DNA from: Anaeromyxobacter diazotrophicus
Lineage (GTDB): Bacteria > Myxococcota > Myxococcia > Myxococcales > Anaeromyxobacteraceae
Length of the DNA: 64,000 nucleotides
Direction: 5' to 3'
Assembly (NCBI RefSeq): GCF_013340205.1
Contig: NZ_BJTG01000010.1
Span: 62,001 to 126,000, forward strand
In this document: positions 1-64,000 of the stretch, piece after piece
Numbering within the stretch: the first letter of the stretch is position 1
Layout: each line of letters starts with the position of its first letter
The notes under the pieces: generated by a model
Database searches by the model: none
Seen by the model: the letters and a program-made list of their open reading frames with translations, nothing else
What the model was told of the DNA's origin: nothing
Position numbers and translations under genes: made by a program

Positions 1-1561
1 GCGAGAGGGTGCCCCACTCGTAGCCGCGCGAGCCCCACGGGTTCGCGCTCGCGACCCGCCCGTACTTCAGCGACCACAGGAAGTAGATGAGGATGAGGAG
101 GAAGCCGAAGCCGAGCAGGGTCGCGCCGAGCGTCGAGGCGACGTTGAGCGGCCAGAAGCGCTCCGGGTACGAGTAGTAGCGGCGGGGCATGCCGTAGTTC
201 CCGAGGAGGAACTGCGGGATGAAGGTGGCGTTGAAGCCGAAGACGATGGTGACCGCCCCGACCAGCCCCCAGCGCTCCGGGTACATGCGGCCGAACATCT
301 TCGGCCACCAGTAGTGGAGCGCCGCCAGCCAGGCCATGATGGTCGCCCCCACCATGATGAAGTGGAAGTGCGCCACCACGAAGTACGTGTCCTGCCAGTG
401 CACGTCGAGCGAGACGGTGGCGAGCGCGATCCCGGTCATCCCGCCGAAGACCAGGAAGAACAGGAAGCCGCAGAAGTAGGCGAACCAGGCGGTGAACGCG
501 ACCGACCCCTTATAGAGGGTGGCCGTCCAGTTGAAGACCTTGATGGCGGTGAAGATGCCCACGAACATCGAGAGCACGCCGAAGATGCCGGCGTCGAGCG
601 TGGACTGCCCCGAGGTGAAGAGGTGGTGGCCCCAGGTGAAGAACCCGACGAAGGCGATGCCGAGCGAACTGAAGGCGACCGCCTTGTAGCCGAAGATGTT
701 CTTGTGCGCGGCGGCGCAGATGACCTCCGAGATCACCGCCATCGCCGGCAGCACCATGATGTAGACGGCCGGGTGCGAGTAGAACCAGAACATGTGCTGG
801 AAGAGGATGGGATCGCCGCCGCGCGCCGGGTCGAAGATGCCGAAGCCGAAGGCGTGCTCCACCGCCACCATGAGCAGCGTGATGCCGAGCACCGGGGTGG
901 CCAGGATCTGGATGATCGAGGTGGCGTAGATCGACCACACGAAGAGCGGCATGCGCATCCAGGTGATCCCGGGGGCGCGGAGCGTGTGGGCGGTGACGAT
1001 GAAGTTGAGGCCGGTGACGATGGAGGAGAACCCGAGCACGAACGCGCCGAGCAGCACCGGCACCACCTTGGTGATGGTGGTGGTGCTGTAGGGCGCGTAG
1101 AAGGTCCAGCCGGTGTCGGTGCCGCCGTGGATCATCCCGTACAGCGCGATGCCGGCCCCGATGACGTAGAGGTAGAGCGACAGCAGGTTGAGGCGCGGGA
1201 AGGCCACGTCGCGCGCCCCCAGCATGATCGGCAGGAAGAAGTTGCCGAAGATGCCGGGGATGGCCGGGATCATGAAGAGGAAGATCATGACCACGCCGTG
1301 CAGCGTGAACATCCGGTTGTAGGTCATCGCGCTCATGATGGTCGGGCCGGGCGTGAGGAGCTCGATCCGGACCAGCAGCGCGAACAGCCCGCCCACGAAG
1401 AAGAAGAGCGTGGTGAGCGCGAGGAACATGATGCCGATGCGCTTGTGGTCGCGCGTCAGCAGCCAGGAGCGGATCCCGGCCTCCGCGTTGAGGTAGTTGC
1501 GCGGGTTGTAGGCCGGCGCGTCAGCGGGAGATGGTGGGGTCGTAGCCGGGGACTGGGACAT
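1..1561 (-). CDS. coxA: cytochrome c oxidase subunit I, A2-type caa3 (C-terminus off window)
   Basis: Catalytic haem-copper subunit of the terminal oxidase; it reduces O2 and pumps protons in the inner membrane. About 520 residues are present and only the last few lie beyond the left edge. Visible motifs are the low-spin haem His in FTLHGVVM, the CuB/Tyr motif FWFYSHPAVY near residue 257, the CuB pair GHH near 312, and the haem a3/a ligands AHFHF near 398. HPAVY instead of HPEVY lacks the D-channel Glu and carries the YS pair, which defines A2-type oxidases such as those of Thermus and Rhodothermus. The ATG at 1559-1561 lies inside the coxB end (41-bp overlap, different frame), implying translational coupling. 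Subunits III and IV are expected just left of the window. Confidence 0.97.
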   Translation of the reverse strand, partial: MSQSPATTPPSPADAPAYNPRNYLNAEAGIRSWLLTRDHKRIGIMFLALTTLFFFVGGLFALLVRIELLTPGPTIMSAMTYNRMFTLHGVVMIFLFMIPAIPGIFGNFFLPIMLGARDVAFPRLNLLSLYLYVIGAGIALYGMIHGGTDTGWTFYAPYSTTTITKVVPVLLGAFVLGFSSIVTGLNFIVTAHTLRAPGITWMRMPLFVWSIYATSIIQILATPVLGITLLMVAVEHAFGFGIFDPARGGDPILFQHMFWFYSHPAVYIMVLPAMAVISEVICAAAHKNIFGYKAVAFSSLGIAFVGFFTWGHHLFTSGQSTLDAGIFGVLSMFVGIFTAIKVFNWTATLYKGSVAFTAWFAYFCGFLFFLVFGGMTGIALATVSLDVHWQDTYFVVAHFHFIMVGATIMAWLAALHYWWPKMFGRMYPERWGLVGAVTIVFGFNATFIPQFLLGNYGMPRRYYSYPERFWPLNVASTLGATLLGFGFLLILIYFLWSLKYGRVASANPWGSRGYEWGTLS

Positions 1562-2585
1562 AGACGGGGCCCTTGGACGGCTCGGGGCGCACCGCGTCGG
1601 TGCGCAGGGACTTGATGAACTCCACGATGGCGGCGATCTCCGGTCCGGGGACGCGGCCCTGGAAGGTGGGCATCACGTTCTGGTAGCCCGCCACCAGCTT
1701 GGCCGCGGGATCCATCATCGACTCGGTCAGGTAGGCCTCGTCGGCGATCACGGTCTTGCCGTCCTGCAGCTTCTCGTTCTTGCGGTACAGGTCGAGCCAG
1801 GTGGGCCCGATGTGCCGCGTGCCGTCGACGGTGTGGCACTTGAAGCAGCCGTACTCCGCCGCCAGCCGGCGCCCCTGCTCGGCGAGGCTGGTGCGCGGGT
1901 CGGCGCGGTCGTCGGGCGAGTCCTGCGCCGCGACCTGGGTGGCGCGGCGCGCCTCGGCCAGCCAGGCGTCGAACTCGGCCGGTGGCATGGCGACGATCTC
2001 GGCCAGCATGGCCGAGTGGCCGATGCCGCAGTACTCGGCGCACAGCACCTGGTGGCTGCCCGGCGCCTTGGCGGTGAACCAGATCTGCGAGTAGCGGCCC
2101 GGGACGGCGTCCTGCTTCAGCCGGAAGTCCGGCACGAAGAAGGAGTGGATCACGTCGCGGGAGGTGATGAGCAGCCGGACCGGGCGGCCGGCCGGGACGC
2201 GCAGCACGTCCACCCCGTTCGGCCCGCCGGGATAGGCGAACTTCCACATCCACTTCTTGCCCTGGACGTAGACGTCCATCGCGTCCTTGGGCGGCGTCTG
2301 GAGGCGCACGAAGAGCGGGAACCCGATGGCGAACCAGAGCAGGAAGAAGGCGAGCGGGACGCCGATGAAGAGCACCTCGTGGATCGCCTTCGGCTCGACG
2401 TGCGGGGTCGGCTGGTGCGCCGCGCGCCGGCGGTAGCGCAGGTAGAAGAGGACGGCCGCCAGCGCGACGCCGGTCGCGCCGATCATGGTGATGGTGATGA
2501 CGAAGAAGTGGAGGTGGTCCACCTCCGTCGCGTACGCCGATCCCTGCTCCGGGAGGAACAGGATCCTGCGCATGAGGTCGTTCAT
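1521..2585 (-). CDS. coxB: cytochrome c oxidase subunit II with fused cytochrome c domain (caa3)
   Basis: Subunit II of the oxidase, 354 residues. Two N-terminal membrane helices (about residues 20-45 and 68-92) are followed by the periplasmic CuA cupredoxin domain with ligands in CAEYCGIGHSAM near residue 185. A C-terminal mono-haem cytochrome c domain carries CFKCH near residue 247 and a downstream Met in the VMPTFQG stretch. The fused haem domain makes this a caa3-type enzyme that can take electrons directly from a quinol:cytochrome c reductase, fitting the adjacent act genes. The start overlaps the SCO stop by ATGA (2582-2585). Family assignment is secure; the electron partner is inferred from gene order. 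Confidence 0.97.
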   Translation of the reverse strand: MNDLMRRILFLPEQGSAYATEVDHLHFFVITITMIGATGVALAAVLFYLRYRRRAAHQPTPHVEPKAIHEVLFIGVPLAFFLLWFAIGFPLFVRLQTPPKDAMDVYVQGKKWMWKFAYPGGPNGVDVLRVPAGRPVRLLITSRDVIHSFFVPDFRLKQDAVPGRYSQIWFTAKAPGSHQVLCAEYCGIGHSAMLAEIVAMPPAEFDAWLAEARRATQVAAQDSPDDRADPRTSLAEQGRRLAAEYGCFKCHTVDGTRHIGPTWLDLYRKNEKLQDGKTVIADEAYLTESMMDPAAKLVAGYQNVMPTFQGRVPGPEIAAIVEFIKSLRTDAVRPEPSKGPVYVPVPGYDPTISR

Positions 2586-3472
2586 CGCTTCGCGTCCTCG
2601 GGGTGCGCCGCGGTGGGCTGGCCGGCCCCCCCGCCGCTCACCCGCTTGGCCTTGATCTCGCGCCGCCAGAACACGCCCAGCATGATGCCGAGCCCGCCCA
2701 GCACCCCCAGCATGGCGAGCCGCACCACGCCCATCACGTACGGCTCGTACTTGCGGCTGGCCGGGTCGTAGCGGAAGCAGGTGAGGAGCAGCCGGTCGAA
2801 GCTGGTGCCGACGCGCCCCTCGCTCGCCTCGACCAGCGCGAGCCGCAGGTCGCGGGCGGGGAACTCGATGCCGTACAGGTACCGCGACACCCGGCCGTCC
2901 GGCGTCAGCACGAAGATGGCGGCCGCGTGCGCGAACTGCTTCGAGCGCTCGTCCCAGGCGTACTTGAAGCCGACCGCCTCGGTGACGGCCTTGATCTCCG
3001 GGGCGGCGCCGGTGAGGAACGTCCAGGCCTGCTTCGCGGTGGGATCGCCGAACGCCTGCAGGTACCCGCGCTGCCGCTCCGCCGCCGTCCTGGTCGAGTC
3101 GCGCGGGTCGAAGCTGACCGTCACGGCGTCGAAGTCCTTGCCGAGCGCGAGGCCGGTCTCGCGCATGCCGCGCGCGGCGCCGGTGAGGATGAGGCCGCAC
3201 AGCATCGGGCAGTCGAAGTAGACGAGCGAGAGCACCACCGGGCGGTGCCCGCCGAGGAGGTCGCCCAGGCGGACGGCCCGGCCGTCCTGCGCCGTGAAGC
3301 GCGCGTCGAGCGGGAGCTTCGACCCGAGCTTCTCCTCGATCTCCACGTTCTGCAGCGCGGGCGGGAGCTGGGCGTTCCCCTCCACCGGCACCGGCTTGTG
3401 CAGCGCCTGGCCGATGGGGAGCGCCAGCGCCAGCGCGGGCGCGAGGAGCGCGATCGCGGCGAGCCGCCTCAC
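2582..3472 (-). CDS. SCO1/SenC family copper chaperone
   Basis: Membrane-anchored thioredoxin-fold protein of 296 residues that delivers copper to the CuA site of subunit II. It has an N-terminal signal sequence, the copper-binding CPMLC motif (near residue 90) and a downstream His in QFAHAAAIFV. A C-terminal transmembrane segment (about 245-268) precedes a basic tail, an unusual topology shared by SCO proteins encoded with alternative complex III. The GTG start at 3470-3472 overlaps the previous stop as GTGA. Its position directly ahead of coxB supports a role in assembling that subunit. Confidence 0.93.
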   Translation of the reverse strand: MRRLAAIALLAPALALALPIGQALHKPVPVEGNAQLPPALQNVEIEEKLGSKLPLDARFTAQDGRAVRLGDLLGGHRPVVLSLVYFDCPMLCGLILTGAARGMRETGLALGKDFDAVTVSFDPRDSTRTAAERQRGYLQAFGDPTAKQAWTFLTGAAPEIKAVTEAVGFKYAWDERSKQFAHAAAIFVLTPDGRVSRYLYGIEFPARDLRLALVEASEGRVGTSFDRLLLTCFRYDPASRKYEPYVMGVVRLAMLGVLGGLGIMLGVFWRREIKAKRVSGGGAGQPTAAHPEDAKR

Positions 3473-3876
3473 GGGTGCTCCCCCTTCACCACGCGGTCCA
3501 TCGCGCGGTCGATCGGGATGTGGACGAGGCCCTTCTGGCGGTCCACCCAGCCGGTGGACTCGAGGCGCCGCTGGGCCTGGGCGCGCCAGGCCGGGCCCTG
3601 GTTCGAGTGCTCGAACAGGCGCTGCTCGACCATGCCGATCTTGGCCTGGCCGGCGGCCGCCGGGCGCGGGGCGGGGCCGTCCGGGTTGAGCTCGCGCCGC
3701 AGCGTGCGCATGCCCAGCCCGGCCGCCAGCGCGCCGACGGAGAAGACGATCAGGGCCGCCGCGCCGACGAGGACGATCCGCTTCGAGGGGACGAAGTCCT
3801 CCTCGGCGGGAGGGTGCGCGAAGCCGTGCGCCTGCTCCTCGGGGGACGGCGGCTGGCGGATGGGGGCGTCGCTCAT
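3469..3876 (-). CDS. unknown single-TM protein in the ACIII-oxidase operon
   Basis: A 135-residue protein I cannot assign to a family. A proline-rich acidic N-terminus (about 30 residues) precedes one hydrophobic segment (about 34-55, starting IVLVGAAALIVF) and a soluble C-terminal part. That part contains the phrases LFEHSNQGPAW and GLVHIPIDRAMD. The topology looks like N-in with a periplasmic C-terminus. It overlaps its neighbours by 4 bp on both sides, so it is translated with actF upstream and sco downstream. The likely role is an accessory subunit or assembly factor of the reductase-oxidase supercomplex. The phrase HIPIDRAM resembles periplasmic stretches seen next to cytochrome oxidase genes, but this is only an impression. 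Confidence 0.85.
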   Translation of the reverse strand: MSDAPIRQPPSPEEQAHGFAHPPAEEDFVPSKRIVLVGAAALIVFSVGALAAGLGMRTLRRELNPDGPAPRPAAAGQAKIGMVEQRLFEHSNQGPAWRAQAQRRLESTGWVDRQKGLVHIPIDRAMDRVVKGEHP

Positions 3877-5063
3877 GACGGGTCGTACCTCAGCGACTCG
3901 GGGAGGTAGGGATCGCCGACCGGCACCACCGCCCGCCCGCGCATGCGCCAGACCACGAAGGCGAGCAGGGCCGCCCCGACGCCGATCACGGCCGGCAGGT
4001 CGGTCCAGTGCACGGCGAGCGCGTGCGCGGGGTCGTGGCGCAGCGCCGGCATCATGACCCAGTACACGTCGACGTAGTGGATGACGAGGATCCACACCGC
4101 CATGAAGCCGAGGCTGCCGGGGCTGCGCTTGAGCTTGCGGGAGAGGAGGATGAAGAACGGCACCACGAAGTGGAACAGCACCAGCGCGACGCTCACCGGC
4201 ACCCAGGTGCCGCGGTTGCGCGCCAGGTACCAGGGCACCTCCTCGGGCAGGTTCGCGATCCAGATGAGGAGGTACTGGGAGAAGGCCATGTAGGCCCAGA
4301 AGGCGACGAAGGTGAGCAGATACTTGCCGAGCGAGTGGTAGTGGTTCTCGTTCATGAGCGCGCCGGGCATCCCGGCGGTGCCGCGCGACGCGTTCACGGC
4401 CAGGATGACCACCGCGAAGGCGGACAGGAACGAGCCGGCGAAGTAGTAGAGGCCGAAGATGGTCGAGGCGAGGTGGAGGTCGAGCGACATCTGCCAGTCG
4501 AAGGCGGCGAAGGTCATGGCGATGGCCACGAACGGCAGCGCGCCCGCGCCCAGCCGGCGCTGCTTGGCGGTGAGCTCGACCCCGCCCTCGGTGTCCTGGC
4601 GCACCGACCAGCCGTGGAGCAGGTGCCCCACCCCGATCCAGACCGCGAAGTAGACGAGGGTCCGCACCACGAAGAACGGCACGTTGAGGTAGCCGCGCCG
4701 GTGCTCGGCCAGGTGGCGCAGCTCGTCGTCGAGGCCGGCCGGGTTCACCCACGGGAAGAGGCGCGCCATCCCCAGCAGCACCGGGAGGGCCAGCACCAGC
4801 AGGAGCGGCGCCGCCAGCGGGATGCTCTCCAGCACCCGGCGAAGCACCACGTACCACTTCGCCTTGCCGGCGTGGAACGCCATGTTGATGAGGAGCGCCC
4901 CCACCGCGATGCCGGCCCAGTAGGTGAAGGCCACGTGGTAGGCCTGCAGCGCGCGGCTCGCGTCGAACAGGCCGCCCACGAGCGTGAGCCCGAGCCCGGC
5001 CGCCGCCAGCACCAGCGCGCGCCGGATGGTGGTCTGCCCGCCCTCGAAGCGCGTCGCGTTCAT
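3873..5063 (-). CDS. actF: alternative complex III quinol-binding membrane subunit ActF
   Basis: Polytopic NrfD/PsrC-like membrane subunit of 396 residues, about ten predicted helices. It is the second quinol-site subunit of alternative complex III, which oxidises menaquinol and passes electrons through the haem subunits to the oxidase. The hydrophobic pattern, the AFHAGKAKWYVVLRR stretch and the position after actE support ActF. The end overlaps the next gene by ATGA and the start overlaps actE by ATGA. NrfD-like proteins occur in other complexes, but the full actABCDEF order settles the identity. Confidence 0.93.
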   Translation of the reverse strand: MNATRFEGGQTTIRRALVLAAAGLGLTLVGGLFDASRALQAYHVAFTYWAGIAVGALLINMAFHAGKAKWYVVLRRVLESIPLAAPLLLVLALPVLLGMARLFPWVNPAGLDDELRHLAEHRRGYLNVPFFVVRTLVYFAVWIGVGHLLHGWSVRQDTEGGVELTAKQRRLGAGALPFVAIAMTFAAFDWQMSLDLHLASTIFGLYYFAGSFLSAFAVVILAVNASRGTAGMPGALMNENHYHSLGKYLLTFVAFWAYMAFSQYLLIWIANLPEEVPWYLARNRGTWVPVSVALVLFHFVVPFFILLSRKLKRSPGSLGFMAVWILVIHYVDVYWVMMPALRHDPAHALAVHWTDLPAVIGVGAALLAFVVWRMRGRAVVPVGDPYLPESLRYDPS

Positions 5064-5632
5064 CGCCCCTCCTTCTCGAGCCGGGCCCGGTCATCGGGGG
5101 CGAGCTCGCCGATCGTCCTCGACTGGCTGAGCTGCAGCGCCCGCAGGTAGGCCACGATCGCCCAGCGGTCCTCGGGGGTGAGCGCGCTGGCGTAGGAGGG
5201 CATGACGCCGAACCCCTCGCTCATGACCTGGAAGTACCAGCCGTCGGGCATCTGGGCGCGCGCGAGCAGCGAGGGCGGCGGCCGCAGGGCCATGTTGCGG
5301 GCGACCAGGCTCACCCCGTCGGCGAGGTAGCCGTGGCAGACCGCGCAGTTCACGTCGAAGCGCGTCCGGCCGCGCTCGAGCAGCGCGCGCGTGAGCGGCA
5401 CCGGCACCCGCGCCAGCGCCTTGCCGTCCGGGCCCCGGCCGGTGGCGATCTCGGGCGCGAGCACGTCCTCGCGCGACACCGCGCCCGGCTGCGGCGGCCG
5501 CTGCGAGATGCGGTCGGGCCAGAACTCGCTCTCGCGGTAGGCCTTCACCTTCTGCTGCGAGATCATGGGGTCGAACACCTCGCACCCGCCGAGGAGCGCC
5601 ACCGCCGCCGCCGCCAGGAGGAGCCGCCTCAT
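5060..5632 (-). CDS. actE: alternative complex III mono-haem lipoprotein ActE
   Basis: A 190-residue lipoprotein cytochrome c. The signal peptide ends in the lipobox LLGGC (Cys17), so the protein should be lipidated and face the periplasm. One haem motif, CAVCH, lies near residue 97, with a later Met (GVMPSYA) as the probable distal ligand. ActE passes electrons between the ActA haems and the downstream acceptor, here probably the cytochrome domain of CoxB. It overlaps actD upstream and actF downstream by 4 bp each. Confidence 0.93.
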   Translation of the reverse strand: MRRLLLAAAAVALLGGCEVFDPMISQQKVKAYRESEFWPDRISQRPPQPGAVSREDVLAPEIATGRGPDGKALARVPVPLTRALLERGRTRFDVNCAVCHGYLADGVSLVARNMALRPPPSLLARAQMPDGWYFQVMSEGFGVMPSYASALTPEDRWAIVAYLRALQLSQSRTIGELAPDDRARLEKEGR

Positions 5633-6153
5633 CGCGCCGCCTCCTCGACCGCCGACACCTGCAGCGCCCCCAGCCCCTGGAGCTCCTTCACCACCGCCGC
5701 GCTCTCCTCCGGCTTCACCTCGGCCGAGAGCCACAGCGCGTCGACCGAGGCGGTGCGGAACGCCTCCAGCTCGAAGGTGGGGTGGTAGGTGCGCGGGAAG
5801 CCGCACAGCGCGAACAGGCCGAGCACGATGCAGAGCGAGGCGAGCAGCACGCCGCACTCGAAGGTGACCGGGATGTTGGCGGGCGGGCTGTGGGGCGGCC
5901 GGTTGCCCACGTTGAGGACGTAGTCCACGCCGTTCATCCACCACTGCATGAGGTACCCGCCGCTCGCGCCGGCGACGCCGCCCACGAGCGCGATGAGCGG
6001 CACCTTCGACTTCGAGAGCCCGAGCGCCTCGTCCGCCCCGTGCAGCGGGTACGGCGAGTGCGCGTCGAGGCGCGCGTGGCCGAGCGCGCGCAGCCGCCGC
6101 GCCGCCGCGAACAGCGCCTGGTCGTCCTTGAACTCCGCCAGCACGTACGCCAT
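5629..6153 (-). CDS. actD: alternative complex III subunit ActD (DUF3341)
   Basis: A 174-residue membrane subunit. A short cytoplasmic ferredoxin-like N-terminal part (starting MAYVLAEF) is followed by two transmembrane helices (about 52-75 and 101-123) joined by an NRPPHSPP loop typical of DUF3341. The C-terminus is soluble (from about residue 124). It lies 3 bp after actC and overlaps actE by ATGA. Its role in the complex is structural; no cofactor site is visible. Confidence 0.93.
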   Translation of the reverse strand: MAYVLAEFKDDQALFAAARRLRALGHARLDAHSPYPLHGADEALGLSKSKVPLIALVGGVAGASGGYLMQWWMNGVDYVLNVGNRPPHSPPANIPVTFECGVLLASLCIVLGLFALCGFPRTYHPTFELEAFRTASVDALWLSAEVKPEESAAVVKELQGLGALQVSAVEEAAR

Positions 6154-6156
6154 CGC

Positions 6157-7592
<1,436 letters not shown>

Positions 7593-7596
<4 letters not shown>

Positions 7597-10562
7597 GTGA
7601 GCTCGGGGTTCGGGTTGCGGATGCGGACCAGGTAGGCGGTGCGCGGGCGGGTGCCGAGCTCGTGCAGGACGTCGTAGCGGCGCTCGTCCTGGTGCAGCCG
7701 GGACACCTGGGACTTCGGGTCGTTGAGGTTGCCGAAGACGATGGCGCGGCTCGGGCAGGCCTGGGCGCAGGCGCTCGTGAAGTCCGTCTCGCGGATGAGC
7801 CGCCCCTCCACCCGCGCGTCGATGCGGGCGCGCTCGATGCGCTGCACGCAGTAGGTGCACTTCTCCATCACGCCGCGCGTCCGGACCGTGACGTCCGGGT
7901 TCATCGCCATCTTCTCGGTGGGCGAGAGGTCGCCGCGGTAGTCGAGGTAGTTGAAGCGGCGGACCTTGTACGGGCAGTTGTTGGAGCAGTACCGGGTGCC
8001 GACGCAGCGGTTGTAGACCATCTCGTTCAGGCCCTCGTCCGAGTGGACGGTGGCGTTCACGGGGCAGACGTACTCGCAGGGCGCGGCCTCGCAGTGCTGG
8101 CAGAGCATCGGCTGCGCCACCACCTGCGGATCCTGGGGCGGTCCCTCGAAGTAGCGGTCGACGCGCAGCCAGTGCATCTCGCGGCTCCGCATCACCTGCT
8201 CCTTGCCCACCACCGGGATGTTGTTCTCGGCCTGGCAGGCGGTGGAGCAGGCCCCGCACCCGATGCACTTCGTCAGGTCGATGGCCATGCCCCACTTGTA
8301 CTGCTGGTGCTGGTAGTCGACCGGCTCCTGGATGGTCTCGACCGGACCCCGCAGCCCGGCCACGTGCTCCGGCTTCCACTCCTTGCGGTCGAAGGCGAGC
8401 GCGATCTCGCGCCCCTCCATCGAGAAGTGCTCCTGCGTCACCGCGAAGTCGTGCTTCTTGCGCCCGAGCTTCGCGACCGCCAGCCCGCCCGCGAACCAGG
8501 GCGCGCCCGCGGCGCGCAGCCGCCCGGCGTCGAAGCCGACGTCGGTGCCCACCGGCCCGGCCCGGCGCCGGCCGTACCCGAGCGGCAGCGTCACGACGTC
8601 GTCCGCGTGGCCCGGCACCACCCAGGCCGCCGCCTCGACCGTCCGCCCGGACAGACGCAGCTCGACCCGGGTGCCGTTCTCGAGCCCGAGCTTCTCGGCG
8701 GTGGCGGGGGAGACCTGGGCCGCGTTGTCCCAGGTGATCTTGAGCAGCGGATCGGGGAGCTCCTGCAGCCAGGCGTTCTCGGCGAAGCGCCCGTCGAGCA
8801 GCTTGTAGTCGGGGATGAAGCTCGCCTCGATCCCCGCCGCGGCCGGCGGGACCGCCTCCACCGCCGCGGCCACCGCGGCCGCGTCCGGCGCGGCGCGCTC
8901 GGCCGGGGTGGCGGTGCCCTCCAGCACCCCCTTCGCGAGCCAGCGCTCCCACCGCGCCTCGAAGTCGGCGCCGGGCGCCCGCTTCTGCCAGGTCTCCCGC
9001 AGCACCTGGTAGGCGCCGGCGTCGCCGAGGTCGACGAACGAGGCGAGCAGCTCGAGCTCGGAGAGGCTCTCGAAGAGCGGCTGGATGAGGGGCTGCACGA
9101 TGGAGACGGTCCCGTCGTGGGCCCGGGCGTCGCCCCAGGTCTCGAACGGATGGCTGCGCGCCAGCACCCAGCTCGCGCGCGGCGCGGTCTCGTCGTCGCG
9201 GTAGGCGAGGTAGACGGAGTCCTTCGCCTTCCCGAGCAGCGCCGCCAGGTCGACGTCGGCCGGCGCCGCGTACACCGGGTTCTGGGCGGTGACGACCAGC
9301 GTGTCGACCTGGCCGGCGGCGAGCTCGGCCGCGAGCTCGCGCAGCGCGCCGGGGCCGGCCGCCACGTCGTGGAGCGCGGGCGCGTACTCGACGGTCTTGC
9401 CGGCGTTGCCGAGCGCCGCGTTGAGGGCGTGGGCGAGGGCGTGCACCGCCGCCGGCTGGCGCGGCCCTGCCGTCACCAGGCACCGGCCGCGGGCGCGGGC
9501 GAGATCGTCCGCCACCGCCTGGGCCTGCTTGCCGAGGCGGGTCTCGCCGCCCCCGAGCGCGGCGAGCTCGGAGAGCCCGTGCGCCGAGGCGAGGCGCGCC
9601 GCCACCGCGCGGGCGAAGCCGAGCACCTCCGAGGGCTTCATCCGGAAGCGGTGGTCGGCCGAGGTGCCGGTGACCGAGTGGTGCGCCTCGGCCACGTAGA
9701 GCCGGTTCATCTCCGCGCCCGGCTCGCGGTGGGCGGCGAACTCGCGGGCGAGCCGCAGCGCCTCAGGGCCGTGGTGCAGGAAGTCGTCGTCGAGCGCGAG
9801 GATGACGCGCGCCTCGAGGAGCTTGCGGCGGACCTCGAGCGGCCGCCCGAAGGCGAGCCGCGCCCCCTCGTAGGCCTGGTCGGCGCCCGCGCTCTCGAAG
9901 GCGGTGAAGCGCGCCCTGGGGAAGCGCGCCAGGATGCGCCGGCGCAGCTCGACCAGCACCGGCGCGCCGAGGTCCCCGGTGAGGAAGCGCAGCCTGGCGC
10001 CGCCGTCCGCCTCGTGGGTCGCGGCGAGCGCCGCCAGGTCGCGCAGCAGCGAGCGGTACGAGACCGGCGCCTGCCCCTTCTTGAAGCCCTTGGCGCGGCG
10101 CGGGTCGTAGAGGTCGAGCAGGGTCGCGAGCTCGAAGCTCCCCACGCCGCCCAGGCTGGAGGGGTGGTCGGGGTTCCCCTCCACCTTCACCGGCCGGCCG
10201 TCGACGCAGGTGACGAGGAGCCCGGTGGCGTGGCCGCCCCAGGCGAGCGCGGTGGCGTAGTGCACGGCGGTGCCGGGCAGGAGCGCCTTCTCCGGCGGCC
10301 GCACGTAGGGGAGGATCTTGTGCCGCGGCGGGCGGCAGGCGTCGAGCGAGGCCAGCGCGGCCGACGCGCCCAGGAGCTGGAGGAAAGTGCGCCGCGAGAC
10401 GCCCTCCGGCGGCTCGGCCGCGCCCTCCGGGAACTCGGGCGAGGGGAGCGCGCGGTTCGCGAGCTCGTCGAGGCTGCGCCAGCGGGCGCGCCCGTCGGCG
10501 CCGGGACGGCCGGTGGCGCTCTCCTGGCCGTAGATGGGGAGCTTCGAGCCTAGCGATGGCAT
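7593..10562 (-). CDS. actB: alternative complex III iron-sulfur subunit ActB (molybdopterin-oxidoreductase-like)
   Basis: Large subunit of 989 residues. A Tat-type signal ([10 protein letters not shown], residues 56-65) comes after an unusually long N-terminal extension. Next is a domain derived from molybdopterin oxidoreductases, which lacks the cofactor in this family. The C-terminal part is ferredoxin-like with several 4Fe-4S motifs: [11 protein letters not shown] near residue 767, [23 protein letters not shown] and [12 protein letters not shown]. It relays electrons from quinol to the ActA/ActE haems on the outer face of the membrane. The start overlaps the actA end by 13 bp. Confidence 0.95.
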
Positions 10563-11200
10563 GTCGTGCAGCTCGTCCGGGAGTGAACGTCGAGGCGCTT
10601 CATGAGCTCCTGCGCGAGCGCTGCGGGGTCACCCTCCGGCCGCCAGCCCATGGTCGTGATCTGGTCGAGCGGACGGAGGTTCGGGGCGGGGTTGCGGTGG
10701 CACGCGAGGCACCACCCCATGGTGAGCGGCGCGACCTGCTGGATGGCCGGCATCTGATCGACGCGGCCGTGGCAGGTCTCGCACCCCACCCCCTTGTTCA
10801 CGTGGATGGCGTGGTTGAAGTAGACGAAGTCGGGCAGGCGGTGCACCCGCTCCCAGGCGATGGGCTGCCCGGTGAAGTAGCTGACGCGCACCGGCTCGAG
10901 CCGGGGGCTCTTGTTCCAGACCTGCGAGTGGCAGTTCATGCAGAGCGCGGTCGAGGGGAGGCCGGCGCTGGGGGCGCGCTCGACGCTGGTGTGGCAGTAG
11001 CGGCAGTCGATGCCGTCGTCGACCACGTGGTGGCGGTGGTCGAACTGGACCGGCTGCACGATCTCCTCCGCCTGCCCGGTGCCGGCCGGCACCCGCGCCC
11101 ACACCATGAGCCCGCCGAGGGTGCCCAGCGCGCCACCCACGAGGAGGAGGAGGACCAGCCTGAATGCAGTGTTGGAGCGGGGACGAAAGAGAGAGCTCAT
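10550..11200 (-). CDS. actA: alternative complex III penta-haem cytochrome subunit ActA
   Basis: A 216-residue membrane-anchored multihaem cytochrome c. An N-terminal helix (about 14-34) acts as anchor. Five CXXCH motifs follow: CRYCH, CMNCH, CETCH, CLACH and CTTCH, the usual count for ActA; the last is at the extreme C-terminus. It is the first gene of the operon. I chose the ATG at 11198-11200 (MSSLFRP); an upstream GTG at 11222-11224 would add eight residues. Neither has a clear ribosome-binding site. The divergent aat gene starts 232 bp away. Confidence 0.93.
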   Translation of the reverse strand: MSSLFRPRSNTAFRLVLLLLVGGALGTLGGLMVWARVPAGTGQAEEIVQPVQFDHRHHVVDDGIDCRYCHTSVERAPSAGLPSTALCMNCHSQVWNKSPRLEPVRVSYFTGQPIAWERVHRLPDFVYFNHAIHVNKGVGCETCHGRVDQMPAIQQVAPLTMGWCLACHRNPAPNLRPLDQITTMGWRPEGDPAALAQELMKRLDVHSRTSCTTCHR

Positions 11201-11418
11201 TGACCGTGGGTGTGGCCCACTCACTCCGGCGGCTCCGTCGCGCGCCGCCCTGGGCTCGGGTGGCGTGTAACTGTCGTTTCACCGGGCACGGCGCAGTTCC
11301 CTCTTGGGTCGAGCGCTTGCTTTCCAGGCACCCGGCTTTCCCCTCGGTGAACCGGCGCGGCCACGGCCGCCGCGCCGCCGGGCGCCAGCGCCCGGGGGAC
11401 GGCGCGGGCGGCGGGCGT

Positions 11419-11424
11419 TAGACT
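11419..11424 (+). promoter_or_regulatory. -10-like box of aat
   Basis: TAGACT lies 8 nt before the GTG of aat with no Shine-Dalgarno sequence between. If it is a -10 element, the transcript would be leaderless or nearly so. It is one member of a recurrent pattern in this window. Confidence 0.4.
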
Positions 11425-11432
11425 CCCCCGCC

Positions 11433-12140
11433 GTGCCCGTCTACCGCCTGCCGCGCGAGCCCGTCTTCCCCGAGCCGGAGGAGGCCGAGCCCGACGGGCT
11501 CCTGGCCGTCGGGGGCGACCTCTCGCCCGAGCGGCTGCTCGAGGCGTACGCGGCCGGGATCTTCCCCTGGTACTCCGAGGACAGCCCCATCCTCTGGTGG
11601 TCGCCCGACCCGCGGCTCGTCCTCGACCCCGCCGCGCTGCACGTCCCGCGCTCGCTGGCGCGGACGCTCCGCCGCGGCCGGTTCGAGGTGCGCGCGGACA
11701 CCGCCTTCGGCGAGGTCATCCGCCGCTGCGCCGGCAAGGCGCGCCCGGGACAGGACGGGACCTGGATCACCGGGGCGATGGTGGCGGCCTACGAGCGCCT
11801 GCACCAGCTCGGGTTCGCTCACGCCTTCGAGGCGTGGGAGGACGGCGCGCTCGCCGGCGGCCTCTACGGCGTCTCGCTCGGCGCCGCCTTCTTCGGGGAG
11901 TCGATGTTCGCCGACCGCCCCGACGCCTCCAAGGCGGCCTTCGTCGAGGGGGTCCGCTGGCTCGCCGCCCGGGGGGTGGAGCTCGTCGACTGCCAGGTCC
12001 GGACCGAGCACCTCGCCCGGTTCGGCGCGGTCGAGGTGCCGCGCCCGGCCTTCCTGGCGCGCCTGGCCGCCGCGCTCCGGCGGCCCACGCTCCGGGGCCG
12101 CTGGGACCTCGGGCACCGCGCGGGTCCTCCGGCCGGGTGA
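11433..12140 (+). CDS. aat: leucyl/phenylalanyl-tRNA-protein transferase
   Basis: Transfers Leu or Phe from aminoacyl-tRNA to proteins with N-terminal Arg or Lys, creating N-degrons. The 235-residue length is normal for the family. Conserved blocks visible are FPWYSED, WWSPDPR, TWIT near residue 110, and GGLYGVSLG followed by FFGESMF. The start is the GTG at 11433; a longer frame upstream is low complexity. clpS and clpA follow on the same strand, so adding, recognising and degrading the degron are encoded together. Confidence 0.96.
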   Translation: MPVYRLPREPVFPEPEEAEPDGLLAVGGDLSPERLLEAYAAGIFPWYSEDSPILWWSPDPRLVLDPAALHVPRSLARTLRRGRFEVRADTAFGEVIRRCAGKARPGQDGTWITGAMVAAYERLHQLGFAHAFEAWEDGALAGGLYGVSLGAAFFGESMFADRPDASKAAFVEGVRWLAARGVELVDCQVRTEHLARFGAVEVPRPAFLARLAAALRRPTLRGRWDLGHRAGPPAG

Positions 12141-12214
12141 GCGCTTCTGCGGCGCGGACGCACGCCCGGCGAGGAGGCGGCCTCGCCCCGCGGGCGGGGC
12201 GTCGCCATTTTGCT

Positions 12215-12220
12215 TACAAT
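12215..12220 (+). promoter_or_regulatory. -10-like box of clpS
   Basis: TACAAT sits 9 nt before the clpS ATG, in an AT-richer patch of an otherwise GC-rich gap. It would give a leader of at most a few nucleotides. No Shine-Dalgarno sequence is visible. Confidence 0.45.
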
Positions 12221-12229
12221 GATGGCCCC

Positions 12230-12556
12230 ATGGCCGAGCCCCCCCGCTCCCCGGGCGACACGGCTGTCGCGATCCCGAAGACCCGGACCGCGAAGAAGCT
12301 CGCAAAGCCGCCGCTCTTCAAGGTTCTGTTGCACAACGACGATTACACGACCATGGAGTTCGTGGTCGAGGTGCTGAGGACGGTCTTCCACCACGACGCC
12401 GAGCGCGCGACGCGGATCATGCTGGCGATCCACCACCGCGGGGTCGGCGTGGCGGGGACCTACCCGATGGAGATCGCCGAGACGAAGGCCGAGAAGGTCA
12501 TGTCGCTGGCGCGGGCGGCGCAGTTCCCGCTGCTGTGCACGGTGGAGCCGGAGTAG
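12230..12556 (+). CDS. clpS: ATP-dependent Clp protease adaptor ClpS
   Basis: Small adaptor of 108 residues that binds N-degron substrates and hands them to ClpA. An extended N-terminal arm (about 28 residues) precedes the conserved core LLHNDDYTTMEFVVEVL, with the N-degron pocket residues in HNDDYTTM. The IAETKAEKV stretch near the C-terminus is also typical. It lies 6 bp before clpA, so the two are almost certainly co-transcribed, and it follows aat. Confidence 0.97.
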   Translation: MAEPPRSPGDTAVAIPKTRTAKKLAKPPLFKVLLHNDDYTTMEFVVEVLRTVFHHDAERATRIMLAIHHRGVGVAGTYPMEIAETKAEKVMSLARAAQFPLLCTVEPE

Positions 12557-12562
12557 GAGTCG

Positions 12563-14848
<2,286 letters not shown>

Positions 14849-14860
14849 CGGCGGCGGGCG

Positions 14861-15790
14861 CTAGCCGAGCTGCGCGACGAGCTCGAACGCCTCCGCCCTC
14901 GCCGCGCCGAGGGCGGCGTCGTCCATCTTGAGCGCCTTGCGGGCCTCGTGGAAGACGCCGTGCCAGTTGACGTCGAGGCCCTCCAGCGGCGGCTCGGGGG
15001 TGGCGGTGGAGAGCGGGTCCGCGTCGTCCGGCGGCGGGAGCATGCCCGCGCCCGCCTCCCAGCACAGCTGCTCTGCCAGCACGAGCGCGGCGTTCGCCTG
15101 CTCGGCGCGCCCGTTCACCACCACGTCGTGGTGGTGCGCCACGAGCTGCTGCAGGGGCGGCGGCAGCTTCCACTGGCGGGCGAGCAGGCCCGAGGCGTCG
15201 ACGTGGACCGCGTCCAGGACCGGGCTGAGGGTGCGCATGGAGAGGCGCCGCCACGCCGGACGCTCCACGATCGCGAGCAGGGCGGCGGCGAACCCCACGT
15301 CGTGGAGCAGCCCGCACAGGAAGGCATACTCCGCGTTGACGAGGGTGCGCCGGCACACCGCGCGCGAGACGTGCGCCACCGCCGTCGAGTGGCGGTAGAG
15401 GCGCGCCATGATCTCGTCGTAGCCGGGGACGCGGAAGACCTCGAGGTGGAGCGCCGCCTCCAGCACCAGGTCGCGCAGGGTCTTGAGGCCGAGGCGGATG
15501 GCGGCCTGGTGCAGGGTCATCACCGGCGAGCGGGTGGCGTAGAAGGCGGACTGGGCGATGGAGAGCACCCGGGCCGCGAGCACCGGGTCGCGCTGCAGCA
15601 CGCTCACCACCTCGTCGAACTGGACGTTGGAGCGCGAGGCGAGCTGCATGACCTCGAGCGCCACCGCCGGCAGCGTCGGGGCGCGGAAGCTCGGCGAGGC
15701 GAGCGCCTTTTGTACCGCCGCGGTGAGCTCGAGCGGATCCACCTCGGCGGTGGGCGCGGTGGCGACGATGAGTTCGCTCGGCAAGGGCAT
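14861..15790 (-). CDS. HDOD domain protein
   Basis: A 309-residue protein. The HDOD domain (about residues 30-235) is a degenerate HD fold seen in bacterial signalling proteins. The family feature LPAVALEVMQLA starts the domain. CGLLHDVGFAA and a later HHH cluster (VAHHHDVV) are visible, so a His/Asp pair is retained. It is probably a regulatory scaffold in motility, cell-cycle or second-messenger control, as in other myxobacteria; the target is unknown. A GGCGGAGGA ribosome-binding site precedes the ATG. It converges on clpA with a 12-bp gap and is divergent from hrpB. Confidence 0.88.
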   Translation of the reverse strand: MPLPSELIVATAPTAEVDPLELTAAVQKALASPSFRAPTLPAVALEVMQLASRSNVQFDEVVSVLQRDPVLAARVLSIAQSAFYATRSPVMTLHQAAIRLGLKTLRDLVLEAALHLEVFRVPGYDEIMARLYRHSTAVAHVSRAVCRRTLVNAEYAFLCGLLHDVGFAAALLAIVERPAWRRLSMRTLSPVLDAVHVDASGLLARQWKLPPPLQQLVAHHHDVVVNGRAEQANAALVLAEQLCWEAGAGMLPPPDDADPLSTATPEPPLEGLDVNWHGVFHEARKALKMDDAALGAARAEAFELVAQLG

Positions 15791-15903
15791 TCCTCCGCCG
15801 GGGGCGTTAGCGACCTCCGTGCCAGGGCCGGCGCGCCTAACCTCGCGTAGACCAGGCAGTTCGGGCCGGGTCCTGGGCGTCCTGGGTCGCCCGCCGCCCG
15901 GTC

Positions 15904-15922
15904 GCGCCTCCGGGGGAGGCGC
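15904..15922. repeat. perfect 8-bp palindrome upstream of hrpB
   Basis: GCGCCTCC and GGAGGCGC form a perfect 8-bp inverted repeat with a 3-nt loop. It sits 21-39 bp before the hrpB GTG, just upstream of the -10-like box, where a -35 or an operator would lie. It could be a repressor site; no T-run supports a terminator. Confidence 0.4.
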
Positions 15923-15930
15923 TTCCGGGT

Positions 15931-15936
15931 TATGAC
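15931..15936 (+). promoter_or_regulatory. -10-like box of hrpB
   Basis: TATGAC lies exactly 6 nt before the hrpB GTG, with no ribosome-binding site. It fits the leaderless pattern seen at many genes here. Confidence 0.4.
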
Positions 15937-15942
15937 GCGGCG

Positions 15943-18540
15943 GTGGATCCGCTCCCCATCGACCCCCTCCTGCCCGAGGTCGTCTCGGCGCTGCGCGCCG
16001 GGCCGGCGCTGGTGGTGGAGGCGCCGCCGGGCGCGGGCAAGACCACCCGCCTCCCGCCGGCGCTGCTCACCGCCGGGCTCGCCGGCGACGGCGAGGTGGT
16101 GGTGCTCGAGCCGCGGCGGCTCGCCGCACGCATGGCGGCGCGGCGGGTGGCGGCCGAGCTCGGCGAGCGGCCCGGCGAGACGGTGGGGTGGCAGGTCCGC
16201 TTCGAGGACGTCTCCGGCCCCCGCACCCGCCTCCGCTACGTGACCGAGGCGCTGCTCACGCGCCGCCTGCTGGCCACGCCCGAGCTGCCGGGGGTGGGGG
16301 CGGTGGTGCTCGACGAGTTCCACGAGCGGCACCTCGACGGCGACCTGGCGCTGGCGCTCCTGGCGCGGCTCGCCGCCCGGCGCCCGGACCTGAAGCTGGT
16401 CGTCATGTCGGCCACCCTCGACGCCGGCCCGGTGGCGCGCTTCCTCGGCGCGCCTTCGCTCCGCTCGGAGGGGCGCGCCTTCCCGGTCGAGCTGGAGCAC
16501 CTCTCGCCCGAGGAGGCCGCGCGCGACCAGCGGCTCGAGGAACGGGTGGCCTCGGCGGTGCGGCGGGCCTTGCGCGACGAGCCCGACGGGCACGTGCTGG
16601 TCTTCCTGCCCGGCGCCGCCGAGATCCGGCGCGCGCGCGAGGCGCTCTCCGGCCTCACGCTGGCGGAGGTCCTGCCGCTCCACGGCGACCTGCCGCCCGA
16701 GGAGCAGGACCGCGCCGTGGGCCCGTCCGCCCGGCGCAAGGTCATCCTCTCCACCAACGTGGCGGAGACCTCGGTCACGATCGAGGGCGTGGCTGCGGTG
16801 GTGGACTCCGGGCTCGCCCGCGTGGCGGCGCACTCGCCGTGGTCGGGGCTCCCCACCCTCGAGCTGCGCAAGGTGAGCCGCGCTTCGGCGGCGCAGCGGG
16901 CAGGGCGCGCGGGGCGGACGCGGGCGGGCCGGTGCCTGCGCCTCTACACGCGCCACGACCACGACGCGCGGCCCGAGTTCGACCTGCCGGAGATCCGGCG
17001 CGAGGACCTGGCCGGGACCGCGCTCGCGCTCGCCCAGCTCGGCGTCGCGGCGGGCGAGGGCTTCTGGCTCGACGCTCCGCCACCGGCGGCGTGGGAGGCG
17101 GCGCACGCGCTCCTGCGCGACCTCGGCGCGCTCGACGCCGCGGGCCGGATCACCGCCCTCGGCCGGCGGCTCGCGCGCTTCCCGCTCCACCCGCGGCTGG
17201 CGCGGCTGGTGGTCGCCGCGGAGGAGGCGGGCGATGGACCCGGAGGCGCGCTGCTGGCGGCGCTGCTCGGCGAGCGCGACATCCGCGCCTTCGAGGCGGG
17301 GCGGCTCGCGGGTCCGGGCGCGCCCGCGCCGCGGCGGGACGTGCCCACCGGCCCCTCCGACCTGCTGGAGCTGGCCTCGCTCTTCGAGGAGGCGGCGCGC
17401 GCGCGCTTCGCGGAGGGGGCGCTGCGGCGGCTCCGCCTCGCGCCGGGCGCAGTGCAGGCGGTGGAGCGGGCGCGGCGGCAGCTGGAGCGGCTGGTGCAGC
17501 GGCGGTCGACCTCGACCGCGAATTCGACCGCGACTGCGACGGCGACGGCGGCCGAGGAGGCCCTCCTGCGCGCGACCCTGGCCGGCTTCCCCGACCGCGT
17601 GGCGCGGCGGCGCGCGCCGGGGTCGGACGAGGTGGTGCTGGCGGGCGGCGGCAGCGCGCGGCTCGCGCCGGAGAGCGCGGTGCGCGAGGCGCCGCTCCTC
17701 GTGGCCGTCGACGCGGAGGAGCGCCGGGTGCGGGTCGCGGGGCGGCCCGGCGCGGGCGGGGCGGTGGTGCGGCTCGCGAGCGCCGTCACCCAGGAGATGC
17801 TGCTCGACCTCTTCCCCGACGCGCTCCGCTACGAGGAGGAGGTGCGCTGGGACGCAACCGCAGAGCGCGCCGACGGCTTCGAGCGCCTCGTCTACCGCGA
17901 CCTCGTGCTGGAGGAGGCGCGCGCCGCGCGCGTCGACCCCGACCGCGCCGCGGCGGCGCTGCTCGAGGCGGCGCGCGCGCGCGGGGCGCGCTCCTTCGCG
18001 GGCGAGGGCGCGCTCGATCGGCTGCTCGCCCGGCTCGCCTTCGCCGCCCGCCACGCTCCCGACGCGGGGCTGCCCGCGCCCGGGGAGGACGGGGTCGAGG
18101 CGGCGCTGCGCGCGGCGTGCGTGGGGCGGCGCAGCTTCGCCGAGCTGCGCGAGGTGGGGCTGGAGGGCGCGCTCCTCGGCGCGCTGGCGCCCCCGGCGCG
18201 GGCGCTGCTCGAGCGGCTGGCGCCCGAGCGGGTGACCCTGCCCGGCGGGCGGAGCGTGAAGGTCGAGTACGAGGCGGGCGACAAGCCGCCCTGGATCGCG
18301 AGCCGGCTGCAGGACTTCTTCGGCCTGGCGGACGGGCCCCGGCTCGCCCAGGGGCGGGTGCCGCTCGTGCTCCACCTGCTCGCGCCGAACGGGCGGGCGC
18401 AGCAGGTGACGACCGACCTGGCCGGCTTCTGGTCGCGCCACTACCCTGCGCTCCGCCGCGAGCTCATGCGCCGCTACCCGCGCCACGCCTGGCCCGAGGA
18501 CCCGCTGCGCGCCGAGCCCCCGCAGCCGCGCAGGCGGTGA
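15943..18540 (+). CDS. hrpB: ATP-dependent RNA helicase-like HrpB
   Basis: DEAH-type helicase of 865 residues, close to the usual HrpB length. Walker A PPGAGKTT is near residue 28, the DEFH box near 123, motif III SATLD and the motif V/VI region STNVAETSVT and QRAGRAGR. The C-terminal HrpB domain ends in PRHAWPEDP, a family hallmark. Its cellular role in bacteria is poorly defined. Inside the C-terminal half lies a low-complexity Ser/Thr/Ala insert (from about residue 519) encoded by a DNA repeat also present in sucB. The start is the GTG at 15943. Confidence 0.95.
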   Translation: MDPLPIDPLLPEVVSALRAGPALVVEAPPGAGKTTRLPPALLTAGLAGDGEVVVLEPRRLAARMAARRVAAELGERPGETVGWQVRFEDVSGPRTRLRYVTEALLTRRLLATPELPGVGAVVLDEFHERHLDGDLALALLARLAARRPDLKLVVMSATLDAGPVARFLGAPSLRSEGRAFPVELEHLSPEEAARDQRLEERVASAVRRALRDEPDGHVLVFLPGAAEIRRAREALSGLTLAEVLPLHGDLPPEEQDRAVGPSARRKVILSTNVAETSVTIEGVAAVVDSGLARVAAHSPWSGLPTLELRKVSRASAAQRAGRAGRTRAGRCLRLYTRHDHDARPEFDLPEIRREDLAGTALALAQLGVAAGEGFWLDAPPPAAWEAAHALLRDLGALDAAGRITALGRRLARFPLHPRLARLVVAAEEAGDGPGGALLAALLGERDIRAFEAGRLAGPGAPAPRRDVPTGPSDLLELASLFEEAARARFAEGALRRLRLAPGAVQAVERARRQLERLVQRRSTSTANSTATATATAAEEALLRATLAGFPDRVARRRAPGSDEVVLAGGGSARLAPESAVREAPLLVAVDAEERRVRVAGRPGAGGAVVRLASAVTQEMLLDLFPDALRYEEEVRWDATAERADGFERLVYRDLVLEEARAARVDPDRAAAALLEAARARGARSFAGEGALDRLLARLAFAARHAPDAGLPAPGEDGVEAALRAACVGRRSFAELREVGLEGALLGALAPPARALLERLAPERVTLPGGRSVKVEYEAGDKPPWIASRLQDFFGLADGPRLAQGRVPLVLHLLAPNGRAQQVTTDLAGFWSRHYPALRRELMRRYPRHAWPEDPLRAEPPQPRRR
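17518..17546 (+). repeat. 29-bp repeat, copy in hrpB
   Basis: Starts with GCGAATTCGACCGCGAC and continues with a GCGACGGC-rich stretch. 27 of 29 positions match the copy at 20280-20308 on the other strand. Both copies are translated in the same frame as an ANSTAT-type Ser/Thr/Ala segment. Confidence 0.7.
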
Positions 18541-18564
18541 GCGAGGCCCCGCTCCCCGCGTGCT

Positions 18565-18570
18565 TACCTT
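18565..18570 (+). promoter_or_regulatory. -10-like box of the DUF72 gene
   Basis: TACCTT ends 6 nt before the ATG, with no ribosome-binding site between. Confidence 0.35.
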
Positions 18571-18576
18571 CGCCCC

Positions 18577-19356
18577 ATGGGCCGCGTGCTCGTCGGGACG
18601 AGCGGGTTCGTCTACCAGCACTGGCGCGGCGTCCTCTACCCGCGGGACCTCCCGCCGCGGCGCTGGCTCGCGCGCTACGCCGCCGAGTTCCCCACGGTGG
18701 AGCTCAACGCCACCTTCTACCGGCTGCCGCGGCCCGAGGCGGTCGCGCGCTGGCGCGCCGAGACGCCGGACGACTTCGTCTTCGCGGCCAAGGGCAGCCG
18801 CTACCTCACGCACATGAAGCGCCTCCTCGACCCGAGGCCCGGCGTCGCGAGGTACTTCGAGCCCGTGTCGCGGCTCGGCCCGAAGCTGGCGGTGGTCCTG
18901 TGGCAGCTCCCCCCGCGCTGGAGCGCGGACGCGGCGCGCCTCGACGCCTTCCTCGCCGCCCTCCCCCGCGGCCTCCGCCACGCGGTCGAGTTCCGCGACG
19001 CGCGCTGGTACGACGAGGCGATCTGCGAGGTCCTCGACCGCCACGGCGCCGCGTTCTGCGAGCACGACCTCGTGCCGCGGCCCCCGCCCCGCCTCACCGG
19101 CGGCTTCCGCTACCTCCGGTTCCACGGCACCACCGGCCGGTACCGGGGGCGCTACGGCGCCGAGGCGCTCGCCCCGGTGGCCCGCGACCTCGCCCGCTCT
19201 GCGGCGCGCGGCGACGCCTTCGTCTACTTCAACAACGACCTCGGCGGCCACGCGATCCAGGACGCGCGCGACCTCCTGGCGATGCTGCCGCGGGAGGTCC
19301 GGGAGCCGCGGGCGCAACGCGCGGCACCGCTCGACTCCAGGGCGCCGCCGAGGTGA
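18577..19356 (+). CDS. DUF72 (YecE-like) TIM-barrel protein
   Basis: A 259-residue member of the DUF72 family, which adopts a TIM-barrel fold and has no proven general function. Typical marks are the N-terminal VGTSGFVYQHW, FPTVELNATFYRLP, VFAAKGSRYLTHMKRL, the VEFRDARWY strand and YFNNDLGGHA near the end. It starts 36 bp after hrpB but has its own -10-like box. It converges on sucB with a 7-bp gap. The C-terminal 25 residues are Ala/Arg/Pro-rich and probably disordered. Confidence 0.92.
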   Translation: MGRVLVGTSGFVYQHWRGVLYPRDLPPRRWLARYAAEFPTVELNATFYRLPRPEAVARWRAETPDDFVFAAKGSRYLTHMKRLLDPRPGVARYFEPVSRLGPKLAVVLWQLPPRWSADAARLDAFLAALPRGLRHAVEFRDARWYDEAICEVLDRHGAAFCEHDLVPRPPPRLTGGFRYLRFHGTTGRYRGRYGAEALAPVARDLARSAARGDAFVYFNNDLGGHAIQDARDLLAMLPREVREPRAQRAAPLDSRAPPR

Positions 19357-19363
19357 GCCGGCG

Positions 19364-20650
19364 TCAGAGCTCGAACAGCAGCCGCTCCGGGTCCTCGATG
19401 CACTCCTTCACCCGCACCAGGAAGGAGACCGCCTCGCGGCCGTCGACGAGCCGGTGGTCGTAGCTGAGGGCGACGTACATCATGGGCCGCACGACCACCG
19501 CGTCGCCCGGCCCGACCACCGCGCGCTTCTCGATCTTGTGCAGGCCGAGGATGCCCGACTGCGGCGGGTTGAGGATGGGGGTCGAGAGCAAGGAGCCGTA
19601 GACGCCGCCGTTCGAGATGGTGAACGTGCCGCCCTCCAGGTCCTGCATGGTGATGCGGTTCTCCCTCGCCTTCTTGCCGAGCTCGCCGATGGCCTGCTCG
19701 ATCTGGGCGAAGGAGAGCTGGTCGGCGTCGCGCAGCACCGGGACGACGAGCCCCTTGCCCCCGCCGACCGCCACGCCGATGTCGTAGTGGTCCTTGTAGA
19801 CGATGTCCTGCCCGCGGACCTCGCCGTTCACGCCGGGCCAGGCGCGCAGCGCCTCGACCGACGCCTTCACGAAGAACGACATGAAGCCGAGCTTCACGCC
19901 GTGGGCCTCCAGGAACGCGGCGCCGTGCTTCTCGCGCAGGGCGAGGACCCGCGACATGTCGACCTCGTTGAAGGTCGTCAGGATGGCGGCGCCCTGCTGC
20001 GCCTCGAGGAGCCGCCGCGCCACCGTGCGCCGGAGCGGGGTCATGGGCACCACCCGCTCGCGCGCGGCGCTCGCGCCGTCGCGACCGGCCCCGGGCGCGG
20101 GCGCGGGGCGCGCCTCCAGCGCGCGATCCAGGTCGGCGCGGCGCACGACCGCGCCGCCCGCCACGTCCGCCGCGGCGAGCCCGCGCTCGGCCATGAGCCG
20201 GCGCACCGACGGCGGGGCGCGGACGCGCCCGTGTGCGCCGTCGCCGCCGCGTCCCGAGGTCGCCGCTGCCGCCGCGGCGGTCGCCGTCGAGGTCGCGGTC
20301 GAATTCGCGGCCGGGGCCGCGGTCGAGGCCGAGGCCGGTGTCGCGGGCGCGGGCACCGCCCGGACCGCGGGCTGCGGGGCGCCCGGCCTCGGCGGCGCCG
20401 CGATCGCGGCCGCCCCCTCCTCCAGCTCGCCGATGACCTCGCCCACCGCCACGTTCGCGCCGCTCGCCTTCACGATCCGCCGCAGCACGCCGGCGGCGGG
20501 CGCGGGGAGCGCCACGGTGGCCTTCTCGCTCTCTACCTCCACCACCGGCTCGTCCACCTGGACCGCGTCGCCTTCCTTCTTCAGCCAGGTCCCCACCGTC
20601 GCCTGGGTGATGGACTCGCCCAGCGCGGGGACGCGCAGCTCGATCGACAT
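19364..20650 (-). CDS. sucB: 2-oxoglutarate dehydrogenase E2 (dihydrolipoyl succinyltransferase)
   Basis: E2 core of the 2-oxoglutarate dehydrogenase complex; it transfers the succinyl group to CoA in the TCA cycle. It has 428 residues. The lipoyl domain (1-78) has the lipoylated Lys43 in VESEKATV. A long Ala/Ser/Thr/Pro linker follows, then the peripheral-subunit-binding domain (PPSVRRLMAERGL). The catalytic domain has the active-site motif SYDHRLVDGREA. I chose the ATG at 20648-20650, preceded by AAAGGTGG. The linker contains the DNA repeat shared with hrpB. It lies 18 bp after sucA; the E3 gene is not in the window. Confidence 0.96.
   Translation of the reverse strand: MSIELRVPALGESITQATVGTWLKKEGDAVQVDEPVVEVESEKATVALPAPAAGVLRRIVKASGANVAVGEVIGELEEGAAAIAAPPRPGAPQPAVRAVPAPATPASASTAAPAANSTATSTATAAAAAATSGRGGDGAHGRVRAPPSVRRLMAERGLAAADVAGGAVVRRADLDRALEARPAPAPGAGRDGASAARERVVPMTPLRRTVARRLLEAQQGAAILTTFNEVDMSRVLALREKHGAAFLEAHGVKLGFMSFFVKASVEALRAWPGVNGEVRGQDIVYKDHYDIGVAVGGGKGLVVPVLRDADQLSFAQIEQAIGELGKKARENRITMQDLEGGTFTISNGGVYGSLLSTPILNPPQSGILGLHKIEKRAVVGPGDAVVVRPMMYVALSYDHRLVDGREAVSFLVRVKECIEDPERLLFEL
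20280..20308 (-). repeat. 29-bp repeat, copy in sucB linker
   Basis: On the minus strand it starts GCGAATTCGACCGCGAC, identical for 17 nt to the hrpB copy, then diverges at two positions in the next twelve. It encodes part of the flexible linker, in the same reading frame as in hrpB. Confidence 0.7.
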
Positions 20651-20668
20651 CGGTTCATCCACCTTTCG

Positions 20669-23512
<2,844 letters not shown>

Positions 23513-23564
23513 GGCCACCTATCTAATGGCGCGCCGCGCCGGGCGCGTGACACTCTGAGGCTCG

Positions 23565-24695
23565 ATGGCCATCGGGACCCACCCTGAGCTGGTGTACCGC
23601 GCCGGCGGCGCCGAGCGGCGCGCCGCGTGGTGGTCGGAGGGTACGCCGCCGCCGGGCCGCCTGGCCGCGGCGGACGACCGCACCACCGCCGGCGCCGCGC
23701 TGCGGCTCGCCGCCGGCGGCACCGGGCTCGTCTACGGCGGCGACTGGCACAACGGGCGGCAGCTGCTCGCCGCCATGGGCCGGCGGCTGCGCGCGCCGCC
23801 TCCCGCGGGTCCCGGGGCCGCCGCGCTCTACCGCGCCGAGCGCGAGCGGCGCCGGCTGGAGCACGAGGTCCTCTCCCGGCTCTGCGTCCCGCTCGGGCCG
23901 GGCTGGAGCTCGCCGCTCCGGCGCGCGCCGCCGCTGGAGGCGCCGCTCGCGGCGGCCTTCGGCGCCCCGCCGGACGCGCCCGCGCTCATGCCGCTCCGGG
24001 AGCTGCTCGGCGCCGTCGGCGCCTACGAGTGGCTCCGGCGCGGCGTGCCGGTCCCGGCGCTGGGCGGGGCCGTTCACCCTGCGTACGGGGTGTTCGCGCC
24101 GGTGCGGGGCGAGTACGTCGAGCTGGTGGCGCGCGCCCTCTCGCGGCGCGGGCCGCTCCGCGGCGCGACCGCCTTCGACGTCGGCACCGGCACCGGCGTC
24201 CTCGCGGGGCTGCTCGCGCGCGCCGGGGCGCGCGTGGTCGCCACCGACCTCGACCCACGGGCGGTCGCCTGCGCGCGCGACAACGCGCGGCGGCTCGGGG
24301 TGGCGGCCGCGGTGGAGGTGATCGAGGCGGACCTCTACCCGGCGGGCCGCGCCGAGCTCGTGGTGGCGAACCCGCCCTGGCTGCCGGGGGCGCCGCAGGG
24401 CGCGCTCGACCGCGCCATCTACGATCCGGGGGGCGAGGTGCTGGCGCGGCTGCTCGCCGGGCTGCCGGAGCACCTCGCGCCGGGCGGGGAAGGCTGGCTC
24501 GTGCTCTCCGACCTGGCCGAGCGGCTCGGGCTCCGCGCGGAGGGGGAGCTCGCGGGGCACTTCGAGCGGGCGGGCCTGAAGGTCGCCTTCACGCTCGAGG
24601 CGCGGCCCACCCACCCCCGGGCGCGCGGGGGCGAGGACGCGCTGGCGCGCGCCCGCGCCGAGGAGCGGACGGTGCTCTACGGGCTCAGGGCGTGA
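23565..24695 (+). CDS. class I SAM-dependent methyltransferase (PrmC/RsmC-like)
   Basis: A 376-residue protein. The N-terminal 160 residues are not recognised. The C-terminal Rossmann methyltransferase has motif I AFDVGTGTGVLAGLLA (near residue 203), the acidic strand VVATDLDPRAVACARDN, and motif IV VVANPPWLPG. NPPW points to N-methylation of a protein Gln or a nucleic-acid base, as in PrmC, HemK and RsmC. The substrate is unknown. A GACACT box lies 10 nt before the ATG. The last 19 bp overlap the convergent nitroreductase gene. Confidence 0.85.
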   Translation: MAIGTHPELVYRAGGAERRAAWWSEGTPPPGRLAAADDRTTAGAALRLAAGGTGLVYGGDWHNGRQLLAAMGRRLRAPPPAGPGAAALYRAERERRRLEHEVLSRLCVPLGPGWSSPLRRAPPLEAPLAAAFGAPPDAPALMPLRELLGAVGAYEWLRRGVPVPALGGAVHPAYGVFAPVRGEYVELVARALSRRGPLRGATAFDVGTGTGVLAGLLARAGARVVATDLDPRAVACARDNARRLGVAAAVEVIEADLYPAGRAELVVANPPWLPGAPQGALDRAIYDPGGEVLARLLAGLPEHLAPGGEGWLVLSDLAERLGLRAEGELAGHFERAGLKVAFTLEARPTHPRARGGEDALARARAEERTVLYGLRA

Positions 24696-25756
24696 GCGAC
24701 CGGCCCCATGAGCGCGCAGCTCGGGGCCGCGGCCCGCAGCGAGCGCAGCACCTCGGCCGCCGGGCGCCGCGGCGTGGGCGCGAGCGCCCGGCCGAACCCG
24801 AGCCGGAAGAGGAGCTGCGGGTGCCCGCGCTCTCCGAGCGCCTGCCGCAGGCCGGCCCGCAGCCGCGGCACCTCCACCGCCTGGCTGAAGTAGGAGGCGG
24901 AGAGCCCGCAGGCGGCCGCCCGCAGGAGCACGCGCTGGAGCGCCCGCCCCGCGGCGACCCAGTCCTGGCCGTGGTCGCGGGCGGTGGAGAGGACGAGGAG
25001 CGCGCGGGTGTGGAGCGCGTAGTGGCGGTCGCGCCGCGTCTCCCCGCTCACGTCCGGCCGCAGGCGCAGGAGCAGCTGGCGCAGCACCGCGGCGGGCTCC
25101 GAGAGGCCCTCCGCGTAGCCGGGCATCCCGTCGCCGGTGGGCGCGCGGCCCTGGCGCGACCAGGCCGCCACCTCCGCCCGGAAGCGCGGGTTCGACCACT
25201 CGATCCGGTCGCCCTCCGCCACCAGCTCCGCCACCGCCGGCCGCGCGGGCGGCTCGACCACGCGCAGCCAGGCCCCGCAGGCCCCGGCGTCGCGGGCCAG
25301 CAGGGCGAGGAGCCCCGGCGGCGGCTCGCGCGCGTCGAAGGCGAGGCGGTTGGTCCGGCGCTCCGGCAACGCCCGGAAGAGCGCCTCGTCGAGCGGCCCC
25401 GCCGAGCACCGCTCCTCGAGCGTGAGCCGGGCGACGAGCGCGTCCTTGCGCACGGCCGGCAGGAGCTCGACGGAGGTGGCGCGGCCGAAGTGGAGCGCCG
25501 CCACCTCGACGTTGTGGAGCGCGGCGCCGCAGGCCATGGCGAGCTCGCGCCCGTCGGGGTCGGCGGCGGGCAGCGCGCGCCGGGCGTCGGCGTACACGCG
25601 CAGCTCCGGCCCCTCGATCTCGAACAGCCAGGGCTGGGTGTTGTGGCGGGAGGGGGCGAGGACGGCGTAGCGGACGAGGTGGGCGAGCAGCTCCGGCGCG
25701 CGCTCGGGCGCGGGGGCCACGCCCCCGGGAACGGCCGCTGTCCGCTGCTCGATCAC
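24677..25756 (-). CDS. Acg-family nitroreductase-like flavoprotein
   Basis: A 359-residue protein of the Acg/nitroreductase superfamily: two nitroreductase-like halves, FMN binding expected. The N-terminal APSRHNTQPWLFE is the family signature, and ALHNVEVAALHFG and FRALPERRTNR are also seen. Acg of Mycobacterium is thought to sequester flavin rather than reduce substrates, so catalytic activity should not be assumed. The start is the GTG at 25754-25756. It converges on the methyltransferase with a 19-bp overlap. Confidence 0.88.
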   Translation of the reverse strand: MIEQRTAAVPGGVAPAPERAPELLAHLVRYAVLAPSRHNTQPWLFEIEGPELRVYADARRALPAADPDGRELAMACGAALHNVEVAALHFGRATSVELLPAVRKDALVARLTLEERCSAGPLDEALFRALPERRTNRLAFDAREPPPGLLALLARDAGACGAWLRVVEPPARPAVAELVAEGDRIEWSNPRFRAEVAAWSRQGRAPTGDGMPGYAEGLSEPAAVLRQLLLRLRPDVSGETRRDRHYALHTRALLVLSTARDHGQDWVAAGRALQRVLLRAAACGLSASYFSQAVEVPRLRAGLRQALGERGHPQLLFRLGFGRALAPTPRRPAAEVLRSLRAAAPSCALMGPVAHALSP

Positions 25757-25877
25757 CGTCTCTCCCCGCCGCGTGAAGTCGAGGCTACGCCGCTGGTGAG
25801 GGCCGGATCAAAGCCCCGCTCGGAGCCCGGACAGCGGCGCGCACCGGTCGGGCGGGCGCGTGCCCCCGGGCTCGGGG

Positions 25878-25883
25878 TACAAC
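25878..25883 (+). promoter_or_regulatory. -10-like box of the CNNM/CBS gene
   Basis: TACAAC ends 6 nt before the GTG at 25890 and supports that start over the in-frame GTG at 25860, which lies upstream of the box. Confidence 0.4.
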
Positions 25884-25889
25884 CGTGGG

Positions 25890-27197
25890 GTGCTGGCCGA
25901 GATCGCCATCCTCGTCGTGCTGATCCTCGCGAACGGGTTCTTCGCGGGGGCGGAGATGGCGGTGGTGGCCGTGCGCCGGGCGCGGCTGGCGACGCTCGTC
26001 GAGGAGCGGCGGCGCGGCGCGCGCGCGGTGGCGGCCCTGCGGCGGGCCCCCGAGCAGTTCCTGGCCACCGTCCAGATCGGGGTGACGGTGGTGGGCGCGA
26101 CCGCCGCCGCGTTCGGCGGCGCCACCCTCGCGGCGCGGCTCACGCCGCTGCTGGCCGGGATCCCCGGGCTCGGCGCCTACGCGCACGACCTGGCCCTCGG
26201 CGCCGTCGTCGCGCTCGTCTCGTTCCTCTCCCTCGTGCTCGGCGAGCTCGTGCCCAAGTCGCTCGCGCTCCGCTCGCCGGAGCCGGTCGCGCTGGCCGTG
26301 GCGCGCCCGCTCCAGGCGCTCTCGGCGCTGGCGCGTCCGCTCGTCTGGCTGCTCACCCGGAGCTCGAACCTGGTGCTCGCCCCGTTCGGCGACCGCACGA
26401 CGTTCACGGAGGCGCGCGTCTCGGTCGAGGAGATCTCGCAGATGGTGGAGGAGGCGACGCGCAGCGGCACGCTCGACGCCAAGTCGGGCGAGATCGCGTC
26501 CCGGGCGCTCGAGTTCGGCGAGCTGACGGCGGGGGACGTCATGGTCCCGCGCAACCGGATGGCCGCCATCCGCCGCGACGCCTCGGAGGAGGAGCTGCGG
26601 CGCGTGCTGCTGGAGGAGGGCCACGGGCGGCTGCCGGTCTACCAGCGCACGCTCGACGACGTGGTCGGCTACCTCGTCGCGCGGGAGGCGCTCGCGCTCG
26701 TCTGGGAGAAGGGCCTCGTCGTCATGGAGGACCTCCTGCGGCCCGCGCACTTCGTGCCGGAGAGCGCGCGGGCGGTGGACGTGCTGCGCGAGATGCAGGC
26801 GCGCCGGCTCCAGCTCAGCATCGTGGTGGACGAGCACGGCGGCGTGGCGGGGCTCGTGACGCTGGAGGACCTGGTGGAGGAGCTCGTCGGCGACATCCTG
26901 GCCGAGACCGAGGTGGTCTCGCCGTGGGCGACCCGCGAGCCGGACGGCCGGGCGCTCCTGCGGGGGGACGCGCCGCTGCGCGAGGTGAACCGGGAGCTCG
27001 ACCTCGCGCTGCCGGAGGGTGACGGGTACTCCACGGTCGCGGGGCTCTGCATCGCCCTCGCGGGCGGCATCCCGGCCGCCGGCGCGCGCTTCGCGCTGCC
27101 CGACGGCGCGGCGCTGGAGGTGGTGGAGGCGACCGCGCGCCAGGTCAGGCGCGTGCGCGTCACGCCGCCCCCGCGGCAGCGGGCGCGGGAGGACTAG
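25890..27197 (+). CDS. CNNM/HlyC-CorC family membrane protein with CBS domains
   Basis: A 435-residue membrane protein. An N-terminal DUF21/CNNM region (about 1-180) has several helices and the marks ILANGFFAGAEMAVV and VLGELVPKSLALR. Two CBS domains follow (from about 205), with DVMVPRN and VVDEHGGVAGLVTLEDLVEELVGDI. A CorC_HlyC domain completes the C-terminus. The family is linked to Mg2+/Co2+ homeostasis; the older name haemolysin is misleading. I chose the GTG at 25890 because of the box 6 nt upstream. Its TAG is shared as CTAG with the convergent gene. Confidence 0.9.
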   Translation: MLAEIAILVVLILANGFFAGAEMAVVAVRRARLATLVEERRRGARAVAALRRAPEQFLATVQIGVTVVGATAAAFGGATLAARLTPLLAGIPGLGAYAHDLALGAVVALVSFLSLVLGELVPKSLALRSPEPVALAVARPLQALSALARPLVWLLTRSSNLVLAPFGDRTTFTEARVSVEEISQMVEEATRSGTLDAKSGEIASRALEFGELTAGDVMVPRNRMAAIRRDASEEELRRVLLEEGHGRLPVYQRTLDDVVGYLVAREALALVWEKGLVVMEDLLRPAHFVPESARAVDVLREMQARRLQLSIVVDEHGGVAGLVTLEDLVEELVGDILAETEVVSPWATREPDGRALLRGDAPLREVNRELDLALPEGDGYSTVAGLCIALAGGIPAAGARFALPDGAALEVVEATARQVRRVRVTPPPRQRARED

Positions 27198-27709
27198 AGG
27201 CTCCGCGGCCCGTCCTGCGGGATGGGGAAGGCGGGCAGCGGGAAGGCGTGCGGGTTCGCCGGCGGCTCCGCGTGGAACGCGGGCCCGCCCTCCGGCGCGC
27301 AGCCGAAGGCGCTCCGCATCCGGCCCACCAGCTCGGACAGGTGCGAGGGCTCGGCCTCGGCGCCGGCGCCGAACGACCGCGCCACCTCGGGATCCTGCAG
27401 CATGCCGGGCGTCGTCATGTGCTCGCAGACGTACGAGGGCGTGAGGCACTGCTGGCGCATGGCGCGGTGCCACTCCACCCAGTTCGTCGGCTCGCAGCGG
27501 TCCGGCTGGAGGTGCCGGAGGAGCGGCCACGCCAGCACCGGCGCGGCGGCGAGCAGGGCGGCGAGGAGCCCGATGCTCGCCACGAGCCGCCGCCGCGTCC
27601 TCCGCTCCGGCCCGCCCGAGGCGGTGGCGGCCGGCAGGTCGCTGCGGCAGTGCTTGCACCGGATCGCGGCGTCCTGGATCTCCTCCGCGCAGTAGGGGCA
27701 GAGCTTCAT
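27194..27709 (-). CDS. membrane-anchored zinc-ribbon protein of unknown function
   Basis: A 171-residue protein. An N-terminal zinc ribbon (CPYCAEEI and CKHC, residues 4-21) is followed by a basic stretch and one transmembrane helix (about 42-63). The extracytoplasmic C-terminal domain has several Cys and Trp (NWVEWHRAMRQQCLTP and YVCEHM), perhaps disulfide-bonded, and ends in a Pro-rich tail. A GAGGAGG ribbon precedes the ATG within a hairpin. I know no function; the ribbon-plus-helix architecture is common in small bacterial sensors. Confidence 0.78.
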   Translation of the reverse strand: MKLCPYCAEEIQDAAIRCKHCRSDLPAATASGGPERRTRRRLVASIGLLAALLAAAPVLAWPLLRHLQPDRCEPTNWVEWHRAMRQQCLTPSYVCEHMTTPGMLQDPEVARSFGAGAEAEPSHLSELVGRMRSAFGCAPEGGPAFHAEPPANPHAFPLPAFPIPQDGPRSL

Positions 27710-27745
27710 GCGGAGCCTCCTCGTTCATCGACTTCACGGCTCCGC
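27710..27745 (-). promoter_or_regulatory. hairpin abutting the start codon of the zinc-ribbon gene
   Basis: On the minus strand GCGGAGCC (27738-27745) pairs perfectly with GGCTCCGC (27710-27717) across a 20-nt loop. The right arm touches the ATG, and the GAGGAGG ribosome-binding site lies at the loop/stem boundary. Such a leader hairpin could limit translation; this is inferred from sequence only. Confidence 0.35.
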
Positions 27746-27843
27746 TTTCATGTAAGCCTCGCCGCGCCGCCGTGCTCGCCGCCTCGGTGGGCGGGCGGGA
27801 GAGCACCCGCGCGGGCTTCCGGCGGCGCCGGCGGCGCCGGCCG

Positions 27844-29646
27844 TCACGCCCGGAAGCGGCGCCGCGCGCCGGCGCGAACCAGGCGCACCAGCTCGCGCTC
27901 GCTCACCCCTGCGGAGGGCGCGCAGGCGAGCCGGAGGCGAGCGCCCTCGGGCACGCGCGCCCCGGCCGCGAGCGGCGCGCGGCCGGCGAGCACGTGGAGC
28001 GCGCCGCGCGGCAGCGCGATGCCGTGGGGCGCGAGGCACAGCTCGGTCGCGCGCCGGACGAGCGCGCGCGCGGTGAGGCGCGCCCGCTCGGCGGGGAGCA
28101 TCTGGAACGCCAGGGTCGCGCCGTCGAGGCGGACCTCCTGCTCGGCGACGAGCCCGCAGGCCACCGCCGCCGGCCCGAGCGCGGCCACGCCCTCCGGCGG
28201 CCCGTAGACGAAGAAGCTCCGCAGGATCGCCGCGCAGCGAGGGCAGGCGAGCCCGTGGACGTCCTCGATGCCGCGGACGCGGAGCAGGTGGACGGCGTAG
28301 ACGCTCTCGCCGCAGGCGCGGCACGCCTCGCGCGGCCCGAGCGCCACCAGCACGCGCGCCGCGAGCGCCCTCACCCCCTCGTCGGCGAGCGCCGCGCGGA
28401 CGCCCGCGGCGAGGTCGGGCGCGGCGAGCTGGAGCCCGGCGGCGATCCCCTCGCCGCGCTCGCGCAGGCCCACCTCCACGGCGCGCGGCGGCTCGGCGAG
28501 GGCGGTGGCCAGGTCGGGGGCGCCGGTCCACCCGGCGCAGAGCGCCTCCCACCGGGCCGCGAGCTCCGCCGCCTCCTCCAGCGGCGCCGGGGGCCGACCC
28601 GCCTCTTCGGCCAGCCAGGCGAGGAGCGTGAGCGCCGCCTGCCACGGCGCCGGCCCGCGCGCCTCCTCGGCGAGCCGCTCCGCGAGCGCGCGCGCGCCCG
28701 AGGTGAGCGCGCGCCCCGCCCCGGCCGCTTCCCGGACGAGCGGGCTGGCGGCCGCCCGGCCGCCCGTCTTGGCCAGCTCCTTCTCCAGCAGCCGGGCGGC
28801 CAGCGCCAGCGCGTCGAGCCGCGGGAGGGCCGCCGCCCGCAGCGCAGCGGCCTGCTCGCGCGCGAGCTGGGCCGCCTCGGCCAGCGCGTCGCCGCCCGCT
28901 TCCCGCCGCCGCGCCGCGTCGGCGCGGAGCCGCGCCTCGGTCGAGCGCTCGAGCTGCGCGCGGGCGCCCGCGAGCCGCGCCAGCGCCGCCTCCATCGCGC
29001 CGGTGCGCCGCGCCAGGTGCGCGAGCCGCGCCCGGTCGTCGAGCTCGGCGAGCGGCCCCGGCTCACCGGCGCCGAGCCGCTCGGCGAGCAGCTCCAGCGC
29101 CACCCGGTCCCGGCGCCGCCAGGCCTCGTTCGCCTTCGCCATGAGGTCCGAGCGGCGCTGCCGCTCGGCGGGGCCGCCGCGGGCCAGGTCGGGGTGGAGG
29201 AGCCGCGCCAGGCGCCGGTAGAGGGTCTTGAGGTCCTCGGGCGCGGCGTCGGGCCCCGGCGGCGCGCGCGGCGCGGCCCGGCGCTCCTCGTCCCGCGCCC
29301 CGGCGCGAGCGCGTGCCCGCCGGGCCGCCTGCGGGCGCGGCGGCGCGGTCCGGCGATCCGCCGCCGGCTCGCCGTCGCGCGCGAGCCCGGTCAGGCGCGC
29401 GAGCTCGTCCAGGAGCCGCTGCAGCCTCCGCCCGAGGCGCTGCGCGCGCTCGAGCTCGGCGAAGGCGGCCTCGGTCGCCTCGCGCCAGCTCGCCTCGAAG
29501 GCGGAGAGCTCCCGGGCCAGGAGCTCGACGGCGGCCTCGGCCGCGACCACCTCCGCGACCACCCCGGCCAGCCGCTGCTCGGCCGCGAGGACGAGCGGCG
29601 ACGGGGGGTCGCACGGGCGGAGGACGATCGCGCAGGAGGGCGCCAC
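27844..29646 (-). CDS. J-domain and zinc-finger coiled-coil protein of unknown function
   Basis: A 600-residue Ala/Arg/Glu-rich protein. A helical N-terminus (to about 95) and a basic Pro/Ala linker are followed by a J-domain-like segment (LKTLYRRLARLLHPDLA, near residue 140) with the HPD motif of Hsp40 proteins. A long predicted coiled-coil region follows (about 190-400). A CRAC/CPRC zinc knuckle lies near 445-475, and the C-terminus is basic. It may recruit a DnaK-type chaperone to a specific client. It starts 9 bp after the Lgt-like gene, probably in one transcript with it. GTG at 29644-29646. Confidence 0.72.
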   Translation of the reverse strand: MAPSCAIVLRPCDPPSPLVLAAEQRLAGVVAEVVAAEAAVELLARELSAFEASWREATEAAFAELERAQRLGRRLQRLLDELARLTGLARDGEPAADRRTAPPRPQAARRARARAGARDEERRAAPRAPPGPDAAPEDLKTLYRRLARLLHPDLARGGPAERQRRSDLMAKANEAWRRRDRVALELLAERLGAGEPGPLAELDDRARLAHLARRTGAMEAALARLAGARAQLERSTEARLRADAARRREAGGDALAEAAQLAREQAAALRAAALPRLDALALAARLLEKELAKTGGRAAASPLVREAAGAGRALTSGARALAERLAEEARGPAPWQAALTLLAWLAEEAGRPPAPLEEAAELAARWEALCAGWTGAPDLATALAEPPRAVEVGLRERGEGIAAGLQLAAPDLAAGVRAALADEGVRALAARVLVALGPREACRACGESVYAVHLLRVRGIEDVHGLACPRCAAILRSFFVYGPPEGVAALGPAAVACGLVAEQEVRLDGATLAFQMLPAERARLTARALVRRATELCLAPHGIALPRGALHVLAGRAPLAAGARVPEGARLRLACAPSAGVSERELVRLVRAGARRRFRA

Positions 29647-29655
29647 CCCTCCCTT

Positions 29656-30426
29656 CTACTGCCGGACCGTGCGGAGCTTCCAGAGGCCGTACGCCCACAG
29701 CGCGAAGCAGAAGTACTGCGCCGGGGTGAGCCCGAGGTAGCGCGCGTCGGCGTAGGGCACGTCGGTGGCGCGGAGGAAGTCGAAGAGGAAGCGGCTCGTG
29801 CCGTACATCAGCGCGAGCAGCGCCAGGAGGCGCCCGCGCAGGAGCCCGCGCCGGTCGAGCGCGAAGAGGATGGCCGCGAAGGCGAAGAGCGCCAGGGCGT
29901 CGTAGAGCCCCAGGTCGTGCCGGGTGCCGCTGAAGCCGAGGGTGTAGGCCGCTTCGGGAGGGAAGCGCACCGCGAGCGGGAAGCTGGTGAGGACGCCGGG
30001 GTGGTCGTGGATGACGAAGCAGCCGACGCGCGCGATGCCCCACCCCGGCGCGATCCCCAGCGCCAGCGCGTCGGCGTAGGTGTCGAAGCGGATGGGGCGC
30101 CGGCCGAAGAAGACCATCGCCGCCAGCACGCCGCCGAGCAGCCCTCCGAACGAGGAGAGCCCCTCCCAGAAGTAGAGGACGCGGCGCCAGTCGTGGAGCT
30201 CCTCCGGGTGGTAGAGGACGAGGTGCACCACGTGCCCCATGATCACGCCGGCCGCCACGCCCCACACCGCGAAGTCGGAGAGCGGCTGCGGGTCGAGCTT
30301 GCGGCGGGCGGCCTCGCTCACCGCGATGCGGGCGGCGGCGTAGACGCCCAGCGCGGCGAAGAGGCCGAACGCCTGGAGCGTGAACGGGCCGAGGTGGACG
30401 GTGGGGAGCTCGAAGTAGGGGATCAC
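29656..30426 (-). CDS. prolipoprotein diacylglyceryl transferase-like protein with altered active site
   Basis: A 256-residue membrane protein with seven predicted helices and the Lgt start pattern (VIPYFELPTVHLGPFTLQAF), clearly related to Lgt, which lipidates the lipobox Cys of prolipoproteins. Key E. coli residues differ. The conserved His103 in SFHGGL is replaced (SSFGGLLGG), and RIGNFxNGE reads RVGCFVIHDH, so Asn146 is also lost while Arg143 is kept. It may be a divergent Lgt or a paralogue with another acyl donor or target. GTG start at 30424-30426. The downstream J-domain gene is 9 bp away. Confidence 0.8.
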   Translation of the reverse strand: MIPYFELPTVHLGPFTLQAFGLFAALGVYAAARIAVSEAARRKLDPQPLSDFAVWGVAAGVIMGHVVHLVLYHPEELHDWRRVLYFWEGLSSFGGLLGGVLAAMVFFGRRPIRFDTYADALALGIAPGWGIARVGCFVIHDHPGVLTSFPLAVRFPPEAAYTLGFSGTRHDLGLYDALALFAFAAILFALDRRGLLRGRLLALLALMYGTSRFLFDFLRATDVPYADARYLGLTPAQYFCFALWAYGLWKLRTVRQ

Positions 30427-30490
30427 GGCGCCGCGGAGTATCGGGCCGCCCGCCCCCGCCAGCAAGGGAAAGCGCGCGGCGGGCCCGGCC

Positions 30491-31180
30491 TCAGGCGCCC
30501 TGGGCCGCGCCGCCCCACGAGAGCGCGAAGCTCTCGCCGTCGATCCCGGTCACCCGGTCGAAGACGGCGCCCCCGAGCGCGGAGAGCGCGAAGCGGGCGC
30601 GCGCGAGGCGGGCGCGGGTGAAGTCGGCGCCGGGCAGCCAGGAGAGGAAGAAGCTCGCGCCCTCGACCTTGGCCGAGGTGAGGTCCGCGCCGGCGAGCGA
30701 GCAGAGGAGGAGCTTCGCGCCGGCGAGGCTGGCGCGGGAGAGGTCGGCCCCGGCCAGCGACACCGCCGCCAGCCGCCCCTCCGCCAGATCGGCGCGCGCG
30801 AGCTGCGCCTCGGTGAAGGCGCAGGCGGCGAGGCGCACCTCGCGGAGCTGCGCCCCCTCGAGCTCCGCGCCGCGCAGGTCGCACAGCGCCAGCCGCGCCC
30901 CGCCGAGCTTGGCGCCGGCGAGCCGCGCGCCGCGCAGGTCGCAGGCGAGGAGCCTCGCGCCGGTGAGGTCGGCGCCGGTGAGGTCCGCGCCGCGGAGGGC
31001 CCGGCCGCGCAGCGCGAGGCCGGTGAGGTCGGCGCCGGCCAGATCCGCGCCGTCGAGCGCGTGCTCGGCCTGCGCCAGGGCGCGCCCGCCGGCGCCGGGG
31101 CGGCTCCGGGCGAGGGCGGTGGTGCTGGCGGGGGGGCGGGTCGCCGGACGGCGACGGCGGGGAGCGCGGGGCTTGGCCAT
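30491..31180 (-). CDS. pentapeptide-repeat protein
   Basis: A 229-residue protein. After a basic N-terminal tail (about 40 residues) come roughly thirty tandem A(D/N/K)LXX-type pentapeptides ([20 protein letters not shown] and so on). They should fold as a right-handed quadrilateral beta-helix. Family members range from DNA mimics that protect gyrase (Qnr, MfpA) to proteins of no known role. No catalytic site is visible, and the faces contain many Arg, which argues against a simple DNA mimic. A TAAGCC hexamer lies 6 nt before the ATG. Confidence 0.88.
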   Translation of the reverse strand: MAKPRAPRRRRPATRPPASTTALARSRPGAGGRALAQAEHALDGADLAGADLTGLALRGRALRGADLTGADLTGARLLACDLRGARLAGAKLGGARLALCDLRGAELEGAQLREVRLAACAFTEAQLARADLAEGRLAAVSLAGADLSRASLAGAKLLLCSLAGADLTSAKVEGASFFLSWLPGADFTRARLARARFALSALGGAVFDRVTGIDGESFALSWGGAAQGA

Positions 31181-31282
31181 GGCCTCGGCTTAGCGCGCCG
31201 CGGCGCGTCGCGCGGGCGGTCCGGCGCCGCCGCCCCGGGCGGGGCTCCCGGCGCAGGCCCCCGGCGGAGCCCCGGCCGCTGC

Positions 31283-31288
31283 TATGCT
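31283..31288 (+). promoter_or_regulatory. -10-like box of the cNMP/CBS/nucleotidyltransferase gene
   Basis: TATGCT lies 12 nt before the ATG at 31301; the transcript leader would be about five nucleotides. Confidence 0.35.
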
Positions 31289-31300
31289 CCCCCGGCCACC

Positions 31301-33100
31301 ATGGCCGCGCTCGACCCGATCGCCTTCCTGCGGGCGACCCGCCCCTTCGGCGATCTGCCGGCGCCGCTCTTCGAGCGCGCCGCCGGCTCGCTCGAGATCG
31401 CCTACTTCCCGGCGGGGGCGCGCCTCGCGGCGAGCGGCACCGTCCCGCTCGCCCACCTCTACGTCATCCGCAAGGGCGCGGTCCGCATCGAGCGCGACGG
31501 GCAGATGTTGCAGCTGCTCGAGGAGGGGGAGATCTTCGGCTACACCTCCCTCATCACCGGCAAGGCGACGCTCGACGTACAGGTGGAGGAGGACCTGCTG
31601 GCGTACCGCCTCCCCGGCGCCGTGTTCCACGAGCTCCTGACCGACGCGCGCTTCGCGAGCCACTTCGCGAGCGGGCTGGCCGAGCGGCTCAAGCACAGCC
31701 TGGAGCGGGCGCAGGTGGTGACCGCCTCGGCCGACCTGGGCGCGGCGGTCGAGACGCTGGTGCGCCGGCCGCCGGTGCGGGTGGGCGCCGGCGCCACGGT
31801 GGGCGAGGCGGCGCGCGTCATGCGCGAGCACCACGTCACCTCGGTCCTGGTGGAGACGGCGCCGCCGGGGATCGTCACCGACCGCGACTTCCGCAACAAG
31901 GTGCTGGCCGAGGGGCTCGGGCCCGACACGCCGGTGACGCGGGTCTACTCGGCGCCGCTCCGCACCGTCCCCGAGAAGACCGCCGTCTACGAGGCGTGGC
32001 AGATCCTGCTCGACACCGGGGTGCACCACCTGCCCATCGCGCGCGGCGGCGAGATCCTGGGCGTGCTCACCTCGAGCGACCTCCTCCGCTCGGCGGCGCA
32101 GGGACCGCCGGCGGTGCTGCGCTCGGTGGAGCGGCTCGGCTCGCGCGAGGCGCTCCCCGGCTACGGCGGGCGCGTGAGCGAGATGGCCTCGTCGCTCCTC
32201 GCCGGCGGCCTCGACGCGACCGTCATCGCGGGGTTCGTGGCGCGGCTCAACGACGCGCTGCTCACCCGCATCCTGCGCTGGGCCGAGGCGGAGCTCGGCC
32301 CGCCGCCCGCGCCGTACGCCTGGATCGCGTTCGGCTCCGAGGGGCGGATGGAGCAGACGCTCCTCACCGACCAGGACAACGCGCTCGTCCACGGCGGCGA
32401 CGCGAGCTGCGAGCCGTACTTCGCCGCGCTGGCGGAGCGCGCCAACACCGACCTCGAGGCGGCCGGCTTCCCGCGCTGCCCCGGCGGCTACATGGCGCGG
32501 GAGCACCACGCGCCCCTGCCGGAGTGGGAGGCGCGCTTCCGGGGCTGGATCGACGACCCGAAGCCGCAGGCGCTCCTGCAGGCCGCGATCTTCTTCGACT
32601 TCCGCAAGGTGCACGGCGCGCTCGATCTCGGGCCGCTCGAGGCGGTGCTGGCGCGGGCGAGCAAGGCGCGTGTCTTCCTGGCCTGCATGGCCAAGGCGGC
32701 GCTCGAGTTCCGGCCCCCGCCCTCCCTGCTCATGCGCCTGCGCGGCGAGGAGGTGGACCTCAAGCTGCACGGCATCTCGCCCATCGTCTTCCTGGCGCGG
32801 CCGTACGCGCTCGAGGTGGGCTCGACGGCGCGCAACACGCTGGCGCGTCTCGACGCGGTGGTGGCGGCCGGGCTCATCGGCGAGGACGTGCGCGCGACGC
32901 TGCGCGAGGCCTACCGGTTCCTCCTGGGGCTCCGGCTGCGCGAGCAGGCGCGGATGCTGGCCGAGGGGAAGCCGCCGGTGAACCGCGTCTCCCTCTCGGC
33001 GCTGTCGTCGATCGAGCGCAGCCGACTCAAGGACTCGCTGCGGGCGATCCGCGACTGGCAGGACACCGCCGCCTACCACTTCAAGACGGATTTGTTCTGA
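31301..33100 (+). CDS. cNMP-binding, CBS and DUF294 nucleotidyltransferase-like protein
   Basis: A 599-residue cytoplasmic protein in three parts. There is a cyclic-nucleotide-binding domain (about 10-130), two CBS motifs (about 150-265), and a DUF294 nucleotidyltransferase with GSEGRMEQTLLTDQDN near residue 345 plus its C-terminal partner domain. The architecture suggests allosteric control by an adenine nucleotide of a nucleotidyl or protein-modifying activity similar to GlnD; the target is unknown. The next gene is a DEDDh exonuclease 44 bp downstream, a pairing I recall from other proteobacteria. Confidence 0.9.
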   Translation: MAALDPIAFLRATRPFGDLPAPLFERAAGSLEIAYFPAGARLAASGTVPLAHLYVIRKGAVRIERDGQMLQLLEEGEIFGYTSLITGKATLDVQVEEDLLAYRLPGAVFHELLTDARFASHFASGLAERLKHSLERAQVVTASADLGAAVETLVRRPPVRVGAGATVGEAARVMREHHVTSVLVETAPPGIVTDRDFRNKVLAEGLGPDTPVTRVYSAPLRTVPEKTAVYEAWQILLDTGVHHLPIARGGEILGVLTSSDLLRSAAQGPPAVLRSVERLGSREALPGYGGRVSEMASSLLAGGLDATVIAGFVARLNDALLTRILRWAEAELGPPPAPYAWIAFGSEGRMEQTLLTDQDNALVHGGDASCEPYFAALAERANTDLEAAGFPRCPGGYMAREHHAPLPEWEARFRGWIDDPKPQALLQAAIFFDFRKVHGALDLGPLEAVLARASKARVFLACMAKAALEFRPPPSLLMRLRGEEVDLKLHGISPIVFLARPYALEVGSTARNTLARLDAVVAAGLIGEDVRATLREAYRFLLGLRLREQARMLAEGKPPVNRVSLSALSSIERSRLKDSLRAIRDWQDTAAYHFKTDLF

Positions 33101-33144
33101 TGAGCCGCGCGCGGGGAGCGTGGAGCGGGGTCGCTCGCTGACGC

Positions 33145-33747
33145 ATGCTCTGGCCCTCTCCACCCTGGGACGAGGTCGTCTACTGGGCGCTCGACCTCGA
33201 GACCGGCGGGCTCGACCCGCGGCGCGACCCCATCGTGGCGGTGGGGATGGTGCCGCTGCGCGAGGGCACGGTGCGGCTCGGGGAGAGCTACCAGAGCCTG
33301 GTGCGGGCGGACGGCGCGCGCGCCATCTCCGCGGCCTCGGTGACGGCCCACCAGCTCGTGCCGGGCGAGGTGCGCGAGGCGCCGCCGCTCGAGGAGGTGC
33401 TGGGCGAGATCGACCGGCGGCTCGGCGACGGGGTGCTGCTCGTCCACCAGGCGGCCATCGACGTGCGCTTCCTGCGCCGCGCGCACCGCGAGACGGGCCT
33501 CCGCTGGCCCTCGCCGGCGGTGGTGGACACGGTGGATCTCATCGTGAAGGCCGCCCGGAAGGCCCGCTTCATCGACCCCGCCGCGCAGGAGCACGAGCCC
33601 GACCTCAACCTGTGGGCGGCCCGGGCGCGCTACGGCCTGCCCGCCTACGGCGCCCACGACGCCCTCACCGACGCCATCGCCACCGCCGAGCTCTTCCTCG
33701 TGCTGCGCAGGGAGCTCGGCGCGCGGACGCTGCGCGACCTGCGCTGA
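33145..33747 (+). CDS. DEDDh 3'-5' exonuclease (DnaQ-like)
   Basis: A 200-residue exonuclease. Exo I has ALDLETGGLDP (metal-binding Asp and Glu near residues 17-19), Exo II has VHQAAIDVRFLRR, and Exo III has YGAHDALTDAIATAELF, with the His four residues before the Asp typical of DEDDh enzymes. The size fits a stand-alone DnaQ-superfamily nuclease, not a polymerase subunit fusion. Co-directional with the DUF294 protein. Confidence 0.92.
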   Translation: MLWPSPPWDEVVYWALDLETGGLDPRRDPIVAVGMVPLREGTVRLGESYQSLVRADGARAISAASVTAHQLVPGEVREAPPLEEVLGEIDRRLGDGVLLVHQAAIDVRFLRRAHRETGLRWPSPAVVDTVDLIVKAARKARFIDPAAQEHEPDLNLWAARARYGLPAYGAHDALTDAIATAELFLVLRRELGARTLRDLR

Positions 33748-33764
33748 GGGCCGCGCGGCCGCCG

Positions 33765-33845
33765 CTACGCCGGGACCGCGATCTGGAGGAGGAACCCCGC
33801 CTCGAGCGCGAAGGTCAGGATGATGATCGCGAGCGCCTTCGTCAT
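33765..33845 (-). CDS. 26-residue membrane microprotein
   Basis: A very short frame beginning MTKALAIIILTF and ending in IAVPA with a TAG stop. It is almost entirely one hydrophobic helix, with Lys at the N-terminus and a single internal Glu (Glu15). A strong GGGAGG ribosome-binding site lies at the right spacing before the ATG at 33843-33845. The gene occupies the gap after the exonuclease gene, on the opposite strand. Sequence composition and the ribosome-binding site argue that it is translated; function unknown. Confidence 0.6.
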   Translation of the reverse strand: MTKALAIIILTFALEAGFLLQIAVPA

Positions 33846-34046
33846 GGTGTGCCTCCCATTCCGTTCAGGCAGTCCTACGCACGACCCCCACGCTCATTTC
33901 AGCCCTCCGGCGCGGCCCCGTCGACCGGGGTCCGGGTGCGCCCCGGTGGGCCGCTGCGGCAAGAGGCCGCGCGCCCGACTCGGCCGTTGCCCTCCGCGCG
34001 GCCCGTCCGGCCTTGTGCCGGCCCGGCCGGCGCCCCAGGTTCGGGC

Positions 34047-34277
34047 ATGGACTCGAACGAGAAGCAGCGCCGGCGCGAGCTGGAGCTCCGCCGCGAGCAG
34101 GAGCAGAAGGATCTCGAGACCGAGCGGACGATCGGCCAGCGGCCGCTCGAGGGGTTCTCGGGCGCGCACACGAGCTGGACCGGCGATCAGGACGACCGCG
34201 CGGCGGGCGAGGTGCACGGCGACGACGAGCGCGCCGCGCGCGAGCGCTCCGAGTCGCAGATCCCGAAGCGGCCCTAG
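34047..34277 (+). CDS. small charged hypothetical protein
   Basis: A 76-residue, highly charged protein. The N-terminal half is a probable single helix rich in Arg, Gln and Glu (QRRRELELRREQEQKDLE); the second half is polar and acidic (SWTGDQDDR). No membrane segment or known domain. The ATG at 34047 has no clear ribosome-binding site. Codon bias follows the neighbours, which supports coding, but the short length keeps the call moderate. Confidence 0.55.
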   Translation: MDSNEKQRRRELELRREQEQKDLETERTIGQRPLEGFSGAHTSWTGDQDDRAAGEVHGDDERAARERSESQIPKRP

Positions 34278-34291
34278 CGCGGGCGCGCCGC

Positions 34292-35281
34292 CTAGCCGTT
34301 CTGCGACAGGATGAGGTGCACGTACTGGGCGCGCTCGAAGGCGCCCGGGTCCCGGATGACGCGCTGCGAGAGCGTCCCGCGGAAGTCGGACAGGTCGGAG
34401 AAGCCGCGCCGGTCCATCCAGTCCTCGAGGCCCTCGCGGAGCGTCGCCAGGTACGGGATGCCGTGCTTCATCAGGGCCGAGGCGAGCTGCACCACCGCCG
34501 CCCCGGCGAGGAGCTGCTTCACCACCGCGCCCGCGTCGTGGACCCCGGTGGAGGCCGCCAGGTCGGCCGGGGTCCGGCCGTAGAGGAGCGCGATCCAGCG
34601 CAAGGACGGCAGCATCTCGTGCGGCTCGCTGGGGGGCATCACGTTCTGCAGGCTCATCCGCTCCAGCGAGATGTCCGGCTGCAGGAAGCGGTTGAAGAGG
34701 ACGTAGCCCTTCGCGCCGGCGCGGTCGAGCCGGCGCACGAAGTGGGCGAGCGAGGTGAAGTAGGGCGACAGCTTCACCGAGACCGGCACCCGCACCGTCT
34801 GCACGATCGACGCGACCACCTCCTCGTAGCGCGCCTCGACCTCTCCGGCGGAGAGCTCCGGATCGGCCTGCACCGCGTAGAGGTTCACCTCCAGGGCGTC
34901 CGCGCCGGCCTCGACGACCTGCCGCGCGTAGGCGCTCCAGCTCCCGGCGGCGACGCAGTTCACGCTCCCGATGACGGGGATGCGCACCGCGCGCTTGGCG
35001 CGGGACACGAGCTGCAGGTACTCGACCGGCCCGATCCGCTGCGACGGGAAGAAGCTGCGGGTGGACTCGGCCCCGAGCCCCTCGCCCAGCGACAGCGCCT
35101 CCTGCAGCGCGGACTCGGCCGCCTCGAGCTGCTCCTCGAAGAGCGAGCGCAGCACGACCGCGCCGGCGCCGCTCTCCTCCGCCAGCTGGAAGTTCTCGAC
35201 GCGGTTCGAGAGGGAGGAGCTCGCGAGGAGGAGCGGGCTCGGCAGGGACAGGCCCAGGTACGAGGTGGTGAGGTCGGCCAT
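34292..35281 (-). CDS. dihydroorotate dehydrogenase-like flavoprotein
   Basis: A 329-residue FMN TIM-barrel protein of the dihydroorotate dehydrogenase-like family. It contains the N-terminal TTSYLGLSLPSPLLLASS, IPVIGSVNC, ADALEVNLYAV, VPVSVKLSPYFT with the FMN-contacting Lys, and the late phosphate-binding stretch AGAAVVQLAS. This subgroup is distinct from PyrD; proteins like it are often encoded near respiratory or PFOR genes, so a pyrimidine role should not be assumed. It converges with the small charged gene (14-bp gap). Confidence 0.88.
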   Translation of the reverse strand: MADLTTSYLGLSLPSPLLLASSSLSNRVENFQLAEESGAGAVVLRSLFEEQLEAAESALQEALSLGEGLGAESTRSFFPSQRIGPVEYLQLVSRAKRAVRIPVIGSVNCVAAGSWSAYARQVVEAGADALEVNLYAVQADPELSAGEVEARYEEVVASIVQTVRVPVSVKLSPYFTSLAHFVRRLDRAGAKGYVLFNRFLQPDISLERMSLQNVMPPSEPHEMLPSLRWIALLYGRTPADLAASTGVHDAGAVVKQLLAGAAVVQLASALMKHGIPYLATLREGLEDWMDRRGFSDLSDFRGTLSQRVIRDPGAFERAQYVHLILSQNG

Positions 35282-35356
35282 GCCCGGATCCTCGGCCTCC
35301 CTCCGGAGCTTGGGAAGGCCGCGCGCGGGCGCGACCCCAACGGGCCGAGGTCCCGG

Positions 35357-35542
35357 TCACTCCTTCCAGTTCATCGCCAGGAACTCGACGTCGTTCGGCG
35401 CCAGGTCGAAGCGCAGCGCCGCCTCGTCGATGAGCTTGAGGCGCGACGCGGCCGGGTCGGCCGTCCGCTGCTCCGACAGCCACCGCAGCGCGCTCTTCAG
35501 CGCGTCGCTGCCCGGCACCACTCCCCCTCGGCGCTCCGCCAT
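35357..35542 (-). CDS. small conserved-looking hypothetical protein
   Basis: A 61-residue soluble protein (starts MAERRGGVVPG, ends FLAMNWKE). It looks helical, with the phrase DEAALRFDLAPNDVEFL. A GAGGAG ribosome-binding site precedes the ATG at 35540-35542. It lies 75 bp upstream of, and co-directional with, the DHODH-like gene. Function unknown. Confidence 0.65.
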   Translation of the reverse strand: MAERRGGVVPGSDALKSALRWLSEQRTADPAASRLKLIDEAALRFDLAPNDVEFLAMNWKE

Positions 35543-35593
35543 GGCTCCTCCTCGCGCCGCGAATCTACCGGGACAGCAGCCGGGCGGCCACGC

Positions 35594-35599
35594 TAGAAG
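35594..35599 (+). promoter_or_regulatory. -10-like box of rarD
   Basis: TAGAAG ends exactly 6 nt before the rarD ATG; no ribosome-binding site. Confidence 0.4.
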
Positions 35600-35605
35600 C
35601 GGTCC

Positions 35606-36538
35606 ATGCCCTCGCCCACCCCACCGCCCGATCCCTCGCACCGCGCGCGGCGCGGCTTCGCGGCGGCGCTGGCGGCGTACGTCGCCTGGGGCCTCTTCCC
35701 GCTCTACTTCAAGTCCATCCGGAGCGTGCCGCCGCTCGAGATCCTCTCGCACCGGGTGGTGTGGTCGATGGTGCTCCTCGCCGGCCTCGTCACGTGGCAG
35801 CGGCGCTGGCGCGAGCTCGGCACCGTCTTCGCGGGCGGGCGGCTGCCCATCTACCTCGCCTCGACCACGCTCATCTCCGCCAACTGGCTCATCTACATCT
35901 GGGCGGTGAACACCGGCCACGTGCTCGAGGCGAGCCTCGGCTACTTCGTGAACCCGCTCGTCAACGTGCTGCTCGGGGTGATCTTCCTGCGCGAGCACCT
36001 CACCCGGCGCCAGGGCGCGGCGGTGGCGCTCGCGGCGGTGGGCGTGCTGGCGCTGGCGCTCCGCCTGGGCGCGTTCCCGTGGCTCTCCCTCGCGCTCGCC
36101 GCCACCTTCGGCCTCTACGGCCTCGTCCGGAAGAAGGCGCGCATCGACGCGGTCGTCGGCCTCCTCGTCGAGACCGCGCTCCTCGCGCCGCTCGCGCTCG
36201 CCTACCTCCTCGCGCTGGCGGGGCGCGGCGCCGGCGCGTTCGGGACGGGCGGCGCGGCGGTGACGTGCCTCCTCGCCGCGGCGGGCGTCGTGACGGCCGT
36301 GCCGCTCATCTGGTTCGCGATCGGGATGAAGGCGCTGCGCCTCTCCACCATGGGGCTCATCCAGTACATCACGCCGACGAGCCAGTTCCTGCTCGCGGTG
36401 GCGCTCTACCGCGAGCCGTTCACGGCGGCGCACGCCCTCGCCTTCGGCTGCATCTGGGTCTCGCTCGCGCTCTACACGTACGAGGCGCTGCGGGGGAAGC
36501 GGCCGCCGCGGGAGGAGCCGGAGCCGGCGCTCGACTGA
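35606..36538 (+). CDS. rarD: EamA-family transporter RarD
   Basis: A 310-residue inner-membrane protein with ten predicted helices in two EamA halves. The RarD signatures YVAWGLFPLYFKSI, LSHRVVWSMVLL, NWLIYIWAVNTGHVLEASLGYF and ASLGYFVNPLVNVLLG are all present. Substrate not established; RarD was named from chloramphenicol-sensitivity work and may export small metabolites. Followed by a 284-bp gap holding the promoter of the multihaem gene. Confidence 0.93.
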   Translation: MPSPTPPPDPSHRARRGFAAALAAYVAWGLFPLYFKSIRSVPPLEILSHRVVWSMVLLAGLVTWQRRWRELGTVFAGGRLPIYLASTTLISANWLIYIWAVNTGHVLEASLGYFVNPLVNVLLGVIFLREHLTRRQGAAVALAAVGVLALALRLGAFPWLSLALAATFGLYGLVRKKARIDAVVGLLVETALLAPLALAYLLALAGRGAGAFGTGGAAVTCLLAAAGVVTAVPLIWFAIGMKALRLSTMGLIQYITPTSQFLLAVALYREPFTAAHALAFGCIWVSLALYTYEALRGKRPPREEPEPALD

Positions 36539-36735
36539 GGCCGGTCGGGGCGGGGCACCGCGGCGGGTCCAGTCGCCCTCGCCCGAACGCATCACCTGAA
36601 CACGCGACAACTCTGCGGCCAACGACTGCTTATCGTCAACCCGCGCAAACGCTGCGTGTGCGTCGATGTCCGCATGTTTCCTCGGGGTTTGCAACATCGC
36701 GGAATCCGGATGCGCGTCTAGGTCGCACCTCATCG

Positions 36736-36749
36736 GGCACGTCCCTTGC
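36736..36749 (+). promoter_or_regulatory. predicted sigma-54 promoter
   Basis: GGCACGTCCCTTGC has the -24 GG and -12 GC separated by exactly 10 nt and matches the GGCACG-N4-TTGC core of sigma-54 promoters. Transcription would start near 36760, about 60 nt before the cytochrome ATG. An inverted pair GCAAAC (36645-36650) and GTTTGC (36687-36692) lies 45-90 bp upstream, where an enhancer-binding activator might sit. Confidence 0.6.
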
Positions 36750-36822
36750 CTCGGTGACAGCCTTTTGCCGGCCTTCGACGAGCCGCCCCGCGGAGCCTCG
36801 CGCGGCGGAGAGGGAGACGCCC

Positions 36823-38604
36823 ATGTTCCGCCGACCCGCCGCCGCGCTGACCGTTGCCGCCGCCGCCACCACGCTCGCGCTCGCCGGTTGCAGCGCGCCG
36901 CGCCCGGGGACCGCGGCCGCCTCCACCTCGGCCCTCGCCGACTGCACGCGCTGCCACGGCGACGCCGCGCAGGGGAACGCCGCCCCGCCGCGCTCCGTGG
37001 CCGGCCTCACCGACCCCGCGCAGCTCGGCGTGGGCGCCCACCAGGCGCACCTCGCGGGCGGCGCGCTGGCGGAGCCGGTGGCCTGCGGCGAGTGCCACGT
37101 GGTGCCGGCGACCGTGAACGAGCCCGGCCACCAGGGCAAGGAGCACGCCGCGGTCGCCTTCGGGCCGCTGGCGACCTCGCTCGGCGCCGCCGCCAGCTGG
37201 GATCGGACGAGCGCCACCTGCACCACCTACTGCCACGGCGCGACGCTCACCGGCGGCGCGAACACCGCGCCGCGCTGGACGCAGGTGGACGGGACCCAGG
37301 CCGCCTGCGGCACCTGCCACGGGGTGCCGCCGCCCGCGCCGCACGTCCAGCTCACCACCTGCGGCAACTGCCACGCGGGCTACACCCAGACCTCCGTCAA
37401 CCTCGCCACCCACCTCGACGGGCAGGTCGAGGTGAACGGCGCGGCCTGCACCTCCTGCCACGGCGGCAGCGCGAACGCCGCGCCGCCGACCGGCACGCAC
37501 GGCGAGACCGCCACCACCACCCTGGCCGTGGGCGCGCACCAGCGCCACCTCACGGGCGGCGCGCTCCGCGGCCCGCTCGGCTGCGGCGACTGCCACGTGG
37601 TGCCGGCCTCGACCACCGGCCACCCGACCGGCACCGTCAACGTCACCTTCGGCGCCCTCGCCACCACCGGCAACGCGGCCCCGACCTTCGCGCCGGCCAC
37701 CGCCACCTGCTCGGGCGTCTACTGCCACGGCGCGACGCTCAACGCCGGCGGCACGCTGCAGACGCCGGTGTGGACCCGGGTGGACGGCACGCAGGCCGCC
37801 TGCGGCACCTGCCACGCCCTGCCGCCCTCGACCGCGCAGGGCCACCCGAGCGTCGCCGGGGGCCTCACCGTCTGCGCGGGCTGCCACCCCGACACGATGA
37901 ACGCCGACGGCACCATCAACGTCGCGGGCGGCAAGCACATCGACGGCAAGCTCCAGATGACGGGCGCGAGCTGCACCTCCTGCCACGGCCAGGCCGGGCA
38001 GACGGCCTCCCCGTCGTCGCCGCTCGCCGCCGCGCCGCCGACCGACTCGACCGGGGCCGCCACCGGTCTCCGCGTCGGCGCCCACCAGAAGCACCTCCTC
38101 GGCGGGACGTACTCGAGCGGCATGGCCTGCCAGACCTGCCACGCGAACGTGGCGACCTACACCACGAGCCACGCGAACGGCGTCGCCGACGTGGGCTTCA
38201 CCGGCGCGACGCCGGCGGCCCTGCGCGCCGGGACCTACACGCCGCGCAGCGGCACCACGGCGGCGAGCTGCTCCGGGACGGCCTGCCACGCGGTGACGAG
38301 CAGCTCGGGCACGAGCTCGGGCGGGACGCTCCCGAAGCCCGCCTGGAACGGCGCGATCACGGCCTGCACCAGCTGCCACGGCCTCGCCCCGAACACGGGG
38401 CACCACCTGTCGGTCGGGGAGCACGTGAGCGCCGGCTGCGGCGCCTGCCACAGCGGGTACAGCGCGAGCGCGGTCAACAAGGCGCTGCACGTGAACGGCG
38501 TCCGCGACGTCGGCGGGAGCGGCACCAAGATCGCCACCTGGGCCAAGCCGAGCTGCACGCCGCAGTCCGGGGTGGGCTGCCACTCCGACGCGAAGACCTG
38601 GTGA
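36823..38604 (+). CDS. multihaem c-type cytochrome lipoprotein (CXXCH/CX4CH family)
   Basis: A 593-residue secreted lipoprotein; the signal peptide ends in LALAGC. I count twelve canonical CXXCH motifs. In addition there is one CX3CH (CTTYCH), two CX4CH (CSGVYCH, CSGTACH) and one CX7CH near the C-terminus, so 12 to 16 haems. Repeated modules of the form VGAHQxHL...C(G/Q)xCH and VDGTQAACGTCH match the multihaem family of Geobacter and Anaeromyxobacter with alternating C4xCH and C2xCH sites. It is probably at the outer membrane or in the periplasm for extracellular electron transfer. A GGAGAGGGAG ribosome-binding site and a sigma-54 promoter precede it. Confidence 0.92.
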   Translation: MFRRPAAALTVAAAATTLALAGCSAPRPGTAAASTSALADCTRCHGDAAQGNAAPPRSVAGLTDPAQLGVGAHQAHLAGGALAEPVACGECHVVPATVNEPGHQGKEHAAVAFGPLATSLGAAASWDRTSATCTTYCHGATLTGGANTAPRWTQVDGTQAACGTCHGVPPPAPHVQLTTCGNCHAGYTQTSVNLATHLDGQVEVNGAACTSCHGGSANAAPPTGTHGETATTTLAVGAHQRHLTGGALRGPLGCGDCHVVPASTTGHPTGTVNVTFGALATTGNAAPTFAPATATCSGVYCHGATLNAGGTLQTPVWTRVDGTQAACGTCHALPPSTAQGHPSVAGGLTVCAGCHPDTMNADGTINVAGGKHIDGKLQMTGASCTSCHGQAGQTASPSSPLAAAPPTDSTGAATGLRVGAHQKHLLGGTYSSGMACQTCHANVATYTTSHANGVADVGFTGATPAALRAGTYTPRSGTTAASCSGTACHAVTSSSGTSSGGTLPKPAWNGAITACTSCHGLAPNTGHHLSVGEHVSAGCGACHSGYSASAVNKALHVNGVRDVGGSGTKIATWAKPSCTPQSGVGCHSDAKTW

Positions 38605-38605
38605 C

Positions 38606-39133
38606 CTACCGCTCGCCCTCCGGCGTGCCGCTGTCGGGCAGCGGCTTCGGCTCGGGGGGCGAGAAGGGGATGCGCAGCTTCCCGGCGCGGTTCTCGAGGA
38701 ACAGCTCGAGGCCGCGCTCGTAGTGCAGCGCGAGCTCGTCGTACAGCGCGTCGAGCGCGGGCTGGAACGCGACCGCGGTCGGCTCGGTCAGGTCGAACTC
38801 GACGCCCGGGAAGAGCTCGAGCAGGTAGCGCTCGCCGGCGCGCTTGAAGCGCACCGCGATGCGGAGCGCGTCCTGCGGGCCGGTGTCCTCCGAGAGCCGC
38901 AGCAGGAGGCCGAGGTGCCAGTAGCTGTCCTCCTCGAGCACCAGCGCGTCCTCGACGTGCGCCACCGGCCCCGCCCCCGGGCGCTCCCAGGTGACGAGCT
39001 CGCGCGGCCAGCCGAAGCCGTCCACCAGCGCGCGCGAGAAGGCGCCCGCGAAGTAGGCGCACTGGGAGTAGTAGCCGTCGTACTTCTTGCGGGCGAGGGC
39101 GAACGCCTTGTTCACGTCCTGGAAGCGGGACAT
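38606..39133 (-). CDS. hypothetical soluble protein
   Basis: A 175-residue protein without a recognised domain. It begins MSRFQDVNKAFALARKKY, suggesting an N-terminal helix. The central section is mixed with aromatic residues (YYSQCAYFAGAFSR, EEDSYWHLGLLL), and the C-terminus is Pro-rich and acidic. No signal peptide or helix for the membrane. A GAGGAG site precedes the ATG. It converges on the multihaem cytochrome with a 1-bp gap. The leader holds a G10 run and a 7-bp palindrome. Confidence 0.78.
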   Translation of the reverse strand: MSRFQDVNKAFALARKKYDGYYSQCAYFAGAFSRALVDGFGWPRELVTWERPGAGPVAHVEDALVLEEDSYWHLGLLLRLSEDTGPQDALRIAVRFKRAGERYLLELFPGVEFDLTEPTAVAFQPALDALYDELALHYERGLELFLENRAGKLRIPFSPPEPKPLPDSGTPEGER

Positions 39134-39143
39134 CGGGCTCCTC

Positions 39144-39173
39144 GGGGGGGGGGTAGGTACGCCGGAACCTACC
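39144..39173. repeat. G10 tract next to a perfect 7-bp inverted repeat
   Basis: Ten consecutive G (39144-39153) run into GGTAGGT (39152-39158), which pairs perfectly with ACCTACC (39167-39173) over an 8-nt loop. The element lies 11-40 nt before the start of the leftward hypothetical gene. It may be an operator or leader hairpin. The homopolymer could be length-variable. Confidence 0.45.
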
Positions 39174-39219
39174 AGAACCCGCCCGCGCCCTCACGCGCTT
39201 CTCGCGGCGGCGCAGCGCA

Positions 39220-39684
39220 TCACGCCCTGCGCGCGTACCCCTCGGGATGGATGGTGAGGACCGGGCAGCCCGCCCGGCGCACCACCCGCTCGGCCACCGA
39301 TCCGAGGAGCGCGTGGCGCAGGCCGGTCCGGCCGTGCGTCCCCACCACGATGAGGTCGAAGCCGCGCTCCTGCGCCAGCTCGACCACCGAGAGCGCCGGC
39401 TCGCCGATGCCCTTCTCCACCCTCACCTTCGCCGCGCCCATCCCCTCCGCCAGCTTCTTCCACTCGGCCAGGTGCACCTCGGCCTGGTCGGAGAGGTCCT
39501 GCAGCATCTTCGGGCTCGCCACCACCGAACCCTCCGGCAGCGTGTAGCCGGGCAGCTCGTAGGCGTGGAAGAGCGTGAGCTCGCCGCCGGTGAGCCGGCA
39601 CACCTCGACCGCCGCGCGCATCGCGGCGCGCGCCGGGTCGGAGAAGTCGATCGGGCAGAGGACCTTCATCCAGGGAAACGCCAT
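39220..39684 (-). CDS. universal stress protein (UspA family)
   Basis: A 154-residue single-domain Usp protein. The beta-1 start KVLCPIDFSDPA and the ATP-binding signature GTHGRTGLRHALLGSVAE (G-2X-G-9X-G-S/T type) are present, so this is an ATP-binding class member. An AGGAGG ribosome-binding site and a TACACT -10-like hexamer lie ahead of the ATG at 39682-39684. Induced by stress or growth arrest in most bacteria; the specific trigger is unknown. Confidence 0.94.
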   Translation of the reverse strand: MAFPWMKVLCPIDFSDPARAAMRAAVEVCRLTGGELTLFHAYELPGYTLPEGSVVASPKMLQDLSDQAEVHLAEWKKLAEGMGAAKVRVEKGIGEPALSVVELAQERGFDLIVVGTHGRTGLRHALLGSVAERVVRRAGCPVLTIHPEGYARRA

Positions 39685-39766
39685 GTCGGCCTCCTGCCAG
39701 ACAGTGTAGCCCTCCCGCCCGGCGCCGGCGCGGGACGGTGGTGAAGCCCCGCCCGGGCCAGGGCCG

Positions 39767-40774
39767 TCAGCAGCCTCGCGCCAGCAGCGCGAGCAGCGCC
39801 TTCTCGGCGGCGTGGAGGCCCCGCTGGTGCGCGAGCTCCTCGACCGACCCGAAGGAGTCGGCGAGGACCTCGCCGCGCGAGAAGCCCTGGAGGACCGCCG
39901 GGTAGATGTAGGACGAGCGGCACACGGCGGGGGTGTTGCCCAGCTTCGCCGCGGTCGCCTTCACGGCGGCCACCACCATCCGCTTCCGGTCGGTGCGCCC
40001 CGGGACGACCGAGGCCGCGCCGCGCGCCAGCTCGCAGGCGCAGATGAGCGTGCCGGCCCAGGTGCGGAAGTCCTTGGCGGTGAACGGGCCGCCCATCTGC
40101 TCGCGCAGGTACGCGTTGATGTGGCGCCGGCGAACGTCGACCACCGTGCCGTCGTCCGCGACGAACTTGAGGAGCTCGCGGCCGGGCGCGGCGAGGAGCT
40201 GGCGGACGAGGCGCGCCACGCGCGCGTCCTTCACCTCGCGCACCTGCCGCTTCCCGGACTTCCCGGGGTAGTCGAAGCGGACGGTGTCGCCCTCGACCTG
40301 GACGTGGCGCGTCCTCAGCGTCGCGACGCCGTAGCTCCGGTTCTTCCGGGCGTACTGCTGCGAGCCGGCGCGCATGAACGCGGTCGCGAGCAGGTGGACG
40401 GCCAGCGCGAGCACCCTCTCGCGCGGCAGCCCCCGCCGGCGGAGGTCGCGGTCCACCGCCGCGCGGAGCGCCGGCAGCGCCGCCGCGAAGCGCACCAGCC
40501 GGCGGTACTTCGCGCTCTCCTGCCGGCGCCGGTAGCTCGCGTGATAGCGGTACTGCCAGCGCCCGGCCCGGTCGCGCCCCACCGCCTGCAGCTTCTTGCC
40601 GGGGTGGGGGCTCACGTACACGTCCGACCACGCCGGCGGCAGCTTGAGGTCGTGGAGGCGCCGGCGCGCGCCGTTCCGGACCGGCTTGCCGCCCGGCGCG
40701 ACGAACCGGAAGCCGCTCCGCGGCGTGCCGACCCGGCGGATCCCGTGCCGCTGCAGGTGTTCGAGCTGGGTCAT
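39767..40774 (-). CDS. DNA topoisomerase IB (poxvirus/eukaryote type)
   Basis: A 335-residue topoisomerase IB that relaxes supercoils through a 3'-phosphotyrosine. The N-terminal beta domain (residues 1-85) includes KLPPAWSDVYVSP, typical of bacterial TopIB. The catalytic domain shows RAGSQQYARKNRSYGVATLR with the catalytic Arg, FTAKDFRTWAGT, and the active-site Tyr in CRSSYIYPAVL. TopIB is scattered among bacteria and usually an accessory enzyme. The ATG at 40772-40774 follows a short AGG. Confidence 0.94.
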   Translation of the reverse strand: MTQLEHLQRHGIRRVGTPRSGFRFVAPGGKPVRNGARRRLHDLKLPPAWSDVYVSPHPGKKLQAVGRDRAGRWQYRYHASYRRRQESAKYRRLVRFAAALPALRAAVDRDLRRRGLPRERVLALAVHLLATAFMRAGSQQYARKNRSYGVATLRTRHVQVEGDTVRFDYPGKSGKRQVREVKDARVARLVRQLLAAPGRELLKFVADDGTVVDVRRRHINAYLREQMGGPFTAKDFRTWAGTLICACELARGAASVVPGRTDRKRMVVAAVKATAAKLGNTPAVCRSSYIYPAVLQGFSRGEVLADSFGSVEELAHQRGLHAAEKALLALLARGC

Positions 40775-40828
40775 CCTGGGATGGGAATGGGCACCGCGGA
40801 GGCGCCGGACAAGTGCCGGCCAGCCGGT

Positions 40829-40834
40829 TAAGAG
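40829..40834 (+). promoter_or_regulatory. -10-like box of the tyrosine-catabolism operon
   Basis: TAAGAG ends exactly 6 nt before the ATG of the first gene; no ribosome-binding site. Confidence 0.35.
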
Positions 40835-40840
40835 CACCGG

Positions 40841-41821
40841 ATGCGCCTCTGCACCCTGCAGGACGGCACGCGCGACGGGCGGCTGGCGGTGGTCCGCGCC
40901 GACGGGCGCGCCGTCGCGCCGGCGGGCGCCGTCGCGCGCTCGCTCCAGGAGGCGCTCGACGGGTGGGAGCGGTGCGAGCCGCGGCTCCGCGCGCTCGCCG
41001 CGGACCTCGACGGCGGCCGGCTGGCGGGGGAGCCGCTGGACGAGGAGCGCCTCGCCGCCCCGCTGCCGCGCGCCTACGAGTGGGTGGACGGCTCGGCCTT
41101 CCTGAACCACGTCCGGCTGGTGCGCAAGGCGCGCGGCGCCGAGCCGCCGGCCACCCTCGAGACGGATCCCCTCGTCTACCAGGGCGGCTCGGGCGTCCTG
41201 CTCGGCCCCCGCGCCCCGCTCCCGCTCCTCGACGAGCGGTACGGCCTCGACTTCGAGGGGGAGGTCTGCGTCATCCTCGGCGACGTGCCGCAGGGCACGC
41301 GCGCCGGCGACGCCGCGCGCCACGTGCGCCTCCTCTGCCTCGCGAACGACGTCACCTTGCGCGAGCTCGTCCCGGGCGAGCTGGCGAAGGGCTTCGGCTT
41401 CTTCCAGTCGAAGCCGGCCACCGCCTTCTCGCCCTTCGCCGCCACGCCCGACGAGCTCGGCGCCGCCTGGCGCGGGGGCCGCCTCCACCTGCGGCTCCAG
41501 GTCACCTGCCAGGGCCGGCTGGTCGGCGACTGCGACGCCGGCCCCGAGATGCACTTCTCGTTCTACGACCTCCTGGAGCACGTGGCGCGCACGCGCGCCT
41601 TCACGGCGGGCACGATCCTCGGCTCGGGCACGGTGTCGAACGCCGACCGCGCGCGCGGCGTCTCCTGCCTGGCGGAGCAGCGGATGCTCGAGATCATCGA
41701 CGCCGGCCCGGGCGGCCGGCCGGCGACGCCCTACCTGAAGCGCGGCGACCGGGTCGCGATCGAGATGCTCGACGCCTCCGGCCGGAGCGTGTTCGGCCGC
41801 ATCGATCAGGTGGTCACATGA
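40841..41821 (+). CDS. fumarylacetoacetate hydrolase family protein
   Basis: A 326-residue FAH-domain enzyme that would split fumarylacetoacetate, the last step of homogentisate breakdown. Metal and substrate elements visible include DFEGEVCVILGD, ANDVTLRELVP, FFQSKPATAFSP, FTAGTILGSGTVSN and YLKRGDRVAIEM. It is of the shorter single-domain bacterial type with an N-terminal extension. The stop overlaps maiA by ATGA. With maiA, hppD and hmgA following, the pathway assignment is firm; an alternative FAH-family substrate is unlikely. Confidence 0.93.
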   Translation: MRLCTLQDGTRDGRLAVVRADGRAVAPAGAVARSLQEALDGWERCEPRLRALAADLDGGRLAGEPLDEERLAAPLPRAYEWVDGSAFLNHVRLVRKARGAEPPATLETDPLVYQGGSGVLLGPRAPLPLLDERYGLDFEGEVCVILGDVPQGTRAGDAARHVRLLCLANDVTLRELVPGELAKGFGFFQSKPATAFSPFAATPDELGAAWRGGRLHLRLQVTCQGRLVGDCDAGPEMHFSFYDLLEHVARTRAFTAGTILGSGTVSNADRARGVSCLAEQRMLEIIDAGPGGRPATPYLKRGDRVAIEMLDASGRSVFGRIDQVVT

Positions 41822-42486
41822 CCGCACCGCACCTCACGCTCCACGGCTACTGGCGCAGCTCCTCCGCCTGGCGGGTCCGCATCGGGCTCCACCTCAAGGC
41901 CCTGCCGTTCACCTACCGCGCGGTGAACCTCGCCGAAGGGGAGCAGCGCGGCGAGGCGCACCGGGCGGTGAGCCCGCTCGGCCAGGTGCCGGTGCTGACG
42001 GTGGAGGAGGGCGGGGCGGCGCGCCACCTCGTCCAGTCGATGGCGATCCTGGAGTGGCTGGAGGAGCGCTTCCCGGCGCCGCCCCTCCTGCCGCCCGACG
42101 CCTTCGGCCGGGCGCGCGTCCGGGCGCTGGCCGAGCACGTCAACTCCGGGATCCAGCCCTACCAGAACGCGGCGCCGCTCCGCTGGCTGCGCGAGCGCGA
42201 GCCCCGCCTCGACCAGGCGTGGACGGCGCACTGGCTGCCGCTCTTCGTGGGCGGCCTGGAGCGCGCGGTCGCGGACGGCGCGGGGCGCTTCTGCCACGGC
42301 GACTCGCCCACCCTGGCCGACGTCTACGTCGTCCCGCAGCTCTACGGCTGCCGGCGGTTCGGGGTGGACGTCTCCGCCTTCCCGACGCTCCTGCGCGTCG
42401 AGGCCGCCTGCCGGGAGCTGGACGCGTTCCGCCGGGCCGAGCCCGAAGCGCAGCCCGACGCCCCCCCGCCGGAGAAGAGGAGCTAG
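41818..42486 (+). CDS. maiA: maleylacetoacetate isomerase (zeta-class GST)
   Basis: A glutathione-dependent isomerase of 222 residues converting maleylacetoacetate to fumarylacetoacetate. The zeta-class active-site motif SSSAWRVRI is at residues 14-22. LGQVPVL and the SMAIL motif (QSMAILEWLEE) complete the thioredoxin domain. The C-terminal helical domain has NSGIQPYQN and DSPTLADVYVVPQ. It overlaps the FAH gene by 4 bp and is 2 bp from hppD. Confidence 0.96.
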   Translation: MTAPHLTLHGYWRSSSAWRVRIGLHLKALPFTYRAVNLAEGEQRGEAHRAVSPLGQVPVLTVEEGGAARHLVQSMAILEWLEERFPAPPLLPPDAFGRARVRALAEHVNSGIQPYQNAAPLRWLREREPRLDQAWTAHWLPLFVGGLERAVADGAGRFCHGDSPTLADVYVVPQLYGCRRFGVDVSAFPTLLRVEAACRELDAFRRAEPEAQPDAPPPEKRS

Positions 42487-42488
42487 CC

Positions 42489-43655
<1,167 letters not shown>

Positions 43656-43658
43656 CAC

Positions 43659-44816
43659 GTGATCGAGCGCGTCGTCCGCGGGGAGGTCCCCCCCAAGCAC
43701 CACCTCGCCTTCCGCGACGCGGAGGGCCGGCTGCGCCACGAGGAGTGCCTCACCCGCGCCGGCTTCGACGGTCCGTACACCATCGCCTACCACGTGCACC
43801 GCCCCCACGCGCAGCACCTCGCGCCGGCGCGCCACGGCTGGAAGGTGCCGCCGCCCGCGCCGCCGCGCCCCATCGCCAAGCGCCACTACCGCACCCAGGA
43901 TCTGCCCGCGCCCGGCGGCGCGCCGGTGGACGCGCGCGTGCCGCTCCTCCACAACGCCGACGTGGTGGTGGGGCTCGTCGCGCCGGCGGCCGAGGACCCG
44001 GTCTACTTCTCGAACGGCGACGGGGACGACCTGTACTTCGTGCAGGAGGGCGGCGGGCTCCTGCGGACGCCGCTCGGCGACCTACGCTTCGGGCAGGACG
44101 ACTACCTCTACGTGCCGCGCGGCCTCCTCCACCGGCTCCTCCCCGATCCCGGCCCGCAGCGCTGGCTCTCCCTCGAGTGCCTCGGCGGGGTGGGGCTGCC
44201 GAGGCAGTGGCGGAACGAGGCGGGCCAGCTCCGCATGGACGCGCCCTACTGCGAGCGCGACTTCCGCCTCCCCGAGTTCCAGGGGCCCATGGACGAGGGG
44301 ATCCGCGAGCAGGTGGTGAAGCGGAACGGCGCCTTCCACGGCCTGCGCCACGAGACCTCCCCGCTCGACGTCGTGGGCTGGGACGGCGCGGTCTACCCGG
44401 TCGCCTTCCCCATCCTGAAGTTCCAGGCGCGGGCGGGGCTGGTGCACCTGCCGCCGACCTGGCACGGCACCTTCGCGGCGCGCGGCGCCCTCGTCTGCTC
44501 GTTCGTGCCGCGGGTGGTCGACTTCCACCCGGAGGCCATCCCCTGCCCCTACCCGCACGCGAGCGTCGACGTGGACGAGCTCCTGTTCTACGTGCGCGGC
44601 GAGTTCACCAGCCGCCGCGGCGTGGGCCCCGGCTCCATCTCGCACCACCCGGCCGGCGTGATGCACGGCCCGCACCCCGGCGCCTACGAGGGCTCGATCG
44701 GCGCGCGGACGACGAACGAGCTGGCGGTGATGCTCGACTGCTACCAGCCGCTCGCCGCCACCCCCGCGGCGCTGGGCGTCGAGGACGAGGGCTACCAGGA
44801 GAGCTTCATCGGATGA
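43659..44816 (+). CDS. hmgA: homogentisate 1,2-dioxygenase
   Basis: A 385-residue homogentisate dioxygenase that opens the aromatic ring. Cupin-like core with LLHNADVVVGL, DLYFVQEGGGLL, DYLYVPRGLLHRL and the metal-binding FYVRGEFTSR-SISHHPAGVMHGPHPG region. It is shorter than the eukaryotic enzyme but normal for the bacterial subfamily. It starts at the GTG at 43659, 3 bp after hppD, and overlaps the next gene by ATGA. Confidence 0.95.
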   Translation: MIERVVRGEVPPKHHLAFRDAEGRLRHEECLTRAGFDGPYTIAYHVHRPHAQHLAPARHGWKVPPPAPPRPIAKRHYRTQDLPAPGGAPVDARVPLLHNADVVVGLVAPAAEDPVYFSNGDGDDLYFVQEGGGLLRTPLGDLRFGQDDYLYVPRGLLHRLLPDPGPQRWLSLECLGGVGLPRQWRNEAGQLRMDAPYCERDFRLPEFQGPMDEGIREQVVKRNGAFHGLRHETSPLDVVGWDGAVYPVAFPILKFQARAGLVHLPPTWHGTFAARGALVCSFVPRVVDFHPEAIPCPYPHASVDVDELLFYVRGEFTSRRGVGPGSISHHPAGVMHGPHPGAYEGSIGARTTNELAVMLDCYQPLAATPAALGVEDEGYQESFIG

Positions 44817-45406
44817 GCCGCCCGCTCGTGCCGGCGCGGATCGGGCGCCTGGCGCGGTGGGTCCTGGCCGCGTTCGGATGGACGGTGGACGTCGCCTGGC
44901 CGCCCGTCCCCCGCTGCGTCATCGTCGTCTACCCGCACACCTCGAACTGGGACTTCGCCCTGGGCTACCTGGCGAAGCTCGCGACGGGGCTCCCGGTGCA
45001 CTGGATCGGCAAGGACACGCTCTTCCGCTGGCCGGTCGCGGGCCTCCTCCGGCGCATGGGCGGCATCCCGGTGAACCGGCGCGAGCGCACCGGGCTCACC
45101 GAGCGGCTCGCGGCCGAGCTCCGCGGGCGCCCGCGCATGTGGCTCGCCCTCGCGCCGGAGGGCACCCGCGCGCGGACCGACCACTGGAAGTCGGGCTTCT
45201 ACCGCCTCGCGCTCGCGGCGGGCGTGCCGGTCGGGCTCGCCTTCATCGACTACCGGGCCAAGGTGGTCGGGCTCCGCACCTACCTGACGCTCACCGGCGA
45301 CGTGGAGCGTGACCTCGCGCGGGTGCGCGCGGTCTACGCGGGGAAGGTCGGGAGGCATCCGGAGCAGGCGGGCGAGATCCGCCTGCTCCGCGACCGCGAT
45401 CCCTAG
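44813..45406 (+). CDS. 1-acylglycerol-3-phosphate acyltransferase-like (PlsC family) protein
   Basis: A 197-residue PlsC-type acyltransferase. Motif I is YPHTSNWDFALGY (HX4D), motif II GIPVNRRERTG, and motif III LALAPEGTRAR. A short N-terminal hydrophobic segment may associate with the membrane. It overlaps hmgA by 4 bp, so it is translated with the tyrosine operon, although no metabolic link is obvious; the acyl acceptor is unknown. Confidence 0.88.
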   Translation: MSRPLVPARIGRLARWVLAAFGWTVDVAWPPVPRCVIVVYPHTSNWDFALGYLAKLATGLPVHWIGKDTLFRWPVAGLLRRMGGIPVNRRERTGLTERLAAELRGRPRMWLALAPEGTRARTDHWKSGFYRLALAAGVPVGLAFIDYRAKVVGLRTYLTLTGDVERDLARVRAVYAGKVGRHPEQAGEIRLLRDRDP

Positions 45407-45410
45407 CCTC

Positions 45411-45458
45411 TCACCGGACGCGCTCGTTCGAGGTCCGCAGAGGCCCTCGGACCGGTGA
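45411..45458. terminator. possible bidirectional hairpin terminator
   Basis: The 82-bp gap between two convergent genes holds TCACCGG/CCGGTGA arms and a nested perfect GGTCCG/CGGACC hairpin with a 10-nt loop. There is no T-run, so Rho-independent action is uncertain. Confidence 0.35.
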
Positions 45459-45488
45459 GGGATCTCGCCAGCATGCCCCTCCTCCCGC

Positions 45489-46265
45489 TCACTCGAGCTG
45501 ACGTCCGGCGCTCGCCGAGGCGTCGCTCTCGTCCTTCAGCGCGACGCCGGTCCCGCCCCGGGCGAGCGCCTCGCGGGCGAGCCAGTCGATCCGGCGGGCG
45601 GCCTCGCCGTACGGGAGCCCCTCCGGGCGGATGTTCGAGACGCAGTTGCGCTCCGCGTCGGAGCGGCCGGGCCGCGGGTCGGAGGTGAGGTAGACGCCGA
45701 GGCTGTCCGGCGACGAGAGGCCGGGGCGTTCGCCGATGAGCACCGCCACCAGCCGCGCGCCGAGCGCCGCGCCGACCGCGTCGCCGAGCGCCACGCGGGC
45801 CTGGAGGGCGACCACCACCGGGGCCGCCTCCCAGCGCTCCGGCGCGAGCGACCGCAGCGCGCCGAGGAGCGGCGGCGCGTGGCGCTGCGCCGCGACCGCG
45901 GACAGCCCGTCCGCGACGACGACCGCGACCGCGGGCGCAGCCGCCGGCCTCGGCAGCGCCTCGGCGGCGCCGTCCGAGAGCCTGCGGCCGAGATCGGGCC
46001 GGGCGAGGTACGCGGCGCGCTCCGGCGCGGCGCTGCGGACCACCGGCGCTTCGACGCCCATCGCGCGGAGCGCGACGTCCAGGGCGGCGAGGTCGAGCAG
46101 AGCGTGGACGGCGTCCCGCGCCCGGGCGTGCGCGAGCGCGAGCGCCAGCACCTCCCGGGTGGGCAGGCTCGGTCCCGCGCGCCCGAGGCCGATGCGGGCG
46201 GGCGTGTAGCGGCGGAGCTGCGCCAGCGGCCCGTCGCCTCCGGGGGGCGCGAGGGGCGCGCTCAC
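45489..46265 (-). CDS. eutC: ethanolamine ammonia-lyase small subunit
   Basis: Light chain of the adenosylcobalamin-dependent ethanolamine ammonia-lyase, 258 residues. TPARIGLGRAGPSLPT near the N-terminus, VVVADGLSAVA, VLIGERPGLSSPDSLGVYL and the cobalamin-region DAERNCVSNIRPEGL are all family blocks. The GTG start at 46263-46265 overlaps the eutB stop as GTGA. No EutA reactivase, EutT or microcompartment shell gene is visible on either side, although eut operons usually carry some of these. Confidence 0.96.
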   Translation of the reverse strand: MSAPLAPPGGDGPLAQLRRYTPARIGLGRAGPSLPTREVLALALAHARARDAVHALLDLAALDVALRAMGVEAPVVRSAAPERAAYLARPDLGRRLSDGAAEALPRPAAAPAVAVVVADGLSAVAAQRHAPPLLGALRSLAPERWEAAPVVVALQARVALGDAVGAALGARLVAVLIGERPGLSSPDSLGVYLTSDPRPGRSDAERNCVSNIRPEGLPYGEAARRIDWLAREALARGGTGVALKDESDASASAGRQLE

Positions 46266-47653
46266 GGCCGCCCGAGCTCCAGCGCCGCGGCGAGGAGCCG
46301 GCTCCCCTGCCCCGGCGCCCGCGGCATCCCGGCCGCGTCGGCGAGCGCCATCCGCTCGAGCCACGCCTCGAACTCGGGCGCGCGGCGCAGCCCGAGCAGG
46401 GCGCGCAGGTAGAGGGCGTCGTGGAACGAGGTGCTCTGGTAGTTGAGCATCACGTCGTCGGAGCCAGGCACGCCCATGACGAAGGTGACGCCGGCCGCGC
46501 CGAGCAGCGTGAGCAGCACGTCCATGTCGTCGGAGTCGGCCTCGGCGTGGTTCGTGTAGCAGACGTCCACCCCGAGCGGCAGCCCGAGCAGCTTCCCGCA
46601 GAAGTGGTCCTCGAGCCCAGCGCGGATGATCTGCTTGCCGTCGTACAGGTACTCCGGGCCGATGAAGCCCACCACCGAGTTCACCAGGAGGGGGCCGAAG
46701 GCGCGGGCGACCCCGTAGGCGCGCGCCTCGAGCGTCTGCTGGTCGACGCCGCCGTGCGCGCCGGCCGAGAGCGCGCTGCCCTGCCCGGTCTCGAAGTACA
46801 TGACGTCGTCGCCGACCGTCCCTCGCCGGAGCGCGCGCGCCGCCTCCCGCGCCTCCGCGAGGAGCGCCAGCGACACGCCGAAGCTGCGGTTCGCCGCCTC
46901 GGTCCCGGCGATGGACTGGAAGACGAGGTCCACCGGCGCGCCCGCCGCCATGGCGCGGAGCTGGGTCGTGACGTGGGTGAGGACGCAGGTCTGGGTCGGG
47001 ATGTCGAGGCGGCGGACGAGCTCGTCCAGCATCCGCCACAGCTCGCCCAGCCCGGCGAGGCCGTCGCTGGCGGGGTTCACGCCGATCACGGCGTCGCCCG
47101 CGCCGAGCAGCAACCCGTCCAGCACCGACGCCGCGATGCCGCGCGGGTCGTCCGTCGGGTGGTTCGGCTGGAGCCGCACCGAGAGCCGCCCGGGCAGGCC
47201 GATCGTGCTCCGGAACCGCGTCACGACGCGGCACTTCCGCGCCACCAGCACGAGGTCCTGGTTGCGCATCAGCTTCGAGACCGCCGCCGCCATCTCGGGC
47301 GTGATGCCCGGCGCCGCGCGGGCGAGCTCCGCCTCGCCGGTGGCGTCGTCGAGGAGCCACTCCCGGAAGCCGCCCACGGTGAGGTGCGCGAGGGGGGCGA
47401 ACGCGGCCGCGTCGTGCCGGTCCTGGATGAGCCGGGTGACCTCGTCCTCCTCGTAGGGCACCACCGCCTCGCGGAGGAAGGTGGAGAGCGGCAGATCCGC
47501 GAGCGCCATCCGGGCCGCCACGCGCTCCTCCGCGCTCCGCGCCGCGATCCCGGCCAGCGCGTCGCCCGAGCGGTGCGGCGTCGCCTTGGCGAGCAGCTCC
47601 CGGAGGTCCTCGAACCTCCAGGTCGTCCCGCCGGCGGCCTGCGCGTAGGGCAT
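46262..47653 (-). CDS. eutB: ethanolamine ammonia-lyase large subunit
   Basis: Catalytic large subunit of 463 residues, a TIM barrel. It splits ethanolamine into acetaldehyde and ammonia. Blocks visible are SKLMRNQDLVLVARKCRV, DAVIGVNPASD, QSIAGTEAANRSFGV, MYFETGQGSALSA, YLYDGKQIIRAGLEDHF and CYTNHAEADSDDMD. A GGGAG ribosome-binding site precedes the ATG at 47651-47653. Forms a two-gene operon with eutC. The likely role is to recover nitrogen and carbon from phosphatidylethanolamine. Confidence 0.97.
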   Translation of the reverse strand: MPYAQAAGGTTWRFEDLRELLAKATPHRSGDALAGIAARSAEERVAARMALADLPLSTFLREAVVPYEEDEVTRLIQDRHDAAAFAPLAHLTVGGFREWLLDDATGEAELARAAPGITPEMAAAVSKLMRNQDLVLVARKCRVVTRFRSTIGLPGRLSVRLQPNHPTDDPRGIAASVLDGLLLGAGDAVIGVNPASDGLAGLGELWRMLDELVRRLDIPTQTCVLTHVTTQLRAMAAGAPVDLVFQSIAGTEAANRSFGVSLALLAEAREAARALRRGTVGDDVMYFETGQGSALSAGAHGGVDQQTLEARAYGVARAFGPLLVNSVVGFIGPEYLYDGKQIIRAGLEDHFCGKLLGLPLGVDVCYTNHAEADSDDMDVLLTLLGAAGVTFVMGVPGSDDVMLNYQSTSFHDALYLRALLGLRRAPEFEAWLERMALADAAGMPRAPGQGSRLLAAALELGRP

Positions 47654-47728
47654 CACACTCCCACCCACTCGCCTAACGCGGCGGGCGAGCGGCCGCCGCA
47701 ATCTCGACACGCGGCGAGCGCGCCACGG

Positions 47729-47734
47729 TAAGAT
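47729..47734 (+). promoter_or_regulatory. -10-like box of the 47741 gene
   Basis: TAAGAT ends exactly 6 nt before the GTG at 47741; no ribosome-binding site. Confidence 0.4.
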
Positions 47735-47740
47735 CTTGCG

Positions 47741-48874
47741 GTGCGCCGATGGGTGAAGGGGACAGCCGTGATCGCCGTGCTGGCCCTCCTGGCCTTCGGC
47801 GCGCACTGGGCCTTCCGGCCGAGGAGCGCAGGCGCGCCGGCGCCGGTCCCGGCGATCGCGCCGGCCGCGCCTCAGGAGCGCCTCTCGCCCCCCCGGAAGT
47901 CCCCCCCGGTGGCGCGCGGGCCCCTCGTCGCCATGCTGCGTGCGCCGGGCTCCACCTCGGCGCAGCGCCCGGGGGGATCGCCAGGCGCAGCGGGCGCCGA
48001 GCCCGACCGCTGCCCGCGCACCGCTCGCCACCGCCCCGAGCCGGTCCACGTCGATGGAGCGGGAACGGCGCCCGCGGCCGGCGATTCGACCACCCCGGAG
48101 GCGGTGGAGCGCTACCTCGCGCAGCGCAGCCTCCAGCGGCAGCCCAAGTACCGGCTGGCGGCCGCGTCGACGGCCCTCTGGCTCTTCCGGGAGCTGCGCG
48201 CGCAGCTGGCCGCCGACCTCCGCACCGAGGATCTGGACCGGCGCCGCGGGATGGCGGGCCCGTCGCGGAGGGCCGAGCTCCTGGAGGAGCTGCAGCACGT
48301 CGATGAGGCGGCCGCGGCCGTACGCACCGAGATCGCGGACTCCGGGAGAGCGCCGCTCGGCTGCGAGGATCCCCTCGTGCAGAAGGCCGCCCTCTGCGCC
48401 GGATACCGGCAGCTGGGCGCCATCCCCGCCGGCAGCCCCGCCGAGGCCATCGATCGCTTCTGTTCCTCGGACGAGCTGCGCGCCCTCGCCGGCCTGGTGC
48501 GCCTCGGCGACCGGGTGCCGCACTGGGAGGTCGCCCCGCGGGCCCTCGTCCGCCTCGCCTACGAGCTCGACCGCGCCTACCTGGTGGCGCGCTCGGCCGA
48601 GGCCTGCCTCGCCTCGCGGCACCTGGCCTACGTCGAGGAGAAGCTGAGCGAGGCGCCGCTTCCCCAGCGCGCCGCGGCCGACGCGTTCCTGTACGCGATC
48701 CGGGACAGCCGGGCCGAGCTCGCCCAGAGCGGCCTCGAGCCGCTCCGCTGCGACGCGCCCGAGGTGCAGGGGGTCATCCGCTGCGTCGTCAACGCCCGCG
48801 TCCTCGGCCCGCTCGATCCGCGGTGCCACGCCCCCGAGCTGAAGGTGCTCCTGGCGCGGGTGCGGCGCGGCTAG
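47741..48874 (+). CDS. hypothetical secreted or membrane-anchored protein
   Basis: A 377-residue protein with an N-terminal hydrophobic segment (about 7-25, after MRRWVKGT) that is either a signal peptide or an anchor. A long Pro/Ala linker follows. The C-terminal domain (about 110-377) is helical with seven or eight regularly spaced Cys (for example CEDP, CAGYRQL, FCSSDEL, CDAPEVQ, RCHAPEL), perhaps forming disulfides in the periplasm. Function unknown. The GTG is supported by the box 6 nt upstream. Its TAG is shared as CTAG with the convergent MFS gene. Confidence 0.75.
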   Translation: MRRWVKGTAVIAVLALLAFGAHWAFRPRSAGAPAPVPAIAPAAPQERLSPPRKSPPVARGPLVAMLRAPGSTSAQRPGGSPGAAGAEPDRCPRTARHRPEPVHVDGAGTAPAAGDSTTPEAVERYLAQRSLQRQPKYRLAAASTALWLFRELRAQLAADLRTEDLDRRRGMAGPSRRAELLEELQHVDEAAAAVRTEIADSGRAPLGCEDPLVQKAALCAGYRQLGAIPAGSPAEAIDRFCSSDELRALAGLVRLGDRVPHWEVAPRALVRLAYELDRAYLVARSAEACLASRHLAYVEEKLSEAPLPQRAAADAFLYAIRDSRAELAQSGLEPLRCDAPEVQGVIRCVVNARVLGPLDPRCHAPELKVLLARVRRG

Positions 48875-50100
48875 CTCGCCCCGCGCCGCGGCTCCCGGAG
48901 CCTCGAGCGGCCCGCGAGCAGGTGCCCCACCGCCATCGCGACGCCGACGCCAGCGCAGCCGAGCCAGAGCGCCGAGCGGCCGAAGCGGCCCAGCACGAAC
49001 GCGCCCGCGCCCGGGCCGGCCGCGGCGGCGACCGCCCAGCTCATGCTCCACGCTCCCTGGTAGCGGCCGCGCAGGTGCGCCGGGGCGAGGTTCGCCACCA
49101 CCGCCGAGGCCACCGGCGTCGTGAGCACCTCGCCCACCGTCCAGACCAGGATGGCGAACGCGTACACGGCGGTCCCGCCCGCGAAGGCGTTGAGCCCCCA
49201 GCCCGCGCCGACGAGGAGCGCGCCCAGGGCCAGCACCCGCCCCTCGTCGCGCCCCGCCACGAGCCGGGTGGTGACCGGTTGCAGGAGGACGATGGCGAGG
49301 CCGTTCATGGCGGCGAGCGCGCCGTAGGTCGCCGCCGAGAGGCCGTGGCGGCGCATGTCCACCGGCAGCGCCGCGTGCGACTGCCACAGGAGCGAGGCGA
49401 AGAGGACGTTCAGGGCGAGCAGCGGCCAGAGCGTCCGGTCCGCGAAGGCGGCGGCGAGGCCGCGCAGCGCCGGCTCGTGCGCCCCGCCCTGCGGCCGCGT
49501 CTCCGGCACGTGCTGCAGCACGATGGCCGCGAAGAGCAGCGTGGTCGCGCCGTCGAGGAGGAAGAGCAGCGTGAACGAGACGCCGGCGAGCAGGCCGGCG
49601 AAGGCGAGCGCCACCGCGAAGCCGAGGTTCACCGCCCAGTAGACGAGCCCGTAGGCGCGCACCCGCGCGGCGGGCTCGGTCACCACGTCGGCCACCGCCG
49701 CCTGCATGGCGGGGCGGAAGCACTCCCCCGCGAACCCGAGCACGAGCGCGGCGGGCGCGATGACCTCGATGCGCTCGACGAACCCGAGGGCCATCATCCC
49801 GATCCCGCCCGCGCCGAGCGCCGCCACCAGCGTCGAGCGCCGGCCGAGCCGGTCGGCGAGCAGCCCGCCCACCGGGCCGGAGGCGATCGAGCCGAGGCCC
49901 CACAGCGAGGCGACGAGGCCCGCCTGCGCCACCGTCGCCCCGCGCCGCTCGGTGAGGTAGATGGCGAGGTAGGGGACGACGAGGCCGCCGAGGCGGTTCA
50001 CCAGCATGCCCGCCCACAGCCACCAGAACGTGGGCGGCAGGCCGCCCGCGTAGCCGCGGACGGCGTCCTGGAGGCGGCGGAGCACGGGGACTTCTAGCAC
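48871..50100 (-). CDS. MFS transporter
   Basis: A 409-residue major facilitator protein with twelve predicted helices. The loop 2-3 signature GLLADRLGRRSTL is present, and the family pattern resembles multidrug or sugar efflux proteins. The substrate is unknown. I chose the GTG at 50098-50100; a longer frame starting at 50169 adds a basic non-membrane stretch and would overlap the divergent gene's promoter. Confidence 0.88.
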   Translation of the reverse strand: MLEVPVLRRLQDAVRGYAGGLPPTFWWLWAGMLVNRLGGLVVPYLAIYLTERRGATVAQAGLVASLWGLGSIASGPVGGLLADRLGRRSTLVAALGAGGIGMMALGFVERIEVIAPAALVLGFAGECFRPAMQAAVADVVTEPAARVRAYGLVYWAVNLGFAVALAFAGLLAGVSFTLLFLLDGATTLLFAAIVLQHVPETRPQGGAHEPALRGLAAAFADRTLWPLLALNVLFASLLWQSHAALPVDMRRHGLSAATYGALAAMNGLAIVLLQPVTTRLVAGRDEGRVLALGALLVGAGWGLNAFAGGTAVYAFAILVWTVGEVLTTPVASAVVANLAPAHLRGRYQGAWSMSWAVAAAAGPGAGAFVLGRFGRSALWLGCAGVGVAMAVGHLLAGRSRLREPRRGAS

Positions 50101-50158
50101 GGCGGGCGAGCCCTCTCCCGACCGGGCGCTCCTCTTCCTCCTACATGGCCGCGTCCGG

Positions 50159-50164
50159 TAGAAG
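50159..50164 (+). promoter_or_regulatory. -10-like box of the ferredoxin-type membrane protein gene
   Basis: TAGAAG lies 7 nt before the GTG at 50172 and supports that start over the upstream ATG at 50145. Confidence 0.35.
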
Positions 50165-50171
50165 GGCACTT

Positions 50172-51254
50172 GTGCCCGATCAACTGGTGACCCTCCGCTC
50201 GCCCGGCGAGGGCGAGGCGGCGCCGGCGGCCTCCGCCCCGGCCGCGCGCTGGCAGAACCCGTACCGGCGGCTGCCGGCCGTCCGCTGGGCGGTGCAGGCC
50301 GCCTACGCGCTCTTCCTCACGGTCACCGGCTGGGAGTTCTGGCGCTTCTACGAGCAGGCCGCCGCGGGCGAGCCGCTCACCGTCGCGCGCCCTCCGGCGG
50401 TGGAGGCGTTCCTCCCCATCAGCGCGCTCGTCGGCCTGAAGCGGTTCGTCCACAGCGGGCAGTGGGACGAGATCCACCCGGCCGGCCTCGTCATCCTGCT
50501 CGCCGCCCTCGGCACCGCCTTCGCGGCGCGCAAGGCGTTCTGCTCCTGGGTCTGCCCGGTGGGCACCTTCTCGCGCGCGCTGGAGTGGGTGGGCAAGAAG
50601 ACGCTCTGGCGGCGCGGCCGGCAGCTCGTGGTGCCGCGCTGGCTCGACCTGCCGCTGCTCTCGCTCAAGTACCTCCTGCTGGCGTTCTTCCTCTGGATCG
50701 TCTGGGTGCAGATGCCGCTCGAGGCGATCGACGGCTTCATGAAGGCGCCGTTCAACCTCGCGGCCGACGCGAAGATGCTGCTCTTCTTCCAGGGCCTCTC
50801 CGCCGGCGCCGGCGTCGTGCTGGGCGTCCTGGTGGTGCTCTCGGTGGTCGTGAAGCACTTCTGGTGCCGCTACCTCTGCCCCTACGGCGCGCTGCTGGGG
50901 CTCGCCAGCCTCGGCTCGCCGCAGCGGGTGGTCCGCGATCCGGCCACCTGCAACGACTGCCAGGCGTGCACGCGCGCCTGCCCGGCGCAGATCCCGGTCC
51001 ACCGCCGCGCCTCGGTGTGGACGGCGGAGTGCACCGGCTGCCTCTCGTGCGTCGCCGCCTGCACCGTCGCGGATTGCCTCACCGTGAACCGGCGCGCGAA
51101 GCAGGGCATGAGCCCCTGGCTCGTGCCCGCCGGCGCGCTGGCGGTCATGCTCGGCGCCTGGGCCTGCGCCCGCCTCACCGGGCACTGGCACACCGCGCTG
51201 CCGGACGAGCTCCTGGCGCGCGTCTACCAGCTCGCGCCGTTCCTCGGCCACTAG
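50172..51254 (+). CDS. 4Fe-4S membrane protein (NapH/CcoG-like)
   Basis: A 360-residue membrane protein with about five helices and paired cysteine motifs: FCSWVCPVGT and WCRYLCPYGALLG near helices, then CNDCQACTRACP and CTGCLSCVAAC in a ferredoxin domain. The pattern matches the NapH/NosR/CcoG group, which passes electrons from quinol to periplasmic or copper-handling proteins. The partner is not in the window. An ATG at 50145 would add nine residues. The next gene encodes a small membrane protein. Confidence 0.88.
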   Translation: MPDQLVTLRSPGEGEAAPAASAPAARWQNPYRRLPAVRWAVQAAYALFLTVTGWEFWRFYEQAAAGEPLTVARPPAVEAFLPISALVGLKRFVHSGQWDEIHPAGLVILLAALGTAFAARKAFCSWVCPVGTFSRALEWVGKKTLWRRGRQLVVPRWLDLPLLSLKYLLLAFFLWIVWVQMPLEAIDGFMKAPFNLAADAKMLLFFQGLSAGAGVVLGVLVVLSVVVKHFWCRYLCPYGALLGLASLGSPQRVVRDPATCNDCQACTRACPAQIPVHRRASVWTAECTGCLSCVAACTVADCLTVNRRAKQGMSPWLVPAGALAVMLGAWACARLTGHWHTALPDELLARVYQLAPFLGH

Positions 51255-51329
51255 CCGCCCGCGGCCCCGCGCCCGGTTGTGCGCGGCGCCTCCGATGCCG
51301 ACCGTGAAGGGTCGAACGGAGGTGTACGC

Positions 51330-51575
51330 ATGGCAACCATGAAGGCATTCGCCGCCGCGCTCCAGGCGACCGCGCTCGCGCTGTGGGCCGCGCCGGCCCT
51401 GGCGCTCGCCCAGGCGGGCGCCCAGCCAGGCTCGGCTCCCGCGCCCATCAACGACCCGACCAGCCGGCAGGCCGGCGGCTCGGGGTGGCTCTGGATCATC
51501 GCGGCGCTGGTGGTGCTCGCCATCATCTGGTGGGCGATGAGCTCGCGCCGGCGGCACGGCCCCGCCACCCGTTGA
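51330..51575 (+). CDS. small two-hydrophobic-segment protein
   Basis: An 81-residue protein. A probable signal peptide (MATMKAFAAALQ, ending near ALALAQ) is followed by a polar Gly/Pro/Ala stretch and a C-terminal helix (about 51-70, LWIIAALVVLAIIWW) capped by a basic tail. This is a small exported tail-anchored protein of unknown function. A GGAGG ribosome-binding site precedes the ATG. It lies 75 bp after the 4Fe-4S gene and may be co-transcribed with it. Confidence 0.8.
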   Translation: MATMKAFAAALQATALALWAAPALALAQAGAQPGSAPAPINDPTSRQAGGSGWLWIIAALVVLAIIWWAMSSRRRHGPATR

Positions 51576-51604
51576 CGGGCGGCGAGCCGGGACGGCCGGC
51601 CGTG

Positions 51605-51610
51605 TATGCT
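51605..51610 (+). promoter_or_regulatory. -10-like box of the esterase gene
   Basis: TATGCT ends exactly 6 nt before the ATG at 51617; no ribosome-binding site. Confidence 0.4.
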
Positions 51611-51616
51611 CCCGGC

Positions 51617-52618
51617 ATGCACGGCCGGCTGGATTGGGCGGAGCTCGACTCCGCCGCGCTCGCGTCGAACCCGCTCGGCGACCCGCCGCGGCGCCCGCTG
51701 CTCGCGTACCTGCCGCCCGGCTACGAGGCCGGCGGCCGGTACCCCGCCGTCTACTTCCTCCACGGCTTCAGCGGCAGCGCGCGCGGGTACGCGAACGTCA
51801 CCCCGTTTCAGCCCACGCTCCCGGAGCGGCTCGACGCGCTCGTGCACGCGGGGGCGGTCCCGCCGTTCGTGGGCGTCTTCCCCGACGGCTGGACGCGGCT
51901 CGGCGGGAGCCAGTGGAGGGACAGCGCGGCCACCGGGCGCTACGGCCGCTACCTGGCCGAGGACGTGGTGGCCTTCGCCGACGCGCGCTGGAGGACGGTC
52001 CCGCGCCCCGGCGCGCGGGCGCTCGTCGGCAAGAGCTCGGGGGGTTACGGCGCGCTGCTCCACGGCGCGCTCCACCCCGGCGTCTTCGGCCACCTCGCCT
52101 CGCACGCCGGCGACGCCGCCTTCGAGTACTGCTACCTCCCCGACTTCCCTCGCGCCGCCGCCGCGCTCGCCGGGAGCGACCCGGCCGCCTGGTTCGAGGG
52201 CTTCCTGCGCCGCGCCCGCGAGACGAAGCCGGCCGGGGAGGACCACACGGTGCTGAACGTGGTCGCCATGGCGGCCGCCTACTCGCCGCGCGCGGGCGCG
52301 CCCCTCGGCCTCGAGCTGCCGTTCGACCCGGACACCGCGCGGCTGCGCGAGGAGGTGTGGGCGCGCTGGCTCGAGGCCGACCCGGTCCGCTTCGTGCCGC
52401 GCCACCTCGACGCCTTCCGGCGGCTCGGCTCGGTCTTCCTCGACTGCGGCCGCCGCGACGAGTTCAACCTGCGCTGGGGCGCGCGGATGGTCGCGGAGGC
52501 GCTGCGCCAGGGTGGCGTGGACGTCCTCCACGAGGAGTTCGACGACGGCCACCGCGGCCTCGACTACCGCTACGACCGCTCGCTCGCGTACCTCCTGCCG
52601 CGGATGGAGCGCGGCTGA
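51617..52618 (+). CDS. esterase-D/S-formylglutathione-hydrolase-like alpha/beta hydrolase
   Basis: A 333-residue putative esterase. The oxyanion-region YFLHGFSGSARGY, nucleophile elbow GKSSGGYGALLHG (Ser in GXSXG), LDCGRRDEFN with a candidate Asp, and the catalytic His in FDDGHRGLDYRY are visible. This fits the esterase-D/antigen-85-like family acting on short acyl or carbohydrate esters; no signal peptide is seen, so it is cytoplasmic. It converges on the DsrE-like gene with a 12-bp gap. Confidence 0.87.
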   Translation: MHGRLDWAELDSAALASNPLGDPPRRPLLAYLPPGYEAGGRYPAVYFLHGFSGSARGYANVTPFQPTLPERLDALVHAGAVPPFVGVFPDGWTRLGGSQWRDSAATGRYGRYLAEDVVAFADARWRTVPRPGARALVGKSSGGYGALLHGALHPGVFGHLASHAGDAAFEYCYLPDFPRAAAALAGSDPAAWFEGFLRRARETKPAGEDHTVLNVVAMAAAYSPRAGAPLGLELPFDPDTARLREEVWARWLEADPVRFVPRHLDAFRRLGSVFLDCGRRDEFNLRWGARMVAEALRQGGVDVLHEEFDDGHRGLDYRYDRSLAYLLPRMERG

Positions 52619-52630
52619 CCGGCCGCGGCC

Positions 52631-52963
52631 TCAGAGCGTGATGACCTGGTCCACCTGCACGCCGGAGAGTGCCCGGTAGAGATCGGGGAAGCAGCCGACG
52701 GGCACCCCCTCGATGAGCTTGTCGGCGATCTCGCGCTGGTAGCAGCACTGGTCGCAGCCCATGAGCAGCATGCCGGTCTTGCGCGCCACGCGCGCGAGCC
52801 GCTCGCCGGTCGGGTTGCCGCGCACGAGCAGGTAGTTGTTGTCGACGAAGAAGAACATCCCGACCACGTTCGCGCCGTGGCGGCCCTCCTCCAGCTGCGG
52901 CGCGATCATCTTCTCGAGGATGAAGGAGGCGTTCGGGGTGGAGAAGACGTAGGCGACGTTCAC
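52631..52963 (-). CDS. DsrE-family sulfur-relay-like protein
   Basis: A 110-residue DsrE/F-like protein: a Rossmann-type start (VNVAYVFSTPNASFIL), the EEGRHGANVVGMFFFVDNNY core, and a Cys-rich segment GCDQCCYQREIADKLIEGVPVGCFPDLY. The clustered Cys could carry persulfide or bind metal; related proteins pass sulfur in oxidation and tRNA-thiolation pathways. GTG at 52961-52963 overlaps the upstream gene as GTGA. The substrate partner is inferred from the neighbouring NifU-like gene. Confidence 0.8.
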   Translation of the reverse strand: MNVAYVFSTPNASFILEKMIAPQLEEGRHGANVVGMFFFVDNNYLLVRGNPTGERLARVARKTGMLLMGCDQCCYQREIADKLIEGVPVGCFPDLYRALSGVQVDQVITL

Positions 52964-53331
52964 GTGGGCTCCGGGGTGGGGGCGAGCTGGCGCGAGCCCT
53001 GGAGGGCGCGCGCCAGGGCGAGCGCGACGAGGTCGGCGCGGCCGTGGTGGATGGGGTGCACCCCGCGCACGGCGCGCCGGAGGCGGGCCGCGTCGGGGAG
53101 CGCGGCGCCGGGCGCCTCCGCGAGCGCGCAGGCGGCCTCGGCGTAGGCGATGAGGGCCGCGCAGGTGGTGGCGAGGTAGCGGGCGCGGACGACGCTCCCC
53201 TCCCCGTCCACCCACAGCCCGACGCGGACGAGCAGGCCGCCGGCCGCGGCCTCGCCGATCCGGTCCGCGCCCGCGATCCTCCCGCCGCGGCGGACGTCTG
53301 CGAGGTGCTCGGCGACGGTGCGGGGCGTCAC
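52960..53331 (-). CDS. NifU/IscU N-terminal-like scaffold protein (tentative)
   Basis: A 123-residue protein resembling the Fe-S scaffold domain of NifU. The stretch VRARYLATTCAALIAYAEAACALA recalls NifU/IscU, and a later VHPIHHGRADLVALALARAL resembles its C-terminal helix. Only one of the three scaffold Cys is obvious, so cluster assembly may be lost and the role could differ. GTG start at 53329-53331 overlaps the upstream stop as GTGA; the downstream DsrE-like gene is coupled the same way. Confidence 0.6.
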   Translation of the reverse strand: MTPRTVAEHLADVRRGGRIAGADRIGEAAAGGLLVRVGLWVDGEGSVVRARYLATTCAALIAYAEAACALAEAPGAALPDAARLRRAVRGVHPIHHGRADLVALALARALQGSRQLAPTPEPT

Positions 53332-53615
53332 GCCGGGTCGTTATCCGCGCCACCGGGGCGCGTGCAACCCCCAGGCGGCGCCCCTTGCGTGGCGGGGGCC
53401 GCTTCGGCCGCGAGCGCCCGGGCGAGCGCCTCGAGCGCGGCGCGGTCCTCCGCGTAGAGGAGGCCCAGGCGGATCGGCTCGCCCGAGGGCGCGCGGTACC
53501 GAACCGACAGGCGGAAGCGCTTCGAGTGGCAGATCTCGTCCACGGGGAACGAGAGGTCCGCGCCGTCGCGGCGGACGGTGGCGAGCGCGCGGGCTGCGGT
53601 CTCGGGGAGCTCCAC
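53328..53615 (-). CDS. small hypothetical protein, first gene of the DsrE-like operon
   Basis: A 95-residue protein beginning VELPETAARAL. A beta-rich core (FPVDEICHSKRFRLSVRYR) is followed by a helix and a Pro/Gly-rich tail. There is no obvious family. The start is the GTG at 53613-53615, chosen because the longer frame is low complexity. It overlaps the NifU-like gene by 4 bp and probably works with the two downstream genes. Confidence 0.6.
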   Translation of the reverse strand: MELPETAARALATVRRDGADLSFPVDEICHSKRFRLSVRYRAPSGEPIRLGLLYAEDRAALEALARALAAEAAPATQGAPPGGCTRPGGADNDPA

Positions 53616-53734
53616 GGCCCGATGAGACCACAGCCGCCCCCGGGGGGGAAGCGTCACAACGGCTGGCTCCAGCGGTCCACCCGACAGCCAGCGGCTGCGC
53701 AGCCGGCCTGGCCTCGGACCGAAGGGAGCGGCAC

Positions 53735-54643
53735 ATGGCGATCCAGCGAAACGGGAAGGGCCTGGTGTTTCCGGTCGAGGCGCTGTTCGGCGGGAAGATC
53801 GCCCCACCGGCGCTGGTGAAGCGCGGGATGGCCGACCTGGAGCAGCGGCTCAACCAGCGCTTCCGGGCCGGCGAGGCGGCGCGCCGCGAGCACCTGGCCG
53901 CGCTGGCCAAGGTGCACGGGCCGCTGCGCGACCTGCTCGGGGAGAACGAGAAGGTGGCGGCCGGGGTGAAGCAGCTCCGGGCGCTGCAGGCGCGGTACGC
54001 GAAGGAGCAGCTCGCCGCCCCCGCCGCGCCGGAAGCGAAGGAGCGCATCTTCACCGGCTCCATCGGCGCGACGGTGGTCCCCCCGTTCAGCTACGACTGG
54101 AGCTGGCAGGCGAGCTCCAACAGCCCGGACGAGGCCGCCTCGTCGGCCGACCGCGGCACCGGCCGGATGAGCTTCGCGGCGTGGGCCAACTTCGATCACG
54201 GGTCCAGCGCCAGCGTGCGCGCCGCGCTGGGGATCTACTTCCGCCCGCAGACCGAGAACGGGATCCTCCACCTGACCTCGGCCCCCGCGCTCAACTTCGG
54301 CTGGGGAGACTGGTGCGTCCTCGACGGCGCCCACACCGACGGCTGGCTGGGGCTCATCGTCGGCCGCTACAACCTGAGCGGCGGCCTCGACGGATGGTCG
54401 GTCGACCAGCAGCTCGACCTCTGGAGTGACGACTCCTGGTGGTCGGGCACCGGGTGGCAGACGGGCTCGACCTCCGCCCACCCGCTGGACGCGTGGTTCA
54501 CGGTCGACAGCAGCCACTGGTACGCCCTGTGGGTGTGGTGCGGCGGCGACATCTCGGCCGCCGGGTGGGGGATCTTCTCGGGGAGCGGCGCCGGCTCGAC
54601 GATGTCGGTCGCCGTCCCCTCGATCACGTGGGAGCTGTTCTGA
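53735..54643 (+). CDS. hypothetical protein with aromatic-rich beta domain
   Basis: A 302-residue protein. An N-terminal helical segment (about 20-95, EARRREHLAALAKV-like, Arg/Glu/Ala-rich) looks coiled-coil. A Trp/Tyr/Ser/Gly-rich C-terminal domain (about 115-302) holds YDWSWQASSNSPD, GWGDWCVLD, LWSDDSWWSGTGW and SHWYALWVW. Such spacing of aromatics suggests an extracellular-type beta-sandwich or lectin-like fold, yet no signal peptide is seen. A GAAGGGAGC ribosome-binding site precedes the ATG. It could be a structural or secreted-by-another-route protein; unknown. Confidence 0.75.
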   Translation: MAIQRNGKGLVFPVEALFGGKIAPPALVKRGMADLEQRLNQRFRAGEAARREHLAALAKVHGPLRDLLGENEKVAAGVKQLRALQARYAKEQLAAPAAPEAKERIFTGSIGATVVPPFSYDWSWQASSNSPDEAASSADRGTGRMSFAAWANFDHGSSASVRAALGIYFRPQTENGILHLTSAPALNFGWGDWCVLDGAHTDGWLGLIVGRYNLSGGLDGWSVDQQLDLWSDDSWWSGTGWQTGSTSAHPLDAWFTVDSSHWYALWVWCGGDISAAGWGIFSGSGAGSTMSVAVPSITWELF

Positions 54644-54722
54644 AGCTGTCGGGGCCGGGCGCCGGCCCCGGCGCGCCTGCCGCCTCCGCGCGCTTGGCGC
54701 CGCGGCCCGGGGGAAGTGCGGC

Positions 54723-54728
54723 TATATT
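54723..54728 (+). promoter_or_regulatory. -10-like box of the 54735 gene
   Basis: TATATT, the best match to a -10 in the window, ends exactly 6 nt before the ATG at 54735; no ribosome-binding site. It predicts a transcript starting at the A of the start codon. Confidence 0.5.
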
Positions 54729-54734
54729 CCGGCC

Positions 54735-55121
54735 ATGGCCGTCACCGTCGAGACCGGGACCACCCTCTCCTTCGACCAGTTCTGGCGCTGGCTGCGCCAG
54801 CACGCCAACTGCATCGTGCGCGCCGGCACCGTCGACACCTTCCTCTACGACCAGGACGCGTTCCACTGGCAGCTCGACGAGGACGAGGACCGGAACCCGG
54901 TCGTCCAGCTCGTCTGGGCGAAGCAGCTCGTGGCCGAGCTGGTGCTCGACGTGCGCGACGTCCTCTACGTGGAGGCCACGCCGGAGGAGTCGGGCGAGGA
55001 GGGGCAGTTCTCGTTCGAGCTGGTGGGCGGCTCGAAGGAGGAGCCCTTCGCCGTGTACCACTTCGTCCTCACCCACGCCTTCCAGGAGGAGGGCGGGCAC
55101 GGCGGCGGGCTGAAGCACTGA
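54735..55121 (+). CDS. hypothetical protein
   Basis: A 128-residue acidic, soluble protein (MAVTVETGTTLSFDQFW ... GGGLKH). A mixed alpha/beta pattern with several Trp and a repeat of LYVEATPEES and SFELVGGSKEEP. The C-terminus is Gly/His-rich. The upstream TATATT box makes expression likely. Function unknown; the next gene is 32 bp downstream, perhaps co-transcribed. Confidence 0.75.
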   Translation: MAVTVETGTTLSFDQFWRWLRQHANCIVRAGTVDTFLYDQDAFHWQLDEDEDRNPVVQLVWAKQLVAELVLDVRDVLYVEATPEESGEEGQFSFELVGGSKEEPFAVYHFVLTHAFQEEGGHGGGLKH

Positions 55122-55153
55122 TGCGGAGCTTGTGAGGCGGCGGCTCGCCTCGC

Positions 55154-56347
55154 ATGCTCCTCCTCGCCTTCGCCCTCACCTTGGTCGCGGCCGTGCTCGT
55201 CTCGGCGCTCGCCGAGCGGACGGTGCTCTCCACGGCGGTGCTGTTCCTGCTCGCGGGCGCCGCGGCGCAGCTCGTGCTGCGCCCGGACGTCCGGGCGATC
55301 GTCGGCCCGCTGGCGGAGGCGGCGCTCGTGATCGTCCTCTTCACGGACGGCGCCCAGCTCACCACGCGCGAGCTCCGCCAGGGCTGGCGGCTCCCCGGTC
55401 GCGCGCTCCTGCTCGGGCTGCCGCTCACGGTGGCGGGGAACGCGCTCCTCGGCCGGTACGTGGCGGGGCTGGGCTGGGGCGAGGCGTTCCTGGTGGGCGC
55501 CGCGCTCTCCCCCACCGACCCGGTGCTGGCGGCGGCGGTGGTGGGCGCCCGGGAGGTCCCGCGCCGGCTGCGGCACCTGCTCAACGTGGAGAGCGGCCTC
55601 AACGACGGCCTGGCGCTGCCGCTCGTGATCGTGCTGCTGGCGGTGCTGCGGCCGGAGCGCGCGCCGCTGGGCGCGGCGCTGGGCGAGGTCGCGCTCGGGG
55701 TGGCGCTCGGGGTGGCGCTGCCGCTCGCCGTGCTGCGGCTCGAGCGGAGCCGCTTCTTCGGGGCCGCGCCGCTCTACGAGCCGCTCTCGGCGGTGGCGGC
55801 GGGGCTGCTCGCCTACGCCGCCGCCGCGGCCCTCCACGCCAACGCCTTCCTGGGCGTCTTCGCGGCGGGGGTGGTGGTGGCCACCACCGCGCCGCGCATC
55901 GCGCGCGCCTTCGCGCGGGTGGGCGAGGTGGCCGCCGAGCTCGCCAAGCTGGCCGCGATCTTCGTCTTCGGCGCGGTCCTCTCGCCGCGGCTGCTCGCCG
56001 AGATCCCGCTCTCCGGCTACGCCTACGCGCTGCTCGTCCTGCTGGTGGTCCGCCCCGCCGCGCTGGCCCTGGCGCTCGTCGGCGGGGGCCTCTCCTGGCG
56101 CGAGTGGGTGGCGGCGGCCTGGTTCGGCCCGAAGGGCTTCTCGTCGGTCGTGTACGGGCTGCTCATCCTCGCCTCGGGCCTGCCCCGCGCGCGGGCCCTG
56201 GCGCACCTCGTGGCGCTGGTGGTGGCGGGCTCGATCCTGGCCCACTCCTCGACCGACGTGCTGGTGGCGCGCTGGTTCCGCCGCGATCAGCGCCGCTCCT
56301 CGGGCGGCGCCACCCGCCCGAACGCGACCAGCAGCGCCAGGTCGTAG
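55154..56347 (+). CDS. cation:proton antiporter (CPA1/NhaP type)
   Basis: A 397-residue membrane protein with about twelve helices. The signature ALSPTDPVLAAAVVG and SGLNDGLALPLV carry the conserved Asp of Na+/H+ antiporters. Other blocks: FLVGAALSP and the late GPKGFSSVVYGLL. It likely exchanges Na+ or K+ for H+ across the inner membrane. The C-terminal 61 bp overlap the convergent MFS gene, unusual in length for this window. Confidence 0.92.
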   Translation: MLLLAFALTLVAAVLVSALAERTVLSTAVLFLLAGAAAQLVLRPDVRAIVGPLAEAALVIVLFTDGAQLTTRELRQGWRLPGRALLLGLPLTVAGNALLGRYVAGLGWGEAFLVGAALSPTDPVLAAAVVGAREVPRRLRHLLNVESGLNDGLALPLVIVLLAVLRPERAPLGAALGEVALGVALGVALPLAVLRLERSRFFGAAPLYEPLSAVAAGLLAYAAAAALHANAFLGVFAAGVVVATTAPRIARAFARVGEVAAELAKLAAIFVFGAVLSPRLLAEIPLSGYAYALLVLLVVRPAALALALVGGGLSWREWVAAAWFGPKGFSSVVYGLLILASGLPRARALAHLVALVVAGSILAHSSTDVLVARWFRRDQRRSSGGATRPNATSSARS

Positions 56348-57543
56348 AGGATCTTGAGCCCCCCGGCGATGAAGAAGGGCAGGCTCGCCAGCGCCGGCGC
56401 GGCGTAGAGGGGCCCGGCGGCGAGCGGCGAGAGCGCGGACCCGACGGTGCGCGCGATGCCGGTCACGCCGGCCGCGGCCGACCGCTCGCCGGGGTCGACC
56501 ACCGCCATGGTGAAGGACTGGCGGGTCGGCACGTCCATCTGCGAGATGGAGAAGCGCAGGAAGAGGACCGCCATGGCGAGCGGCAGGGTCGGCATGAGCG
56601 GCACGAGGAACAGGAGGACGTTCGACGGCAGGTGCGTGAACACCATGGTCCGGACGAGCCCGATCCGGCGCGCCACCCACGCCGCCGAGAGCGCCGACAC
56701 GCCGGCGAGCACGTTGGCGCCGAAGAAGATGGCGCCGAGCAGCGCCGGGTCGGCGCCGAAGCGGCGGTGGAACCAGTAGGCGACGAAGGCCTGCACCACG
56801 AACCCGCCGGCGAAGGCGTCGACGCTGAAGAGGGCCGAGAGCTTCAGCACCACCCCGCGCGAGCTGGAGAGCCCGAGGCTGCGCTGCAGGAACGAGGGCC
56901 GCCCCGGGGGCGCCGCCCGGCGGGCCGCGGGCGCCTCCACGCCGTGCGAGAGGCGCGTGAAGAGCACCCCGAGCGCCAGCCCCAGCGCGCCGTAGCCCAC
57001 CACCACCGCCCGGTAGCTGTTGAGCGGCGCCGCGCCGGCGCGCTGCAGCGCCGAGGCGAGCGCGCCGCCGGCGAGGGAGCCGAGCGCGGTGGCGAAGGAG
57101 CCGAAGAGCGTGTACCAGGCGAAGGCGCCGGTGCGCCGCTCGGCCGGGAGCGCCTCGGAGAGCGCTGCCTGCTCGATGGCGAGGAACGGCCCGACCTCGT
57201 TTCCGGCCGGGCTGATGACGCCCACCGTCGCGGCGAGCAGGAGCAGCCAGAAGTTGCCGGTGACGGCGAAGAGCGCGCCCGCGAAGACCATCAGGCCGGC
57301 GCCGGCGAGCAGCATCGCGCGGCGCCCCAGCCGGTCGGCGCGGGTGGTGAGGTAGAGCGAGATGGCGGTGTCGCCGGCCAGGGTCAGGGAGAGCAGGAGC
57401 CCGATGCGCGCCTCGGAGAGCCCCGCGGCGGCCAGGTACAGCACGAGCACCACCGAGAGGAAGCCGTAGGCGAAGAGCCGGACGGCCCGGGTCGCGAAGA
57501 GGAGCCGCACGTCGCGCGCGGCGAAGGGGGAGGTGCCGTTCAC
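56287..57543 (-). CDS. MFS transporter
   Basis: A 418-residue major facilitator protein with twelve predicted helices. It has TTRADRLGRRAMLL in loop 2-3 and ISPAGNEVGPFLAIEQAALSEAL in the middle. Close to MFS drug or metabolite exporters; substrate unknown. I chose the GTG at 57541-57543, since a TATACG hexamer lies 7 nt upstream; an in-frame ATG at 57574-57576 would add eleven residues. The C-terminus overlaps the convergent antiporter by 61 bp. Confidence 0.85.
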   Translation of the reverse strand: MNGTSPFAARDVRLLFATRAVRLFAYGFLSVVLVLYLAAAGLSEARIGLLLSLTLAGDTAISLYLTTRADRLGRRAMLLAGAGLMVFAGALFAVTGNFWLLLLAATVGVISPAGNEVGPFLAIEQAALSEALPAERRTGAFAWYTLFGSFATALGSLAGGALASALQRAGAAPLNSYRAVVVGYGALGLALGVLFTRLSHGVEAPAARRAAPPGRPSFLQRSLGLSSSRGVVLKLSALFSVDAFAGGFVVQAFVAYWFHRRFGADPALLGAIFFGANVLAGVSALSAAWVARRIGLVRTMVFTHLPSNVLLFLVPLMPTLPLAMAVLFLRFSISQMDVPTRQSFTMAVVDPGERSAAAGVTGIARTVGSALSPLAAGPLYAAPALASLPFFIAGGLKILYDLALLVAFGRVAPPEERR

Positions 57544-57550
57544 GGGCCCC

Positions 57551-57572
57551 CGTATAGCACCGCCGTTACCGT
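57551..57572. promoter_or_regulatory. divergent -10-like boxes, DUF488 and MFS
   Basis: TACCGT (57567-57572, plus strand) ends 6 nt before the DUF488 GTG. TATACG (57551-57556, minus strand) ends 7 nt before the MFS GTG. The two promoters would sit in only 36 bp between the start codons. Confidence 0.35.
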
Positions 57573-57578
57573 TCATCC

Positions 57579-58007
57579 GTGGAACGCGCGCGCCTGTTCA
57601 CGGTCGGGTACGAGGGCCGGACCCAGGCGCAGCTCGTGCTGCGGCTCCGCGAGGCGGGCGTCACCCGCGTCCTCGACGTGCGGGCCTCGGCGCGCTCCCC
57701 GCGCCCGGGCTTCTCGAAGGCGCCGCTGGGGCGCGCGCTCGCGGCCGAGGGGTTCGAGTACCGGCACCTGCCCGAGGCCGGGAACCCGTTTCGCGAGGAG
57801 GCCGCCCGGGACCTGCCCGGGGCGCTGGCGCGGTACCGCGAGCACCTCGCCGCGCGTCCCGAGATCCTGACCGCGGTCCTGGAGGCGGCGGCCGGCGCCC
57901 GCACCGCCCTGCTGTGCGCCGAGGCGAACCCGCGCCGCTGCCACCGCTCGGTCCTGGCCGAGCGGCTGTCCGAGGCGTCGCCGGGGCTGTCGGTGGTGCA
58001 CCTCTAG
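57579..58007 (+). CDS. DUF488 family protein
   Basis: A 142-residue DUF488 protein: LFTVGYEGRTQAQLV at the start, VLDVRASARSPRPGFS, FEYRHLPEAGNPF, and LLCAEANPRRCHRSVLAERL with the conserved CAE...CHR block near the C-terminus. Function of the family is not established. The start is a GTG, backed by the box upstream. Its TAG is the CTAG shared with the convergent kinase gene. Confidence 0.93.
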   Translation: MERARLFTVGYEGRTQAQLVLRLREAGVTRVLDVRASARSPRPGFSKAPLGRALAAEGFEYRHLPEAGNPFREEAARDLPGALARYREHLAARPEILTAVLEAAAGARTALLCAEANPRRCHRSVLAERLSEASPGLSVVHL

Positions 58008-60652
58008 GGGCTCGCCGCCCCGGAGGCCTCGATCGCCGCGCGCCCGAGCGCGCTCACCACGGCCATGATCTGGTCGAGCTCGACCGGCTTCACCAGGTGC
58101 TCGTCGAAGCCCGCCGCGCGCGACAGCGCCCGGTCGCGGTCCTGCCCGTAGCCGGTGAGCGCCACCAGCTTCACCCCCGAGCCGAGCACCTCGCGCAGGC
58201 GCCGCGCCAGCTCGTAGCCGTCCATCACCGGCAGGCCGATGTCGAGGAAGGCCACCTCCGGGCGCGCCCGCGCCGCGGCCTCCAGGCCGCTCGGGCCGTC
58301 GTAGGCCACGGTGGCGAGGTGCCCCTGCGTGGAGAGCGCCTCGACCAGCGCGTCGGCGGCGTCCTGGTTGTCGTCGACGACGAGCACCCGGCGCGCGCGC
58401 ACGAGCCCGAGCGGCGCCACCGGCGGGCGCGGCGGCAGCGCCGGGGTGAGCGAGGTCACGCGGGCGGCGGGCAGCCGCACCACGAACTCGCTGCCCCGCC
58501 CCGAGCCGGAGCTGTCGGCGCTCACGCGGCCGCCGTGCATCTCGACCATGCTCCGCACGATGGCGAGCCCGAGCCCGAGGCCGCCCTGCGAGCGGTCGAG
58601 CGCGCGGTGGCCCTGGACGAACAGGTCGAAGACGTGCGGCAGGAGGTCGGGAGGGATGCCCATGCCCGAGTCGCGCACGCGCACCACCGCCTCGCCGCCC
58701 TCGCGGGCGGCGCGCACCGACACCACCCCGCCCGGCTCGGTGTACTTGGCGGCGTTGGTGAGCAGGTTCGCCACCACCTGCGCCAGCCGGTCGGGGTCGC
58801 CCTCGACCACCAGCCCGCGCCGCGGCACCTCCACCTCCAGCCGGTGCCGCCGCGTCTCGAGGAGCGGGCTCGCCATCTCGATGGCGGCGCTCACCGCGTC
58901 CCCGAGCTCGAGCGCGCGACGCTTCAGCTCCACCTTGCCGCGGGTGATGCGCGAGATGTCGAGCAGGTCGTCCACCAGCCGCACCAGGTGCTGCACCTGG
59001 CGCTCGATGATGGTGCGCTCGCGGCCGAAGGCGTCTCCGCCGCGGAGCCGCATGAGGTCGAGCGCGGTGATCATGGGCGAGAGCGGGTTCCTGAGCTCGT
59101 GCCCGAGCATGGCCAGGAACTCGTCCTTGGCGCGGCTGGCCGTCTCGGCCTCCCGGCGGGCCTGCTGCTCGCGCGCGAGCAGCTCCTCGCGCTCCTGCGC
59201 CGCCCGCACCTGCTCCGAGACGTCGCGCACCACGCCCAGCACCAGCTCCACCTCGCCGGTCGGAGTGCGCGAGAAGATGCGGTCGCGGCTGCGCACCCAG
59301 CGGTAGCTGCCGTCGGCGTGGCGCATCCGGTACTGGTGCTCCAGCATGTCGCCGTCGGCCACGGCGGAGAACCGGCGCTGCTCCTGGACGAGCCGGGCCA
59401 GGTCCTCGGGGTGGACGAGGGTCATGAACCCCTCGCTCAGCGCCCCGATGTCGCGCGGAGAGCGCCCCAGCACCTGCTCCACGCTCTGCGAGACGAAGAC
59501 GTTCCGGCGCCGCCGCAGATCGTACAGGTAGAGGACGTCCGGGCTCGCCTCGGCGATGCCCTCGAAGAGGCGCTGGCTGCGCACCACCTCCTCGTAGAGG
59601 CGCGTCTTCTCGATGGCGGCCGCGCCGCGGGCGGCCAGCCCCTCGACCAGCATCCGGTCCTCGTCGGTGTACGGCTCGTGCGGCTGGAGCCGGCCGACCG
59701 AGAGCATGCCGATGCAGCGCCCCTTGAGCTGGAGCGGGACCATGATGAGGGTGTGCAACCCGTGCCGGACCATCCACCCGCGCAGCGGCTCCGAGACGCG
59801 GGCCAGCACCTGCTCGTCCACCGCCGGGATGAGCAGCGCCTCGCCGGCGCGGAGGTGACCGGCCGCCAGCCCGGAGAGCGTGGACTCGCGCTCGCCCGCG
59901 ACGGCGCGCCCCAGCTCGCGGCGCGCCGCCGGGTCGTTCGCCCACCACGCCTTCGGCTCGAGCCAGGCGCCGTCCGGGGTGAGCAGCCGCAGCACCGACG
60001 CGTCGCCGGCGGCGGCGGTGACCTTGCGCGCGATGGCGTCGAGCACCGCCGCCATGGAGAGCGAGGGCGCGCTGAACGCCTCGGCCGCGTCGACCAGGAC
60101 CTTGAGCCGGCGGCGCGCCTGCTGCTCGGCGTCGAGCAGCCGCGCCCGCTCCAGCGCCTGCGTCCCCTGCGCGGCGAGCGCCAGGGCGAACGACCGCTGC
60201 GCCCCCGGCAGCGGGACGAAGGCGCGGAACCCGAACCCCAGGAAGCCGATGGCCCGGTCGCCCGACAGGATGGGGACGGCGATGCAGCTGCCCTCCCGGT
60301 GCGGGCTCGACGGCTTGGCCTCTTCCGCCTGCCCGTACCGCGCGGACGTCTCGGCCTGGGTCTCGAGGAAGATCGGGCGCCCCTCGCGGAGGGCGTCCGT
60401 ACCCGGATGGCGCACCTCCAAGGAGAGGCGGGCGAACTGCTGCCGCTCCTCCTCCGCCAGGCCCGCCGAGGCGATGAGCTCGAGGTGGGCGCCGTCGCGC
60501 GAGCGGAGCGCGAGCACGGAGGTCGAGGCGCCGAGCGCCTCCACCCCCAACGCGACCGCCACCGCGCCCACCTCGTGCGCGGTCCGGGCGCGGGAGAAGG
60601 CCGACGTGACGTCGAGGAGCTTCTCCGTCCAGGTAGCGGCGAGGTCGGGCAT
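58004..60652 (-). CDS. hybrid sensor histidine kinase (GAF-GAF-PAS-HisKA-HATPase-REC)
   Basis: An 882-residue soluble hybrid kinase. Two GAF-like domains (about 10-165 and 180-345), a PAS/PAC domain (about 355-475, YLYDLRRRRNVFVSQS, GSYRWVRSRDR), and a short coiled coil come first. HisKA follows with LGHELRNPLSPM (phospho-His near 514) and HATPase with NLLTNAAKY, RDSGMGIP and GGLGLGLAI. The C-terminal receiver (from about 754) has VVDDNQDAADAL and FLDIGLPVMDG (phospho-Asp near 805). No membrane segment, so it senses a cytoplasmic cue. A TAACAC box lies upstream. Shares a terminal CTAG with DUF488. Confidence 0.95.
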   Translation of the reverse strand: MPDLAATWTEKLLDVTSAFSRARTAHEVGAVAVALGVEALGASTSVLALRSRDGAHLELIASAGLAEEERQQFARLSLEVRHPGTDALREGRPIFLETQAETSARYGQAEEAKPSSPHREGSCIAVPILSGDRAIGFLGFGFRAFVPLPGAQRSFALALAAQGTQALERARLLDAEQQARRRLKVLVDAAEAFSAPSLSMAAVLDAIARKVTAAAGDASVLRLLTPDGAWLEPKAWWANDPAARRELGRAVAGERESTLSGLAAGHLRAGEALLIPAVDEQVLARVSEPLRGWMVRHGLHTLIMVPLQLKGRCIGMLSVGRLQPHEPYTDEDRMLVEGLAARGAAAIEKTRLYEEVVRSQRLFEGIAEASPDVLYLYDLRRRRNVFVSQSVEQVLGRSPRDIGALSEGFMTLVHPEDLARLVQEQRRFSAVADGDMLEHQYRMRHADGSYRWVRSRDRIFSRTPTGEVELVLGVVRDVSEQVRAAQEREELLAREQQARREAETASRAKDEFLAMLGHELRNPLSPMITALDLMRLRGGDAFGRERTIIERQVQHLVRLVDDLLDISRITRGKVELKRRALELGDAVSAAIEMASPLLETRRHRLEVEVPRRGLVVEGDPDRLAQVVANLLTNAAKYTEPGGVVSVRAAREGGEAVVRVRDSGMGIPPDLLPHVFDLFVQGHRALDRSQGGLGLGLAIVRSMVEMHGGRVSADSSGSGRGSEFVVRLPAARVTSLTPALPPRPPVAPLGLVRARRVLVVDDNQDAADALVEALSTQGHLATVAYDGPSGLEAAARARPEVAFLDIGLPVMDGYELARRLREVLGSGVKLVALTGYGQDRDRALSRAAGFDEHLVKPVELDQIMAVVSALGRAAIEASGAASP

Positions 60653-61232
60653 CTCGGAGGTTGGGCCGTAGTGTTAGGCGCCTGGATGGCCGATGTCGAC
60701 GGCTCGGGACGGGCCTAGAGATCCCGAGCGGGGCTCTTGCCGAAAGCGGCCGAGGGGGGACGCGGGTACCCCTCGACTCGCCCGGTGAGGCCAGGCCGAA
60801 GGCCCCGCGAGGAGACACCGTCACCACCAGTGTCAGGCCTCGCACCGCCGCGGGTGCCCGGTCTCGCTCGCCCCGCGACCCCGCGGCGCCCCGCTCCACG
60901 CGCCACCGCGTGTGTCGGTCCCCCTCGCCCCGCGAACCGGGGAGAGGGCCGGGGAGAGGGGCCACACCGAGTGCGCTCGCCCATGCGACGGCCACCACCC
61001 GTAGGCACCCCACCCAACCGTGAGTGAACATTTCCCTTGACGCACTCCTCGGCCGATCGCGTCCTCGCTCCGGGCTCCCCGTATAAACGCCCCTCCCCGG
61101 CGCGCAGCGCGCCGTCCGTGGGCCGAACGTGCGCCCCGCGCACTCCCGCCGCGACCCTTCCCCGGAAACCCTCCAGCGCGCCCGCCAGAGGCCTCCCCGG
61201 AGCCCCCGAAAATCCGTGCGACACTCTCCGTC
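60653..61232. other. 580-bp gap without a convincing gene
   Basis: Between the kinase start and the HNH gene. Open frames on both strands are present but have repeat-like or low-complexity products, and none has a ribosome-binding site. It holds a dispersed-repeat type hairpin at 60922-60960. A TTGACG at 61035 has no -10 at proper spacing, and TATAAA at 61083 has no -35. A GACACT lies 7 nt before the HNH start. Confidence 0.7.
60922..60960. repeat. hairpin with tandem 12-bp repeat
   Basis: CCCTCGCCCCG (60922-60932) pairs with CGGGGAGAGGG (60938-60948), one mismatch, 5-nt loop. The unit CCGGGGAGAGGG is then directly repeated at 60949-60960. This sequence type is a common intergenic dispersed repeat in bacterial genomes. 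Confidence 0.65.
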
Positions 61233-62423
61233 ATGAACGATGACGCCCGCGCCCTCACCCGGCACCTCGCCGACCTCCTTCGCCGCGAACAGGTGGCCAT
61301 GGCCGAGTTCCTCGTCGCCCTCGCAGCGTTCGACCGCGATCGCCGATGGGTGGATCTCGGCCACACCAGCCTCTTCTACTTCCTGCACCGCGAGCTCGGC
61401 CTGTCGAAGGGCGCCGCCTTCTACCGCAAGACCGCGGCCGAGCTGCTCCAGCGCTACCCCGAGCTGATCGAGCCGCTGGGGGACGGGCGCCTGTGCCTCT
61501 CGAGTGTGGTGGAGCTCGCCAAGGTGATCACCCCCGAGAACCGGGCCGAGGTGGTGGCGCGCTTCTTCCACGCCTCGAAGCGGGAGGCGCAGGCGGTGGC
61601 GGCTGAGCTCCGCCCGCGGGAGCTCGTGCCGCTGCGGGACGTCGTGACCGCCCTCGAACCCGCCGTCCCGGCGGCCGCGGCCGCCCTCCGCGCGAGCGCC
61701 CCGGCAGCGCGCGGCGCGGCCGCAGCGGCTCCCGTCGCCGACTTGCCGGCTCGCGACTTGACCGGCGATCAACTGGTTCATCCGGATGAACCAGACTCCA
61801 CGCCTGGCTCCGCCCGAGCCGAGCAGGCCGCCACCGCCCAACCCGCGGCCCCGCCCCGGCCGCGCGACGAGGTCGAGCCGCTCACCGCCGACCTGCGCCG
61901 GCTCCACACCACCGTCTCTCGCCGCTTCCTCGACAAGCTCGCCGCCGCGCGGGACGCCCTCTCGCACGCCCAGCCCGGCGCCAGCACGGAGGCGGTGCTG
62001 GAGGCTGCCCTCGACCTCCTCCTCGCCGCCCAGGACAAGAAGCGCGCCCTGGTGAAGAAGCCCCGCGCGGCGCCGCCGCGGCCCTCCGCCGACCCGCGTC
62101 ACGTCCTGGCCGAGGTGAAGCGCGCCGTCTGGAAGCGCGACGGCGCGCGCTGCCAGTGGAGGATGGCGTCCGGCGGCATCTGCGGCTCGACCACCCGGCT
62201 GCAGCTCGATCACGTGGTGCCGGTGGCGCGCGGCGGCGCGTCGACGGTCGAGAACCTCCGCGTGTGCTGCGCCTTCCACAACCAGCTCGCGGCGAGGGAG
62301 GAGTTCGGGCCGAAGCACATGGCCCAGTTCGCGCGCGCTCCGGACGAGCAGGCGAAGCCCCGCCCCACTCTTCCAGGCACTCGAGTGGTCCACTCCGACG
62401 ACCCTGGCCTCGAGCTAGGCTGA
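61233..62423 (+). CDS. HNH endonuclease
   Basis: A 396-residue protein. A helical N-terminal domain (about 1-125, WVDLGHTSLFYFLHRELGLSKGAAF) precedes a long Ala/Pro-rich linker. Another helical part (about 195-270) follows. The C-terminal HNH domain has paired Cys (ARCQWRMASGGICGS), the HNH core LQLDHVVPVARGG and NLRVCCAFHN. The type is widespread and often multi-copy in myxobacteria and actinobacteria, where its function is unclear. A GACACT box 7 nt upstream suggests a leaderless start. Its closeness to an McrB-like gene suggests a defence locus, but the pairing may be incidental. Confidence 0.88.
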   Translation: MNDDARALTRHLADLLRREQVAMAEFLVALAAFDRDRRWVDLGHTSLFYFLHRELGLSKGAAFYRKTAAELLQRYPELIEPLGDGRLCLSSVVELAKVITPENRAEVVARFFHASKREAQAVAAELRPRELVPLRDVVTALEPAVPAAAAALRASAPAARGAAAAAPVADLPARDLTGDQLVHPDEPDSTPGSARAEQAATAQPAAPPRPRDEVEPLTADLRRLHTTVSRRFLDKLAAARDALSHAQPGASTEAVLEAALDLLLAAQDKKRALVKKPRAAPPRPSADPRHVLAEVKRAVWKRDGARCQWRMASGGICGSTTRLQLDHVVPVARGGASTVENLRVCCAFHNQLAAREEFGPKHMAQFARAPDEQAKPRPTLPGTRVVHSDDPGLELG

Positions 62424-62440
62424 GTTCGGGAGGGCCGCCC

Positions 62441-62752
62441 ATGCCACGAACTTTCCCCGTCCGCCTCACGGTTCGCCAACTCGGTCTCCTGACCAGCGCG
62501 CTCGACTCGCACATCTACTGGGAGCTCTCGGACGAGTACTACCGCCACAGCGGCTATGTCTTCGACCCGGGCAGCGACGATCCGAAGGTGCGCAAGGAGA
62601 TACGCGAGTCAGAGCGCCTCCTCTCCGTTCTTGAATGCCTCGCACTGGGTATCTGCGCAGCAAGTCCTGCCAAGCGGGCAAAGGACGGCGCCCGCAAGAG
62701 TCCCACTGCTCGAAGAACGACGGCGAAGCCCGCCGCTCGCAAGCAGCACTAG
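62441..62752 (+). CDS. small protein with basic, histone-like tail
   Basis: A 103-residue protein. The first 75 residues look folded (MPRTFPVRLTVRQLGLL, then WELSDEYYRHSGYVF), followed by a Lys/Arg/Ala-rich tail ending AARKQH that could bind nucleic acid. A strong GGGAGGG ribosome-binding site precedes the ATG. It lies 17 bp after the HNH gene and 69 bp before the AAA+ gene, on the same strand, so all three may be one transcript. Base composition is lower in G+C than the neighbours. Function unknown. Confidence 0.75.
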   Translation: MPRTFPVRLTVRQLGLLTSALDSHIYWELSDEYYRHSGYVFDPGSDDPKVRKEIRESERLLSVLECLALGICAASPAKRAKDGARKSPTARRTTAKPAARKQH

Positions 62753-62821
62753 CGGTTGCTGCCGAGTGCTCGCGATCGTTTCCCGTTCCCTCCTTCGCCG
62801 GGCCGTGCGACCTTCGCCCCC

Positions 62822-64000
62822 ATGTCCTCCCGCACCGCGTTCGATGATCTGTACGAGCTGATGGCGCTCGGCCGCGCCGCTGAGGCGGAGAAGGACGAGG
62901 TGAAGCATCGCATCGAGGCCGCCTTCAAGGAGCGCTGCCACGCGAGCGACTGGGACAAGTTCAAGACCCGGGCGTTCGTCTCGCGCGATCTGAAGGACGC
63001 GGCCTACTCCGGACTCATCATCGCGGAGAACGACGACTCCGGCGCTTACCAGGGCACCTCCTTCGTCTGGTTCCCCGGTGAAGGCGGCTCGGTCGCGGTG
63101 CTGGTCATCGGCACGGGCGGGTTCGGGCCGGATGCGCACATCCTGGCGCGGCAGGGACATCGCCGCCGGCTGCGCGCGTTGCAGCGGATCCACGGCAGCC
63201 TCTGGGTGAAGCCCGATCTACTCGACCTCGGCTCGGCGGTGCCCGACGCGGCCGCGCGCGAGTGGCCCACCATCGACAAGGCCCTGCAGACGTACAACAA
63301 GGTGATCTACGCCGCCGTCCCGGTCAGAGGAGACGCCGCGCGCTCGACGGTCCGCGACCTGCTCGACCTGTTCGTGCACGAGCACGGGGTCCGGTTCAAG
63401 GGGGCCGCCAAGGAGGAGTGGGACGAGCGCAAGCGCGAGATGCTGGCGCGCCTCTTCCCGCGGCACTCGGAGGACGAGGTCGACGCGCTCCTCGCCGAGC
63501 GGCGGTTCGTGGTGCTGCAAGGCCCCCCGGGCACCGGCAAGACGCGCTTCGCGCTGCGCGTCGCGCGACGGCATGGTGAGCCCACCTTCATTCAGTTTCA
63601 CCCCGCCCGTACCTACGAGGACTTCGTCGTCGGGCTGGCGCCGCGGCCGGCGCCGGGAGGCCTCACCTTCGAGGTGCGCCCGGGCGACCTCGTTCGCGCC
63701 AACGCCGCCGCCCGCGGGAAGGAGCACGTCCTCGTCATCGACGAGCTCAACCGCGGCGACCTCGCGCGGGTGCTCGGGGAGGCGATCACGCTCTTCGAGC
63801 CGGGCGAGCCCGACCGCGCTGTCGAGCTGCCACACGGGATCGGGCCGTCAGGGGAGCGTCGCCTTCAGCTCGAGCCCGGCCTGAGGGTGCTCGGCACGCT
63901 CAACACCGCGGACCGGTCCATCGCCCACGTCGACCTCGCCATCCGCCGGCGGTTCGCGTTCCTCGATCTCTGGCCCGACCTGGAGGTCGTGCGGGCGCAA
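62822..64000 (+). CDS. McrB-like AAA+ ATPase (C-terminus off window)
   Basis: The first 393 residues of an McrB/MoxR-type AAA+ protein open to the right edge. An N-terminal domain (about 1-220) of unassigned fold (FVWFPGEGGSVAVLVIG) probably recognises the target. The AAA+ core has Walker A GPPGTGKT (234-241), Walker B VLVIDELNRGD (303-313) and the McrB signature GTLNTADRSI (359-368). McrB motors drive the McrC nuclease in modified-DNA restriction; McrC would lie just beyond the window. Codons such as AGA, CTA and ATT are rare in the neighbouring genes, a hint of transfer. The ATG at 62822 has no ribosome-binding site. Confidence 0.9.
   Translation, partial: MSSRTAFDDLYELMALGRAAEAEKDEVKHRIEAAFKERCHASDWDKFKTRAFVSRDLKDAAYSGLIIAENDDSGAYQGTSFVWFPGEGGSVAVLVIGTGGFGPDAHILARQGHRRRLRALQRIHGSLWVKPDLLDLGSAVPDAAAREWPTIDKALQTYNKVIYAAVPVRGDAARSTVRDLLDLFVHEHGVRFKGAAKEEWDERKREMLARLFPRHSEDEVDALLAERRFVVLQGPPGTGKTRFALRVARRHGEPTFIQFHPARTYEDFVVGLAPRPAPGGLTFEVRPGDLVRANAAARGKEHVLVIDELNRGDLARVLGEAITLFEPGEPDRAVELPHGIGPSGERRLQLEPGLRVLGTLNTADRSIAHVDLAIRRRFAFLDLWPDLEVVRAQ

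What the first reader, a model, noticed from the sequence alone, without database searches (positions are those of the whole stretch)
61233..64000. McrB-like ATPase, HNH nuclease and basic-tailed protein: edge of a probable defence island
The GTLNTADRSI signature and Walker motifs mark the right-edge gene as McrB-like, with an N-terminal domain I cannot place. Upstream in the same direction lie an HNH protein and a small protein with a histone-like tail, the latter with lower G+C and rarer codons. McrB normally works with McrC; here an HNH nuclease and a basic protein precede it, which is not the classical layout. It could be a novel variant of a modification-dependent restriction system, or a chance neighbour of an Mcr operon.
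Basis: partly seen in the sequence, partly recalled or inferred. Interest (0 to 1): 0.62.

Follow-up and report, generated by a model that had tools for sequence, protein, structure and literature searches.

The report
Ordinary McrBC operon beside unrelated genes
The gene cut off at the window edge is the first half of a complete two-gene McrBC restriction operon that probably cuts foreign DNA carrying modified bases, and the HNH gene and small basic-tailed gene before it are unrelated neighbours, so the case is ordinary except that its DNA-sensing domain is an unnamed, divergent one.

Summary
Past position 64000 the McrB-like gene ends at 64285. It overlaps by 4 bp an McrC-type PD-(D/E)xK nuclease gene (64282-65733), followed by dnaE. 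In 43 loci (own included) that carry the same McrB N-terminal domain, McrC follows McrB wherever the contig is long enough, except one MAG where the two are fused and the AAA+ domain is lost. No other locus has a relative of this HNH gene or small gene nearby. The HNH protein belongs to a dispersed multicopy family (about 20 copies in this genome; found in 22 of 24 family genomes). The small protein has one relative in 195 genomes, without the basic tail and not beside an mcr gene. AlphaFold (pLDDT 95) gives a fold whose 11 best solved-structure matches are all the 5-methylcytosine-binding domain of E. coli McrB (Z 6.7-7.4; moderate). Most likely a Type IV, GTP-driven, modification-dependent restriction system with a divergent specificity domain, laterally acquired at a variable spot upstream of dnaE. 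Function untested.

The parts
62822..64000 (+). mcrB-like gene, 487 aa in all; runs past the window edge and ends at 64285 on the same contig. The mcrC-like gene follows outside the window at 64282-65733 (contig C10:126282-127733), then dnaE at 65817-69440
   Evidence: open frames, 4-bp ATGA overlap; AAA_5 and McrB matches; relatives over most or all of the length in Myxococcota. McrC: PD...DAKYK, Pfam McrBC in 33 of 34 relatives, model of a 46%-identical relative matches McrC structures
62822..63487 (+). N-terminal domain of McrB, residues about 1-222: no Pfam family; predicted fold most like the E. coli McrB 5-methylcytosine-binding domain
   Evidence: no Pfam family shared by members; pLDDT 95, pTM 0.91; 11 best VIA-align rows all McrB-N, Z 6.7-7.4, 137-142 residues aligned
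63500..63523 (+). Walker A GPPGTGKT
   Evidence: GPPGTGK[TS] in all 40 McrB proteins compared
63902..63913 (+). NTAD, the NxxD signature of McrB GTPases
   Evidence: NxxD-type motif matched in 39 of 40 McrB proteins; motif defined in PMC11090510
61233..62423 (+). HNH nuclease-like gene of a dispersed multicopy family; neighbour, not part of the system
62441..62752 (+). small orphan gene with a Lys/Arg/Ala-rich tail; neighbour, not shown to be part of the system
56287..57576 (-). MFS transporter gene, left conserved flank of the variable region (lies 133 bp from dnaE in G017)

Best explanation
This is a complete two-gene Type IV McrBC restriction operon, mcrB (62822-64285) and mcrC (64282-65733), acquired laterally between an MFS transporter gene and dnaE in a Myxococcota genome. 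Inferred mechanism, by analogy with E. coli McrBC: the N-terminal domain of McrB binds DNA carrying a modified base, probably by flipping the base into a pocket; the AAA+ domains form a GTP-driven ring that translocates along DNA with McrC bound; the PD-(D/E)xK nuclease of McrC cuts when translocation is blocked or two complexes meet. [quoted passage not shown] Inferred: GTP use, modified-base recognition, translocation and phage restriction. The upstream HNH and small genes are passengers or chance neighbours.
For: mcrC directly downstream with a 4-bp overlap. Of 40 genome loci found with the N-terminal domain alone, 36 have mcrC as the next gene; three run out of contig or nearly so (L105, L132, L137) and one (L122) is an McrB-N/McrC fusion. 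G116, G121 and the own locus, which are not among the 40, also have the pair. Foldseek E 2.9e-14 and VIA-align Z 16.6 to T. gammatolerans McrC, E 8.4e-14 and Z 13.4 to E. coli McrC; Pfam McrBC in 33 of 34 relatives; P(D/N)...D(A/S)KYK in all 34 McrC relatives listed. N-terminal fold closest to E. coli McrB-N. Patchy distribution (no other of 24 family genomes has the full-length protein) and lower GC3 (0.92 against 0.98-0.99 for MFS, histidine kinase and dnaE) fit lateral acquisition; G017 has MFS 133 bp from dnaE, an empty site.
Against: The N-terminal fold match is moderate (Z 7.4; the tool notes that Z under 8 can be a common arrangement; plain Foldseek gave no significant hit), sequence profile comparison with E. 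coli McrB-N is weak (single-pair E 0.022, probability 2%), and the methyl-contacting L68 of E. coli appears to be Ser here, so the ligand may not be 5mC. The own McrC alone gave no Pfam hit; its assignment runs through its relatives. No functional data.
Confidence: 0.9

Rival explanations
1. HNH protein, small basic protein, McrB and McrC form one four-gene restriction system, with the HNH nuclease as a second effector and the basic protein as DNA-binding adaptor.
For: All four are on the same strand with short gaps (17 and 69 bp, then a 4-bp overlap), so co-transcription is possible. HNH_2 nucleases do sit near this McrBC in a few other loci (L105, L129).
Against: None of 40 loci with this McrB has a relative of this HNH protein or of the small protein within the flanks held, up to 5 kb; no neighbour besides McrC recurs in more than a few loci. 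The HNH family has 23 strong matches in this genome against a single mcrB of this type. The small protein has one relative in 195 genomes, not next to an mcr gene. The HNH_2 proteins of L105 and L129 were not detected as relatives of this HNH protein.
Confidence: 0.04
2. The McrB/McrC pair has lost restriction function or targets something other than modified DNA, e.g. RNA or a DNA structure.
For: N-terminal domain not recognised by Pfam; CoCoNuT-type McrBC relatives are predicted to target RNA (PMC11090510).
Against: Catalytic motifs are intact and conserved across the family; the GTPase motif is NxxD rather than the NxD of CoCoNuTs, and no extra partner genes recur; the N-terminal fold is nearest to a modified-DNA-binding domain.
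Confidence: 0.06

Closest known systems
EcoKMcrBC of E. coli K-12 (McrB with DUF3578/ADAM domain; McrC with DUF2357 and PD-DxK nuclease)
   Same: Two-gene operon with mcrB upstream of mcrC; GPPGxGKT, DExNR and NTAD motor motifs; McrC fold and PD...DAKY nuclease motif; N-terminal domain predicted with the same overall fold.
   Different: N-terminal domain is about 215 rather than 160 residues, is not detected by Pfam, and is about 9% identical over the structural alignment; E. coli L68 (methyl contact) appears as an invariant Ser in a by-eye alignment; McrC is 483 aa against 348 aa, with an extra N-terminal part shared with T. gammatolerans McrC.
Thermococcus gammatolerans McrBC (PDB 6ut3-6ut8)
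   Same: Best structural match of the McrC model over almost its whole length (Z 16.6, 353 residues aligned).
   Different: Sequence identity 12%; its McrB N-terminal specificity domain was not compared here.
CoCoNuTs (McrBC-derived coiled-coil nuclease tandems, PMC11090510)
   Same: McrB/McrC pair.
   Different: CoCoNuT GTPases carry NxD; here NxxD. No recurrent extra partner genes found.
Dispersed HNH gene family of this bacterial family (for the neighbour at 61233-62423)
   Same: Same protein family: a 71% identical copy at C3:420987-422051 and about 58% to a group of further copies.
   Different: This copy is diverged from the others at DNA level (about 70%) and happens to lie next to mcrBC.

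Membership tests
McrBC (Type IV restriction) | McrB AAA+ motor with Walker A, Walker B and NxxD signature | tested here: met
McrBC (Type IV restriction) | mcrC in the same operon with a PD-(D/E)xK nuclease | tested here: met
   (Pfam and fold evidence on relatives; own McrC by homology, 46% identical to the modelled relative)
McrBC (Type IV restriction) | N-terminal specificity domain that binds modified DNA | not testable with these tools
   A separate conserved N-terminal domain exists; binding needs an assay
McrBC (Type IV restriction) | GTP-dependent cleavage of modified DNA | not testable with these tools
   biochemistry needed
ADAM/DUF3578 specificity domain (E. coli McrB-N) | Pfam DUF3578 match | tested here: not met
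   none of 39 members matches it, and no Pfam family is shared, at E <= 0.1
ADAM/DUF3578 specificity domain (E. coli McrB-N) | same fold | tested here: inconclusive
   11 best rows are all McrB-N, Z 6.7-7.4, next unrelated row 5.8; under the Z 8 that the tool treats as clear; Foldseek alone not significant
ADAM/DUF3578 specificity domain (E. coli McrB-N) | pocket residues Y64 and L68 that contact the methyl group (PMC3874153) | tested here: inconclusive
   a by-eye collinear alignment puts invariant Y76 at Y64 and invariant S80 at L68; no residue-by-residue superposition was available
CoCoNuT | NxD GTPase motif | tested here: not met
   NxxD in this protein and in 39 of 40 compared
HNH-containing hybrid McrBC system | HNH gene conserved next to mcrBC | tested here: not met
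   0 of 40 loci; multicopy dispersed family

The most novel reading that the evidence does not exclude
The N-terminal domain defines an uncharacterised branch of McrB specificity domains, with an ADAM-like fold but a remodelled pocket (Tyr kept, Leu to Ser), that reads a DNA modification other than the 5mC, 5hmC and 4mC accepted by E. coli McrB.
Probability: 0.3. Interest if true: 0.45.

Novelty: new member of a known kind. Interest (0 to 1): 0.2.

Why it matters
It resolves an apparently odd gene layout into a standard McrBC operon and removes a false lead (an HNH plus basic-protein variant). It also marks a widespread McrB specificity domain that Pfam does not recognise (Myxococcota, Gammaproteobacteria, Acidobacteriota, Verrucomicrobia, Hydrogenedentota, Chloroflexi and others) and that could be tested for the modified base it reads.

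Tried and rejected
HNH or small gene as system parts: rejected by synteny and copy number. PADLOC gave no McrBC assignment for any of the four proteins, only weak generic hits. The small protein has no match in Pfam, NCBIfam, PADLOC, PHROGs, plasmids or phages. A first scan of genome contigs with the single McrB sequence found nothing; the N-terminal alignment then worked. Foldseek alone found no significant relative of the N-terminal domain, and hhalign against E. coli McrB-N was weak. No EVE, YTH, SRA or B3 fold was listed among the best structure matches; that absence is not a test. The IscB hit of the HNH protein (NCBIfam, 26.7 bits against a cut-off of 175, HNH region only) was dismissed as a shared HNH motif.

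Full report
Observation. The three ORFs described are real. HNH protein: 61233-62423, 396 aa, Pfam HNH at residues 316-346. Small protein: 62441-62752, 103 aa, tail with 10 Lys/Arg in 31 residues, G+C 63.5% against 74.7% for the window and GC3 0.75 against 0.91-0.99 for its neighbours. McrB-like gene: from 62822 and cut at the edge; Walker A, DELNR and NTAD present; best solved relatives are E. coli and T. gammatolerans McrB.

Past the edge. The window is G000 contig C10:62001-126000, and the contig goes on for 15 kb. McrB ends at window position 64285. The next ORF, 64282-65733 (483 aa), overlaps it by 4 bp (ATGA) and is followed by dnaE at 65817. The 483-aa protein has PD...DAKYK. It gave no Pfam hit on its own, but 33 of 34 of its relatives match Pfam McrBC PF10117, and the AlphaFold model of a 46%-identical relative (pLDDT 86) matches T. 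gammatolerans and E. coli McrC (Foldseek E 2.9e-14 and 8.4e-14; VIA-align Z 16.6 and 13.4). It is McrC.

Synteny test. Among 195 genomes of the phylum, seven places outside the own genome hold an McrB alignable over most or all of its length (46-62% identity); all seven are followed by McrC. A search of genome contigs with the N-terminal domain alone found 40 loci in many phyla (five of them are loci, so 43 different loci in all with the own one). In 36 of the 40, McrC is the next gene; L105, L132 and L137 run out of contig or nearly so; L122 is a single ORF joining the first ~109 residues of McrB to McrC. No relative of the HNH protein or of the small protein lies in any of the 40, and clustering of neighbouring ORFs shows no widely recurrent partner other than McrC (small clusters of 3-4 loci include an HNH_2 protein).

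The HNH gene. It has 23 matches at E <= 1e-20 in the own genome and matches in 22 of 24 genomes of the family, up to 39 per genome (a few matches are two pieces of one gene, so about 20 copies here). Copies fall into groups with 88-95% DNA identity over 1.2-1.9 kb, reaching beyond the ORF on both sides, and several lie at contig ends, as expected of repeats that break assemblies. The copy at 61233 is diverged (about 70% DNA identity to others).

The small gene. One relative in 195 genomes (58% identity over 59 residues, G036), without the basic tail and not beside mcr genes; nothing in plasmids or phages. Its function is unknown and no link to McrBC is shown.

The N-terminal domain. No Pfam family is shared by the 39 aligned members. 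AlphaFold gives a confident model (pLDDT 95.0, pTM 0.91). Foldseek finds nothing significant, but in the VIA-align second look the best 11 entries are all E. coli McrB-N bound to DNA, Z 6.7-7.4 over 137-142 of about 155 residues, with the next row at 5.8. Together with its position in McrB, I take it as a divergent ADAM-like specificity domain (moderate confidence). A by-eye collinear alignment puts invariant Tyr76 at E. coli Tyr64 and invariant Ser80 at Leu68, the two residues reported to contact the methyl group (PMC3874153). This would suggest a changed pocket and is only a lead.

Locus history. Full-length McrB is absent from the other 23 family genomes; only one partial AAA+ match was seen. 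In G017 the MFS gene and dnaE are 133 bp apart (BLAST match ends); in the same-genus G010 the gap holds other genes (universal stress protein, ketoacyl synthase, a histidine kinase-like stretch); in G002 a C5 cytosine methyltransferase gene and an unknown ORF lie just upstream of dnaE. The spot is variable and seems to have received restriction-type genes more than once.

Mechanism. By established knowledge of McrBC (PMC3874153, PMC11090510): base recognition by the N-terminal domain, GTP-driven translocation by the McrB ring with McrC, and cleavage by McrC. For this protein, motifs and folds are shown; ligand, GTP use and phage restriction are inferred.

Taxon.

Noticed in passing
G000, 23 places, e.g. 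L012-L021; window 61233-62423: HNH genes form dispersed 1.2-1.9 kb repeat units with 88-95% DNA identity within groups, reaching beyond the ORF; contigs C3, C4, C6, C10, C12 and C14 end inside or beside such copies. Groups look mosaic: some share only the 5' part, others only the HNH 3' part. Possibly a mobile or gene-converting element family.
   Followed up: partly
L122:5007-6746 (Polyangiaceae MAG): A single ORF joins about 109 residues of the McrB N-terminal domain in frame to McrC, with the AAA+ domain missing: deletion, assembly artefact or a real fusion.
   Followed up: no
L091:9198-11699 (G002, upstream of dnaE): A C5 cytosine methyltransferase (Pfam PF00145, E 3.8e-44) and an unknown 261-aa ORF sit at the spot where the own genome has mcrBC: possible hotspot for restriction genes beside dnaE.
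   Followed up: partly
L105:863-1774, L129:9657-10427, L130:4488-4856: An HNH_2 restriction-like protein (Pfam in L105 and L129) lies near this McrBC in three loci of other phyla; its N-terminal half resembles phosphorothioate-binding domains, from memory only.
   Followed up: partly
G157 (L072 and L077): One myxobacterial MAG carries two different copies of this McrBC type (62% and 46% identical to the window's McrB).
   Followed up: no
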